DNA of 64,000 nt from Volvox africanus (Eukaryota > Chlorophyta > Chlorophyceae > Chlamydomonadales > Volvocaceae): contig BSDZ01000078.1 of NCBI GenBank assembly GCA_030268105.1, forward strand, positions 1,178,001 to 1,242,000, written 5' to 3'. The notes under the pieces were generated by a model. That model ran no database searches. It worked only from the letters and a program-made list of their open reading frames with translations, and was not told the origin of the DNA. The translations under genes were made by a program, and so were the position numbers. Shown one piece after another: positions 1 to 64,000 of the stretch (its first letter is position 1; each line of letters starts with the position of its first letter).

Positions 1-1354
1 TACATATATAAGGTGGCCAAGCTTCTAATACTTGGTGTGGTCATGGCGGACCGACGCGGTCATATCTAAGCAGAAGTATACATGTCATGTACGTGTTGAT
101 CCAATACGGGAGAAATGATTCGTTCTGGGTACACGACATTGCACATGATTTCAGGCAAGGAACCAAAAGTTCGAAGTGGTTTCGTACATCGCGGCCCCAT
201 TGGCAGCTCTACGTCCTACTTGCCTTAAGTTAGTAATGCTAATAAATATTTACATATATATTAAATATATTATGTAAAATACTGTGATCGTGCAAATTCA
301 TGCTTCTGCGATGTACCGAAAGGGTATACCCTTTGGGCTTCACGAAATAATGATAAAACCAAAGTGATCGTAACAAAGTCCACAGGTCATAACGGATGCA
401 ATGTGGAAAGACGGAGGGGGTATCCATAAATCCTTCTGTGGGACATCTGCACGCCAAGTGTTTCAGGCGGTGTTTTCAAGCGTTCCCATGACTGAAAATA
501 TAATGGAGCCGTTCCATACCATCAATAACTCTAACATAACTTCAAGCTTTGTGTAACAAATCCCATTCCCACCGCGCTCACTTCCACCTGTAGGCATCAA
601 CCCCCTAGTTTGCCAGGTTGGCGAGACGGTTACCCCCGTCCCGGTTGGGTTGGGGAATGTGTGCTGGTACCAACAAGCGCAGCTGCGATGGGGCTGTACG
701 GGGAAATCTCCACTCTAAAATGTACCACAGTTGGTGCAAAAGTCGGGGCCCACAGCCAATTAGGTGCCTCCGACAGTGGCCATCCAGGCCGTGGAGCCCC
801 AAACTGCCCGTATAGTATTTGCATTCCATGAGCGGAATCACAGCCAATGTTTTCAGAGAAATAGAAAATTTACCTCAGGAGTAGAAATCAACTCCATGAT
901 AGCATCAGCACAGCACGTGCGAAGCACGCGTCGAGAATATGGAGCTATACATTGGAATTATTGATGAACGACTAAGGTAAAATTTGAACATATTTTCATT
1001 GAAAATCTTATTGCCGAAACGTATGATTTAGCTCGTGGACGTCCAGCCATCAGAGCTTAGTTGGGAAGCTTTAAGACAATGCGAAAAGGCAACGTGGTTA
1101 ATTTTGACACTAAGCGAGACGTAGATTAACATACACATTCGATAGGAGTGTAAATCATGATATGCTGTGGAACGGTCAGGTTTACATTCGTTGTACGGAA
1201 GAATGTTTTGGAAGGTTCATTCAGTCTGGTATGGCATCACCTAATTATTTGCCTGTCCTTAGTCAAGAAATTTTTTCCTCCTTGTAAGTTATTGCATTAT
1301 ATTCACTTTAGTAGTAGAAGCTTTTGGAAGCAGTCCGCCATGTAGTTACTAGAG
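1..1354. other. Upstream region without a supported gene
   Basis: I see no coding stretch with credible splice signals or a recognisable domain here; the open frames around 605-964 overlap each other on both strands and look like chance. The part nearest 1354 presumably contains the promoter and 5' leader of the heat-shock factor gene that starts at 1355. No convincing three-unit heat-shock element was found. Confidence 0.4.
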
Positions 1355-4300
1355 ATGACTGCAGAAGGCCATACTGCCAGGGGACAGCAAGGCGGCAATC
1401 AGAGCCAGCCAGCTCCATTCCTACGGAAAACGTAAGTGGCCAGTCTCGGTGTGGCTTGTACTAGTGGAGGATTCAATACTTGCTCCTCTATCGGCCTTCT
1501 TATCCCAAGAATTTGTATTTGCGTCCGCAGCTATGATTTAGTTGACGATCACACGACGAATCATATTATCTCATGGGGTCCACAGGGAAAAAGGTAAGCT
1601 CGTGCACCTGCACAACTGGCTTTCGACAATTGCATGCCAGGGACTCGGACTTACCGCAAATTTTATTATTAGCAAAGCCATTCCTCCTAGTTTACTTAGA
1701 GTGTCGTCTTGGGAGTTCCCCCGCAGTTTCGTTGTATGGAGGCCTTCCGAGTTCGCAGCGAACCTGCTACCGCAGTACTTTAAGCACAACAATTTTTCAT
1801 CTTTCGTACGTCAGCTCAATACTTATGTAAGTCGTAGGCCCCAACGGTGCTTGGTCCGTCTCCTCGTCTGTGAACGGGAGGGGGTGTCGTTGAGTACGAG
1901 ACACTACTTTCCGCCGATGAAGTCTTTTCAATTTATATCTGATCAATCGTGATTAATCAAATATCATGTTTGGTATCTCTTGAAAAAATCGTACAGGGCT
2001 TTCGCAAGGTAGACCCCGACCGCTGGGAATTCGCCAACGAGCATTTCCAGCAGCACAACAAGGAGCTTCTTCTGACAATCCATCGCCGTAAACCCGCGTC
2101 AAGCAATGTGGCGATTGCAACTGGCGGAAGCAGCGCCAGTGCTGCTCCAGGAGCGGTTGTCGGTTCAAGCTCGGGATCTCAGGCCGCTGCGCAACTTCTA
2201 TCAGGAGCTCAGCCTACGGCCCTGCAACCACATCCATTTCAAATTTCCGCCTCCAACCAACAATTACCCGATATATCCGCAACCGTCCATGCTACAGTCC
2301 CACCTGTAGCGGCTCCTTCCGCCCCAGTTCCCATTCCCGTCTCAAACACCCTACACAGTCATGGATCCCCCGGTTTGCCCGCGGCAGCAGCCGGTGCTGC
2401 TACTGCCGCGTTCTCCCTCTCCCCGCCCTTCCCACTCGATCTGGGAATTGCGGCCACACTTCCACTGTTTACGTCGCCGTCGCCATCTGGGTCAGCGGCT
2501 GCGGCAACCGTGGCGACAGGAGCAGGAAATGGTGCATTCGGATCGGCGCCGGCTGGACTTCAGACACTGACATTGGGTTCTTCCGTTCCTCCTTTAGTGT
2601 CGCCTTCACCGGGTAGCGCTTTCTCCCGGCCTGTGCCCACGGGTCAAGCCGCTGTAGCACGGGGAGCAATTAAGACGGAAGGCTCTCAATCCGTTGGGGC
2701 ATCACTACTCGGGCCGCTACTGCCTGCGGCGGCGCCATCGAGCTGCGGCAACAACAGCTGTGACGGTCCTGCCATCTCCCGGTTGTCACTCCTCGTGGAT
2801 GAGTACCTAAAACCGGGGCAGCAGATGCTGGCGGCGATAACGCAGCAAACCTCGTTACCTAATCAGGCAGCTCTTGGCATGATATTGAATGACGGTGCCG
2901 CCGCCGCTGCAGATGGCGGCGGCAGCGATAGCGGCGGCGCTGGGCAAGTGAATGGCCTGGGCAACATCGCAGGCGGTGAGGTGCCGACCCCGCCGCCGCC
3001 GCCGCAGCAGCAGCAGCAGCACTGTAGCTACAGCCATAGCTCCACAACGGCGCCGTCCGCATGCTCGGCGGAACAGAGTGATCCAATGGTGGCCGATTCA
3101 GGCGATGGTGCGGGTGGTGACTGCAGCGGCGACAGAGCCGCCACCGCTGCGGCTGTGGCACCAGAGGGGCAAGTGGCTAGCGGTGGCGTTAGTTATAACG
3201 GCAATAAACGAAGTCGTTGTGAAATGGAGCCATCAGCTCCGGATGCGGCTTCGGGGGTGGCGGCTGTGGTGGCGGTGCTTCTGAAGGGCGCTCCGAATCT
3301 GAATCCGCCGCAGCCGCAGCCGCAGCCGCAGCCGCAGCGACAGTTCGCGGCTCAGGCCATGTTTGAGACATGCTCCGCTGGTGCGAGGGGAAGGGGGGAG
3401 GGGGGGTGGAGACGTGGAGGATGGGTTCAGTACGGCCTCATTTAGGGTGACTTTAGGAGGGCGGACTTGCGCGAGGCCTTGATTCGGTTTAAACTTTGAC
3501 TCAGTTTTTGACTCCTGAGTAGGTTATGTATATAATTTTTGGGCTGTATTTTGATAAACCTTTGATAACCACATCAGGCGGCGGCGCTCTTGGCAGTGGC
3601 GGTGGCGGTGGCAGTAGCAACACGTGCTTGACCGGGTACGACGCGGCGGGTAATCCCTTACCCGCCGGCATCACGCGGCCGCTGCCACAGCACCTGGGCG
3701 GTACGACAGCCGCGCTTCTGAGTGAGATGGCGGGGCAGTTAGGGCGACTAACCGCTCTGGCGCGGGAGGTGGAGGGCCTGAAGGAAGAAAATACCGCCTT
3801 GAAGCGCACGATGGAAGCGCTGACGCACGCGTACGGCAGTGTACGACTGCACGGCGCGCCTGCTGGTGGGGACGGCGCCGCCGCCGGCGGTCTGGCGTCG
3901 GGACCTGGCGGGCTTGCAGTTGACGACGCGACGGCGGGGGAGGCTGGCGGATTGGTGAGGTACATGTACGACAACGGGATGGTTGATGGCGGCGCTGCCA
4001 GCGGCGCCAGCGATGGCGCTGCCGGCGGAAGCAGCGGTAGTGGCCCAATGCATTTGGAGGGCACAAGTGTTGCTGTGGCGAATGCGGCGGTGGCTCCGCC
4101 GCCCCCGCCGCCATCTCCAGTGGGAGGGCCAATGGCTGGCTTGATGCCGCTGACGCAGGCGGTTGGGGTCCAACAGAAACGTCTTTGGGATCAGAAGTTG
4201 CGACATGATGATTTGGAAAAGCAGGTACGAAATTTCATTGTGCTGCGTGGATGCCATGGTGTGGTTTTTGTTCGTACGCTTTAATATTTTCAACCATCGT

Positions 4301-7300
4301 GCCGTACCATATCACGCCTAGATGTGACCCTCCTGTCACACGTGGATGTTCTAGTGCCTGGTTCTTATGACCTGGGAATGGCTCTTATGATGCTGTACCA
4401 TCACCGCACCGCACCTTACCCACAGCTTCAAGCTCAGCGTGAGGCAAGCGCCATGCAGGCCGCGAAGACGGCGGCACTGGAGGCGGCCCTCGTGGCTAAT
4501 ACGGCAAAAGTTGTCCATGACGCTGCCGTACTCGGTCGCGTTCTAGATGAGCGAGTGACGGCGCAGAGCGAGGTGGTACGGGATCGTCTGGAGGCGCAGG
4601 TAAGGGCGGGAGGGAGCGGGAGGAATGGGTTTCTCAAGTGCCATGATCATGTACGGCAGACCCCCAGGGTCACGGGAGCCCACCCAGGGCCACGTTACTG
4701 GGCCCTACTTGCAATCTTAACATTGGATTTAGAACAGTTACAAAATGGAACCTCACACAGACGGGCCTTATCCTGCCGCATTGCCCCTTGGCCCTCACTT
4801 GTACGACAGGAACGTGCCAACAAGGTAGCTCAGGATGTCAATCAGCGGTTAGAGGCACGCGTGGCGGAGCTGGAGTCGCTGCTCAAAGGTGCGCGACCGT
4901 CCCGTGGGTCAGTGTAAGTCTGCGGGGCTTGCGCGCCGCCGTGATGGAAACTGTTGGCTTCCGTCACGCTTAGGGTACAGAATAATGATTTCGGAGCGCA
5001 CTCCCAGTTGCGCATTGCAGTTTCCAATTATGTGAACGCCATGTCATGTTGGACCGCCATTCCCTCTTAGACGAGGTAGGTTCGGCCGTCCAATCGTATC
5101 TGAGTAAAGATCGAATGAACTGCCAGTTGAGGCACTCTATTTTCGTTCCATCCGTCGAACGTGCGAAAAACGTGCCATAACCGAGATCCCTTGCACTCTC
5201 CCGTACCCCCGTCGTACCTAGCTTAAACAAGACATGGAATTTTACGGAATGCGTATACGGAACATACCCATGGGATCAATACGCTAGCTTTCATAAGGAA
5301 ATATAGCTTATAGACGCGGAGAGGTTCAAGGCAACTGACGAGTCTGCCACTGTGGTCTCGGTGCATATCGGGGGTAGGGGTGTTACTTTGTGCGTGGGGC
5401 ATATAGCCTGGAGCTTAGGGCCTGATTAGGCAACACGAATCGTGGTGGTGCTGGTGGTGCTGGTGGTCTTGGTCAGAAGAAAAAAGCTGTGGATTAGCGA
5501 TGTCACTCCTGGCCCACGGGTCGGATTGGGCCGCGGCTGCGACATGCCCATGCCGCCACCACTGACTCTCAGTGGCTGCCAGGTTGTCTCTCCTATCCGT
5601 CGCCGCCGCCGCCGCCGCCGCGGCTGCGAACGCCTCCCTTTTTTACCACTCACGATGCAGCGCTGGGGCAGGATGCTTGCACGTTGACGGATGTTAATGC
5701 CGGCATCGGGAGGGTCAGCCTCGGCGCTGCCAGCGGCCAAAAGGTCCCACCGCTGCCGCAGCCGCCACCACCGAGGCCAACGCATAGCCTTCCGTTGAAC
5801 AACTACAACCAGAAACAGAATCACATCAACCATCTCAACTGTCCACCACCCCCGGCCTGGACCGACGCAGCGGCCCTGGATGCACGGGCTCTTAGCTATC
5901 ATGGAAGGGACGCACAGCAGCAGCTACAGACCACTGAGCCGCACGGCATCGGCGGGGCTGCGCCGCCACCGATGGAGGGTCACGACGACGCCGTCGCCTC
6001 GGCGGCGGCGGTGGTAGTGGCTCCGCCTCCACCGCAGCCGCCCCAACGACTGACACTGGCGCTGAGTCCGGAGGCGGAGCTGTATGCGAAATCCATAGAG
6101 GACCGGCTGTGGGGTACGGTGGAGCGGATCGTTAGCAGTGCATCAAACCCGGCAGATGGTGCCAGGTAGGTTGGGGGGTAAGTTTGCCAAGGGTTGATGG
6201 CGGAGAGAGGTTGACGAGGCTGAGGAGAGGTGGTCGAGATTGAGGGAGGAGGGGGTGGGGAAGTGGGAGGGGCCCCCAGGAGGAGAAGCAGTGTGAAAGG
6301 GGTTTTGAATTGGCTTTGTGGCTTTGAGATGATACGGAGGGTACGAGTATTTGTCGATTGAACGATAATCGGTTCATTGGTCGTACAACCGGTTGTATAA
6401 CTCAGGCTGGTGCTTCAAGTCGCAAAGGCTAGACACGACGCGTACGCCGCCACAGCGGCAACAGCAGCCGCCATGGCGCTTAGCAGTAGCAGTGGCGGCG
6501 CCGTTGCTACCGCTGCGGGTACGGGTATTAGTAGCGGAGGTGGAGGTGGGGGCGCCGTCGCCGCCGCCGCTGCTGCCGCTGCGGCGAGTGACGCCAATGG
6601 GCACACCATAGGAGGCAGCGGAGCGAGTGATAGCAACACGCCTGGTGCGAGCGGTTGCAACGCCGGCGACGGCGGTGCCCCTGACGGCGCCATCGCTGGC
6701 GACAGTGGTGGTGGCGGCAGCATCCGCGTCGCGGCCGTCACCGCCGCCACGGTTTCGGGCTCCCCGTTGGTGCTGTGTGGTCGAGCTGCTCCAGCCGGAC
6801 ACGATGTGTGCATCGCCGATATTGAAATGTTTAGAACTGGTCAGCGCGCCATTGACCTTGGCGGCGGCAGCAGTGGCGGCGGTGGCACCAACACCGGTCG
6901 CTACAGCGGCGGCGCGGTTGCATTCTCGGAGCGTCATTCACGTAGACGAGAAACCGCTGCCGCCGCCGCCGCCACGGTGGGGGAGGGTGCGAACTCCAGG
7001 GAAGGCAGCGGGTCCTGTCCTCCGCCACCACTTCCAATACCGTTGCCGCCGACGATGACGACAGCTGTTGGTCTCGGCGGCGGCGGTGTCGACGGCAGTA
7101 GTGATTACATCAGCCGGAGCTTTCGGCTACTTGCTGCCAAGCCGTGCTTTGACAACCTTGCGGCCGTAAACCAACATCAGCACCTTGGATGCTCTCAGCT
7201 AAAATTCCATCCGCACGCAGCATCGGCGTCTGTATCAGCGGCAGCGGCGGGCACTACCATAGTGCCAGGTACGGCATTGGATACGGCAGTGGCAGCAGCC

Positions 7301-7423
7301 AATACCCCGGTAGAAGCTGGTGACGGCGAAGGACATAGCACCACTCCGAATGACGAAAAGGAAAAGGGGCAGCGAAATCAGCAAGATCAGGAAAATGTGG
7401 ACGACATGGACTTGGGCGTTTAG
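1355..7423 (+). CDS. HSF: Heat-shock transcription factor (HSF), 9 exons, 1348 aa
   Basis: Nuclear transcription factor that binds heat-shock elements as a trimer. Exons by my model: 1355-1431, 1531-1593, 1727-1826, 1997-3380, 3578-4224, 4426-4599, 4810-4888, 5661-6165, 6406-7423. All introns are GT-AG, phases match, and the sum is 4047 nt. The DNA-binding domain spans about residues 20-113 and is split over exons 1-4, with hallmark segments [41 protein letters not shown] and [15 protein letters not shown]-like coiled coil is near residues 588-628 and HR-B-like heptads near 738-842, separated by about 110 low-complexity residues. A basic KRSR patch (about 484) may be a nuclear signal. Long Ala/Gly/Gln/Pro-rich tracts fill exons 4, 5, 8 and 9. 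The protein is much longer than usual for HSFs. The family is certain; which algal paralogue it is (HSF1 likely) is inference. Terminal low-complexity exons are the least certain. Confidence 0.93.
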
Positions 7424-9078
7424 GGCATCTGGCGGGGGATTACGATCTCATGGGGCCCACGGGGACGACTTGGGTCACGACCTGTGGCCTCCTTGTACAA
7501 CGGTACGACAGTTCCGTACTTCTTTGGATGGGGTGTCGTAATGTGCGTATGAAAACCTTAATCCTCAGATCGTAGACCGTAAGTTTTAATCCACTGATCC
7601 GGCTCAAAAAATGTGATGGAATGTGCGTGTGGGTATTTATGCGTGTACTTGTAGAGTAGAGCAGTTATATTCGTTGTTACAGTACGTTCTGAGGCAAAGT
7701 GCGGCTTTCCGCTGTGTGGGATGAAGTTATGAAGCTGCGACCCGTGGGTCGAGATTTTGGGATCAGGACCTATATGAACAATGGGTCAAAATCGGTGTGA
7801 CCCGCGGGTCACGACAACTCGTTGTCGTCACCTATCGATCCCCCAACGAGACGCAGTACGAAAAGGTCAAGCTCCTATTTGTGCGGTTAGGTAATTTGGG
7901 CCGCGTCAATGGCGGCGGCGACGTGTACCATCCCCCACGGACAGACGCAGATGGATCCAGAATAACGACCTGTCGTACTTAATAAGCTCCCCATATCCTC
8001 GTACCACTTGACAGTTAGTGGTTAAACGTCGCGTCCAAACGAAAGGTCATTTGCTTGTTCATGAGTAGAAGGCCCGAGTCCATCGCACCATACGTTAACT
8101 TCTCCGGAACCTTAAGGCCCTTGAGGCCCTGATCCTGGCTTGGCTCGCGGGTGGCCCGTGTGGCGGGTAAACTGTCCTTTGTTGTTTGTTTCAAATTTAC
8201 TTAACGGTGTATCTGTGTCTGTCTGTCTGTCTGTCTTGACTGGCGAAAAACCCTTTGTGTCTGCATGGAGGGGCTGCTGTATGTGCTACAGGGAATTCCT
8301 AGCGCCCCCCCCTCCTGGAGTGACGACCGGGCGCACACACACACTCCAGCCCGCCTCGTTGGCGGAAACAAAGGTATCGGTCGCTTTTGACGCTCCCCGT
8401 TACTGCTGTCGACAATTTGGGGATGGACTGGATGCAGCGCTCCTCCTATAGCTTTCTTTCCTTCCGCTCGGTCAGGTCCACAAAAAACGAATCTGCTTCT
8501 GCATTTTTGTTTAGGAAAAAAGAATTGTTGAGGGGTTCTAATGTTTGTGGCCTTATAACATCCTGCTAGATGTTGTCCATATGTGTACGGCAGGGTGTAC
8601 GGCGGCGCACATATGGCTTTTTAAGGATTCCAGCACCCGAAAGTCCGAGAGGAGTCAATCGCAACGCAATGGTGGGTAGATGATGGTGGTGATGAGAGGT
8701 GGTTGTGTAGACGGTTACACGGTTAGGCGCTTTTCAGGTCCAACGGCTAGAATGGTTTCAACTTCGCAACTGCTGGTTTCGTCTCGTTTATTGTACGGCG
8801 GGAGTCAGATACGTGTTTGTTATCAGTCGGATATAAAATCGGCGGGCTTTGAGCAACTGGTATTGGGTGATGCGCCTGGAGGTTGTCATATATTTAATAA
8901 TTTAATTGAGTTTTCGGATTTTAGAACGCTAAGCTAAGGCAGCATAATGTCCGGGTAAGACAACCTATTAGCCCCTGGTAATGCTAATAGTGCGGATTTA
9001 GGCCGGCGCTTTCCGGATGCCTACGCACCCAACACCGACTCGACACCCTCGTGCCCCGCGGGACACCTGTCACCGTTG

Positions 9079-9139
9079 TGTGTGTGCACGCGCGCGCGCG
9101 CGTGTGTGTGTGTGTGAGAGAGAGAGAGAGGAGAGAGAC
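9079..9139. repeat. Alternating GT/CG tract followed by GA repeat
   Basis: A run of GTGTGTG, then alternating CGCG, then GTGTGTG changes into GAGAGAGA. The first part is a perfect alternating purine-pyrimidine tract, the kind that can adopt left-handed DNA. It is intergenic, and no function is shown by the sequence. Confidence 0.8.
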
Positions 9140-9450
9140 GGTGACGGGTGGCGTGTGTGGGGTTCGGGAACAGGTATGGATGCGCGTGTGCTTGTGTGTG
9201 TATGACGGCAGCAGAAGTGGTGGTGGCGGAGGCCGGCTGGGTCCTTTGGGCGAGTGTGTAGTTCTGCGCCGGGTCCGGTGCCCGGTTCCATCTCTCCGTC
9301 TTTCTCGCCCTCCTCTCTAGCTGTTCAAAATGCACTGAGTTGTGTTTTTTGGCAGCAGGTGCAGAGGTGAACGGCGGAAGGGGCAAAATGAGCATTTGTT
9401 TAGTCGCCGCCATAACCAGCTCTGAGGAGCGCACATAGCCCTACTCAAGT

Positions 9451-9494
9451 GGCTGCAACTGCTGCTGCAACTGCTGCTGCTACTGCTGCTGCGG
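9451..9494. repeat. CTG/CTGCAA trinucleotide repeat
   Basis: A tandem run of CTG units with interspersed CAA/CTA units in the intergenic region. No open frame of interest covers it. Confidence 0.75.
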
Positions 9495-9901
9495 CCAATC
9501 GAAAGGGCCCTCCTCCTCTCTGTTCTCCCTATCTCGAAAAAGGGGGGGGGTTGAGGAAGGATTGGCCGCTAACCGGCGGGGGGATACACGTGCAGCGAAT
9601 GAGGAAAGAGCGGAGGTAGTGGAAGTCAGAAAGATGAGGGGAGGGGAACAGTTGCTTAGAATTAAAAAAGATTTGGAGGAACGAAGTTTGGAGGTGGTAT
9701 GCGGATCCTATAGTGGTATGTGTTTGCGGATACAGTGTGCCAGGGAGGGGGAGAGTAACAGATTGTGGACAGCATCCGAGCGAGGGCTGCTCACCAGATA
9801 TTATACTCGCATTTTACATGCACACACGTATATAGTTGTATAGTCTCAACGAAACTGCAAATACCTGTGTTGGGGTGGGGGGTCAGAGATATTTTCGAGA
9901 T

Positions 9902-9927
9902 GACACACACACACACACACACACACA
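9902..9927. repeat. CA dinucleotide repeat
   Basis: A perfect (AC)n run of about 26 bp, one of several CA microsatellites between 9.9 and 10.2 kb. Confidence 0.85.
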
Positions 9928-12039
9928 GAAGATGAATCAATTAAGCCACGCTATAAGTGATTGCAACACACATACGCATGTTTGCATGTACACAAATACA
10001 GGTAGTAATTTCGAACCGACACAGCTATTGACCTGCCCGCGCCATTCCGTGATCTCGCTAACAACATACACACGCATACACACACACACACACAGACAGA
10101 CACTTGCGCGTGTTCATTTGTATATGCGGGTGTATGTTGAGACCGCGTGCTCCTCCAACATATGCGACAGTGCGCGCCCATCCGTCCATACCTCTCGAAA
10201 TCATACCGCGAGACACAAAGACAAGGCTTTACGCATGCTAAAGCGTAAGGCACACAATCCTCGCAAGCCACGCAAACACAATACCTGCACAAGTGATGGG
10301 ACCCACCATTATATGTGCGTGGTTTGATCACCTCACCCCTGTAGTGGGGGGGTGTACAGCTTTACTGCCAATCTCTGCAGCTACGCAACATGGAAGAGCA
10401 GGCTTCCTCCACCACCTTTCCTCCTCCTTTATAAACCTCCTCCCCATCAGTCCCTCACTGCGAGAGGAGTAGGATACGGGAGACACGCTGGAGCTCTCAT
10501 TCTCGCAGAAGAAAATGCTGATATCGCTGAAATTTGGAAAGATCGCGATACACCAGGTGTACGACTTTCGGAAGGGCCTTAAGATGCAGTATTACCTCCT
10601 GGCATATGCGCCTTTAATTCGGCATCTGTTAACCGCTAAACGTGAAACGCAAACGGTAAGCCGCAAACCAGGAGAGATCCAGTATGCCCAAGGAGGAAAG
10701 GGCCTCCTGGCAACGGTAGTACGGCGCTTATACGACATGAGTATGACAGCAGAAGTTCTTTAGGGTTGAACACTTGGCGATGAAGGATGAAACGCGGGAA
10801 GAGGTGACAATGACCTGCTGGCCGCATGTACGTAGGATGCTCTGACAGACTGACAGGCTGGCACGTCAGCCGTCGAGTGTGTTGCAACCAATCATCACGC
10901 GACATTTTCGATGCAGCGCCTCGCCGGCCCGCATTTCATTACCCTGAGCCACATCGGACGTCACTCCTTTTGCGCCTGCTCCTCCTGCTTGAGCTACCTC
11001 TGAACGTCCAATGTATTGTTGCCAAATTCTTTCAGACACAGACAGATTTCCTGAACAAATAACAATAACAGTAATGGATTGTGGTGCTGCCGAGCGCGCA
11101 TTCGCATTCACGCTTGCATGCAGATAACTTTTGCGTGGGGCGAAACCTGCCGTGCGTGCGTGCGACACGAACCTCCTGCTTACTACTAGTGCTGCTGCTA
11201 CGACTGCTATTACTGCTGCTACTGTTCCCTGCGAAACTGCGATGCCGATTCCGTTTTCACCGATGCTCCGAAACCAGAATCCTCTCCTCCTCCTTCAGTC
11301 ACGGCCCTTCAGTCAAGGTCGGTTCCTCATCGTCCTTCCCTCACCTCCTCGCTTCGGCAGCCGACTCGTTCCCTACACCCATCGCCCATTTAGTACGTCA
11401 CCTCCCGCTCCTCCTCTTCCTCCTCAGCCCTTCCCCATCGACGAACCAGCTCCACCACGTTCCTACCCTGCGATTCCTTCCGCTGTTTCGCATCAGACCA
11501 CTGCACGCCGCATATGCCCCTGCCGCCGTCTGGGCGGACAAAAGTAAGGAAGCCCTATAACGTGCATTCGAAATCCAAAGTGCCGCTGAACGAAGGTGCT
11601 GTCAAATACTAACTCGCTAAGATGTGGCTTTGCCGGCTCATCATCTTGTCACGCTGCCCTTCCCAGGCGGTAAAATCGCCGTCATCAAACCGCCACAAAA
11701 CGATGATACGTCGTACTTTCCTGATTTAAAAAACCAACCCTGATCAAAAGCATGTCTTCTGCTATGAACCAACTGTCGCAATATTTATATATTTGACTAA
11801 TCATTCGAATTCGGTAACTCATGTGAGTATCATCCACACAGACAAATCAAGCATTTTTGTCAAGCAGAAACCACAATGGATATACCATTTTTGTAAGGTA
11901 TGTAGAGCTCGCTTCATCCCAAATCTCTCCTTCTCCCTGTCCCAATTCTTACGGTCTTCCGTAGAAGAACATCATCACACCTATGTTACCGTACCCGTGG
12001 GTACATTTCGCCGTGAACTTCATCGTACACGTTCGTCCT

Positions 12040-15000
12040 TCAGTGTCGTGGCGGTGCCTTGGTCAAGGCGTTAGCGTCATGCCCCCGCACCAGCGCCCGA
12101 GCGATGATCTGGGTGGCGCGAGTGCGGTGCAGGGAGCTGGTGAAGTCCCCCGGCCAGCCCAGCACCCGGGAAAGGAAGGAGGTGTAGGTCTCATTGGTGA
12201 TGCGGCGCCAGGTGACCTGTGAGGCAGCAGAGGGGGAAGGTGAGGGAAGGGGGAGGTTAGGTGGGAAGGCTGAGGAGGGTTGGGAGGGGTGGGGCTGAGG
12301 GGGAAGAGTGGGTTGGTAGGGAGGGAAGGTTGGTAGGGAGGAGGGTTGGGGGCGGGAGTGGAGGGAGGACAATCAGGACAACCAATGATCCCCCCCATGC
12401 AGCAAATGAATTACAGCACGTTATGGCCCCTCCTCACCTCATCTCATCATTCCCGACTCATCATCTACCCCACGTAGCCCCCTCTCCTCGCAGCTCTGAA
12501 TGGCCCGCAGCAGAATTCGTTCCCCGTCACGCATCGCATATCCGTTCCAAACCCCACTTCACCCCAAACCCCCCTTCTCCCTGTGAAGATACAGCCTCTG
12601 CAACTCCTTCTCTGTGCCTCTCTCACCCCGAGCAACCAGGCCGTCCCTCGGATCCTCTGCCGAGTGACCTCCGAGTCCACATCCGTCCGCCCGGCGGTGG
12701 CGTTGCGGCTGATGGCGCTGACCGCCTTGGTGACCGCCGACACAGTCACGGTGGAGACGGGAGCCTCCACTGCCTTGGTGAGCATCTCGATCAGGTCGGG
12801 GTGGCCGCCCAGGTTGCAGTACGTCACAAAGAGATTGAGGACCTGATGAAGTCAGGGGAATAAGGAAGGGGTTAATGGAAGGGGATTTGGGGAGATAGGT
12901 TGGCAGGGGGGAAGATTAGAGGGGTTTGCCCCGGAGGGATGGGTTGGAGTTTGTGTGTTTTAAATTATGGTTAGATGATGACAGTCGACGAGGCGGGATG
13001 TTGTGTGTGTATGTGTTGGGGGGGGGGCTGTTGGAGTCGCCTTCCCAAGAATGGGGCGGGGACAGGGTTGTGAGTACGTGGCGACAAACGTGGTACGTTT
13101 GATTCAGTTCTGATGCCTAGTTAGGACACTTTATCCAAAGGGATGATTGGCCTGAGGTCTTTCGGGTTTCATTTGGCTTCCGGCACCTTAAGGAACACAC
13201 GGCGGGTTTGTCTGTTGGAAAGAGCTCCCCTGGTATTGGAAGAAGCCGTACAATGTACGAACTTAGAAAGCTTTAAAAATGCAAATCGTGATCTAATCTA
13301 CTCGCGGTCCTTCCCACCTCGCTCTTCGGAATGAAGTGCGACCGGTCACGCGCCACCTCTGCGCCCGCAATGGCCCTCCGCCTCGCCATGGCCGTCTCGT
13401 AGTCCACCAGTCCACCAACACCGATGTTGACTCCGCCGAAGCTGCTCGCGGTGGCTACATGAGTGAGAAGAGAGGGGGGAAGGATGAGGAAGTAAGAGGG
13501 AGAGGGGAGAGGAGGGAAGAGCGAGAGGAAGGAGGATCAGAAGACGGGCAGGAAGAGCAGGATGAGAAAGGGGGAGGGGAGAGGAGGAAGAGGAGGGGAG
13601 AAAGAGGATGTGGGACAGGAGGAGAGGGACGAAGAGGAGGTGGAGGAGAAGGTCAAGTCTTTAGATTCCATTACGGAAACAACAACCATCTGCTTCCCCA
13701 CATGCTTATCCCACATGCTCGCCGTCTGGTACCTTTACTAGTCATAATAATCATGCCCGAGACCCAGGATCCAGGATCCAGAATCCTTCATACAATATCC
13801 TCATCCCGACTCCTCTTACTTTACAACACACCAGCCCACTTACTTTTTGGAACTTCTCCCTGAATGACCTCTCCCTCCGAAACCACTGACGGCTCCGCCG
13901 TGAGCTTCTCCAAGCTGAAAGGCTCCGGGCCCTTCCCGAAGCCCTCGGCACCGGAGTGGCCGCTGCGGCTCCGAGACCCGCCTTTGTGCCCGGGACGCTT
14001 CTGTTGGTCCTGCTTACCGTCGCCGCCACCAGGGCCCTTAACGGGGGCAAAGCTAGTGGAGCGGCTGTACTCCGGGCCCCGTCCGAAGGGCCTCCAGGCT
14101 GCATCCATAGTGTCGACGGATTTGCCGTCCGTATAGGTATTGGGCGAGTCGGGTTCGGAGAGGGGAGTGGCGCCGATGGGTCGGGGCTTGAGGGACTCTA
14201 TGGCCGACTCCGCGGCCTTCAACGCATCTTCCAAGACCTGTGGGCGGGATTGCATGCGTGTGTGTATGTGTGTGTGTGTTTTAGTGGGTGGGAGGGGAGG
14301 TGGAATTTCAGGCGTCAACAGAAGGACTTAAGGGGAAGAGGCAACCCAGTACTGGTATCGGCAATGGTACCGCGCGCCTTTCCACCTTCCTTACCCCATT
14401 TCGGGGCCGCCGCCATACACACACGCACACACACAGCCCCACCAGGTCACCTTCCCAGTCATCACCACTGCCAGCCCCGTACCTCCTACCCCTGCTCCAT
14501 CCTAGCGATACCCAGACACACATCCAGACACACATCACTCATCCACGCACCTGTTCACGGGTCTTGCCTCCATTTCCAGTCAGCAACAACCTGCGCGCCT
14601 CCGCCGCCTCCGCCATCATCCGCGACTTGGACTCCTCCAAGTCATGGAGCGCCTGAGGGAGGGGTTGGGGAGGGTTGAAGAATGAGCTTCAAGGGGACTG
14701 CAGGGCCACTCGCACATGTCCTTCCCCTAATACCACGTAATAACACCCGGGCCGACGGACAGATAGACGGATGGACAGAAGGGCAGATAGACAGATCCAT
14801 CCTCAAATCCCTGAAACCCCCAAGAGCATCCCGCATACCTCGGGCGTGGCAATGTCCTCCTCCGCCGTCTGACAGGCAATACCCGGTACGACCGGCTCCA
14901 CTGCGGAGTGGGAGACGTTAGTAGACGGAAGGGAGGACATGGCGGGGAGGGAAAAATCAGTTGGAAGCACAAGCCTGAAGAGCGGGAAAATATACCTTAT

Positions 15001-18000
15001 GCGGAGCCCCGTGCGGATAACCGGTTGCGATTTCCTAACTGTCATGAAAATGAAAGGCGGGCAGGACAGGACTGATGGCGGATGGCTCGCCACACACACA
15101 CACACACACCTTTTTTGATAGGACCGGTGGGGTGGCGGCGCCGCCTGGGTCTGCCGTCCACCGTATTGATGCTGAAACCTATGTGGAGCGGGAAATAATG
15201 TGTTCGTATGTGTCCATGAGAGGGAAAAGAGAAGGGGAGGAGGTCCGAGAAGAGGCGACAAAAGGGCAGCATCCCAAGGTCCCAAAACAAGACTCAGAGC
15301 AGAGGGGGGAGATGAGCGAAGGAAGAGCAGAAAGAGAGCAACGGATCGTTCGGGACGGGGGGAGGAAGCAGGAGGATCAACGGAATAGCGAAGAAGAGGT
15401 TGAACGATGTGATTTAGGAGGGGGGAACGAGGGAGATTCCCCCGACATGAAACCCCGTCAGCAACGCCAACGAGTGCTTTCACGAAGCTGGGCGAGGAAC
15501 TTGGTAACGGGATGGGGATGATGGAGAGCAGGAGGGGCAGCGGGAACGGGATGAGGTGCACAAGCGGCTGATGAAAGTGAATGGTGCGGGGACTGCTGAC
15601 GTGGTTTACCCACTTGTCGCTACGGAGGCGACGTCGTCGTCCGCAACGTCAGAGCCGTACTCGGGTACGTCGTCATCATCGAACACGGTGATGCCGTTGG
15701 CCCGCTGCATGGACCTGCGGATCTCAGCCTGGCGAGTGTCTGCGAAACCCTTGGCGGCCTGCAGAAAAAACGTACGGTAAGACAAAAGTACGGCATTGGA
15801 AAATCCGTAAACCCCGCTTCTAAGACAGTCATGGGCACATAACGACACGGAATACGATGGATTGTGGTAAATAAATAGAGCGAGAAAGCGAGTGAGTGAT
15901 AGACATTCCATTTGAGCAAGCCCCATGTTCCTCCTCTTCCCCCTTCCTCCCTCGTTCCTCGTCCCTCCTCCCTCCTCCTTCCTCCCTCCCGCCGTCTGTC
16001 CCTCCCCTTCCACAGGAACCATACTGCCCCTCCCCTCCCACCTGCAGGCGCATGACAGACACCTGGCTGAAGCGTAGGGCGCCGGAGTCGCGGGGACTGG
16101 GCACATCAGGTGGAGCCTTAAACAAATCAACCTGCAGTGGGCAGTGGGCAGTGGGCAGTGAACATTGGACAGTTGGACGTTGGCAGTTAGCACTTATAAA
16201 TTGATGGCGCAAGGTGCAAGAGGGCCAAGGAAGACCTCGCCTCGTCACACTGACCAGCTTCAAACCCTTTTACCTGCTCCGCCTTATGTCGTACATTCCA
16301 TAAGTCCATGGTCTGGTATTCCGGCGGCAGGGGGGTTTCGTCCGCGCCCCTGCACCTGACGGGGCGGTGCACGGTGGGCATCTCCGCGACCAGCTCAGGC
16401 GGCAGCGGCCCCTCGCCCCGGTAGCCGCGTTGCTTGGGCACCTTGGCGATGGCGGGGGGCTGCGGAGTGAAGTCGGGGGAGGACATCGCATCGAGGTCCT
16501 GAGGGCAGGGCAGGAGGGGGCGAGAGGTAAGGGAAAGAGGGCGTGATAGGCGGGAAAGAAACACAACTTGCACGCAAAAGGCCGCCTTTACACGCAAAAG
16601 CACACACTGACATAGAGAGAGAGGAAGGCCTGAGGAGGCCTGAGAGAAGGCAAAGGTATGAAAAGGACAGAAGCTCGCCGCCAAGCAGAGACATGACCAG
16701 CAGTCAATATCTGGCACCAACCCAAACCTCGGCGCCATCATGTAATCCTCTTTAAACCCTTCACACACACACATGCGAACACATGCATATACATGCAAAT
16801 ACACACAAACACATACGCCACAAACACAAACACCCTCTCTTACCGCCTTCACGTAATCCAGCAGCTCCCGGTTGACGGAGCCGTGCGCGTAGGGGTCCTG
16901 CGGCCCCGGCAGTCTGTCGCCCTCTCCGCTTGCCGTTGCGCCTGCGTCGGATGAGGCGGCGATCATGCTGCCCGCGCGGCTGGATCCGTACGAAGACCCA
17001 TTGCCGGGCGCAGCGGCCCCCGTCATGACAGGCCTGAAGCGGAATGAGGAAGGGGGAGGGGAGAAAGGAGGATGGACCGGGGGTGTTCCTGACACATGTG
17101 TTTTAGTTCCCATTGAAGGAGGGCCAACAACGACGACAACAACAACAACAACAATAACAACAACAACGACGACGACGACGACCATGACGACGACGACACA
17201 AGACTCACCTGAGCCGCACCCAGTGATCGTGCAGCACAGCATGTCGGCACGTATCCATAATCTTGTTGATGGCTGCCCATTCCTCCGGGCTCAAAAACGC
17301 CGCCGGCAGCTGAGTCGACGGATGTGGCTGCGGATTCTGTACCGCCACATTCAACGCAGAACGCGTCGCGAAGGACGTCCCCACCAGCGGGTCGGGGAAG
17401 TTCCAGGCGGAAGAGGTGGGGTTGGAGAGGGCGGTCGCCTTGGCGAAGGTAACAGACCGACGCATGGGCGGATGCTCCGTAGGCGCGGGTCGCCAGCGGG
17501 CGCGGTCTGTGATCTCAAGGTTGTCGTACAAGTACGCGGCGTGCTCGACAATGACCTGTGGGGTTTTGGATGGAAGGGAAGGGTGCGGGCATTTTCCCCC
17601 CGGGGATCAGACGTGCGCGCGGAGAAGACTAAGCATGTATGGACACCTCGTCGAGTTGTGACGTCGGGGTGCGGGCAAAGGGTGTGTGTATGTGTGTGTA
17701 TGTGTTTCCGGGCCTAATTACTCCTAACGTTTCCTTTCCCTTTCTCCCCTTCTTACTTGCAGCCATGCGTCAATTTCTGCGCTCTTCCGACCCAGTCGGG
17801 CCATCTGGGGCAGTAGCAGCAACTTGGCATCCAGCCTGGGGCGTGGGGTATGGTGAGGAGGGGGGGGGTATGATGTATGGATGGGGCCGAGTTAGAGTGG
17901 GTCGAGGCGGCCCGGTAGAATGAATATGGATGCTGATTGGTGAAAGCTAGAGTTGCAAGTGTGGTGTGGGAAGGCGAGGCAAAAAGGAGACGAAGATAAC

Positions 18001-21000
18001 GAACGAACGCGTGGTTAACAACAGGTGACGTGGGCTAGGGGCTAGGGGTATGGGGTAGGAATCTAGGGGAACATACTTGACCATTGATGCTGTGTTCAAC
18101 ACCCATTCCGGCCGGAAAGACACCTACCTGTCGTACTCGAGTGTCGCGGCGCATTGCAAGTGGTAGATGAGCATGTGCAGCTTGGAACTGCCGTAATTAT
18201 CTGGAGCAGCAGTAAACAGGGAATGAAATGATATAATAATAAAAGTAATGATAACCATTAAAATATAACAACAACAATGATGATGATAATGCCGCTGCCA
18301 TCTCGCTCCCCATCTCGTCCTTGGGGTCTTACACAAACGCATGGGAGGCGTTCTTCGCCTGGGAGGCCCTTCCCCCACCTCGCCGCGCGTCCAGTCCCCT
18401 CTTCAGCAGCCTCCATACCTGTGTCTCTCAAGCAGGATGGGGTCTCCCTATCGCCCCTCACCACATTATTTCTTTTGATCCCCAGCCCCCCGCACTTCCC
18501 CGCTCATCCCTGTCTCTTACCGAGCTCCGTAACGGGCATGAGCGCCCTGGCCGCCTCCATGTGCTCCGCGTAAAGGCGGGGGATGTCGTCCCAGGTGGGC
18601 ACCACCACTGGGCCCGGGACGAAGGCGCGGGGGAGGCGGAGCTCCTGCTCGGATACCTAAAAGGGGTTGAGAGGGGGAGAGAAGGGAGAGCGGGATACAC
18701 ACGTGCGGTGTGGAAATGGAAAAACAGTTTCTGACAACTATAACTCCTCCTCTCGGGAGCCCCCTCCTTCTCCCTCACCCCCGATGATTACGTCAACGGC
18801 AACGGCCTATTTACCTGCAGCACCGCCGCCGCGTCACTGAAGGTCCTCACTCCGCGGCCCGACGCCACCGCCAACTCCGCACCCAACTCCTGCGCACGTG
18901 TCGAATGGATCGGGTGGTTGAACGGCACGTCGTACGTCCTCCAGCGCTGCTTTGATGCCAGCGCCACCAGCGTTGGTGACGTCGGCGCCCCCAACCGACT
19001 GCCCTCCCGCTGCAGTCCAATGCCGCCGCCGACGCTACTCCAGGCGGAGCGAATGGCGCCGAGCTCCGAAGGCCCTGCGCAACTAGGAAGCTGCGGAAGA
19101 CGGCCAGCGCTATCCGGCCGGCGGGGGCCGGCACTCGACGGGCGCGAGCCGCCGCCAGTGGCGCCGCCGCCGATGCCGATGCTGAGGCTGCTTGCGCCCC
19201 CGACGTAGGCGCCCCATTTGCTGCTGCTGACGCTATCACCGAAGGTACTTAGAAGGGCTTGTATGGGACCGTTGGCGCTTCGGATCCTCATCGAGGAGGC
19301 CTCACCGTTGGACCGGAGGCCGCCGGCGATGGAGCGGCCGACGGAGGACGCGCGAATGGACGCGTGGCCGGGCACAGCAGGCGTCTTGGCAGAAGCATTT
19401 GGAATTAGTGTGAAGAAGTAACCGGCGGGAACGCGGCGGCCACAGGTGGTGCGGAGGCCTGAGAGGTGGGTGGGGAGCGGGAAACTGGTGGATGGTGCTG
19501 GCGACTGGGACAGCAGTAAGGGTGAGGAACTGGAGGAGGAAGAAGCCTTCAAAACCATTCTGCCACTTACTGGAGTGGTCGTAGTTGATGTGGTGCACGT
19601 ACGTTCCGCCGCCGCGGCTGCGCAGGTTTCCGATGAGGGGCCTCCGCGCCAGCTCGCCCCATGTGTTTGGACGGGGAGGATCGATCAGGTGCGCCTCGCG
19701 ATCCTTGTCGCTGTTGCGCGGAGCGGTCTCATTGGCGGCCTTGGTGTCCAGCAGGTCCACTGCGTGTGCGTCACAGTACTCCACCACCTCTGAATCCGGT
19801 TTGGCGGACTTCGGGCCCCGAAACCGCATGCGGGTGTTGGCGTACTGGTACTCGCCTGAGGGCGCGTGTATACGAGATTCAGTGCAAGTAATGCGGCGTT
19901 TTTAATCTTTTCTATTTATAAACTTTGAAATCTTCATTTTCACTTCATTTCCATGCACGATTAAGTTCCATTGTGGTGAGGCAGCACAGCACGGCACAAG
20001 ACAGCAAGACACAGCACGACATGGCGTGGCAGGTTGCAATGGGATTTTGAGCGAAGGGAGGGCTCTCCGGCACCTATCTCCTGTCGCAGCAAGCATCTCT
20101 GGCAACAACACCATCTGAGTGCCTCGGTGAAAGGCTTTCCTCCCACAGCCATTTTATTCACAAGATCTTGGCTGTTTGGCCATACACATACACACACACG
20201 CACGCACTCTTCCTCCCGCATGTCAGGAGCATAACCTTGTTAATCACTTCCCAACCTTCGCCATTCCCTTCCCCTTCTCGTTACGAATCCTTGGTGCGAC
20301 ACGTGGTACGACACAACACGGTACAACAAACCCCGACCCTCACTCACCATTCGTTGTGTGTGCCACCACCTGCCTCTGCTCCCAGGGCAGCGGCGGCTGC
20401 TTTCCGTCCGCCAACTGCCAAGCCGCCTCCGCCCGCGGAGTGGGCTGCCAGGACACCACATAGTCCACGAGGTGACGTCCCCACTTGCCAAAGTAGGTGT
20501 TCACCCGGACCTGAGTTCGGAAAATAAGTGGAGGGAAGTTGAGGGAAGTGGAGAGAAGCGGAGGGAAGGACTACAACTCCGATGTAGCAACTCGCCAGAC
20601 AGAAAGAATTCAACTCCAGGTTCGGAGCAGAGGGCCAGAAGTCAGCCAAATAATAAACAGATGGTATATTATTACGACCTGTGAGAAAACGGCAGTAATT
20701 CACCGGACCGCACCACACCGCAATATCACTACACTGCAGCTCATCGCCACTGTGGTAGTGATGGGTGAAGGAAGCCAAAGGACCCGAAGACTGAAAGGCG
20801 AGAGCATGATGACGTGAGAGCTGCTCTTTCATCTCCCCTACCTACCCTACCCCGTACCTACCTTAATGTCAGGGAAATCGCAGTGCTGCAGATATCCGAA
20901 TGTGGCCCGTGGGTCGGAGGCCTCCAGGCAGTACATCGCACCAGGGGGCAGTACGGGCCAGAGTTCCGGCGGGAGGGCGAACACTGCGAGCATGGAAGCG

Positions 21001-24000
21001 GGAAGCAGAGAGTTGTCCTCCCGGGTCTCAGATTTTTAGAAAAAAACATGTACATATAATACACACATACACACGCGTCCCGTGTGTCCATAAGCGCACA
21101 CGTACCAGTGTCCATCCTGGCCGTGAGCGGATCTTCCGACGGATCACCCATCAAGATACTGGTCTTCTTGAGCTGCGCCCGGAAGTCCGTCAGCGCGCAT
21201 GCGGACTGCGGAGGGAGGCAAGGAGGTCCGCGGAGGAGCAGCAGACGTCGTTTAGTGTGAACCCCCACAAGGGGCACGGAGGAGTCCCTAAAGCCAGGAT
21301 TGTATTACCGCTTTTGTATTCATTAGTTGATCTCCGGGGGTCCTATCGCCTGTTGTTGGTACTGTTGCTGAGTGGCCATTGTTACGTGCTATTCGTCCGC
21401 TCAGCAGCACACCACCAAGTAACAATCCTCTACTTTTGTGCTTCACAGGATTTATGAGTCCGCTGCGAACTACATCAACAATAACAACAACAACAACAAC
21501 AACAGCAACAGCAATACCAGCAAAATCAAAAAATCCCAATACCTGTCTTCTCTCCCCGTGGGTTCGCTATCTCCTGACACGGAGGATTGCGAGGGCCAGG
21601 GTGTATGTGTGGGGGCGGGACTGCCAACGTTTCCAAGGGTAGGGTAGGGTGGGAGTGCTAGTAGGGGCTGCCAAGGGCCCATAGCGATCCTTAACGGTTG
21701 TTTATCATGGGTTTCTGGTATACGAAAAACAATATTGTCCTTATCTTTCCCCTCACCCATGGCAGCGGCTCAATCAGCTCCTGGTGCCAATCAGTGGCAG
21801 ACTTCCTGGCGAACGGCGTCTTGCTGCTGCTGTTTGCGGAGGAGGGCCTTAAGGAGACACGGCTGCTGCCATCCCGGGAGAGCCCCAACTGCCGGGGGGA
21901 GTCGTGACAGGGCTGGGGAGGCTCCAGGGGAGGAGCACCACCCGGGCGAGGGGCGACGCAACCGCCGAATCCATCAGGATCCACCTGCAAATCCAGGATC
22001 CATGTACATGCATTGCATGCAAGCAATTTAAAAACTTCATTCATGAATAACTTTCGTGTTTCTGTTCATTCACATTTGAAATCCCTCGGAGTTTGGAGCG
22101 ATCACGGAATCCACAAGACAGACATCTCATTTAAGCAGCATAGCAGCCGAGGAACAAGGAAGGACAGAACAAGATGTAGGAAAGCCAAGGATGTAAATTA
22201 CGTGAATTGGGGCGGCATAATGCATAATCATCACACCTGCACCCACCCACGCCATATATACCCGTGGTGCACCAGACATCATCACCAGACACGATACTAT
22301 ACCGCACCGTACTCCTCACGCTGTAACGACCAAGCCCAGGTAGTGCAAGCCCCTTTGTATGCACCACAACGTAACGGCCGTCCGCCACCCGTTGTTGCTC
22401 TTACCGGCGGCTGGTTCGGAATCTCGAGGGCCGACCGCTGACTGGTGGTCTTATGACTGAAGCTACGGCCACTCGCCGCCACCGAAGGGGGCCGTACGGA
22501 GGTCCGGCTGCCCTCACGTGCCAGCGGCGGCGGCGGCGACGGTGACGGCAGCGGCGATGAGTCTTCCGGCACCTGAGAAATAGGTGCTAGAGACGGGGCG
22601 GAAGGCTGGGAAGGTAAAGGCGGCGCCTGGACGGGTACAGAGGGCTGGGTCTGGGGCGGCGACGGTGCGGTGGGCGTGAGCGGCGCCGGTTGCTCGGTAC
22701 CGGCTGCGGTGGTGGGTGCTGGCCGGCTGCCACCGCCGGCGATAAGATCACGCTGGGCAAAGGAGAAGGGAGGGGGCAAAGACGGTAGGGAAGGGAGGAG
22801 AAGGCAGTTGCATTATTTATACAGAATATCAGGTAGTTGCATGGACGATGAGGTGCCTGGGCGCCAGGCAAGTTGAAAACCTACCAACGGCAACAACGGT
22901 ATTTCAACCGGTGTCCTTCCACCTGCGGACTTATGGCCCTCGCTGCGGTTGCTGGGGGCCGCGGAAGAGGCCCGAACGGACGCCCGGCTGTGCTCTTGGT
23001 ATGGCGGAGCGGGAGTTCCGACCCCTTGGTCATTGACGCTGACGGTGGATGAGACGCGGCTCACGTACTTAGGGGGCTCGCTCTGCGTGGACGGCATTTT
23101 GGTTTTGAAGCCACACGCTTGGTTTCGGCTTTAAGTTGGCAACGGACAGCACGAGGCAAGGCAGTAAAAAGGGGGGGGAGTACGAAATGCACCTGTACCC
23201 GAACAAAAGCTTTCTACCAGGCTGCGGCGGCCGCCCTAATCCTTAATTCCCTCAAATCCTGAAATCCTGAAATCCTTACCCCAACCCCCCGCCACTGAAA
23301 CTAACCCCCCGCCCCGAAAGTGCCTCATCCACTTCCTCCGCCACAGACACCTTACCCAGGGCAGCGCCTCCGGGGGGAGATCTTGCAGCTCGTAAGGTAC
23401 GGCACTCTGTCGCCGGCTGCCGTTACCGCCAGCGGCACCGCCGCCGGCGTTGCTGGGGCCGCTGCGATGGCTGAGTACGGACGGCGTCCGGGCAGATGGT
23501 CTGGTGCCATCTCTGGAGGGTGCTTTCGGCACGGGAGACGTGGTGCCGCTGACGTCCTCGCGGCCCATCCCTGGAGGTGCTCCTCCCGTTGATCCGGGTC
23601 GGCTGTCGCGATCAGACTGCATCTGCAGAAAGATAACATAACAGGTGGTGGTCATAAGCATTACTACTATCAGTAACAATTACAGACATATATGACTATT
23701 TTTAATATCATCAAAATAGTGGTAAACTGGTACATTGGTAAATGTATAATGTGTATTTCAGAAAAAGAAATCGTGCATCAAACATCCGATATTTTATGCG
23801 AGATGAATCTCACCATCAGGTGTGGAAGTTGGTCAAGTGCGATGGGATGCAGCAATGTATATGCGGACGCACATACATATACACACACACGTTGTACATA
23901 TATACACACACACATATACGTACATATACATATGCTATTTCAGCAGAGGCCCAAATCACCTGGGCAAGCTTACCGCAGACGGGTCTGTCGGGAACCCGTA

Positions 24001-25852
24001 TCCGCCATACGACCCGTGCTCTTCTGGCAGCTCCCCTGCCGCCTCCTCCTCGCCCTCCCCATCAAACGGCTCCCGCCCATCCTGTAACGGAGGAGCCTCC
24101 TCTCCCAGATCGTCCTCCTCGCCCAGCCAAGTCTCCGCTGCCAACATCCTCCGGGGGGGGGACCCGTCCTCGCCCTCGGCCCTGTAGCCGCCGTCGTCCT
24201 CCTCATCTTCCCCTAGCGCTCCACGGCGGTCCTGAAACGGTTCGTCCTCCTCCAGCCCTAGAGGTCCATCATCTGGAACTCCAGCCCCCTCCTCTTCGCC
24301 CATCGCCGAGGGCTTGCGGCTGCCGCCGCCGCCACTGAAGCGGCTGCGGTGGCTCAGCGCGGTCGAGCCGGGGCGACCGGAGAGCCTGCTGCCCTCCCTG
24401 GACAGCGGAGGCGGCGAGTCCCGGCCGCCGTCGGGCAGCTCCGTTGGTGGAGCCATAGGGACGGGGGAACGACGACTCCGGCTGCTCAGCTCTGGCTGCG
24501 TGAGGCCATCGGGTTCTGGCTCGAGGCCATACGCTTCCTCGTCCTATGTGGAGGCGGCGCCAGGTAGGGTTGCCGGGTAGGGATTCCATAACCATCAAAC
24601 GCAAGTACAGGCCACAAGGATAGAAATGATGGCAAGGCGTCTACTTATGTTAGACGCCCTCAAGTATTGGAGGGCGTTTAATCATTCCACTCTCGTCTTT
24701 CCCTGGTCCGTTCATACGTCAATAAATATTGGAATAAAGACACCATTAAAAAACCTCCTAGATAGAAAAAGGCACATGCGTGTATGTCTTTGTACGGGGA
24801 AGGAGGTGGATTTGAGTTCTGGGTTAGGGGAGAGGGGTTGTAGAAGTGTGACTTAGGGTTTTAGGGTTTTCGGCGGGGTTTCAGAGACGGGATGTGCGGG
24901 TTAATGAATGGATGGGTATTAAAGGGGATGAAGGGCAAGAGGGGTTGTAGAAGATGTAGGGGATGAAGGGGATGAAGGGGGGAAGAGGGGGAGAGGGGGA
25001 GAGAAAGACAACACACTGTATCACATGAAACAAAACATCCAGATTTAGCATGTGCGTGGCCCGGGGTAATGGAGGCTGGGGCCTTCCCCCCCGCAGTACC
25101 GGTGGGGTGAGTGAGCTCAGTGACCAAGGTGAGGTAAGAACAAACATTTGGCGAGAAGCCCCAGAATGTACATAGCGGGTGCTTATTAATAGTTCTATGG
25201 CGTAGATGGACGGGATAGCGCGGAATTTGCTTACCCAGGGCTGCACGGTGCCCACCAGCTGGTTTTTAGTTGTCTCTGAAATGGTGGACCTGTGCGACCG
25301 TGCACCGCCGCCGTTGCTAACGTTGGTGTTGTGGTTACTTAGAACAGATGCGGGTCGTGGCGGGGCGCGGCTGGCTTCCCGAGAAACGGTGCGGGGGAGG
25401 GATCCGCCGCTGGGCTCCTGTTCCAGCGTGTCGTGCTGCTGGGAGGATGTTGGGTGGGTCGGTATGCAGGGGTGCACTGAGTGATGCATCAGCTTGTACC
25501 GATTCATCAGTCAATAAGTTGTACAAAATTATGATGATCATGCAAAAACTGCATAGGAGAACTATAATGCGGCTGCCACATGCTGCACAGCATCCAGCTC
25601 TGCACCACGCCGCAAGCAAGATGCCGTAGCTGGTCATGTTCAAAAATCCATATGGTTGGATAAAATCACGTAAAACTCCAGAAAATAAGCTGCATGAGTT
25701 ATTCGATGGGTCCTTCAAGGAAACCCCTGACGAGCTCTCACCGACGGTAACGCGTCTCGGTCCCAGTTGTAATAGTCATCAGTAAACTTTCGTGATGATC
25801 TCATATCAACGCTACTGCCGTTGCTTCTGACGCTCAGCGCCGCGGTACTCAT
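12040..25852 (-). CDS. Unidentified 26-exon gene, 1870 aa, with modular Ser/Arg/Pro-rich N-terminus
   Basis: Exons, 5' to 3' on the reverse strand: 25852-25742, 25438-25235, 24543-23974, 23622-23356, 23082-22885, 22752-22405, 21984-21757, 21205-21106, 20983-20862, 20510-20348, 19855-19571, 19458-18815, 18656-18521, 18200-18128, 17835-17757, 17555-17209, 17033-16844, 16498-16274, 16131-16042, 15758-15614, 14900-14839, 14652-14551, 14237-13844, 13454-13318, 12842-12627, 12216-12040. Every junction has GT-AG and matching phase; the total is 5613 nt. The start is ATG at 25850-25852, giving MSTAALSVRSNGSS. Residues 38-642 (exons 2-7, all phase 0) contain six versions of a module like SREGSR-S-RP-SVLSHRS followed by Gly/Ser, often ending PW. 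Residue 643 onward is more globular and conserved-looking (for example YFGKWGRHLVDYVVSW, YHLQCAATLEYDR). I recognise no catalytic motif or membrane segment. It could be a cytoskeletal or ciliary scaffold, but that is a guess. Confidence 0.85.
13464..13652. repeat. Near-pure purine tract inside an intron
   Basis: About 190 bp of almost only G and A on the plus strand, broken by a few C/T bases. It lies in the intron between exons 13454-13318 and 14237-13844 of the 26-exon reverse-strand gene, so the transcript there is pyrimidine-rich upstream of the acceptor at 13454. Several other introns of this gene are also strongly strand-biased (12217-12370, 15930-16020). Confidence 0.7.
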
Positions 25853-26416
25853 GGCGTTTCTGACGTAGCGCCTGCTGTTCTAAGACAGCTGCTGCTGCTT
25901 AAGAAGAACTGAATCTGGCGAGTTTTATAGTCACCAAGATTAACATCAAAGTCTATTACCCCTTCTTCTTACACAAGAAGCTAAAGTTGCAGAGGCAAAA
26001 CTAGGAGCTAACTAAATGTTTGTGCGATGGCACCTTAAGCGCTACAATTCTGTGCACAACAACACTTGAATACAAGCAACGAAGGCCACTAAACGAATGC
26101 AGGTTACTTGGAAAGAAGTGCCAGAAACTAAGGAACCCCCGATGCAGGTTCGTTAACGACAACGCAGTTAGAAAAATTTCCGAGCCTCACAAGAAAAACT
26201 TTAAGCCTAGAGCATGATTTCAGGGGTGTTTCTTCCTTGGCGCAGTGCATGTACGTAGGCATGTACGGCGTCTAAACGCTCCCGAAGTTTTCACGGTGGC
26301 CTGTTTGTCACCAAAGAAAACCTTTCTCAATTATTAGCAAAGTATTCCCTGTGGTTTAAGGATAGATATGGTTTAAACATACGACGGCGTCCTGCTCAAG
26401 TAAAAAATTACACAGT

Positions 26417-26883
26417 ATGGAGGACCCACGGGCTAAAGTAGAGGCATATTTAGAGAATAACAAGATACCGCAATTATTTGAGGCAAGTCGTATGTACTGG
26501 CCGGCCGCGTTTAAATTGCTCGTCTTGTGGCGTATAGAAATTCACGAAAGCTTGTCGTCCAGGCAATAACAGCGGAGCTGCTTTTTTATAAGCCAGAGAA
26601 GCCGCGTGAGTACATCGTTAAGTACCTTGAAAATGCAAAGGTTACGGGGACATCTACGCTGATTACGGAGCAGGATCTTGATACTATGTTTGGAATGTTT
26701 GATATTACAAAGCGCGGTGTCGTCACAGCGGAGCAAGCCAACCGCGCGCTTCAAGTCATCCTTGGTCCCTCAGCAGACCTTTCGGAGGTGGGCGTTGCAA
26801 GCAGCGCAAAGCTCTCCAAGGAGGAGTTTGTGGATGCTATGTCACAAGCACTGAAGCGCGCGAGTCCGTACAAGCAGCCATGA
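26417..26883 (+). CDS. EFCAB10: EF-hand protein of the EFCAB10 type, 2 exons
   Basis: Exon 1 begins at ATG 26417; the donor is at 26487 (GTCGTA) or 26490 (GTATGT). Exon 2 runs 26573-26883 with acceptor AACAG. Either donor gives the right phase. The protein is about 127 residues, close to the short animal EFCAB10 length. The N-terminus has a dimerisation/docking-like helix (EAYLENNKIPQLFEA) followed by LLFYKPEKPREYI, the family hallmark. A degenerate EF-hand-like region follows (MFDITKRGVVTAEQ), where the loop lacks most Ca-binding acidic residues. Members of this family are found in cilia-bearing organisms, so a ciliary role is inferred from family knowledge. A volvocine-type TGTAA poly(A) signal lies 258 bp after the stop. 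Confidence 0.85.
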
Positions 26884-27140
26884 CTGAAGTGGCTGCAGCG
26901 GTGATACCTGCCGCCACAGGTTTGTGTGGGTTCTGGCATTGAAAACATTTTGTCATGACCCAGTTAGCAGTCCATCCATGTCTATCAGCTACGCCCAACA
27001 GCAGCCCCGTAACATAACCCAGGGGTCACAGGGCACGCCGGTTCTTCTCAGACGCCTCTGCGCTGGTCACGAAGAGATGGCATTATTCATATCACGTTGA
27101 CTGTGGCCTAATGCATTTGGATTGCATCCGGGTGTTGGCA

Positions 27141-27145
27141 TGTAA
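27141..27145 (+). terminator. TGTAA polyadenylation signal
   Basis: TGTAA is the usual green-algal nuclear poly(A) signal. This copy lies 258 bp downstream of the EFCAB10-like stop codon, a normal 3' UTR length. The motif is short, so chance occurrence is possible. Confidence 0.45.
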
Positions 27146-28034
27146 ACGACAATGGACGTAGCTCTCACCGTTGACGAGGGGGAGCGGTGACCCTCGTATT
27201 GCGACGGCCTAGGACCCGCCTTTTTAACAAGAACGAACAGGGACGCTCCGGGACTCTCCTCGCGACCCCTGGGGAAGGGCATATCGATTATGCAAGCGGC
27301 ATCCACCACCACGCCGCCAGCCAGATTTCCCTGAGGCAACTAACAACGGCATGTGTACTAAATACTGTGTGATTGGGTTGATTGCGTTGGCTTCTTGACC
27401 CTTGCGTAAAGCCCTGAAAGCTGGTTCGTGGACTGGGCTTACACGTTCTGTACCGTGTACGAATGAGCCTCAGGAAGTGGATGGCAGGAGGACGCTGGAC
27501 GCTTCCGTGCACCCCGTCCCACACGAATACTTATTCGAGCGAGCCGGTTACGTACAGCGCTAGATGCTCTGAGAAAAAATACACTGGGTATACGGCGGAT
27601 GTTGAATGGCGGGTTGTTCGGTTTCCATTTGATGGCATGGAACCTGCATGGACCTGCCATGGACCCGTCTAGGCTGATTCCAGACGCTGCTCTGCCGCCA
27701 GTGGCGATGAGGTCGTCCAGTTGTGGTTCGACGGCAGGCAATGGGTAAAGCATTTGGTGGTGACGACGGTGGCCGGACGTGCATGTTATTAACTTCGTAC
27801 GAAGCAAGTTCGGTTGATTTGACAACGATTCTTTTGACATCTAATAATCTAATGTTGTCGGCATAGGTCGGCATAATGCCTTGTGAGGCTGAACCCAAGC
27901 GACCAAGACAACACGGGGCTGATCCAGTTGGATGGCGCCCAGCCACGTGCATCCCTATGTTTTTCGTGCTTCATATCTCCTCACCTGCTGGTCAGGGCCA
28001 TTACGACTCCGCTGCTAACCACGCTTGAACTCAC
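27146..28034. other. Stretch without a supported gene
   Basis: Open frames on both strands (for example 27463-27672 plus, 27439-27840 minus) show no recognisable domain or consistent splice structure. The right part adjoins a dispersed repeat that begins near 28035. Confidence 0.35.
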
Positions 28035-28505
28035 TGAACTCCCATCACACGCGACCAAGGCCTAAGTTAGTCCGGAAAAAAACCCTTAAGTTCGGCAAAG
28101 GCCGGCTAGATCGCCAGATGTCGATAGATCGCTTGCTTGGGTTGATTATGGGGAAGATCCCGGATACTACCCGCAGATATCGTAATTAGGATACTTTAAG
28201 AACCTACCCCCCGACCTGATGCCTCTTACATTAGAGGGCATGGTGATACATGCTTGTGACCTAAGTAAAGATCTCTATACTTCTTATTGCAATGCCCAGT
28301 GCATGTCCCTCTCTTCTGGCATCAGCGCTGAAAGCCGTGCTGAAGGCCGTACTGTGGAGGCCATATTCAAAGATACGTGAAAGTCAACGGAGTTGCCGCG
28401 TAGAGAGGTGTCGAGACCGACAGATTCCGGGGACTTCCAGACGCATAGAACATCATGAACCTATCAATGAACAGGACGCATGGCTAGAGGTTGTCAGTCA
28501 TCACG
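28035..28505. repeat. Dispersed repeat C, uninterrupted copy
   Basis: This segment closely matches 57105-57438 and, further on, 59151-59270. In the present copy the two parts are adjacent, joined around 28360-28390; in the 57-59 kb copy they are separated by about 1.7 kb of LTR and chromovirus sequence. The repeat includes recognisable stretches such as CCGGAAAAAAACCCTTAAG and GAACATCATGAACC. It has no coding capacity that I can see and is probably part of a mobile element. Confidence 0.75.
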
Positions 28506-28984
28506 CTGAGCTATCTTTGGGATGCTTGGTGTGTAAGGACGCCAAGAATGCTTCTTAATTCCATCTTAGCAGCTAATTTCACAACTAATATACATATTCC
28601 AAACTAAATTTTTACTCTTGGCTCATACATACGTTTATCACGAGAGCACAATTGAACTTATCCTTTTCCAGATCTTTCCAAGAGTCCCTAGCCTGTGTGT
28701 TTGTGAACCTGGTTTGCTGTTTCATTCCGGGTTAGATGGCGGGAAAGATTTTAAGACCCTCCAATACAATTCTTAGGAAGGGTCACAGGGAGAGAACCGA
28801 CCCGTGTCGTATGGTACGCAAATGTATTGTGAGTGTCGTAGACGGCTTGTCCCCCTGTCCGACTTAAACACGGGATGGAAAGAACCAACCGCTCCCATTT
28901 CAATGAAGCACCCTACTAGTCACTCCTTCAATTTGCAGCGCCATGGAAATCAATTGTTCGCTCTAACAAATTGACTTCTCTGCA

Positions 28985-30422
28985 CTACGCGATATAGATG
29001 TAGGCCCCAGTCGGCCCCCCAGATGAGTGCAGCAACAGCACATGCACACAACGGAGTGGCGGCTCAGTGGCCACTTCCTCAGCCCCCGCTGGCTGCTCGA
29101 CTAGGGGCAACTCCGGTTCCAGGTTCACCTTGCCTGTGTTGTATTGCACAGTAACTTCCACTATTGTCGAAACCCTAAGTCACCTTGCATGTTCATGAGC
29201 GCGACTGAGCGGCGCTTATAGCATTAATTTAATTGCATACAATTGTACCAATATGATGCATATGCGCATGCACAATGTATGACTGTCGCAAACGTGACAC
29301 GAAGCGACATGAGTAATATGATGTCATTCGTGCTCTCGTGATAGTAATTAGTCGCACAGAAAAGAGTAAAGGAGGATTCCGTACGCGCCCCGGGCACCAG
29401 ATAGACAGCAGCGCACCCTTACCTGCAGGCCGTACACGCTGTACGATACCACCCGTACGGATCCCACCCGCCGTACTCATCGATCATCAAATCAAAGCCC
29501 TGTGTCTGCACGAGCTGGTCAGGCAAGGGCCGAGCTCGTTGCCTGGGTTTACGAATGTGAGGGGCGGGAAGGAAAGAAAATAAATGCAAGAAAAGAACGA
29601 CAACACCATCAACATAAAATAAAGTTAAATTATCGTAATATATGTATAAATCATACGAGGCCTACAGGTGACGTCGGATGCCAAATCCAAACCCGGAACC
29701 ACATACCGTGGGTCTGGCAGTGCCTTAACAGGAAACCCCTCCACCTGGAAGGCCCAGGTCATTAAAGAAGATGACAGGTGGTACGGCCAACGCCGCCTCC
29801 GCTGCTGCTGCTGCCTGGGTCAGATACGCTGCAGCCCCCGGTGCTGCTTCTATTGCTACTGCCACCACCGCCTCCGCCTCCGCCTCCGCCTCCGCCTCCG
29901 TCGCTGCACCCTGAGCTGCTGCTGATACTGCTGCGGGGAGGAATTCGTGATAGCCCTGAGTTTTGTTTTTTGGTTGAATGAGGGAGGGGTGAACGTGAGG
30001 GGTCAAAAGGAATATACCGTGTGAGTGAAAGAATCCCGTAACCAGGATGGGGGACGAGCTGACAGCTCCCAATTCTCAACCCAACCCAAACCGTGCCCCA
30101 TTCAACCCGACCCGACCCGATCCAGCTCAGCAGGGAAGGAACGAAAGAGCGAGAGAGGGTCCCACATTGGGGTCTCACAACGGCGATGGGCCATCCCTTC
30201 CCTTCCCTCCCCTCGTGACGCGACCCACAGCTTAAGAAGCGAGAGGGGGAGGGGACTTTGGAAGGGCGCCTTCTGAACTTTGTAAACGCTGTGAAAATAT
30301 GAACACGTGGGGAAGATGTCGGGAAGTGTTGGGAGGAATCCGCGCTGGCCTCACCCGCAGTAAGCAGGAGAAGAGGCGGAGGAACAGACGCCGCACCAGC
30401 GCATCGTGGCTGGGGGCCCAAC
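28985..30422 (-). CDS. Partial model of an unidentified multi-exon gene
   Basis: Several reverse-strand stretches look truly coding with splice sites at both ends. (a) 30422-30355 reads WAPSHDALVRRLFLRLF and ends at a GTGAGG donor. (b) A stretch around 29800-29662 contains QVEGFPVKALPDPRYVV. (c) 29542-29423 contains PLPDQLVQTQGFDL and MIDEYGGWDPYGWYRT, bounded by CCCAG and GTAAGG. (d) A last exon ending at TAG 28985-28987 contains VNLEPELPLVEQPAGAEE and GPTGAYIYIA. A GCC/GAG repeat (29860-29905) lies between a and b. I could not make the phases of c and d agree, so an exon may be missing or misplaced, and the 5' end is unknown. I do not recognise the family. Confidence 0.45.
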
Positions 30423-30582
30423 CTGTGCGGATTGCGGATTACAATCCAATGCAAAAATGAAGGGTTTATAAAATCCCACTGTCTTAAAGACAAGAAAATG
30501 GAATTTCAGTCATCGATGACTTAATTCAGCAACAGTAGCAGTACGAGTAGCACTCCGCGGGAACGCGGAGCATGGAGTGATG

Positions 30583-30782
30583 TGATTACGCTTTGAGACC
30601 AGCTATAAGATCGGCTACGAGCAGGGCATTCCGTACGGTGGCGTACGATATACAGAAGCGCATTACCGACCCTATCTTGAATGTACGTACCTCTTTTTGC
30701 AGCCACACGAATGTACGGCATCCAAGGGTCGACTTCCAGGCCCCGCCGCTAACGTCGTTACCGTCGCCGTGGCAATCCCGTA
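30583..30782 (+). other. Possible coding exon, plus strand
   Basis: An open frame without an ATG reads ETSYKIGYEQGIPYGG and then VRYTEAHYRPYLE, far less random than its surroundings, and ends at TAG near 30782. No partner exons were found, so it may be an exon, a pseudogene piece or chance. The GTACGT...TTTTTGCAG pair inside it would define an intron of only 20 nt, too short to be credible. Confidence 0.2.
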
Positions 30783-31340
30783 GCCAAAATCAAGTTTAGA
30801 GTGGTTGGGGTGTTGGGGAGGGGGCTAAATGCGCGATCACAGATCCCACTGGTTACAGAAAACCTGGGCGCCTGAATGAACCCAGGCGATGGGGGACATC
30901 GTCGTTGCGTGTGTTTGTCCTTTGTCAGACCCCAGGACTTAACCGCTGAACGGACGTCCCTTCGCCAACAGAGAAACAGAGAGACACCTGCTGAGACCTC
31001 GTGCCAGACGCACCTCTCGATGCATCGCTGCAGGGCTAGGCAATCGCAGCAGGGCCGTCACCAAATCTCCGACCGGCGCAGAGGGTCCCAGGCGGAAGAC
31101 CGCCGTATGCAGCCGCCTCAGAACCTAGTGTCCCGTGGTGCAAGAGGGAGTATGCAAGAGGGCGGTGTGGCGGTGTGACAACGACGCATAAGGATGTGAA
31201 TTGGGAAGGCGAAGTGAACCCACGTATGGCTATCCGGACTCATGAATCCGGATAGTAAAGCCTCTTGCTGAGAGAGGATGATGTTGGGAGGGAAATGTAG
31301 GAAGGAAGACACGAAGGAAACGCTCACATACATAGAATAT

Positions 31341-31410
31341 CGTGGAAGACATCGCATCGCATAGCATGTCACAGCAAGGCACACCATGACAGCACAGGAG
31401 ATCGTTTTTT
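31341..31410. repeat. Direct repeat, copy 1 (about 65 bp)
   Basis: A sequence around GCATAGCATGTCACAG...GAGATCGTTTTTT recurs imperfectly at 31643-31712. The roughly 300-bp spacing could reflect a local duplication or a small degraded element. No genes are supported between 30783 and 32459 otherwise. Confidence 0.6.
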
Positions 31411-31642
31411 TATATCAAATCGCATATTGGCAAACAGTTTAAACAGGCCATACAACTCCCCTCAAAGGCACACGCTTACACCTCCACTTCGGGTGCAACT
31501 CTCTCTTGTTTGCCATCGATGCAGAGCGGCCAAGAGAGGGTAGAGGTAGGTGTGTGTATATTGCGGTATAGCGTCATGCGCGTGTAAGGCCGGGATGAGC
31601 CAGGTGTGAGTGTATTGTTTTGTTATGGCGCAGTAATGGGCA

Positions 31643-31712
31643 ACATCGCATTGCATAGCGTGTCACAGAAAGGAACACCACGACAGATCATAGCACAGGA
31701 GATCGTTTTTTA
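31643..31712. repeat. Direct repeat, copy 2
   Basis: Imperfect second copy of the 31341-31410 repeat, with the same orientation and the same T-rich end. Confidence 0.6.
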
Positions 31713-32459
31713 GAAAATCTATTCACGGAACGGCGGCTATGAAGGCAGGTCCGTGTCCCCCGGATATGGAGTGCTCTGGTGGTGGGTGTGCTCATTTACA
31801 AGCCGCCAACCGGCCATATATGATGTTGTAAGGTAATCCCAAGCAAGCTTGCGTGCAGTAACAGGAGTTAGGTCCGACCAAATGGACTTATGAGGGAAAC
31901 GGCACAGCTTTCACGGGATGAAGCGAAAAGTCGTCTTAGGTAGATGCGTGCAAGGACTATACATGAAAACATAACACATATAGCATCTTAATCACAGCTG
32001 TTAGTGTAAAATATAGCCTAATAAGAGGGCAATATGACACCTAAAACTCCGGTGCTTCAAGAGGTTGCATGGCCGTGGTGCGTACTGAAAACGTATGCAG
32101 CAATCAGAGAAGTCTCCAATATACTTGGGTTTGCAGAAAGATATCAGAAAGATACCAGACTTCAATCCAATAATCAATAATCCAATTAGGAATTTGTCCA
32201 CACTGAAAGACGTTTTTAATATATATCCAGGATGATGATTGGATGAGCTCGTGAGTACTACGGCGGGCGAAGAAATGTCGTAGAAATGTTTTCAGGTTCC
32301 AGAAACATGGTTTTATCGGGCATAATGCCAGAGGTAAATTACATTAATGTTCATAACGCAGATTTCGTGGCTATCAGGTGGTAATAACGATTATTAATGT
32401 GTACATACTGAGACTCCACGTACATTTGCAGCAGTCACACACACTATTTTTACGAAGAG

Positions 32460-35400
32460 ATGGCTTCTCGCGATCTCCATACCTTTCTTGCGTGCTGCAC
32501 GATTGTTCTGATTCTGGAGAGCGTCCTGAAGACTTCGGCTGTGACGCCGTTGACCGACTTCATGATTTCCAAGTCCGTAACGAACCATGGCGACCTGACG
32601 ATGTTCTCCAGAATTTTTGATAAATTTGACTACAAGCGCTGCCTAAAAATCACTGCAATAGGTACGTGCGGGAACTTGGGCCATCAACATGGGAACCTAG
32701 AAGCATGCTGCTGCTTGCCATCGCCATTACGTGCGCCGAAATGCAGCGAACAGTGCTTATCGCAGGAAAGGGGATCTTTCATTGGGCGAGCGCTTAATTC
32801 AATCTTTCCCAAATCTCTAGGGCACGGATATGTGGAGTTTAGGCGTTTGGGGAAATGCTTTCCAATAATGAAGTCCATTTTTATGATATTTGCAATCGTG
32901 TTGGTTAATCCAGCCAGCGCTGCCATTCGCTAAAGACGACTGTCGCAAAGAAATCAGGAGAGCAGCAGACTGCTGAAGGCAGCAAGGGGAGAAAATGACA
33001 ACGGACCTTACACTGCGAGCGAAAACGTGCAAGCGAGCGCACGAATGAAGGAAGTGAGCCAGCGGCCGTCAGGCAACAAAGTCACCACAATCAACACTGT
33101 CCACACCGTCCCACTAGGAAAACACCAAACGCTACTAACATATACACTTGAAAACGACCGCGATTACACCAGCTCAACGGTCTTGAGAAAAATATCCAGT
33201 CCTTTACCCCGCCCTCTATTTTCCAAAACGAAGCCGGATGTATAGGGACAAACAAAGACAGGGGCGACACATGCCCGTCCCTACTCCTCCCCCCTTCTAC
33301 GAACCGACTATTAACCCTAATGAGAAACATAAAGGTTCAAAAGACACTGAGACGGATGGTTTCCTCAACATCACTAAGCAACGACCATCCGCGACAGCTT
33401 CTTTGAACATGGAAATATGGCGACATACGTAGCTAGTCGAAACCCGTCTCTTGGATGGTATTCTGCTGGACGCTGATTGTGACTCTGAACCTATACAATG
33501 AATGTATGCTGAAGTCGATTGAGGTGAATGGATGAGGGCATCCCTCTCGCAGGGACCGAGAAGCGGGGCTTGACCCAGGTTAGTGAGCCGCTGCTGAAGA
33601 TTCCCATCCTACACGCCTCATTAGTTGTGGTCATCCGTTGGAGCCAAGCCATGGTGTTGTATCTCTCCTCCGTTTTGCTCATAAGGTGTCTGCACGTCGG
33701 ACTCGGACACTAGCACAGAAGCGCTTGCAAGTACAATAAAGCACTCGGAAGCAGCAAGAGACAGCGGAAGACTTGAGAGCAAGAAAAGATATAACTTGCA
33801 ATGATCAAAGGGTGCAATGAGATGATCGGCCGTCAGACACAGCGGGCGGCGATCATCATACGGCGAATGGCGAAGCTCAGGCTTGGCTCGGGCCGCAATA
33901 GCAGAGCAAATAGCAATAGTCCAATTGAACACATGCGTGTTCCGATAGTATACGAAAATGTTCCGCTCTCCATGACCGTCCTCGCATCTATTATACGCGC
34001 GATATCGATATGCAGTACAACTCACACTAGGAGGTCAATCCTAAGTGTGATAAACCCTAATGCATAGCATCGATATCCGCATATTTCAGCAATTAAGCCT
34101 TCATGGTGTTGTGAAACTCGCGTCGTAACAGCTGAGAAAAGGTCCAGTTCAGCACAAGCTGGACAAGCGAGCTGCCACTATGCCTCAAGCCACAAAGACA
34201 CTCTAAACTCTGGGCGAGCAATAGATGTTACGAACAGCTAAAGAAGCATGTCAGCTTCGGGGAATAAGTAGCGACTTGGTGAAGAGGTCGTACATAAGAC
34301 CCTTCGCATTTGAAAATTCAGACGCAGTACGGTCCTGACTATGCGTTCAAGTAATGAACACATAATACGATTGAAGAAGTCTGACCGAATAACACAACAC
34401 TCCCACGCGGGCAGACTTCCCGTACACACTGCAAGCATATGATATGACATTTTCTAACAATTGCGTCTGTGAATTCAAACGAAGACAAAATTAAGATTAG
34501 CTGCTACTATGAAGCGCAACGTTGTTGACCGAAAGTAAAACAGAAGCGTTCGATAAACTCCCACGCGGATCTAGGGCAGTAAAATGAATCTACCTCCCAC
34601 GTAGGGTCAATCGGGAAAACTACCTCAGACCCATCCCTGCAACACCAAACTGAAACTTCCCCTTAGGTAGGGATTTAGTGAACACATCCGCCAACTGCTC
34701 CGCAGTGGAGCAATGAACCATGCGGATTTCACCCCGCTCAATTCGCTCCTGCGCAAAATGATGGCAGATGTCCAGGTGCTTTGTGCGAGCCGTGGACATT
34801 GGGCTTTCTAGCATCGCAATGCATGCGGTGCTATCACACTTCATTGGAACCACACCCACATGAAAACCCAAATCGTGCAACAAGTGACGCAGCCACAGTG
34901 CGTCCTTAATCGACGCTGAAGTCGCCATGTACTCGGCCTCCGCTGTAGATGTAGCCACGGTAGGCTGAAGCTTCAACGACCAAATTATAGCTCCTCCGTT
35001 TAGTAACTAGACAAAGCCTGTGGTTGATCGGCGGCCCTCAGCTCCCGCCAGATCCGAATCAGAGTAGCCCTGAACATGGGCTCCACCACTAATTCCCAAA
35101 GCCTGTGTTCCCACCAAGTACCGTAGCATGCCCTTTGCTGCGTTCCAGTGCTTGACAGTTGGCTTTGCCATAAACCTTGCCAATGAACCAACCGCAAAAG
35201 AAATATCAGGCCGTGAGCAAACGGCCAAATACAGCAGGCTTCCAACTACCTCACTGTATGGATGAATTGACGTGTCAAGCAGAACACCTTCTGCCGTTAG
35301 ACGCAAATTCGTGGGCACGCGAGTTGGACCCCTTCATCCCGAACTTTTCCCAGATGTTCGAGATATATCGCTTTTGAGTGACTGAAATGGTCCGGGCAGC

Positions 35401-38400
35401 CCGGTCGTGCTCAATTTCAACCCAGATAAAACCGGGTCTCCCCCAGATCTCGCATAGCAAACGCACATAACAGCTGGGCCTTCAACCGGGCGGCTGCTCA
35501 GTGTACACTTCCTCTTCTAGCTCACCGTGCAAAAACACAGTCTTGATGTCGAGCTGATGAAGCTTGAGATCACGATCTGCAGCGACAGCCAGCAAAGCAC
35601 GAAAACTGGCATACTTCCCAACAGGGGCGAAAACCTCCCCAAAATCAACTCCTTCCCTTTGGGTAAACCCTTTTGCGACCAGGCGAGCCTTATAGTGCTC
35701 AACATTTCCATCAGCATCACGCTTTATCTTAAAGACCCATTTTAGCCCAATCTTCCACGCACCCATGGGAATCTCCTCCAGCTCCCACGTGCGATTTTCA
35801 TGAAGGGACGCCATCTCCTCATCCATTGCCGCCTCCACTGCGGCCAATCTACACGGGAACGAGCCTCTTCCAGACTCTTAGGCTCCTCCATCTCCGGTTT
35901 GGAAGCTAACATGGCATAGTCCTTCTGCCATCCGGGTGGCTTCCTCTGACGAATTGGACGAGGAGGGGTTGGATCCGGGTTACCAGATTCCCCGGTATCT
36001 CCACTAGAGCCCTGTCCCGTTCCTGAGCTGGCTTCATCACCACCAGCAGCATCGTCATAGTTGTCACCATCATCCGTCTCTGACACGCCATTATCTTCTT
36101 CCTCCCCTTCATCATCATCCTCCACTAAAGGAGGGACCTCACCGTCATCCATGCCTGCCTCATCCACATCTCCCACGGGGGCACCAGCAGCAGGAATGAC
36201 AGGAGCACCACCTGTGGTACCCACGCTGGCCACGCCTGCATTTCCTGCAGGGGCACCAGCAGCATGAGCAGTAGCAGGGACACCTGCATCAACCACACCA
36301 GTCCCGCCAGCCTCTCCTGCATTTCCTGCAGCGGCACCAGCAACAGGGACTGATGGACCATCCCGAACGCTAAACACCTCTAACTCTGGCCGAACATGAT
36401 CACCAAAAGCAAACTGATCCTCAAGGAACACAACATCACGTGTGATCTGGATAAGCCAGTTGTATCCTTCCTTCTTCACCCATGCACTAGATCTGCACGT
36501 CTGGGTGTTAGATACAAGTGCCTCATGCTTACGAACAGCAAAACATTTCAATGCGAGCAATGTGACAGCGGAAGACTTCGGAGCAAGAATTCAACTTACA
36601 ACAATTCTCAATTACAGAATGGTAGTCGGCCGTCAGACCCCGCGGGCAGCGTTCATCATACGGCTGAAGATGGTATGCTGGAATAGCTCAGGCCGATAGT
36701 AAATGATTATAATGTATGTATGTCAATCATATGGAATTAAGTACGCGAGTACTTATCCAAAGTAGCGTCGAGACCGACTTCGGTCTCTAGGCGGCTGTCC
36801 TCAAACCTATCATGCTCGTGATGCCGATGTGCAGTACAAATCACACTGGATCCCGATCCCAAGTGTGAGTACTATCAGAGCATTCTCCTGAATATTGAGT
36901 AATTCATGAGTTCAATGGATGCAATGTATGCATGGTGCAAAAGTCCGAATATCAATATTCGGTTGCCGACTAACCATTGCAATCATTGCATTTCCGCATG
37001 CACGCCTGATTCATGATACAAATGCTGTAATATTTTATTTTATATTACTTGATGGATTATGCCATAATGGTGTCGTGCTTCAGTGTCAAACTCGAGTCAA
37101 ACATGTTGACTGACAGCGTGATGTCACGAGTGATGTCACGAGTGATGATGCGGAATGCTAATCTAGCTAGATATACACAAATATATCAAGCTAGCATGCT
37201 CATATCATGTTTGCTCATGCTTCGGTAGACTCAAGCCTACTTTGGCATGGGTGGTGATCGAACTGTGGTACAACACCTGTCTCCCAACAGAATGCGGTAT
37301 GTTGTGCTACGGTTCGTTTCCTGCCGATGCGTAGGTCAATGCGACGCTACAAGGCGATGTGTTGACTTGATGAATGATTGATGAATATGGAATGAATTTG
37401 CATGACATAAATGTATTTGCATACATTTATATATGTTTGGCATGTTACCATTATACATCCCAACATGTCCCATTGCATCATGGCTGATCCGCCTAACATG
37501 CACGAAATCCCGAATAATTGAGAAGCGCATTATGCTCATGCTATGGAGCAATAAGTAATATTATTTGATATAATATTACATCATTATGGCATACGTTGGG
37601 AACGCCGCACTTGTCGCGATACATGCCTTGCAACCGAATATCGTTATTCAGACCCTTGCATCATGCGAATGCCGGAAAGGCTTATCGGTTGTTAAGTACT
37701 ATGTAAAGCTTTCGTCTAACGCTGATATCAGGTTCTAAGGTGCGTGATAATATCTTCTAAACATATACATGATCCGTACCCCTCCGTACTGGGATGACTG
37801 ATTTAGTCAAGTCAATTTGAGAAGCTTAATCTGTGAATATCGATGGCTAATATACAGGAAGACCAGAATTCTGGACATCTCCCGATCGGGCCTTTGCTGT
37901 TAGGCGGACATCATAACTGAGAACAAGAAGCCGCTCCTACAGTGTTACAGGTCTAAGTGAGGGTGATGAGATATGACTGCCTCGCAACCCTAACATTGTT
38001 GGTAGGTATTGAGACGTAGACTATCAGACATAAGGAAGCCTGACGTAATTACGAGAAAGTAGAGTTACATATTATCTGATAGTAAGGAGTCCGAATAGTT
38101 CGTTCTGGAGTCGGCACATATACTTGTGCGTATAGCACTACAAACAGTACGAACGCGGGTTGATAGCTTACCGCCGAGTACAGCTACAACAGCGGGATTG
38201 TTGCTAGTATGGATCGCTATATTCAACTGATATACCATTTTATAACACGCCCCCTCGAGACATGCCTAGCAACAAGTGAAAGAATATAATTCCAACCAGG
38301 GATTCTTCTTGGAACCGAAAAGCTTAAGCCAAACGAGTTTGCCCCAAACAAACTTAGAAAGCTTACTCGGCCAACCCCATCGCCGTAATGCACTTCTTAA

Positions 38401-41400
38401 ACTTTATCTCTCCAAGTGCCTTGGTTAGCACATCTGCTACCATATCCTCCGTCTAACAGTGTGATAAGGCAACTTCCTTCCGCAGGACTCGTTCTCGCAC
38501 TAGATGATGTTGCACGTTGATGTGCTTAGAACGAACCGACATTATCAGGTTATTCCCAAGGCTCATCGATCCCTCAGAATCCGTTCGAATCTGAATAGCC
38601 TGTGTCCTCAGACCCAAGTCTCTGGTCAGCTTGCGAAGCCAAAGTGCCTCCCGCACTGCAGCTGCCGTGGCCTGGTACTCTGCCTCCACTGTTGAAGCTG
38701 CCGACGTGCGCTGCAATTGGCTGTTCCAGCTGATAGCTGCGCCGTTTAGCAAGAATACGTAGCCAGTTGTGGACCTCCGAGTGGCTGGATCTCCAGCCCA
38801 GTCAGAATCACTGTAGCCCACCATGGTGAGATCGCCATCTCCGTCATAGCATAATCCGAGCTCCTTGGTACCCGCCAGGTATCGCAGCACCCCCAAAGCC
38901 AAGCCCATGTGAACCTTAGATGGGTTGCCCATGAAGCGCGCCAGAACGCTCATTGCCTGCGCGATATCCGGTCTTGTGCTCGTCGCCAGGTAGTTCAATT
39001 CGCCGACAAGCGCCCTGTACTTGGTGTTGTCTACGAGCTCCTTGTTGTTGTCTTCTGCTGGCAGGGCTCTAGTACCAGGAGGTAGTGGGGTCTTTCGAGG
39101 CTTTGCATTGACGAGTTGATGTCGCTGCAGCAGCTCCTCAATGTAGCGTCGCTGCGATAGTTTTACCTCCCCGTGCGCTCCCCGGCTGATCTCCATGCCC
39201 AGGAAAACTTTTGCCTCTCCAAGATCTCGAATCTTGAAGGCTTGTCCGATTTCTGTTTTCACTCTCCTAATCATTGCCTCGTCTTCTGAGGTGATGATGA
39301 TGTCGTCCACGTGCACCAGCAGGTAGACGATCTCCTTCTCGTCCTTTTTGATGAACAGTGCTGGGTCCGCTACTGACGGTTTGAACCCCAGCTTGTCCAG
39401 CTCCACCGCTAGCTTCATATACCAGCAGCGTGGGGCCTGTTTCAGCCCGTAGATTGAGCGTAGAAGCCTGCACGCCTGCTCTGGATCTGCTGACTCGTAA
39501 CCAGGCGGCTGCTGCATCCAGAGCTCCTCCTCTAGCTCCCCGTTCAGGAAAGCTGTTGAAACGTCTAGCTGATGGATCGGCATTGCTTTAGCCGCAGCCA
39601 CCGCCAGGAGCATACGAAGCGAAGCAAAACGCGAGGTTGGAGCAAAGAGCTCCCCATAATCAATCCCCGCCCGCTGCTCGTAGCCCTTCGCCACCAAACG
39701 TGCCTTGTAGCGCTCGATCTCGCCATCCTCTGCACGTTTGACCTTATACACCCACCGACAAGGCAGAATCCGCGCACCTGGCGGTGGTTTTGCTAGCTCC
39801 CAGGTCCCATTTGTGAGCTGTGCTGAGATTTCCTCATCCATGGCACTTCTCCATTCCTCAGCATATGGGCCGTCAGTGGCCTCCTGGTATGAAGCTGGCT
39901 CTGGTACTTCTTCCTCGATTGCAGCATTGATCCGCCCGAACGTAACCCTTCCGTTGGGCTCATGCCTCCATTCAATCAGTCGCTTTCGCTCACGTAGTGG
40001 ATAGCGACGTTCCTGCATATTAACGTCTGCACCGTCGTTGTTGTGGTTTTGCTGCTGCACCGGCCCTTCGCCTGTCATAGCGTCTCCACCATTGCCTCCG
40101 CGGGACTGCGCTGTATTTTGCGTTCTGGGAAACTGTGCTGCTGGTATGCCTGCGTGCCTCTGTGGCGCCGCTGTCTGGCCGCTGCTGGTGGATGCACCAT
40201 GGTTCACTTCAGCAGCTCCCTGGTCCATGTCGGTGTTGACCAGCGTATCTCCGCCGCCCCCTGGCGACGGAACGCCGCCAGAGTCCTCGACATCCTCCTC
40301 GTCGGAATCCTCATAGCGATCTCCAACTGTTGACTCGTCGAACTTGACTGTCGAGTGGGTGCTGATGAGATTGTTGATCAAGATGCGGTACTGCCTCCCT
40401 TGCTCGTATCCAACCAGCACTCCTTTTTTACTCACGGGTTGCAGTTTGTTCCGCTTCTCCTTCGGCACGTGTGCATATGCGGTACTGCCGAAAACTCTCA
40501 GATGGCTTATGTCCGGCTTCACCCCCATGAACGCCTCATGGGGCGTTACTGATGCCCCCACGACCGGCGAAACGTTGCGCAAAAGATTCGCCGTAGCCAT
40601 GGCTTCTGCCCAGAGCTTCTGCGGTAGTCCTGACTCCGCCAGCATTGCCCGGGTCTTCTCCAATAGGGTCCTGTTGAGGCGCTCCGCCGCCCCATTCTGC
40701 TCCGGCGAATACCCAACGGTCGTACCATGGATAATCCCTTTTTCGCCGAAGTAGGCGCTCATGGCTGAGTTAAGGAACTCGGTCCCACGATCCGTGCGTG
40801 CCTCCTTCACGCGACGGCCAGTCATATTCTCCAGCGCCTCGATCATTGTCTTGACCTTCTTCCGAACTGCGTCCTTGGTCTCCGTGAACGCAACAGTAGA
40901 AAATCCCGTGCAGTCGTCCAGCAATGTAGTAACGTACCGGGATCCACCTATCGAAGTCTCAGGCATAGGTCCACAGACGTCCAGGTGTATCAGGCCCAGA
41001 GGTTTCGCCGCCTTGTGTCCAGTGGACGGGAATGGTCCACGTGTTTGCTTTGCATAAATGCAGGGCTCGCAGATCCGCGACCTGGCTGCTTCCAGACTCA
41101 CGCGATCCAAATCCATGCCGGTTACCATGTGTTCCCGGCACATACGTTCCAGGCTCTTGTAGCCCAGATGCCCCAAGCGCCGATGCCACAGCGCTGCCTT
41201 CAAGCCTTCTGACCCGACCGCCGCACATGAGCGGCCTTTCTTGGCTAAACGCCCTGCTGTGTGATGGCGAACAACATAGAGGCGTCCCACTTTGTCTGCG
41301 CGTAGGATTGTCCTCTCCTTTGCTTGCACGAGTGCTTTGTTGTGGCCCAGCTGGATGGTGGCACCACGCTCATCAAAGATCCCTGCTGAGATCAACTTCA

Positions 41401-44400
41401 CTGTCGCCTTGGGCACCACATAGACGTTCTTGAGCTCAATTTGCAGCCCCTTGACGGTGTTACTCCACATGGTGTAACGGGTAGTGCAGTAACACTGCTG
41501 CTATTGATGGTGCTTATGTTTCGGCCAGATTTGAATGTTGTTATGATGTTCTCAACAGATTGACTATTGCAGGGACGTTAGATAAAGGAGATACATATGA
41601 AGTAGAGTTAGCAGAAAGAATATTAGATGCGGCAGTAGAAAACGATATATTAATATATGACCGTGGATATTGTTCTTATAAGTTTATAGCAATTTTATTG
41701 CAACAGAAAAAGCATTTTGTTATTAGATGTAAGCGTAGCTTTTTTAAAGCAGTTACTGCTTTTTTTAACGGTGAACAGGTAGATAAAGTATTTAATATAC
41801 CTGTCCCAGCAGCTCAGAATAAAGTGATAAAATACCTAGGTTTACCACTTACTATAACAGTACGTTTTGTTGCCGTACCTTTGCCAACTGGAGAAATAGA
41901 AGTATTGATGACTTCTCTATTGGATTCAAATATTAATAAGGAGGAATTTAAAAAATTATATGGTTTTAGATGGGAGGTAGAAACATTTTTTGGAGTACTA
42001 AAAAGTAGGTTATCACTAGAAAATTTTACAGGTTTAACGGTGGAAGCAATTAAGCAAGATTTTTGGTCAACAATTTTTATCAGCAATTATGAAACTATAT
42101 TAACTTTTAATATAAATAAAAAGATGAAAGATGAGAAAGCTTCATCAGCACACAAACAATTGAAAGAAGCCTCAAAAGTAAACAAAGCTGTAACATTTAA
42201 TATTATTAAACATCAAGCAATTGATATACTAGACCTCTTGCATAACCTTACTTTTTGAGTTCAAGATTATAAACTGCTGCAATTAAATTAAATCTCAAGG
42301 CGAATCGTTTTCGCCTATTTCTATAACGATCAGCGATAATTTTAAATCTTTTGATCATGCATATAACGTTTTCATTTAAAGCCCTCTCACTGGCTAGCTC
42401 GCGGTTCCTACGTTTATCTTCTTTGGTTAGCGGATGCTTTTTGGTCTTTTTCTTTGGCAAAGCCGAATTATGATGAAGCTTGCTTATACCTTGATAACCA
42501 CTATCGGTAAGGCTTTTAGTCTCAGGGCGAATACGTACTTTTGATTCTTTAAATAACCTAAAATCATGACGCTTCCCATTTGCAAAATTGGTACAAATGA
42601 TCCCTTTCCTCTTCTTGTCTACAATAAGCTGGGTCTTTAATGTATGGCGTTTCTTTTTTCCAGAGTAAAAACGCTTTTCTCTTTTTTGGGGCGTTCAATC
42701 GGAGTCTCGGTAGCATCAATAAGAATTAATTCATACTCCATGTCGCTTTTTAATAAAGCTTTACGCCCAGGTAGCGAAAATTGTTTGTCTTTGATTAGGG
42801 TATCTTCAACCCATCGTATGTTCCTATAACATCCACTTTCGCTTATCCCGTAACTCCGGGAAGTATGAAAATATGTCCTATATTCCCGCAAGTACTCAAG
42901 CGTCATAAGTAGCCTATCCTCCATAGCTAACTTGTTAGGTTTGCCGCCTTGCGCTTTTAAAGCTGCTTCAGCTTGCCTCAGTATCCCTAGCATAACCGCA
43001 AAAGTTGTTCGCTTGATACCTGTAAGCCTTCGAAATCCTTCCTCAGATTCATCCTTTATTTGTTCAAATTTTATCATAGCCTTGCTAAAATCATAAATCT
43101 TAGCTAATCCCTTAGGTTATGCAAGAGGTCTACTGTTAAACCCTAAGCAAGATACTGAAAGTAAAATACAAGAATTAACAATTCTATTTAAAATTGCTAC
43201 TATTCCAATTCGGAAAAATCGTACTCCACCCAGAAAGAAAACATCTTATGCACGTTCATATAACTTCCAGCTGAGAAAGAAAAAACATGTCTATTAATTT
43301 ATTTATTCTAGGGTATTTTCCTTAACTTAATGGCAGTGCCTAAAATACCTGGCGCACAACAACAAGTTTCTGGAGTAATGATTCTAATGTACTGTCACAC
43401 CTTGTGCCAAAAGTATAAGCAACTACTTTTAACGAAATCTTATCCAAAGCATACCAAAGCCACCTTTGTTTGGCTTTGTTCTGTACATAAGACCATTGTT
43501 CATCTATTTCAGGAGCAATAACTACTTCAGTTGTGCTGATAGAATGATTTACCGTTTTTAACGCCAGATTTTTTTAAAATACGGATAACAGTATTGATGC
43601 CTACTTTTAATACCCTGACTGTATCCCTGACGCCAGAGCCGTTAATTGCCATTTCTACTATCTGCTCCTTTACTCCAGGCTATGTGCAGTAACATGGTGT
43701 AAAAGCAGCAGACCCACGTGGGTCGGCTTATACTTGGAGCCATCGTAGCCAACCACCGTGAACATTTCTTCTGGCTGCACAGCTCTCACGTCCTCCAGCT
43801 CTGTCGCGTCGTAGGTGATATGCCATTCTGACGCTGAGTCCAGGTGCCAGGCGTTCGACCGCGACTCGTTTCCAACTGCATACGCCATTTTTGTGGGCTC
43901 CCTGCGCTGAAGGTTGCCCCCGCCGCGTCCATAATTTTGTTGTTGGTCTGCCAGGCGCTTCTTGCATACTCCGATAAAATGCCCTGGCTTGCCGCAGTAA
44001 TGACAGATAGCGTTTGACTTGCTCCTCTGCTTACTTTGTTGATTACGGCCTGTAGAGCTTGCGTTGCCACCACTTCGGTGTGTGATGTATGCGGATGATG
44101 ACTCCCTGTTGTCATCGTCCGGTATCACATACGCCATGAGTCGCGCGACCACTTGCGAGAAGTCCAGCTCTCCTTCACGCATTGTCAGGGCTGTTGTTAC
44201 CACATGATACTTGCTCGGAAGTCCTTTGATGACAATTATAGAGAGCTCCGTGTCTGCGACTGCGTGTCCCACATCCAGCAAGTCCGACTGTAGCTGTCGC
44301 GCGCGGCTGATATAAATTGGCAGCTCCTCTCCATTAGCCATTTTAAAATCACTTAGCTCCTGTCGTAGTGCTACCTTTGCAGGTTGATGCGAACGTAGCC

Positions 44401-47400
44401 GCCAAAGCGTCCCAGGCGGCCTTCGCATTTGCCGCCCGAACAATTGTTTGGAGGTGATGGTTCTTTACGTTCTTGGCCATCACACTCTTGACCTTGTCGG
44501 AGATGATGACATCTGCCTCTGCAATTGGTGCTTGTAGCAGGGCGCGACTGTATCCAAGCTCCGCGCAGAACAATTGGAATCGTAGTTTCCAAGTTGAGTA
44601 GTTGTGTAAGTCCAGCGGCTCATCCAGCCTATCCTTTCCCATTGTGAAGACCTATAAACGCGAAGATCAACACTAGAATGGGCAAAAGATGTCAGGCTCC
44701 GCGGTCAACGATGACCGGGGCTCATAACCTATTGAGACGTAGACTATCAGACATAAGGAAGCCTGACGTAATTACGAGAAAGTAGAGTTACATATTATCT
44801 GATAGTAAGGAGTCCGACTAATTCGTTCTGGAGTCGGCACATATACTTGTGCGTATAGCACTACAAACAGTACGAACGCGGGTCGATAGCTTACCGCCGA
44901 GTACAGCTACAACAGCGGGATTGTTGCTAGTATGGATCGCTATATTCAACTGATATACCATTTTATAACAGTAGGCCTAGCGCGGCAAATGACTGAAGCC
45001 GGATACAATCACTCAATAATCTAGTAGATGCCACGCTCGCTCCAGTACGTTCCGGATGAGTAAACACGATAGAAACCACGTCTGTAATTTGGGAAGCTGT
45101 CTATAGCTCGACTATTATGCCGACCAATAGTCCATTCTTTTAGACGATTTTGGCATCGACAATAGTACGACTTGTTACCTGTACTAGATATAGTCCGCAC
45201 TATAGTCGGACGACTATAGACCATGTGGGCTATAGTACATGACTATAGCTATCTTTTCTGGTCGACTATAGTTCGACTATGCCCCCCGGCAAACTATTAG
45301 CCGATGCTCCGCGCTAAAGTCGACCAGAAAAAATACAGACGCATAGGCATAGTCTTAAGATGTCTTACATGCTCTATTACCTCAGGACATCCACACATAC
45401 GTACAGTAAGGGAATTATATTCATCTGCAACCTAGCTAGCTAGCTAGCTAGTTACCACTTCCGGCACCAATTAGGCATGGCTGGCTTATGGCCTCAATGC
45501 CCACTCCATCCACCCGGCTCATATTTGCTGCGTTTGACACGCAGGTGGCAGTGTGACTGAGGGTCATTGGAATCACACTCGAATCCCAGTCAACCTCCGC
45601 TGGCCTGGTCTGCTCGCGGCTTTACTGAACGCCCGATTCCCCTGCAACGATCCAGCGGGGCACGTGGCTCAGAACCAAGGACGCGGAGCGACGCCAACCA
45701 GCGCGTGGATTGAAACATTGACGGGGCAACAGGAAGTGCAGTTCCAAGGCGTTGACCTGGTCCTCCTGGAGACGGCGGTCAACCAGATGGCGGAACGCGA
45801 GCAGGCCCAGATAGACGCGGAGATCCTCATGTCGATGGTGACCAAGCAATCCCGGCGGAGCATGACAAAGTCTCAGTTGGAGCAGGCGACGACCAGTGAC
45901 GGGCAGTTCATCCGGGGCTTCACCGGCACGGCAGCCATGTGGGTGGTAGCTTCCACACGTCGGTTCGTAACTATCTGGTGAGCTCCGTATATGTTGCACG
46001 TGTGCAGCTGTTTGTCTGTAAGGATCTTCGCCGTCTGGGAGGTACAGTGCAGCAGGCTTACTCGTATAAGGAAAGAACATAAAGATGGATGGATGCATCA
46101 TACCTGATGGAGAAGATCTATATCCATAGGTAGAATATGAATGTATCGACATGATGTATGGATAAAATCCATACATGTGTTCATTCGTAATATGTCCATC
46201 CGTTGATGGATAGGTGCTTGGGCTGAGGTGTTTGTAGAGTTTCAGGCCTAGGTCGTGCATCCGTTATATATATAACCGGATGGGGCTTATATACTCTGCT
46301 GCTTGAGCATCTGGCTGGCACAGCAACAAATCCACTCCGGATCCCAAAATACTAATGATTTACATATGCGTGCGGATCCATTGCTTACCCTAAATCCAAT
46401 CACGTAGTTTGCTATTCCATGTTTTCTTACTCATTTTCGCAGGACTGGTGTGCCGTATGAACGAATTTCTGATGCGATGTACGCCCAGCTGCCAGTCGCC
46501 CAGCATCATGGTGTTCCAATAATTTCAGGTGAGTTGGAATGGAGCGAACATCGATGAGTGCATGGAAGAACCCACGACTGAGTGAATGGTAGGACTGAGG
46601 TAGAGACCGCTATTGCTTGGAAAGGGAGTGTCATTGCCGAATTATGTCACGGCAGTAGGACGTGTTGTATCTCTGTGTCATCTGCATTAGCAAGTAAAGG
46701 CTCAATCGGTAGATGTGTTGTATATGGTACCCACGAAGGGTGGTATCAAAAGATACCGGTTGTTGTGCCAGAGCCCGATTAAGTAGAGCCGCCGACTAGG
46801 TCGTACTTGAGAGACCATAAGGCCTCGAACCGGGCGTGACCTTCAGAAGTCACCACTACAACCGGAGATTCAGTGAACCAGGAACCAGATGTTCCACCAT
46901 TTACCATTCAGGCGGTAAATGGCCCATTCCATACAGGTTATGGAGTAACCGACAGGTTCGGATGTTTCAGGAAGTCGGTTAGTATTGGTCGTCGACAGCC
47001 GAGACCAAATCCACAAATCGAATGCCAGATGGAAACATGAAACAGTTAATATGATAATTAAATATATTATATTATAAAATAATAAACAGATAATTATTAT
47101 ATCTTAATGGATTACCGAAATGCATTAAGGATACAACAATTGTTCCCCCTCTAGATGCAGCGTCCCGATGCATAAGAAGAGAGCAGACAGGTTGAAGTAG
47201 GACAGCGTCAGAGAGGTCCGTCCTTAGACTGTGTCCGCAGCCTAGCTTCATCAAGCAGGGGTTTCATGTCAGGGGTGAAGTTACGTGCCGGTTCCCAGCT
47301 ATTGTGCTCAGATGAATACCCAGACCATTTAACCAGGTACTCATGCACATTGCGCTTACGCCTGCCCTTGCCAACACGTCGTGCAGGGTAATCTAGGATA

Positions 47401-50400
47401 CGTTCGACAGCATACAGGGTCTGCTTACCCGATAACCAGGTAGAGGGATTAGCTTCCGTAACAGGAGGGATGCTATCGTTAGCCTCAGGTAGAGTACCCC
47501 GATATGGACGTACGAGAGATACATGAAATGTGGGATGAATGCGTAGGTCAGATGGGAGTTGTAACTCTACAGCCACCGACCCTACCATGCGTACGACAGG
47601 ATAAGGCCCCACAAAGCGCGGTAATAACTTGCGAGACCCATCAGCCAGGGAACGAAGGTTCTTCGTGCTCAACATAACCAGCTGGCCCTTAGTGAACATG
47701 ACGTCCTTTTTGGACTTGTTATAATAGTCCATAGCCCGTTGCTGTGCAGCTTCCAGGCAAGCTTTAGCGTCAGTTAGTCGGGACACGAAAGACTTAGCAA
47801 ACGTTTTTGCAGCTGGAACATTTACGTCCAACTCCCGCCAAACAGGCAAAGCAGGGTTAAAACCGTAATTCAGGAAAAACGGACTATTACCAACGGACCG
47901 GTTAGTAGCATTATTAATGGCAAACTCAGCAGCGGTTAGGTAGGTATCCCATGCAGTAGGGGTGCGTCCTGCAAAGTTACGGAGCATATCACCCAGGACA
48001 CGGTTAACACGCTCTGTTTGCCCATCAGATTGGGGGTGGTAGGCGGTGGACAGGTTCACCCGCATTCCTACCAGAGTCCCCAGGGCGCCCCAAAACTTAC
48101 TTGCAAATTGAGTGCCGCGGTCAGATACCACGGACTTGGGGACCCCATGCAAACGTACCACATTGTCGAAAAATAGACGGGCCGTTTGCTCAGCTGTGCA
48201 GGATGATGTCGTGGGGGCCAGGTGGACCATCTTGGTGAAACGGTCGACCAGGACCAGCACGGCATCGTATCCTCCCTCAGTTTTGGGCAGCGCAACAATA
48301 AAGTCCATAGAGACGCTTTCCCACGGAGCGTCAGGAATAGGAAGAGGTTGGAGATGCCCATGTGCTTTACCAGACTGGGCCTTATTGCGCTGGCACAGGT
48401 CACAACAGAGGACATAATTTTCGGTGTCCTTAGCCATGCGGGGCCACCAGAATTGACGCCGCAAAAGCTCTAGTAACCGCGTGCAGCCAGGATGCCCAGC
48501 AAGAGGGCCGTCATGAAAACGTGAGAGAAGTTCACGACGTAATGAATCGTCGTTAGGTACAACAATCTGACGGTGGGATCCTTCCGATCGGATCCATAAG
48601 CCATGCTCCTGTGCCAAGTGCCCCGTGTTGTTGTGAATTGTGAACCACGGGTCGGCTGCATAAGCCTGTTTCAAGCGCTTGGTAAAATCGGAGGGCACGA
48701 AGTTAGGTTTTGCCTGAGACCTACTCCGTGTGCTTACCGCCAGAATGGCTGCATGCAGTGAGGGGTGCCTACTGAGAGCATCAGCTATGTTAAGTGAGCC
48801 GCCCAGGTACTCCCAATCAAAGTTAAACCGTGCCAGGTATTCCATCCAGCGGGCCTGGCGTCGGTTAAGGGAGGGCACACCTTGCAGAAACGTAAGGGGT
48901 TTGTGATCAGTCTTGAGGGCAAAAGGCCGGCCCTCAAGGTAACATCGCCATTCCTTCAAGGCATGTAGGACCGCCAGAAATTCCTGTTCCCCAGTGGTAT
49001 AACGGGTTTCAGCCCCCGAAAACTTCTTACTCGTATATGCAATGGGGCGTCCCTGCTGCAACAGAACTGCCCCCGTCCCATGTATAGATGCATCAGTTAT
49101 GACCTCTACACGGAACGGCAATGAGTAGTCAGGGAAGTGCAGGATAATATCATCAGAGATAGCACGCTTCAAAGCATCAAAAGCTTCTTGGCATGCGGGG
49201 GTCCAGGCCTCAGGTGAAGAGAAGGCTCCCTTACGTGTGAGGTTTGTTAGCGGTGCAGCAATGACTGAGTAGCGCTCTATGAACTTACGAAAGTAGTTGG
49301 TCAGGCCCAAAAACTTACGCAGTTCCTGAAGGTTGGAGGGCACTGGCCAATCCCGAACAACAGCAGTTTTCCGGGGGTCCATCTGTATGCCACCCTGAGA
49401 CACTATATGCCCCAGATACTCCACCTGTGGTTGTGCCCAGTGGCACTTAGAACGCTTAGCATACAGCTGCTCACGCCGCAGAACCTCAAAGACCAGGCGG
49501 AGGTGTTGTATGTGCTCCTCACGGGTCTTTGAAAACACCAGGATATCGTCCAGATAACAGATGACGAATTTGTCGATGTATGGCCTGAAGATGCGGTCCA
49601 TGACGGCTTGGAACGTTGCAGGGGCGTTCGTCAGTCCGAAACTAAGGACAGTATATTCAAAATGGCCAAACGGCGTACGGAAAGCCGTTTTAGGGATGTC
49701 AGATTCTGCTATACGAATCTGATTATACCCCTGCTGGAGGTCAATAGAGCTAAAGAATGCAGAATCTTTTAGCTTATCCAGCAGATCATCGACACGTGGG
49801 AGGGGGTAACGGTTCTTAACTGTTGCGGCATTTAACCCCCTATAGTCAATGCACATTCTCAGAGTCCCATCCTTCTTTCCCACAAACAGAATAGGGGCGG
49901 AGTATGGGGATGTGCTTGGCCGTATCATACCTTTTTTCAGCAGCTCAGTAACCTGTCGTTTGACCTCGTCCAGCTCCAAGGGGCTTAGCCGATACATGGG
50001 GCGGGAAACGGGTACTGCACCAGGCACCAAAGGTATGGTGTGATCCACAGGCCGCATTGGAGGCTTACCAGGGACCTCCTGGAATATATCTGCATATTCC
50101 TGTAACAGGGCCTCAAGCTCAGGGTCAGTGGCATCAGCTGGGATAGAAGTTGCATTCAGGTGCAACTTGGGCCGTACTAGTAAAGCATGGGCCCCCTTGC
50201 GAATCATGCGAACTGCTGCTTTTCTGCCAACAACTTCAGGTTCAGTATGCTGACAGATAGCAGTGGTTGCATAATTAAAGCAAGGCGCAGGTGTCATCTG
50301 ATCTGGTGGCTGTCCGGCAGTAGTAAAGGGTACCTTGCAGACTAGATTCCCCTTGCGCAGGCGCAAAGATTTAGCCTCATAGTCAAGGACAGCCCCATAC

Positions 50401-53400
50401 TGTGCTAGCGTGGAAGAACCCAAGATATACGTGGCAGCGTCAGTTAGCTCAGGCAACACGTATGGGCGGACATTTAACCTTAAAGGACCTGCAGATAGAC
50501 GAAGATTAACCTGCCCCAAGATAGCCTGCTTACCCCCATCAGCAAGGGTAACTTCTGACCAGGAGCATGGGCTAGGTTTCAGGCCAAGCTGCGTAACCAC
50601 TGAAGCCGAAATGAAATCATCACTGGCTCCAGAGTCGGCTAGGGCGGTGAACGTACGACCTGCCGTACTTACGGTGATCAGAGGTACGCCAGCACCTATC
50701 AGGGCAGCAGCTTTAGGCAAGCAGAGAACTGAAATACAGGGTTCAGTCTCAGGCAAGCCCTCCTGAACCGATTTAGGAGCAGCAAACCAGACGTCAACAG
50801 AGTATGGGCTTCCAGGGAGTTGAACAACCTCACCTGCCGTATCAAGGCTATGGAAAAGAGCCGTCCCTGGATTAAACCTTAAGACCCGTTGCATTCCCGA
50901 CAGAAAAGAAGGGTTGCGTCGGGACACATACTCAGGCAGCAAGATGCATGCTGAGGTATCAGGGTGTTGACGTTTGCATGCCCTAAAGAGAGCTAATTGC
51001 TTCTGTAGCTCGCAGAGTGAAGAGGGAGTGAACAAGATAGTATGCCCACCCAAGTTAGCGGAGGATAGGGGGCGACCTTGAGGCTCAAACAGATTACAAA
51101 AGCCATCAAAGCCGGCACGGACAGTTCGTGCATCAAAAGAAAAACGTCTCCCTATCACCTGCTCCACTTGGTTTAAAACAGAGGGCAAAAGAGCCCGTAC
51201 TGCACGGCACTTTGCTACCATCTGGCCCACAGCAAAGACCCCAGGTGGTGATCCCTCTATACCAGCCTGGGCAAGTTCCTAGTGGTCCTTACCCTTATTT
51301 TTCTCCGCCCCCAGCATTGGGCAGGAGTCAACCCTATGTTGGTCGGAACCGCAACGGAGGCACATCCCATGTTGTTTACGGAAATGGAACTCCCGTCTAG
51401 TACATTTGAATGTGGTTAAATATTCCGCTAGGTTCTGCTTGGGCCCCTTCTTCTGCACGTGGCCCCCTTTTGGGGCCAAGTGCCTCCCCTGCTGTCCGCC
51501 GCCCCTCTTAGACTTACCGGCGCCCTTAACCTGCCGCGGCTGATCCTCGTGCCCGGTGATGCCTGGACGAACGGATGCAGCCCGCGGTTTTTTGGTCGGG
51601 GGCGCCGGGGTCTCCTCGTCAGGGTCGTCGCAGGCCATGTCCTGTACCGACAGCATGTTCATTTTGGGACGGGCCAGTTTGTCAGATTCCCGTCGGGCCA
51701 GTAACCTAAGTTCAGCTCCCAGGGAGAACTGAACCAAGTCTGTATATGACTTAAAGGTTTTACCCGACAGGTCAGTTGCACAGTCCCCACTAAGGTCGGA
51801 TGAGAGGCCCTGCTGAAACCAAAACACACGCTCACTATCAGACAGGTCCGCAATGGGCGTGACAAGAGCCTCAAAGCGGCTCTGATAGGCAGAGACAGTT
51901 TCTCCAGGGCGCATGCGGTATTTGCCAGCATTTAATTTCAGGCGTGCCTCAGTGTCACGTGACTGGACCTGGGGTGCAAAACGGACAAGCAGTGCTTCTA
52001 GCAGTTCCTCAGATGTATAGGAATCCCTTGCGTTAGTCCATTGATCGTGCCATAATCTTGCCGCGCCTTCAAAGGCAGTGGCCAAGAAAAGACGGCGCGT
52101 AGAGTCCTGTTGACCCCCACGGGCTGTGGCAAAGTAGTTCCTAACATTACGGACAAAGGCCCGTGTTAGAGGCGCAGCAACTCGTCCTAAATCAGAAAGC
52201 TTAACATCCATAGGGATATTCAGCTTAGGCACTGCGATCGCTATTTTTATCACCTCGTCCTCATGTCCAGTATGAGGAGGCCCAGGTGGCCTGGAAGAGG
52301 TGCCCGCAACAGCAGCACAAGTTGTTGCGGCAGCAGCGGGAGCCATCCCAGGAATATCCACGGCACCAGGTGTCAAATGGTTTGACACTACAGCAGGGCC
52401 ATGAACATAAAAAGGGGATGGGGCATAAATAGGTGATGTAGGTGCCTCAGGGGATGCTGTGCCGCCTTGCCTGGGAATAGGTGAAGGCTGGTTCGGAAGG
52501 TCGATACCACCTGCCACAGCAGCATTTGGTGGCTGTGTCAACCTAGAGAGCCATTCCCACCTATTCACTTGGCTAGCATTAGCAGCAATCCGGCCAACAA
52601 ACTGAAAGGTGTTGGCAGCAAGAGCCGAGACAGCATTCGCTAAGTTCGAGGCTTGCATATTGTATGCCTGAAAGCCTAACAGATCGAACTGCGAGTGACT
52701 GTTCTGGCGAAAGGCAAAGCAAAGGCAAGGACCAGGGCCTACCCAACGCTTGGATGCCTTCGATGAACTTCAAAAATTTTGAAGTCCGCGCGTGAAGTTG
52801 ATTTGCGATGGATCGGAGTGACTGGGCAGAGGTGCCGCTCCGAAGGGTCTGAGGTGTTGACACTGCAGAAGCACTCACGGCGGTTGGAACAAACACAATA
52901 CCTTTCAAGTAATAGAGATATATATGTATTAGTGAAAGCCGAAGTGAATTCACGAAGTCGACTCCTCGTTGGATTCGATGCAAAGGTACTATCGAACCCG
53001 CAACTACAGGGATTCCTCAGCAAAACTGCAATACAAGTTCTAGATAGAAAGCAGTGTTGCAGGAAGATATTACCTAACAGAGAAGGCAGAATTGTCTAGG
53101 TCGCGAGCCACGTTGACCGCGACTAACTTAGAGATTGACTTTAACAGAAAGCACAGCCAAACTCACAGAGAGCAGGTTCTAAGTGTCACTAGACTAATTT
53201 CGTGAATATTACAGACCGGTGGTAGCCGCAGCGAAAATGGCGGCGCTCAGCTCCTCAGGCAATGTCTCCATGTCCAGAGGGATGTCGGCAGGAGGAAGAT
53301 CGTGGTCGATGTCCATTTATAAAAGGGCAGCTTGAGTGGCTTGAGCGCGTTGCGCGGTTAGAGTGGCTTGAGCAGTTACCACAGAAAGACTTGAGAAGGC

Positions 53401-56159
53401 TTGAACGATTTCAGCGGAAGACTTGACGAGACGTCCCAGGGAGGAACGGTCTCGATACCAGCTTGTTGTATATGGTACCCACGAAGGGTGGTATCAAAAG
53501 ATACCGGTTGTTGTGCCAGAGCCCGATTAAGTAGAGCCGCCGACTAGGTCGTACTTGAGAGACCATAAGGCCTCGAACCGGGCGTGACCTTCAGAAGTCA
53601 CCACTACAACCGGAGATTCAGTGAACCAGGAACCAGATGTTCCACCATTTACCATTCAGGCGGTAAATGGCCCATTCCATACAGGTTATGGAGTAACCGA
53701 CAGGTTCGGATGTTTCAGGAAGTCGGTTAGTATTGGTCGTCGACAGCCGAGACCAAATCCACAAATCGAATGCCAGATGGAAACATGAAACAGTTAATAT
53801 GATAATTAAATATATTATATTATAAAATAATAAACAGATAATTATTATATCTTAATGAATTACCGAAATGCATTAAGGATACAACAAGATGTCCTTACGC
53901 CGTCCATCCCGGATACTATCCGTAGACTCTCCAGCAGGCTATTAGCTGCAGAGTGGAGGTAAAGGCGGCGCCCTCCGTTGCATCGTCTGCTTTGATGACA
54001 ACGGAATGGAAGTACTGTGTTGCATGTAGTATTCTGGGGTATCTCCGGGATGGACGCAGTGGCCTTCTTCCGATTGGGCCTTTGCTATGGCGGATATGCG
54101 GATGAGACACAACATTGCATCTCTGTCATAATATCCGCCTAATAACAAACGCCCGACAGGAAGATGTCCGGATTACTGGTCATCCACTTAGGAAAAGACT
54201 TGCCTCTGAAACTGCAGGTCGGGCTGAATTTGGAGGGCTCCGACCCGTAAATAGGGGCATGAGTAAGAACAGAAGCCATAAAAATGAGGTTTTCTCATAC
54301 TTTTACTTAGAAGTTGTTTTAGTGAAGTTTGTGTGGTTGTTGTACTCACTTCGTAAACCAATAATGAGTTTATTTCAATTTGTAGATATCCATCCTTAAC
54401 ACTGTGTTGAGATGTAAACTATCAGACACTAGGAAGCCTGACGTTATAACGAGAAAATATGTGTTGCATATTATCTGATAGTTATAAGAAGACTTAATTG
54501 TTCACTCCGGAGTTGGCACAAATACTCGCGCGAATAGCACTACAGATTGGACGAGCGCGGGTCGATAGCATACTGCCGAGTACAGCTACAACAGCATGAT
54601 TGTTGCTAGAACGGATTGCTATAGATCCCAACTGATACACCATTTCATAACAACCTGCAGCAGCATCTGTAAAATCTGACAGTTTGACTTATGAGTATAC
54701 TGCATGCACTTCTGTGAGTTTTGTTTACATAAAATATTGTCTTAAATGGATGGACTCCTCGCAGGTTTTAAATAGCTATCCTTATGAGATTTAGTTGCAG
54801 GAACTTGGTCGGTGCTGGATGGATGAATAAAATATTGATGTTTGAATGTGCTTGGATGTGGGTACCCATAGCCCTTGCTTCCATATTATCCTTCTGTAAT
54901 TTTGATGGAAGTGTTATGGTTTCCGTATCCATGTAAGGATTCTGTAATTTTAAGTTCCGTTAATTGATGGTACTTTTACAGTTGCCGTATTAAAGCTTTT
55001 GTAATATGACGGCTGCCATCCATATTATGTTAACCGTATTTGGGTGCGCACTATCGATTCCGTATCGATTTACGACCTCCGCACATTGGTTTAATTTTAC
55101 GGTCCAAGCAGTTCAAATTTTACGGCCTGGCAGACCCCCTTGAAACCCTAACCCCCTAAGACCCTCTTTACCTCCCGAGTGATCCCGGATATTAGCCTTA
55201 CATACTGCCAAACTGTCATGTTGATTGCATGCATAATGCTTGCTATCACTTTCACTGTCGTCCACAAAATCGGGTGAGGGCTATAATGTACACTTGCTCT
55301 AATTACATTCAAAATGTAAAGCAAAACAGACAGTTATAATATTCCATCCACCTCTGCGTGTCTATATGGGCCTGCCTGCATACATACATACATACCTGCC
55401 CCGCTCCTGTTGTGCGCAGCCATTGATGCTCTTGGGCCATTCCCAACATCGGAGGTCCAGGCCTGGTTCAACCAAACTTGGTATGAAGGAGACCCAATCC
55501 ACCCCAATCAACGTGGTCACATCCTTATAGCAGACCTAGTGTTTCATTACTTGAAGACAGCCTACGAGCACACAAGACTCTTTCAGTGGCACGCTCTGCC
55601 CAAGGACTACATTCCGCGGGAACCCATGTTCCTCAGCCGAGATATTCTGAACATGTTCCTTGACCAAACGCCAATTAAGATAAACCTAGCAAACATGAAC
55701 GATATCTTACGACGAAACGTGACGCGATGCTCTGGCTGGTGGGCCTATGCTGATGTCCCCGAAAAGATTGGCTTCGTCGCCATCAACGTGGGGTCAAGTT
55801 GTGTAGTACCACTCAAATCAGATGAGGTTAGCCGACTGAGCGTTGGGATGGCACACGTGCTTATGTACAAATCCTACGAAAACATGGGTACGTTTAGGAT
55901 GGCAATTATGAAGGGCCGAATGGGGGTAAATGGAATGTGTGAGGGCGCTGATGATCCGAACGCGCAGGTACTGGGATCAATGATTGTGGATTCCCTGTGG
56001 AAGTCGAAGGCATCTCTCGCGGAAGTTTCTATCCTGCACTTTGAGCTGCCTACAGCTTCGGACAAATCCGCATGCTTGCTGGTCCACCTAGACGTGGTTG
56101 AGAGCAAGCCAGCGCGCTTGAAGAATAAGGTAAAACTCTTGGGCATTTCGTTTTTTTAG
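32460..56159 (+). CDS. SGNH/GDSL-type hydrolase, 4 exons over 23.7 kb, 486 aa
   Basis: Exons: 32460-32661, 45545-45977, 46443-46528, 55420-56159; total 1461 nt, all GT-AG, all phases matching. The catalytic blocks of the SGNH family appear only after splicing. Block I is AIGGSVTEG, with nucleophile Ser70 created across the 12.9-kb intron 1. Block II is NQGRGATP (Gly113), block III ETAVNQ (Asn147) and block V GDPIHPN (Asp265, His268). The N-terminus (MASRDLHTFLACCTIVL...) looks like a signal peptide or anchor, suggesting entry into the secretory pathway. Such proteins are esterases or acyl-transferring enzymes; the substrate cannot be told. Introns 1 and 3 are swollen by a copia and a chromovirus element respectively, yet the coding exons seem intact. 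Stop is TAG 56157-56159. A GTAAAA at 56130 could be an alternative donor to further exons. Confidence 0.88.
33655..34100 (-). repeat. Truncated LTR of family A
   Basis: It begins TGTTGTATCTCTCC and closely follows the left half of the complete LTR at 62441-63259, including the GACAGCGGAAGACTTGAGA and GATCGGCCGTCAGAC segments. The match fades near 34100, where sequence of another LTR family (D) takes over. It lies in intron 1 of the SGNH gene. Confidence 0.7.
34103..34262 (-). repeat. Fragment of LTR family D
   Basis: Reverse complement of about 58540-58690, including the shared GTCCAGTTCAGCACAAGCTG. The plus-strand copy at 58252-58707 is a full LTR followed by a primer-binding site, so this is a leftover piece of the same family. 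Confidence 0.65.
34605..36458 (-). pseudogene. Ty1/copia pol remnant
   Basis: Reverse-strand pieces in broken frames follow copia order. The integrase C-terminal linker holds ITRDVVFLED (about 36440-35750), then the reverse transcriptase start with WVFKIKRDADGNVEHYKA and LKLHQLDIKTVFLHGE (35847-35482), the thumb (35466-35275), RNase H with SLLYLAVCSRPDISF and GYSDSDLAG (35318-35000), and an RNase H end with ATSTAEAEYMATSASIKDA (34976-34620). The polymerase catalytic part with the VDD motif is deleted between about 35480 and 35460. There are frameshifts and stops, so the element is dead. It lies in intron 1 of the SGNH gene. Confidence 0.8.
36459..37275 (+). repeat. Solo LTR of family B
   Basis: About 817 bp, beginning GTTGTATCC and ending GGTACAACA, inserted at the edge of the copia pol remnant. 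Inverted copies lie at 57439-58251 and 61414-61960. Shared stretches include GGAATTAAGTACGCGAGTAC and AACATGTTGACTGACAG. No coding capacity. Confidence 0.7.
37300..37730 (+). repeat. Truncated LTR of family A, opposite orientation
   Basis: It begins TGTTGTGCTACGG and follows the reverse complement of the right end of 62441-63259 (shared ATGCGTAGGTCAATGCGAC). The match is lost near 37730. The remainder to 38006 holds no gene that I can support. Confidence 0.6.
38007..38247 (-). repeat. Copia 3' LTR
   Basis: 241 bp, nearly identical to 44730-44970. Read on the element's strand it begins TGTTATAAAATGG. It is flanked outside by GTAGG. Confidence 0.93.
38248..38257 (-). other. Copia polypurine tract
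   Basis: On the reverse strand GAGGGGGCG directly precedes the 3' LTR, the normal place for the plus-strand primer of reverse transcription. Confidence 0.7.
38363..41470 (-). CDS. pol: Copia pol: integrase, reverse transcriptase, RNase H (premature stop)
   Basis: The frame is open from about 41470 to 38453. It contains a pre-integrase zinc segment (WHRRLGHLGYKSLERMCREH), integrase core residues in LDVCGPM, TDRGTEF and SPEQNGAAERLNRT, reverse transcriptase with LDVSTAFLNGELEEELWMQQ, YGLKQAPRCWYMKL and the catalytic HVDD, and RNase H with GYSDSDWAGD, AEYQATA and KHINVQHHLVRERV. A TAG at 38453-38455 interrupts the frame, but the same frame continues with TEDMVADVLTKALG to TAA at 38363-38365, so the stop is a recent nonsense change (probably from CAG). 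The upstream part of the polyprotein was cut off by the bacterial insertion. Confidence 0.92.
41484..41494. repeat. 11-bp direct repeat, left copy
   Basis: GTGCAGTAACA occurs here and at 43684-43694, exactly 2200 bp apart, bounding the bacterial segment. It behaves like a target-site duplication of the copia sequence. An overlapping local repeat (CATGGTGTAA) lies beside each copy, so the exact junction could shift. Confidence 0.75.
42232..43130 (-). mobile_element. IS5-family (IS427-like) insertion sequence, 899 bp
   Basis: Terminal inverted repeats of at least 16 bp (GACCTCTTGCATAACC at the left, its reverse complement at the right end), flanked by TA on both sides (42230-42231 and 43131-43132), the usual target of the IS427 subgroup. 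It holds one transposase in two overlapping frames and appears structurally complete. It is inserted in the IS4-type transposase. Confidence 0.88.
42248..43077 (-). CDS. IS5/IS427-type transposase, two frames joined by -1 frameshift
   Basis: The first frame runs 43077-42637 (146 aa) with an N-terminal helix-turn-helix-type region and the first catalytic Asp in ELILIDATETPIE. It overlaps a second frame that ends at 42248. Near 42660 the run GGAAAAAAG is a classic -1 slippery site, and shifting there gives KKKRHTLKTQLIVDKK, then the second Asp in SLTDSGYQGI and the late Glu in ELASERALNENV-MIKRF, completing the DDE triad. Frameshifted production is typical for this subgroup. No disabling mutation is evident. 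Confidence 0.85.
43321..43339. repeat. Probable outer end of the IS4-type element
   Basis: TTAACTTAATGGCAGTGCC follows the transposase stop by about 25 bp and marks the point where IS1-type coding sequence begins on the other strand, so it is probably the terminal inverted repeat. The opposite end is lost, so this cannot be confirmed here. Confidence 0.5.
43340..43683 (-). pseudogene. IS1-type transposase remnant
   Basis: The reverse strand reads PGVKEQIVEMAINGSGVRDT and VRVLKVGINTVIRILKK, the InsA signature. After a one-base frame change it continues with STTEVVIAPEIDEQWSYV and NKAKQRWLWYALDK, the InsB catalytic region. It is cut at its 5' side by the right boundary of the bacterial block and at its 3' side by the IS4-type end, so it is dead. 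Confidence 0.82.
43684..43694. repeat. 11-bp direct repeat, right copy
   Basis: Second copy of GTGCAGTAACA; see the left copy at 41484. Confidence 0.75.
43695..44642 (-). CDS. gag: Copia gag and protease start (frameshifted)
   Basis: Starts MGKDRLDEPLDLHNYSTWKL at 44642. A gag domain of the copia UBN2 type follows. After about 44381 the frame shifts by one base (an extra G in AAAGGTAGC) and continues VALRQELSDFKMANGEEL. A CCHC zinc knuckle is seen in CHYCGKPGHFIGVC. The protease active-site region reads WHLDSASEWHITY, a variant of the usual DSGA. The frame then runs into the bacterial insertion. The frameshift is either a mutation or, less likely, a programmed site. Confidence 0.82.
44716..44729 (-). 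other. Copia primer-binding site (internal tRNA-Met type)
   Basis: On the element's strand GGTTATGAGCCCCG directly follows the 5' LTR. It is complementary to an anticodon-loop sequence containing CTCATAACC, as in tRNA-Met, so a half-tRNA primer is likely, as known for Drosophila copia. Confidence 0.65.
44730..44970 (-). repeat. Copia 5' LTR
   Basis: 241 bp, matching 38007-38247 with about three differences. It is followed outside by the target duplication GTAGG at 44971-44975. Confidence 0.93.
46716..47138 (-). repeat. Chromovirus 3' LTR
   Basis: 423 bp, TG...CA ends (TGTTGTAT / ATACAACA, which are inverted repeats of each other). It matches 53464-53886 except for one base that I can see. 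Confidence 0.95.
47139..47152 (-). other. Chromovirus polypurine tract
   Basis: AGAGGGGGAACAAT on the element's strand lies directly before the 3' LTR. Confidence 0.75.
47208..51278 (-). CDS. pol: Chromovirus pol: protease, RT, RNase H, integrase, chromodomain
   Basis: Uninterrupted frame following an in-frame TAG at the end of gag. From about 51230 it encodes: retropepsin with TALADSGASDDF; reverse transcriptase with YRLSPLELDEVKRQ, SIDLQQGYNQI and the catalytic YLDD; RNase H with VITDASIHGTGAVLLQQG; integrase with an HHCC zinc segment (GHPGCTRLLELL and CCDLCQRNK), D in SMDFIVALP, D in SDRGTQFASKFW and E in YHPQSDGQTERVNRVL; and a terminal chromodomain (YLVKWSGYSSEHNSWEPA), which in this lineage directs integration to particular chromatin. 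It ends with TAG at 47208. No start codon is expected; it is probably made as a Gag-Pol fusion. Confidence 0.95.
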   Translation of the reverse strand, partial: ELAQAGIEGSPPGVFAVGQMVAKCRAVRALLPSVLNQVEQVIGRRFSFDARTVRAGFDGFCNLFEPQGRPLSSANLGGHTILFTPSSLCELQKQLALFRACKRQHPDTSACILLPEYVSRRNPSFLSGMQRVLRFNPGTALFHSLDTAGEVVQLPGSPYSVDVWFAAPKSVQEGLPETEPCISVLCLPKAAALIGAGVPLITVSTAGRTFTALADSGASDDFISASVVTQLGLKPSPCSWSEVTLADGGKQAILGQVNLRLSAGPLRLNVRPYVLPELTDAATYILGSSTLAQYGAVLDYEAKSLRLRKGNLVCKVPFTTAGQPPDQMTPAPCFNYATTAICQHTEPEVVGRKAAVRMIRKGAHALLVRPKLHLNATSIPADATDPELEALLQEYADIFQEVPGKPPMRPVDHTIPLVPGAVPVSRPMYRLSPLELDEVKRQVTELLKKGMIRPSTSPYSAPILFVGKKDGTLRMCIDYRGLNAATVKNRYPLPRVDDLLDKLKDSAFFSSIDLQQGYNQIRIAESDIPKTAFRTPFGHFEYTVLSFGLTNAPATFQAVMDRIFRPYIDKFVICYLDDILVFSKTREEHIQHLRLVFEVLRREQLYAKRSKCHWAQPQVEYLGHIVSQGGIQMDPRKTAVVRDWPVPSNLQELRKFLGLTNYFRKFIERYSVIAAPLTNLTRKGAFSSPEAWTPACQEAFDALKRAISDDIILHFPDYSLPFRVEVITDASIHGTGAVLLQQGRPIAYTSKKFSGAETRYTTGEQEFLAVLHALKEWRCYLEGRPFALKTDHKPLTFLQGVPSLNRRQARWMEYLARFNFDWEYLGGSLNIADALSRHPSLHAAILAVSTRSRSQAKPNFVPSDFTKRLKQAYAADPWFTIHNNTGHLAQEHGLWIRSEGSHRQIVVPNDDSLRRELLSRFHDGPLAGHPGCTRLLELLRRQFWWPRMAKDTENYVLCCDLCQRNKAQSGKAHGHLQPLPIPDAPWESVSMDFIVALPKTEGGYDAVLVLVDRFTKMVHLAPTTSSCTAEQTARLFFDNVVRLHGVPKSVVSDRGTQFASKFWGALGTLVGMRVNLSTAYHPQSDGQTERVNRVLGDMLRNFAGRTPTAWDTYLTAAEFAINNATNRSVGNSPFFLNYGFNPALPVWRELDVNVPAAKTFAKSFVSRLTDAKACLEAAQQRAMDYYNKSKKDVMFTKGQLVMLSTKNLRSLADGSRKLLPRFVGPYPVVRMVGSVAVELQLPSDLRIHPTFHVSLVRPYRGTLPEANDSIPPVTEANPSTWLSGKQTLYAVERILDYPARRVGKGRRKRNVHEYLVKWSGYSSEHNSWEPARNFTPDMKPLLDEARLRTQSKDGPL
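51279..53316 (-). CDS. gag: Chromovirus gag, spliced from three exons, 538 aa
   Basis: The main open frame alone starts at an internal Met (52658). I find two upstream exons that join in phase: exon 1 at 53316-53217 (MDIDHDLPPADIPLDMETLP... to ...AAATT), exon 2 at 52862-52743 (VSTPQTLRSGTSAQ to IEGIQAL), and main exon 52675-51279. Junctions are GT-AG, all phase 1, and the sum is 1617 nt. Gag forms the particle and binds RNA; a CCHC knuckle lies near the end (CLRCGSDQHRVDSC). It stops at TAG 51279-51281, in the same frame as pol. The same exon plan recurs in another element at 58775-59084, which strongly supports splicing. The single-exon version is the alternative. Confidence 0.8.
53447..53460 (-). 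other. Chromovirus primer-binding site
   Basis: On the element's strand TGGTATCGAGACCG lies three bases inside the 5' LTR. It starts TGG, as expected for pairing with a tRNA ending CCA, and resembles the initiator-Met type. A near-identical site follows the LTR at 58707. Confidence 0.7.
53464..53886 (-). repeat. Chromovirus 5' LTR
   Basis: 423 bp, partner of 46716-47138; followed outside by AGATG. Confidence 0.95.
53892..54404. other. Intron 3 sequence without a supported gene
   Basis: It includes a short stretch (CGATTGGGCCTTTGCTATGGCGG region, near 54070) resembling one at 37880-37915, so it may be old repeat sequence. No coding exon was recognised. Confidence 0.35.
54405..54652 (-). repeat. 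Solo LTR related to the copia LTR
   Basis: It matches 38007-38247 along its whole length with many scattered differences (for example ACTATCAGACA, GTACAGCTACAACAGC, TTGTTGCTAGA). No internal sequence is adjacent, so it is a solo LTR of an older, related copia family. It lies in intron 3 of the SGNH gene. No clear target duplication was found. From 54653 to 55419 I see nothing else but AT-rich intron sequence. Confidence 0.8.
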
Positions 56160-56289
56160 TAATGACGTGGAGGCCGCAGGCAGGTGCAGAGGAGGGGGAG
56201 GAAGGACTTGCTGGGGTATTTGATTACAGATGTTGTTCGTTATGGGGCTGAGAGAGTGTGCCTGCATGCGGCATGAGTGTGCCTCCATT

Positions 56290-57095
56290 TAACCAAGTAC
56301 TCGTGCGCTTGCGTCTGTGCCTTCCCACAAGATGAGCACTATAATTCAGCACACGCTCCCACATCATACATCTTCTGCTTTCCTGCGATCCAGGTCTTAG
56401 AATTCGGTTCTACCGCTGCAGAGACGTTAGTGGTATCGGTGACGGGTTCAGTGCCGTTGTAGGGGCGGATCAGCGAAACATGAAACGTGGGGTGGATGTT
56501 TATATCAGTGGGCAAGGCAAGCTCAACAGCCGCATTCCCAACCATGCACACACGAGGTACGCCCCAATCCAGCGGGGTAAAAGCTTTCGGGACCCATCGG
56601 CAAAGGAGTGTAGGTTTTTGGTGCTCAGTAAAGCCATCTGCCTCTCAAGACATCCCATTTGGACTTACTATACTAATCCATTGTCCATTGCCGCGCCGCA
56701 TCCAAACATGCCTTCACGTCTGTCATTCATTGGGATAAAAATGACTGGGCAAAGATCTTAGCCATGAGGACATTCACCTCTAGCTCACGCCACACGGGTA
56801 GCGCGGGGTGAAAGCCATTATCCAGGAAGAACGGGCTTTGACCTGTCAAGCGGTTAACAGCATTGTTAAGTGAATATTCTGCTGAAGTCAAATACGTATC
56901 CCAAACGAGAGGTGTGCGACCATCAAAATTGTGTAACATGTCACCTAACGTGTGGTTTGTGCGTTCGGTCCATCAGACGGTGGGTGGTATGCCGTGCTCA
57001 GGTTAACATGCATGCCAACCAAAGTGAATTGGCCTCCACGGTCTGACACCGCGTTCTTAGAAATGCCATGCAACCGAACCACATTGTCGGAAAAA
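56290..57095 (-). pseudogene. Chromovirus pol remnant (chromodomain side and integrase)
   Basis: Reverse-strand pieces in several frames: FHVSLIRPYNGTEP (56551-56339), the integrase C-terminal region YLTSAEYSLNNAVN and FFLDNGFHPALPVWRELEV (56939-56727), and further integrase core up to the VVRLHG position near 57090, where repeat C begins. It is related to, but clearly diverged from, the intact element at 46.7-53.9 kb. Frameshifts and stops make it dead. Confidence 0.8.
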
Positions 57096-57104
57096 AATTA
57101 TGCC

Positions 57105-57438
57105 ATTTACTGAACTCCCATCACACGAGACCAAGGCCTAAGGTAGTCCGGAAAAAAACCCTTAAGTTTGGCAAAGGCCGGCTAGATCGCAAGATGTAGA
57201 TAGATCGATAGCTTGGGTTTGTTTTGGGGAACATCTCGGATACTACCCGCAGATATCGTAATTAGGATACTTTAAGAACATACCCTCCGACCTGATGCCC
57301 ATTACATTAGAAGACATGGTGATACATGCTTGTGACCTAAGTAAAGATCTCTTTACTTCTTATTGCAATGCCCAGTGCATGTCCCTCTCTGTCTGGCATC
57401 ATCGCTGAAAGCCGAGCTGAAGGCTGTACTGTGGAGGC
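57105..57438. repeat. Dispersed repeat C, left part of an interrupted copy
   Basis: It matches the left part of 28035-28505. The rest of the repeat is found at 59151-59270, after about 1.7 kb of inserted LTR sequences. Confidence 0.75.
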
Positions 57439-58251
57439 TGTTGTATGCCGGTTCAATCACCGTTTTCACCAAAGTAGATTGCAATCCATTCGAAAACCAC
57501 TGACCATGATATAAACATATTAGCATGATATATTTGAGTATATCTAGCAAATCAGGCACGTCGCATTATCACCCACGACATCACGCTGTCGGTCAACATG
57601 TTTGACTCGAGGTTGACATCCATGTGCGAACTCATTATTGGCATGATATATCACGTAATAATATTTCAAATATTATTACCTCATCCGTGTCATAAACCAT
57701 ATGCGTATGCGGGAACGCGACGATCACGATGGTTGGGTCGACAACTGAATATCGATATTCGGACCTTCGCATATTGCATACGTTGCATCCATTTATATCA
57801 CGGATTACATGATATTCAGAGCAGTGCTAAGATAGTACTCACACTTGAGATCGGAATCCAGTGAGACCTGTACTGCACATCGGTATCGCGACGTGATAGG
57901 TGCGAGGACGGCCGCCTAGAGACCGAAGTCGGCTCGACGCTACTTTGGATTAAGTACTCATGTACTTAACTCGATATAATTCCCATACATACGTTTTACT
58001 CATTTATATTTGGCCTGAGCTATTCTAGCATACCATCTCCAGCCGGATGATGAACATTGCCCGCGGGGTCTGATGGCAGACTACTGTTCTGTAATCGAAG
58101 ACTATTGTAAGTTGGATCTTTCCTTATCGCTGAGTCTTCCACTGTCATCTTACTTGCATTGGATCGCCTTGCTGTTTGTAAGCACGATGCACATGTAGGT
58201 AACATTCAGACGTGCAGATTCGGTGCATGATTGAAGAAGGAAGGATACAAC
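57439..58251 (-). repeat. LTR of family B, inverted copy
   Basis: It begins TGTTGTATGCCGG and ends GGATACAAC. It is the reverse complement of 36459-37275 with many differences. It is inserted in repeat C and directly abuts LTR D at 58252. Confidence 0.7.
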
Positions 58252-58707
58252 TGTTGAAATTTCTGCCATTAACTGGCATGATTGTTCGGTCAGTTCGTCG
58301 CTGCTCCTGTGAAGGTCGGTGGTGGTGGTGTTATATTCAGTCAGACTTCTTCTATCTTCCTAACGATTGGTATTCTCGGTGATATCTAGGTCTTGCCTGT
58401 TTAGGATGTTTCTGTCATGAAGTTTCTGTCATGGAGTAAGACTGGCGTTTGGTCTTCTGATGCTGAGCCAGCAATCTCTTTCCTAATCAGTGCGTTCGAC
58501 GATCCAGATGGAGCGTACGACACTTAACACTTCAACTATATATTTGGCGAGGTTCTCATACCTCATTAGCTGTTTGTAACAACTATTGCTCGCCCAGACT
58601 TTGGTGTGTCTCTGTGGCTTGAGGCATAGTGGCAGCTCGCTTGTCCAGCTTGTGCTGAACTGGACCTTTACTCAGCTATCGCGACGACAGTTTTCACAAC
58701 AACAACA
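58252..58707 (+). repeat. LTR of family D with downstream primer-binding site
   Basis: It begins TGTTGAAATTTC and ends CACAACAACAACA. Four bases further TTGGTATCGAGACGG forms a primer-binding site almost identical to that of the intact chromovirus, so this is the 5' LTR of a forward-strand chromovirus fragment. Confidence 0.7.
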
Positions 58708-58774
58708 AATTTGGTATCGAGACGGGTTAAGTCATGACTGCCTTGTTGTCCCTCGTCGGAAGTAGGTTCTCGCG

Positions 58775-59084
58775 ATGGCGAGCGACGACGACAATCACCG
58801 CAGCCCTTTAGACACCTTCGCTGAGGATCTTGGCCGCGCCGTTCTGGACGCCGCCGCTTCCAGTTTGTAATCATAGACATTTGCTTACGACTAGCTGCTG
58901 TATTCTCGTTGCAAGCCTGCACTGTGAGTCGCAGGTGAGCGTACACCAACATTAAACGCGGTGTTGGCTGGGCAGTATCTAAATCCGGAACAAATCAAGG
59001 CCTTAATTCAGCGTACTACTGAGATAAAAGACGGCCTTACGGATTACATCGCTTTTCTCATCGGTCTTCTCGGGAGTACTGTTG
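58775..59084 (+). pseudogene. Gag leader exons of a truncated chromovirus
   Basis: Exon 1 is 58775-58862 (MASDDDNHRSPLDTFAEDLG to DAAAS), with donor GTTTGTAAT. Exon 2 is 58935-59084 (SERTPTLNAVLAGQYLN to LLGSTV), with acceptor GTCGCAG and donor GTACGC. Phases are 1 and 1, exactly as in the intact chromovirus gag, and exon 1 is similar (LDxxxxxEDL/EEL...AAA, then stop if unspliced). After 59084 the element is cut: a short TATTCCTCC tandem repeat and repeat C follow, so main gag is absent. Confidence 0.65.
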
Positions 59085-59096
59085 GTACGCGAGTAG

Positions 59097-59150
59097 TTGA
59101 AAATTCCTCCGTATTCCTCCGTATTCCTCCTGTATTCCTCCTGTATTCCT
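59097..59150. repeat. Short tandem repeat, TATTCCTCC units
   Basis: Four to five copies of GTATTCCTCC/TGTATTCCTCC in a row at the broken end of the chromovirus leader fragment. Confidence 0.8.
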
Positions 59151-59270
59151 CCTGTTGCCGCATAGAGAGGCGTCGAGACCTACAGATCCTTCCGGGGACT
59201 TCCAGATGCATAGAACATCATGAACCTATCAATGAACAGGACGCATGGCTAGAGGTTGTCAGTCAGCACA
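59151..59270. repeat. Dispersed repeat C, right part
   Basis: It matches 28391-28505; together with 57105-57438 it makes one repeat C split by nested insertions. Confidence 0.75.
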
Positions 59271-61413
59271 CGTTCCCAAGGCGCATCCGGGACAGGCAAA
59301 GGCTGCAACAACCCATGACCCTTACCCAACAATGCCTTGTTGTGCTGGCACAGACTGCATGTCTGCATGAAGATCTCCGCATCTCTGGTCAAGCGAGGCC
59401 ACCAAAATGAGCGTCAAACCAGTTCGACCAACTGCATGCTACCAGGATGTCCTGCTAATGGGTCTTTGTGGAAATGGGAAAGGATATCACGATGAAGGGC
59501 ATCATCATTCGGGACGACAATCTGAGTTGCGGAATCCTCTGTCCGTGGCCAAAGACCATTCTGCTTGTGCAAGTGCTCCATGTTGCCCAGCGTAGCGTAC
59601 CAGGGATCATTAATGTAGGCATCCTTCAATCGCCCCACGAGGTCTGAAGCCACCGGCACCTTAATTCGCGGGCACAGGACAGGCGCCGCCAAAATTGCAG
59701 CATGTAGCGACGGATGTTGGCTGAGAACGTCGGCGATATTAATCCGGCTGGCAATGTACTCCCAGGTGCAATCGAACCGAGCTAGATACTCCATCCATCT
59801 AGCTTGTCGTCGGTTCAACGTGGGGACGCTTTGCAAAAACGTCAGGGGTTTATGGTCAGTTTTTAGCGTGAATGGCTGACCTTCTAGGTAACAACGCTAT
59901 TCCTTCAAAGCGTGTAGAACTGCTAATAACTCCTGTTCCCCTGTTGTGTAACAGGTCTCCACACCCGAAAATGTTTACTCGTAAAAGTGATTGGCCGCCC
60001 CTCCTGTAAAAATTCAGCACCACTCCCATATAATGAAGCATCAGACATTATTCGACACGGAATTGTAACGAGTAATCAGGGAATGCAAGCGTAACGTGGT
60101 CGGTGATGATACGCTTTAGCTCTTCAAACGCCTGTTGACATTCTGATGTCCAGGACTCAAGCAAAATGAAAGCTCCCTTGCGCGTCACATTGTAAGCTGG
60201 GCCGCTAGGATAGAGTATTGGTTCATGAACTTACAGCCGAGGAACTTTGCTCCGTGAGGTTCTGAGGCACGGGCCATTCACTAACCACAGCCACCTTCCA
60301 AGGGTCCATCTTCACGCCAGTGGCCGACACAATGTGGCCCAGATACTCGACCTGAGGCTGTGCGCAAAAGCATATGGCGCATTTAGCAAACAATTGTTCC
60401 CGCTTCATCACCTCAAGCACGAGCTTGAGATGCTCCAGATGCTCCTCACGCGTTTTGGAATAGACCAAAATGTCATCCAAATATCAAACCGCAAACCTGT
60501 CGGTAAAAAACGGTCTAAACATGCGGTCCATAACCGCCTGAAACGTTGCGGGTGCGTTAGTCAGCCCAAAGGACAAGACCGTGTACTCAAAGTGAGCAAA
60601 GGAATTCCAAAAAGCGGCTTTTGGAATGTCAGACGCAGCATTGTAAATCTGGTTGTATCCCTGTTGCAAGTTGATCGACCTAAGATAAGCCGAACCTCTC
60701 AGCTTATCGAGCAGGTGGTCAACATGCGGCAAAGGGTAGCGCTTTTTAACCGTAGTCGCATTCAAACCCTGGTAATCAATGCACATATGCACAGTCCCAT
60801 CTTTTTTACCGACAAACAATATCGGTGCAGAGTGTGGGGATGTGCTGGGGCGAATCATACCCTTTGAAAGCAAATCCGTCACCTGGCGCTTCACCTCGTC
60901 CAACTCCAGTGGACTTAACCTGTACATAGGTCGTGAAACGGGTTGCACTGGTTGTTCAGATGGGATTCAGTCCCTTCTCCTTTGCTATCAGGACTATAAA
61001 AATAACAAGCCGCTACCGGGCATTCATCCCCCTTAGGTCTACCATCCCTTACATATGTCCAGATTCTTCCTGTTTTGGTTTGACCTCCCAGGTTCCAGTA
61101 CCTTTACCGGTGTATCATCTCCATGAATTTGACTGGCTTTAAATATATATTTCTGTATCTTTTTTGCTAATGGTTCAAGTAATTTTGCTCCCAGGCACGA
61201 GTGGGATGGTGTAATCGACAGGACACATAGGTGGAAAGCCGGGGATGTCATGAAAGACGTCCACATATTCTTGCAATAGAGCTTCGACCTCAGGATCCAC
61301 AGAAGTCTGCGCGGTGGTGGCATTCAAGTGCACCTGAGGCCTCACAAGCAGTCCATGGGCACCCGTCCATAACATTCAAACGGCTTCCTTGCTGCCAAAT
61401 GGCTTGGGTTCAG
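59271..61413 (-). pseudogene. Chromovirus pol remnant (integrase zinc to protease end)
   Basis: Reverse-strand pieces in order: integrase zinc region and RNase H-integrase linker (LNRRQARWMEYLARFDCTWE, 59836-59414), RNase H (about 60041-59856, frameshifted), the RT end with MDDILVYSKTREEHLEHLKL (60480-60223), the RT core with YRLSPLELDEVKRQ and INLQQGYNQIYNAAS (60948-60484), and the protease-RT linker (61375-61175). The YLDD tyrosine-leucine context is damaged (TGA at 60483). Together with 56290-57095 it was one element, now split by repeat C and LTRs and lacking about 60 integrase residues between the parts. Confidence 0.85.
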
Positions 61414-62440
61414 TGTTGTACGCCGGTTCGATCACCATCCATGCCGAAGTAGGCTCGAGTTTACCAAAGCATGGATAAACATGATATGAGCATACTAGCG
61501 TGATATATTTATATATGTCTAGCTAAATTAGCATTTCGCATCACCATTCGTGACATCGTGCTGTCAGTCAACATGTTTGACTCGAGGTCGGCACCAATGC
61601 ATGACACCATTATGGCATAATGCATCAAGTAATAATATTTAAAATATTATTACATCATTCGTATCATGAACCAGACGCGTATGCGGAAATGCAACGATCA
61701 CGATGGTTGGTTGGCAACCGAATATCAATATTCGGACCTTTGCATCCTGCATACGTTGCATCCATTAATATCATGAATTACGCGATGTTCAGGAGAGTGC
61801 TCTGATAGTATTCACACTTGGGATCGTGATCCAGTGTGATTTGTACTGCACATCGGCATCGCAAGCATGATAGGTGTGAGGACGGCTGCCTAGAGACTGA
61901 AGTCGGCTCGACGCTACTTTGGATAAGTACTCGCGTACTTAACTCCATCTGATATATATATATATATATATGTGTGTAGGATAGGGGGGTACATCACCCG
62001 TGGCCACTAACCTGGCAGTCCCTACCTTCCCCGGTGTTTCGGGGCACCCTAATCCAGTCTCCCATGCCGACTTCTCCGAAATTAGTAGTTTTCCCAGGTT
62101 CAGCACCCACCACCAGCATCCAGCGGAATCTGCCGAATCGACTAAGGCGTCAACTCCGCTACTGGTCAGCTCGCAGGTCACTTTAATTGGGGTCGTCACC
62201 GTCCATCGACATGGGGGCACCCTGCCCTTAATAGGGACTTTGGCCCGCTCTTGGTCGGGGTAGAGCCTGGGACTCCAGGGGCATATTAGTCGTGCAATAA
62301 CAGTCGTGCCTGAACACCTTATATATATATATATATGATGGAGTTAAGTTTAAGAGTATATATATATATGTTATAATAATTTATTATCGGCCTGAGCTAT
62401 TTCAGCATATCATCTTCAGCCGTATGATTAACGCTGCCTG
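61414..62440 (-). repeat. LTR of family B, interrupted and overrun
   Basis: It begins TGTTGTACGCCGG and follows family B to about 61960, is interrupted by a TA-flanked insert (61961-62384), and resumes at 62385-62440 (CGGCCTGAGCTATTTCAGC) before LTR A begins. It is inserted in the chromovirus pol remnant. Confidence 0.65.
61961..62384. mobile_element. TA-repeat-flanked insert with a protease-like fragment
   Basis: Bounded by (TA)n tracts on both sides and absent from the other family B LTRs. On the reverse strand it encodes VTCELTSSGVDALVDSADSA, resembling a retroelement aspartic protease (DSGA changed to DSAD). It may be a scrap of another retrotransposon or a small element; which one is unclear. 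Confidence 0.35.
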
Positions 62441-63259
62441 TGTTGTATCTCTCCTCAGTTTTACCCATGAAATGTCTGCACGTCTGGGGCTTAGACACTA
62501 GCATGGAAGTGCTTGCAAGTACAATAAAGCACTCGGAAGCAGCAAGAGACAGCGGAAGACTTGAGAAAGAGGAAAGATATAACTTGCAATGAACAAAGGA
62601 TGCAATGATATGATCGGCCGTCAGACCCAGCGGGCGGCGATCATCATACGGCGAATGGCGAATAGCAAATGGCGAAGCTCGGGCCGCAATAGCAGAGCAA
62701 ATAGCAATAGTCCAGATGAACACAGGCGTGTTCCGATAGCATACGAAATTGTTCTGCTCTACATGGCCGTCCTTGCATCTAATATACATGCGATATAGAT
62801 ATGCAGTACAACTCACACTAGGAGGTCAATCCTAAGTGTGATAAACCCTAACGCAGGGTATCGATATCTGCGTATTCCGATAATTAAGCCTACATGGCGT
62901 TCGCAAGATGCAAGGGTCTGAAATGCGATATCAGGTTGCCGATTGACCACTGCGACTTAGATGCTCGTCACACTCACACATTACGCATGCCAGCGATGGA
63001 GTAATAATATAGCAAATATTATTACTTAGCAGCTCATGTCATAATTATGCAATGCGCCTATGCTTCTCCGAGCATCCGTATCGTAGGCGTATCAGCCATG
63101 CAGTTGGTAGTGTGATGTGACAAGTCGCAATGCATGGCGTCAAACTAGCTAAATATATGCAAATATATTCATAACTAGTATGCATTTATTACGTTCACTT
63201 ACGGCCTTGTAGAGTCGCATTGACCTACGCATAGGCGGTAGACAAACCGTAATACAACA
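62441..63259 (-). repeat. LTR of family A, complete
   Basis: 819 bp with TGTTGTAT...ATACAACA ends. Directly to the right is a purine tract on the element's strand (rc of ATTATCCCCCTTCC) and chromovirus coding sequence, so this is the 3' LTR of the element that reaches the window edge. Truncated copies lie at 33655-34100 and 37300-37730. Confidence 0.75.
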
Positions 63260-63318
63260 ATTATCCCCCTTCCTGTATGCAGCGTCCTCTCTGCATCACA
63301 CAGCATTGACTGCAGGGA

Positions 63319-64000
63319 CTACTGGGTTTGTGTGGCACGAATGCGGGCTTCCTCCAATAAGGAGTTCATATCCGGCAAAAAGTCACGTGCCGGCTCCCAT
63401 GAGTTAAGCTCACTTGAATACCCAGTCCACTTGACTAGATACTCGTGCACTGTTCGCTTACGCCGGTGTTGGCCCGCACGGTGAGTACGATAATCTAACA
63501 CCCGCTCCACATTGTAAACCTTCTGTTTACCAGCGATCCAGGTCTCCAGGACTGGTTCAACTGCTGCAGGGGTGTTAGCAAGCTCAGGGACAGGTTCCGT
63601 ACCACGATAAGGACGTACGAAGGATACATGGAACGTGGGGTGAAGCATACCCTTAGCAAGCAAATCAGTCACCTGGCGCTGCACTTCATCCGTCTTAGTG
63701 GACTCAGCCTGTGCATGGGTCGTGCAACAGGTTGGGCTCCAGGGACCGTGGTATCTCTGTTGTGTCAGCCCACAAGGGCCCGATCCAAAGATGACCGTCG
63801 GCGGTCCAATCTTTGACACTACCCGTAGATACCCCAGGATGCTACCGAAACATCATGAAAGATGTCCGCATGTCCTTGCAGCAAGGCTTGGATCTCAGGA
63901 TCCACAGAGGTCGGCGCAGTGGTGGCATTGCAAATGCAACCGAGGCCTCACAAGCAGTCTATGGGCACCCTGTCGTGGCATATGAACAGCTCCCTTACGC
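63319..64000 (-). pseudogene. Internally deleted chromovirus, 3' part
   Basis: The reverse strand ends with a chromodomain (YLVKWTGYSSELNSWEPARD) preceded by FHVSFVRPYRGTEP. Immediately upstream, in the same open frame, lies the start of reverse transcriptase (DEVQRQVTDLLAKGM). The protease-RT linker continues to the window edge. Nearly all of RT, RNase H and integrase is missing, apparently a deletion between KGM and HPTFHV. The element is non-autonomous and continues beyond 64000. Confidence 0.75.

Follow-up and report, generated by a model that had tools for sequence, protein, structure and literature searches.

The window analysed here, a 64,000-nucleotide stretch of Volvox africanus DNA, holds a copia LTR retrotransposon that is interrupted by a block of foreign DNA (Table 1). 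The element carries RVT_2, rve, gag_pre-integrs and Retrotran_gag_2 domains, and its pol frame (38453–41470) and its gag (from 43713 rightward), both on the minus strand, lie on opposite sides of the block. The two LTRs are identical at all but 3 of their 241 positions, a 5-bp target-site duplication (GTAGG, 38002–38006 and 44971–44975) borders the element, and its pol protein is 97% identical over the full length to the V. africanus protein VaNZ11_009969. The element is young and belongs to a family with many genomic copies. The copy in the window sits on a 7.5-Mb contig, and the block has host nuclear sequence, that of this multi-copy element, on both flanks. GC content is 32–40% in the four 500-bp windows that lie wholly inside the block, compared with roughly 57% just to its left and 49–52% to its right. 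An earlier note on this DNA had described an AT-rich block with IS4-, IS5- and IS1-type transposases that separates gag from pol, a description borne out by the base composition, the profile matches and the positions of the copia frames.

The same note had placed the retrotransposon in an intron of an SGNH-hydrolase gene, and this we could not confirm. The one flanking exon-like frame examined (45553–45981) had no SGNH match in Pfam (E 0.1) and no match in the PDB (E 10), and a scan of the plus-strand open frames for a GDS-type motif returned a single, unconvincing place. Two further retroelement frames lie on the minus strand of the window: a chromodomain-type retrotransposon polyprotein in a single open frame (47208–51230) and a fragment of a further copia-type reverse transcriptase (35485–35877).

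Table 1. Positions in the window of the copia host, the foreign insert and its parts
Feature	Coordinates	Strand	Remarks
Host copia LTR retrotransposon, recipient of the insert	38007–44970	−	LTRs 38007–38247 and 44730–44970
Whole foreign insert, 2,232 bp	41481–43712		Exact edges from 37 of 37 copia copies and edge sequence
Left filler, 13 bp	41481–41493		Between copia edge and first Megaira-aligning base
11-bp direct repeat GTGCAGTAACA	41484–41494 and 43684–43694		Inside the insert
IS4-family transposase gene, middle and C-terminal part, without N terminus	41494–42230	+	NF033592, 115.2 bits (cut-off 115)
Complete IS5-family element, 901 bp, two transposase frames	42231–43131	−	18–19-bp terminal inverted repeats
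Rest of the IS4 copy: C-terminal part and right end	43132–43361	+	98% to Megaira 1444225–1444456
Part of an IS1-family copy, InsA/InsB-type frames	43365–43681	−	Truncated on one side by the IS4 copy, on the other by the insert edge
Right filler, 31 bp	43682–43712		Contains a copy of ACATGGTGTAA, a sequence of left flank 41467–41477

Structure of the nest and its bacterial donor

‘Candidatus Megaira’ is a Rickettsiaceae endosymbiont of algae. The IS4 protein of the block is 97% identical to that of the ‘Ca. Megaira’ endosymbiont of Mesostigma viride (one confirmed locus among 57 pattern matches in a single genome-contig scan), and its DNA matches the Megaira chromosome at 96% over 736 bp (1443515–1444228) and at 98% over 232 bp. 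The two halves of this IS4 copy, about 900 bp apart in the window, are adjacent in Megaira with a 4-base overlap. Between them lies an IS5 element that combines terminal inverted repeats and an IS5 transposase with a short target duplication: ACT stands on either side of it (42228–42230 and 43132–43134), and the uninterrupted Megaira copy has a single ACT. Both IS5 frames match NF033581, each scoring under the whole-protein cut-off. The IS1 part scores under the whole-protein cut-off for NF033558 and over the cut-offs for PF12759 and PF03400. Bacterial genes are cut at both edges of the block, as the earlier note had observed: the IS4 frame spans profile positions 134–326 of 332, the first 133 being absent, and the IS1 frames span positions 43–152 of 199.

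The IS1 part starts at exactly 43365, just beyond the end of IS4, and this start is common to four other nuclear fragments and to two copies in another genome of the Megaira genus. Because the IS4 copy is uninterrupted in Megaira, with a single ACT there, and because the start at 43365 is shared, we regard the block as one contiguous piece of bacterial chromosome. Judged from its sequence, it is a contiguous nest, an IS5 element within an IS4 copy next to a partial IS1, with genes on both strands.

Matches to the block occur in three of four Megaira-genus genomes. The IS1 part is 93% identical to one of them (G002) and 77% to another (G004); the IS5 part lacks a close counterpart among them (best 70%, G004), and one of its protein frames has relatives of up to 94% identity among proteins of public collections. 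These identities indicate that the donor was a Megaira outside the four genomes. By sequence comparison, the IS4 and IS1 parts trace to the Megaira genus, and the place of the IS5 part in the nest suggests that it, too, came from the Megaira donor. The proposal that DNA of a Rickettsiales-like endosymbiont had moved into the nucleus and come to lie within a copia element finds support in the IS4 and IS1 identities, in the close match of the copia protein to V. africanus and in the uninterrupted copia copies described below.

The insertion site and its junctions

The assembly searched comprises 140,993,249 bases in 126 contigs. With window positions 40900–44300 as the query, it gave 80 matches (40 of 204 candidate places scored). 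Among the matches listed, 37 other copies of the element have a left match that ends at query position 581, and in all 37 the right match resumes on the next base at query position 2814, so that window position 41480 is joined directly to 43713. An uninterrupted form of the insertion site therefore exists in every comparable copy, which places the insert at 41481–43712; the target neither lost nor duplicated a base. P0121, an uninterrupted relative protein from V. africanus, has no break at the residues matching the insertion point. The foreign block that the earlier note had bounded at 41495 and 43683 is present, but its true edges lie farther out on both sides. The 11-bp direct repeat that the note had reported as flanking the block is also present, but it lies inside the insert. 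We considered GTGCAGTAACA as a target-site duplication and ruled this out, since the empty site in the 37 copies puts both repeats within the inserted DNA; the left copy overlaps the first bacterial base, and both copies are otherwise in filler stretches.

The window insertion is blunt, with filler whose limits rest on alignment to relatives of the donor rather than to the donor itself. When the right filler was shuffled, an 11-base match to the flanks was reached in 1 of 1,000 cases with 100-bp flanks on each side, in 4 of 1,000 with 300 bp and in 15 of 1,000 with 1,000 bp. In the left filler no match to the flanks within 100 bp reaches 7 bases, so flank copying is shown for the right side only. 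Filler copied in part from a flank is apparently a signature of break repair, by enzymes that we presume to be those of end joining.

These junctions bear on the possibility that a bacterial insertion sequence transposed on its own into copia in the algal nucleus. The block is indeed made of transposable elements and contains an 11-bp direct repeat, GTGCAGTAACA. However, both outer insertion sequences are incomplete, the exact empty site shows no target duplication, the repeat falls in filler, and the genome also carries scattered Megaira DNA other than insertion sequences, for example 16S. As regards the outer edges this explanation is already refuted, and we give it almost no credence.

Megaira fragments elsewhere in the genome

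Searched against the genome, the block matched 40 places including itself; the other 39 matches are 36–251 bp long, and 30 of them are at least 95% identical. Two 20-kb segments of the Megaira chromosome, picked without long repeats as judged in part of the DNA compared, gave 45 and 43 matches in nuclear contigs (40 of 55 and 40 of 50 candidates scored). Counting only matches of at least 80% identity, the two segments gave 73 matches that cover 11.6 kb per 40 kb of donor. Scaled to the 1.45-Mb chromosome from 2 of 72 segments, this would correspond very roughly to 2,600 fragments and 0.42 Mb, an estimate possibly inflated by a stretch of segment 1 (1.0–2.7 kb) with many 75–91% matches, as expected of a multi-copy family, and deflated by candidate places left unscored. 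A third segment (40 of 118 candidates scored), in which an IS21 copy and a group II intron predominate, did not enter the estimate. A 20-kb segment of the Megaira plasmid gave 33 matches, the longest of 3.0 kb. The Volvox chromosomes probably carry very many more Megaira-like fragments, and on this extrapolated total the window insert would be one of thousands.

Megaira 16S gave 13 partial matches in the assembly, the longest of 498 bp (13 of 13 candidates scored); those at 77–87% identity may be organelle-derived. Three long, overlapping 16S pieces compared with one reference are 99% identical to it at C11:304329 and 95% at both G000:C76:4636403 and C86:1730863, which suggests two or more donor lineages or widely differing insertion ages. 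With 5 of 3,057 candidates scored, the Rfam model of bacterial SSU likewise gave partial matches only. Since all of the 16S matches are partial, the assembly is unlikely to include an entire endosymbiont chromosome. Contigs that match bacterial DNA were removed from the published assembly, so the culture itself may or may not have harboured a living symbiont.

Several loci carry longer or repeated Megaira-like sequences. Nine IS21 copies or parts of copies (0.9–2.3 kb, 95–97%) lie at G000:C36:50592-52412 and 335906-396551, and among the matches scored (40 of 118 candidates) IS21 copies of this kind were seen only on this contig. The contig could be a plastid or bacterial replicon. In checks of this, rbcL had no match in the assembly, as expected if organelle contigs were removed, and the 20-kb Megaira plasmid segment gave a single 201-bp match there. 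At G000:C47:96078-159508 there is a tandem array with a period of about 2,425 bp, the listed units of which carry a Megaira match of about 356 bp (90–92%); this stretch adjoins an IS21 copy and overlaps an Rfam group II intron match. Two copies of one Megaira plasmid stretch, in parts of 3.0 and about 1.35 kb, occupy G000:C23:2171493-2176250 and C114:51094-55876, both with a 380-bp gap, perhaps from a single insertion that was later duplicated. Within 30 kb at G000:C26:1637593-1666717, one Megaira stretch (788–915 bp, 88%) occurs three times along with a 132-bp part, as if an insertion had been copied locally.

We fetched 33 loci around the block matches and compared them with the Megaira chromosome and 80 of the 84 kb of its plasmid; mosaics were thus sampled only where the genome matched the block. 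Thirty of the loci hold 197 Megaira pieces, 15.2 kb in total, with a median length of 60 bp (middle half 50–74) and a median identity of 90%. Where pieces from the same replicon abut (12 bp apart or less), 4 of 62 pairs across the 30 loci lie within 2 kb of each other in the donor, the median donor distance being 404 kb. All four orientation combinations are present among the pairs, and the pieces divide 103 to 94 between the two orientations. Abutting pieces that come from distant donor positions and from both strands were seen at L021, L023 and L046, the loci for which individual donor positions were listed, whereas the window block is contiguous and not a mosaic.

One such array, L021 (G000:C5:740500-750400), has 63 pieces, many of them butted, with a median of 59 bp, in 9.5 kb at 30% GC. 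The Megaira mosaic is at least 9.4 kb long, its left edge lying near C5:740,930 and its right edge past the fetched stretch. Of the 9,471 bp, 3,831 are accounted for by the Megaira chromosome and plasmid, a figure that rises to at least 5,566 when the listed matches to three other genomes are added; the remainder may be shorter pieces or donor-specific DNA. At L023 one donor-continuous stretch is split by other DNA, with 326 bp between its parts, and at L021 a repeatedly matched donor region gives donor-adjacent pieces that lie far apart or reversed. We saw no other nesting among the mosaic pieces, and its near-absence favours joining in one step over stepwise growth. Overlaps at junctions range from 0 to 12 bp, with a mean of 2.5 compared with 0.77 at random (n = 44), a difference to be read with the knowledge that BLAST alignments may extend by chance past the true ends and that the mean omits 18 junctions with gaps of 1–3 bp.

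The shortest pieces detected are about 25–35 bp, and the 18 that are abutted on both sides measure 35–97 bp. Such lengths may be the sign of a sizing nuclease, and random break-up with a shorter true mean would also fit. We found no sign that the pieces originated from RNA: 166 of 197 midpoints (84%) fall in long open frames, compared with 87% of the reference chromosome, and the orientations are even. One donor region, at about 1,364,800–1,365,550 of the reference, has far more matches than the rest. It is single-copy in the reference, and by eye it contains transposase-like frames; we suppose that it is multi-copy in the donor.

The fetched loci also bear on the role of the retrotransposon. 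The copia reverse transcriptase might have taken up bacterial sequence by template switching on particle RNA, with integration of the resulting chimera. The position of the insert within a retrotransposon and the lack of net change to the target would accord with this route, and such switching could also account for the 11-base repeats and the copied flank. Against it, the nest is a continuous stretch of DNA that carries genes in both directions, and endosymbiont RNA would have had to enter algal particles. A close copy of this copia family is absent from all 33 loci, the nearest being one 67% match (L032), which indicates that the insertions are not a copia matter. Template switching thus seems improbable.

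An assembly artefact, in which sequencing reads from a co-cultured endosymbiont became fused to contigs of the alga, deserves consideration in that the donor is a bacterium possibly present in the culture. The insert, however, lies exactly within one copy of a young copia family and has filler on both sides, and block fragments recur in the 33 fetched loci on many contigs, with a GC content of at least 45% in one or both 400-bp ends at 31 of the 33 and in both ends at 21. The genome that carries the insert is very probably the assembly of V. africanus 1101-NZ-11, whose size it matches. According to passages of PMC10291315, that nuclear genome was published as 141.0 Mb in 129 gap-free contigs, built from PacBio reads at about 197× with Illumina polishing; contigs that matched bacterial or organelle DNA were removed. 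We therefore consider an artefact very unlikely.

A probable route from endosymbiont to chromosome

The block is, in all likelihood, nuclear-integrated DNA of a ‘Ca. Megaira’ endosymbiont that was sealed by end joining into a break in copia. In the order of events that we infer, an IS5-family element would have jumped, in the bacterium, into an IS4 copy that itself lay in an IS1 copy. A piece of this nest of about 2.19 kb would then have been freed, presumably by death or lysis of the symbiont, and would have entered the nucleus, where putative end-joining enzymes would have sealed it into a double-strand break within copia. Repair would have involved no loss of target sequence and left a short filler at each end, part of it apparently from the nearby flank. 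Some of the released DNA would have kept kilobase length, like the window block, and some would have been reduced to tens of base pairs; at some sites, donor DNA may first have been cut to that size and then joined end to end in random order.

In the volvocine relative Chlamydomonas, passages of PMC13205664 describe short double-stranded oligonucleotides that enter induced breaks, that are concatenated in more than half of Cas9 knock-outs and whose insertion at breaks drops in KU mutants. The joining of short foreign duplexes end to end at breaks resembles what we propose for V. africanus, although the DNA was experimental there and would come from a symbiont here. More broadly, and tentatively, the V. 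africanus genome could be a fossil archive of repeated Megaira infections, in which dying symbionts were digested to tens of base pairs and the pieces strung randomly into breaks by host end joining; we rate this wider reading at slightly less than an even chance. If true, it would represent a distinct shredding route from endosymbiont to nucleus, one that spreads samples of a whole symbiont genome in single events.

Transfer of this kind has a precedent in Volvox carteri, the nucleus of which was reported in 2015 to hold Megaira-group DNA in a single region of roughly 9 kb that contains parts of 16S, murB, ddlB and ftsQ (passages of PMC4324946); these partial inserts are cited again in PMC9098888. 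Both cases involve Megaira-group nuclear insertions in Volvox, truncated genes and a host transposon close by, and the available text of PMC4324946 states that no symbiont was seen in the V. carteri strains. The present case differs in its species, in the nest of insertion sequences within copia, in the many contigs involved and in the shredded mosaics. Nuclear matches to a Rickettsiales endosymbiont number up to hundreds per genome among the NUWTs of filarial nematodes, including hosts that have lost the symbiont (PMC12693587, in part). In contrast, the host here is an alga and the donor Megaira, and end-to-end mosaics of pieces of about 60 bp are not described for NUWTs in the passages available. 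Complex numts, nupts and numins likewise combine distant pieces from both strands at one nuclear site with marks of end joining, and the portions of PMC6215612 at hand cite numins that span 3–92 kb and comprise as many as 100 segments; unlike these, the donor here is a bacterial endosymbiont rather than an organelle, and the detectable pieces are very short. A search of open-licence papers, which is weak evidence, found neither endosymbiont-derived mosaics with such short pieces nor a report for V. africanus. Transfer into V. carteri is thus already known, and the scale, the host and the shredding appear to be new here.

Nuclear genomes screened by dropping ‘bacterial’ contigs or short matches would miss such DNA or misread it as contamination. 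The insertions would also supply naturally formed products of end joining in algae where break repair is under study for genome editing, and they show foreign DNA entering chromosomes without the retention of whole genes. Volvocine cells are described, in passages of PMC4324946, as non-phagotrophic, yet a nuclear genome of this group contains, dispersed through it, what appears to be a large sample of an endosymbiont's DNA, which would let past infections be dated and counted.
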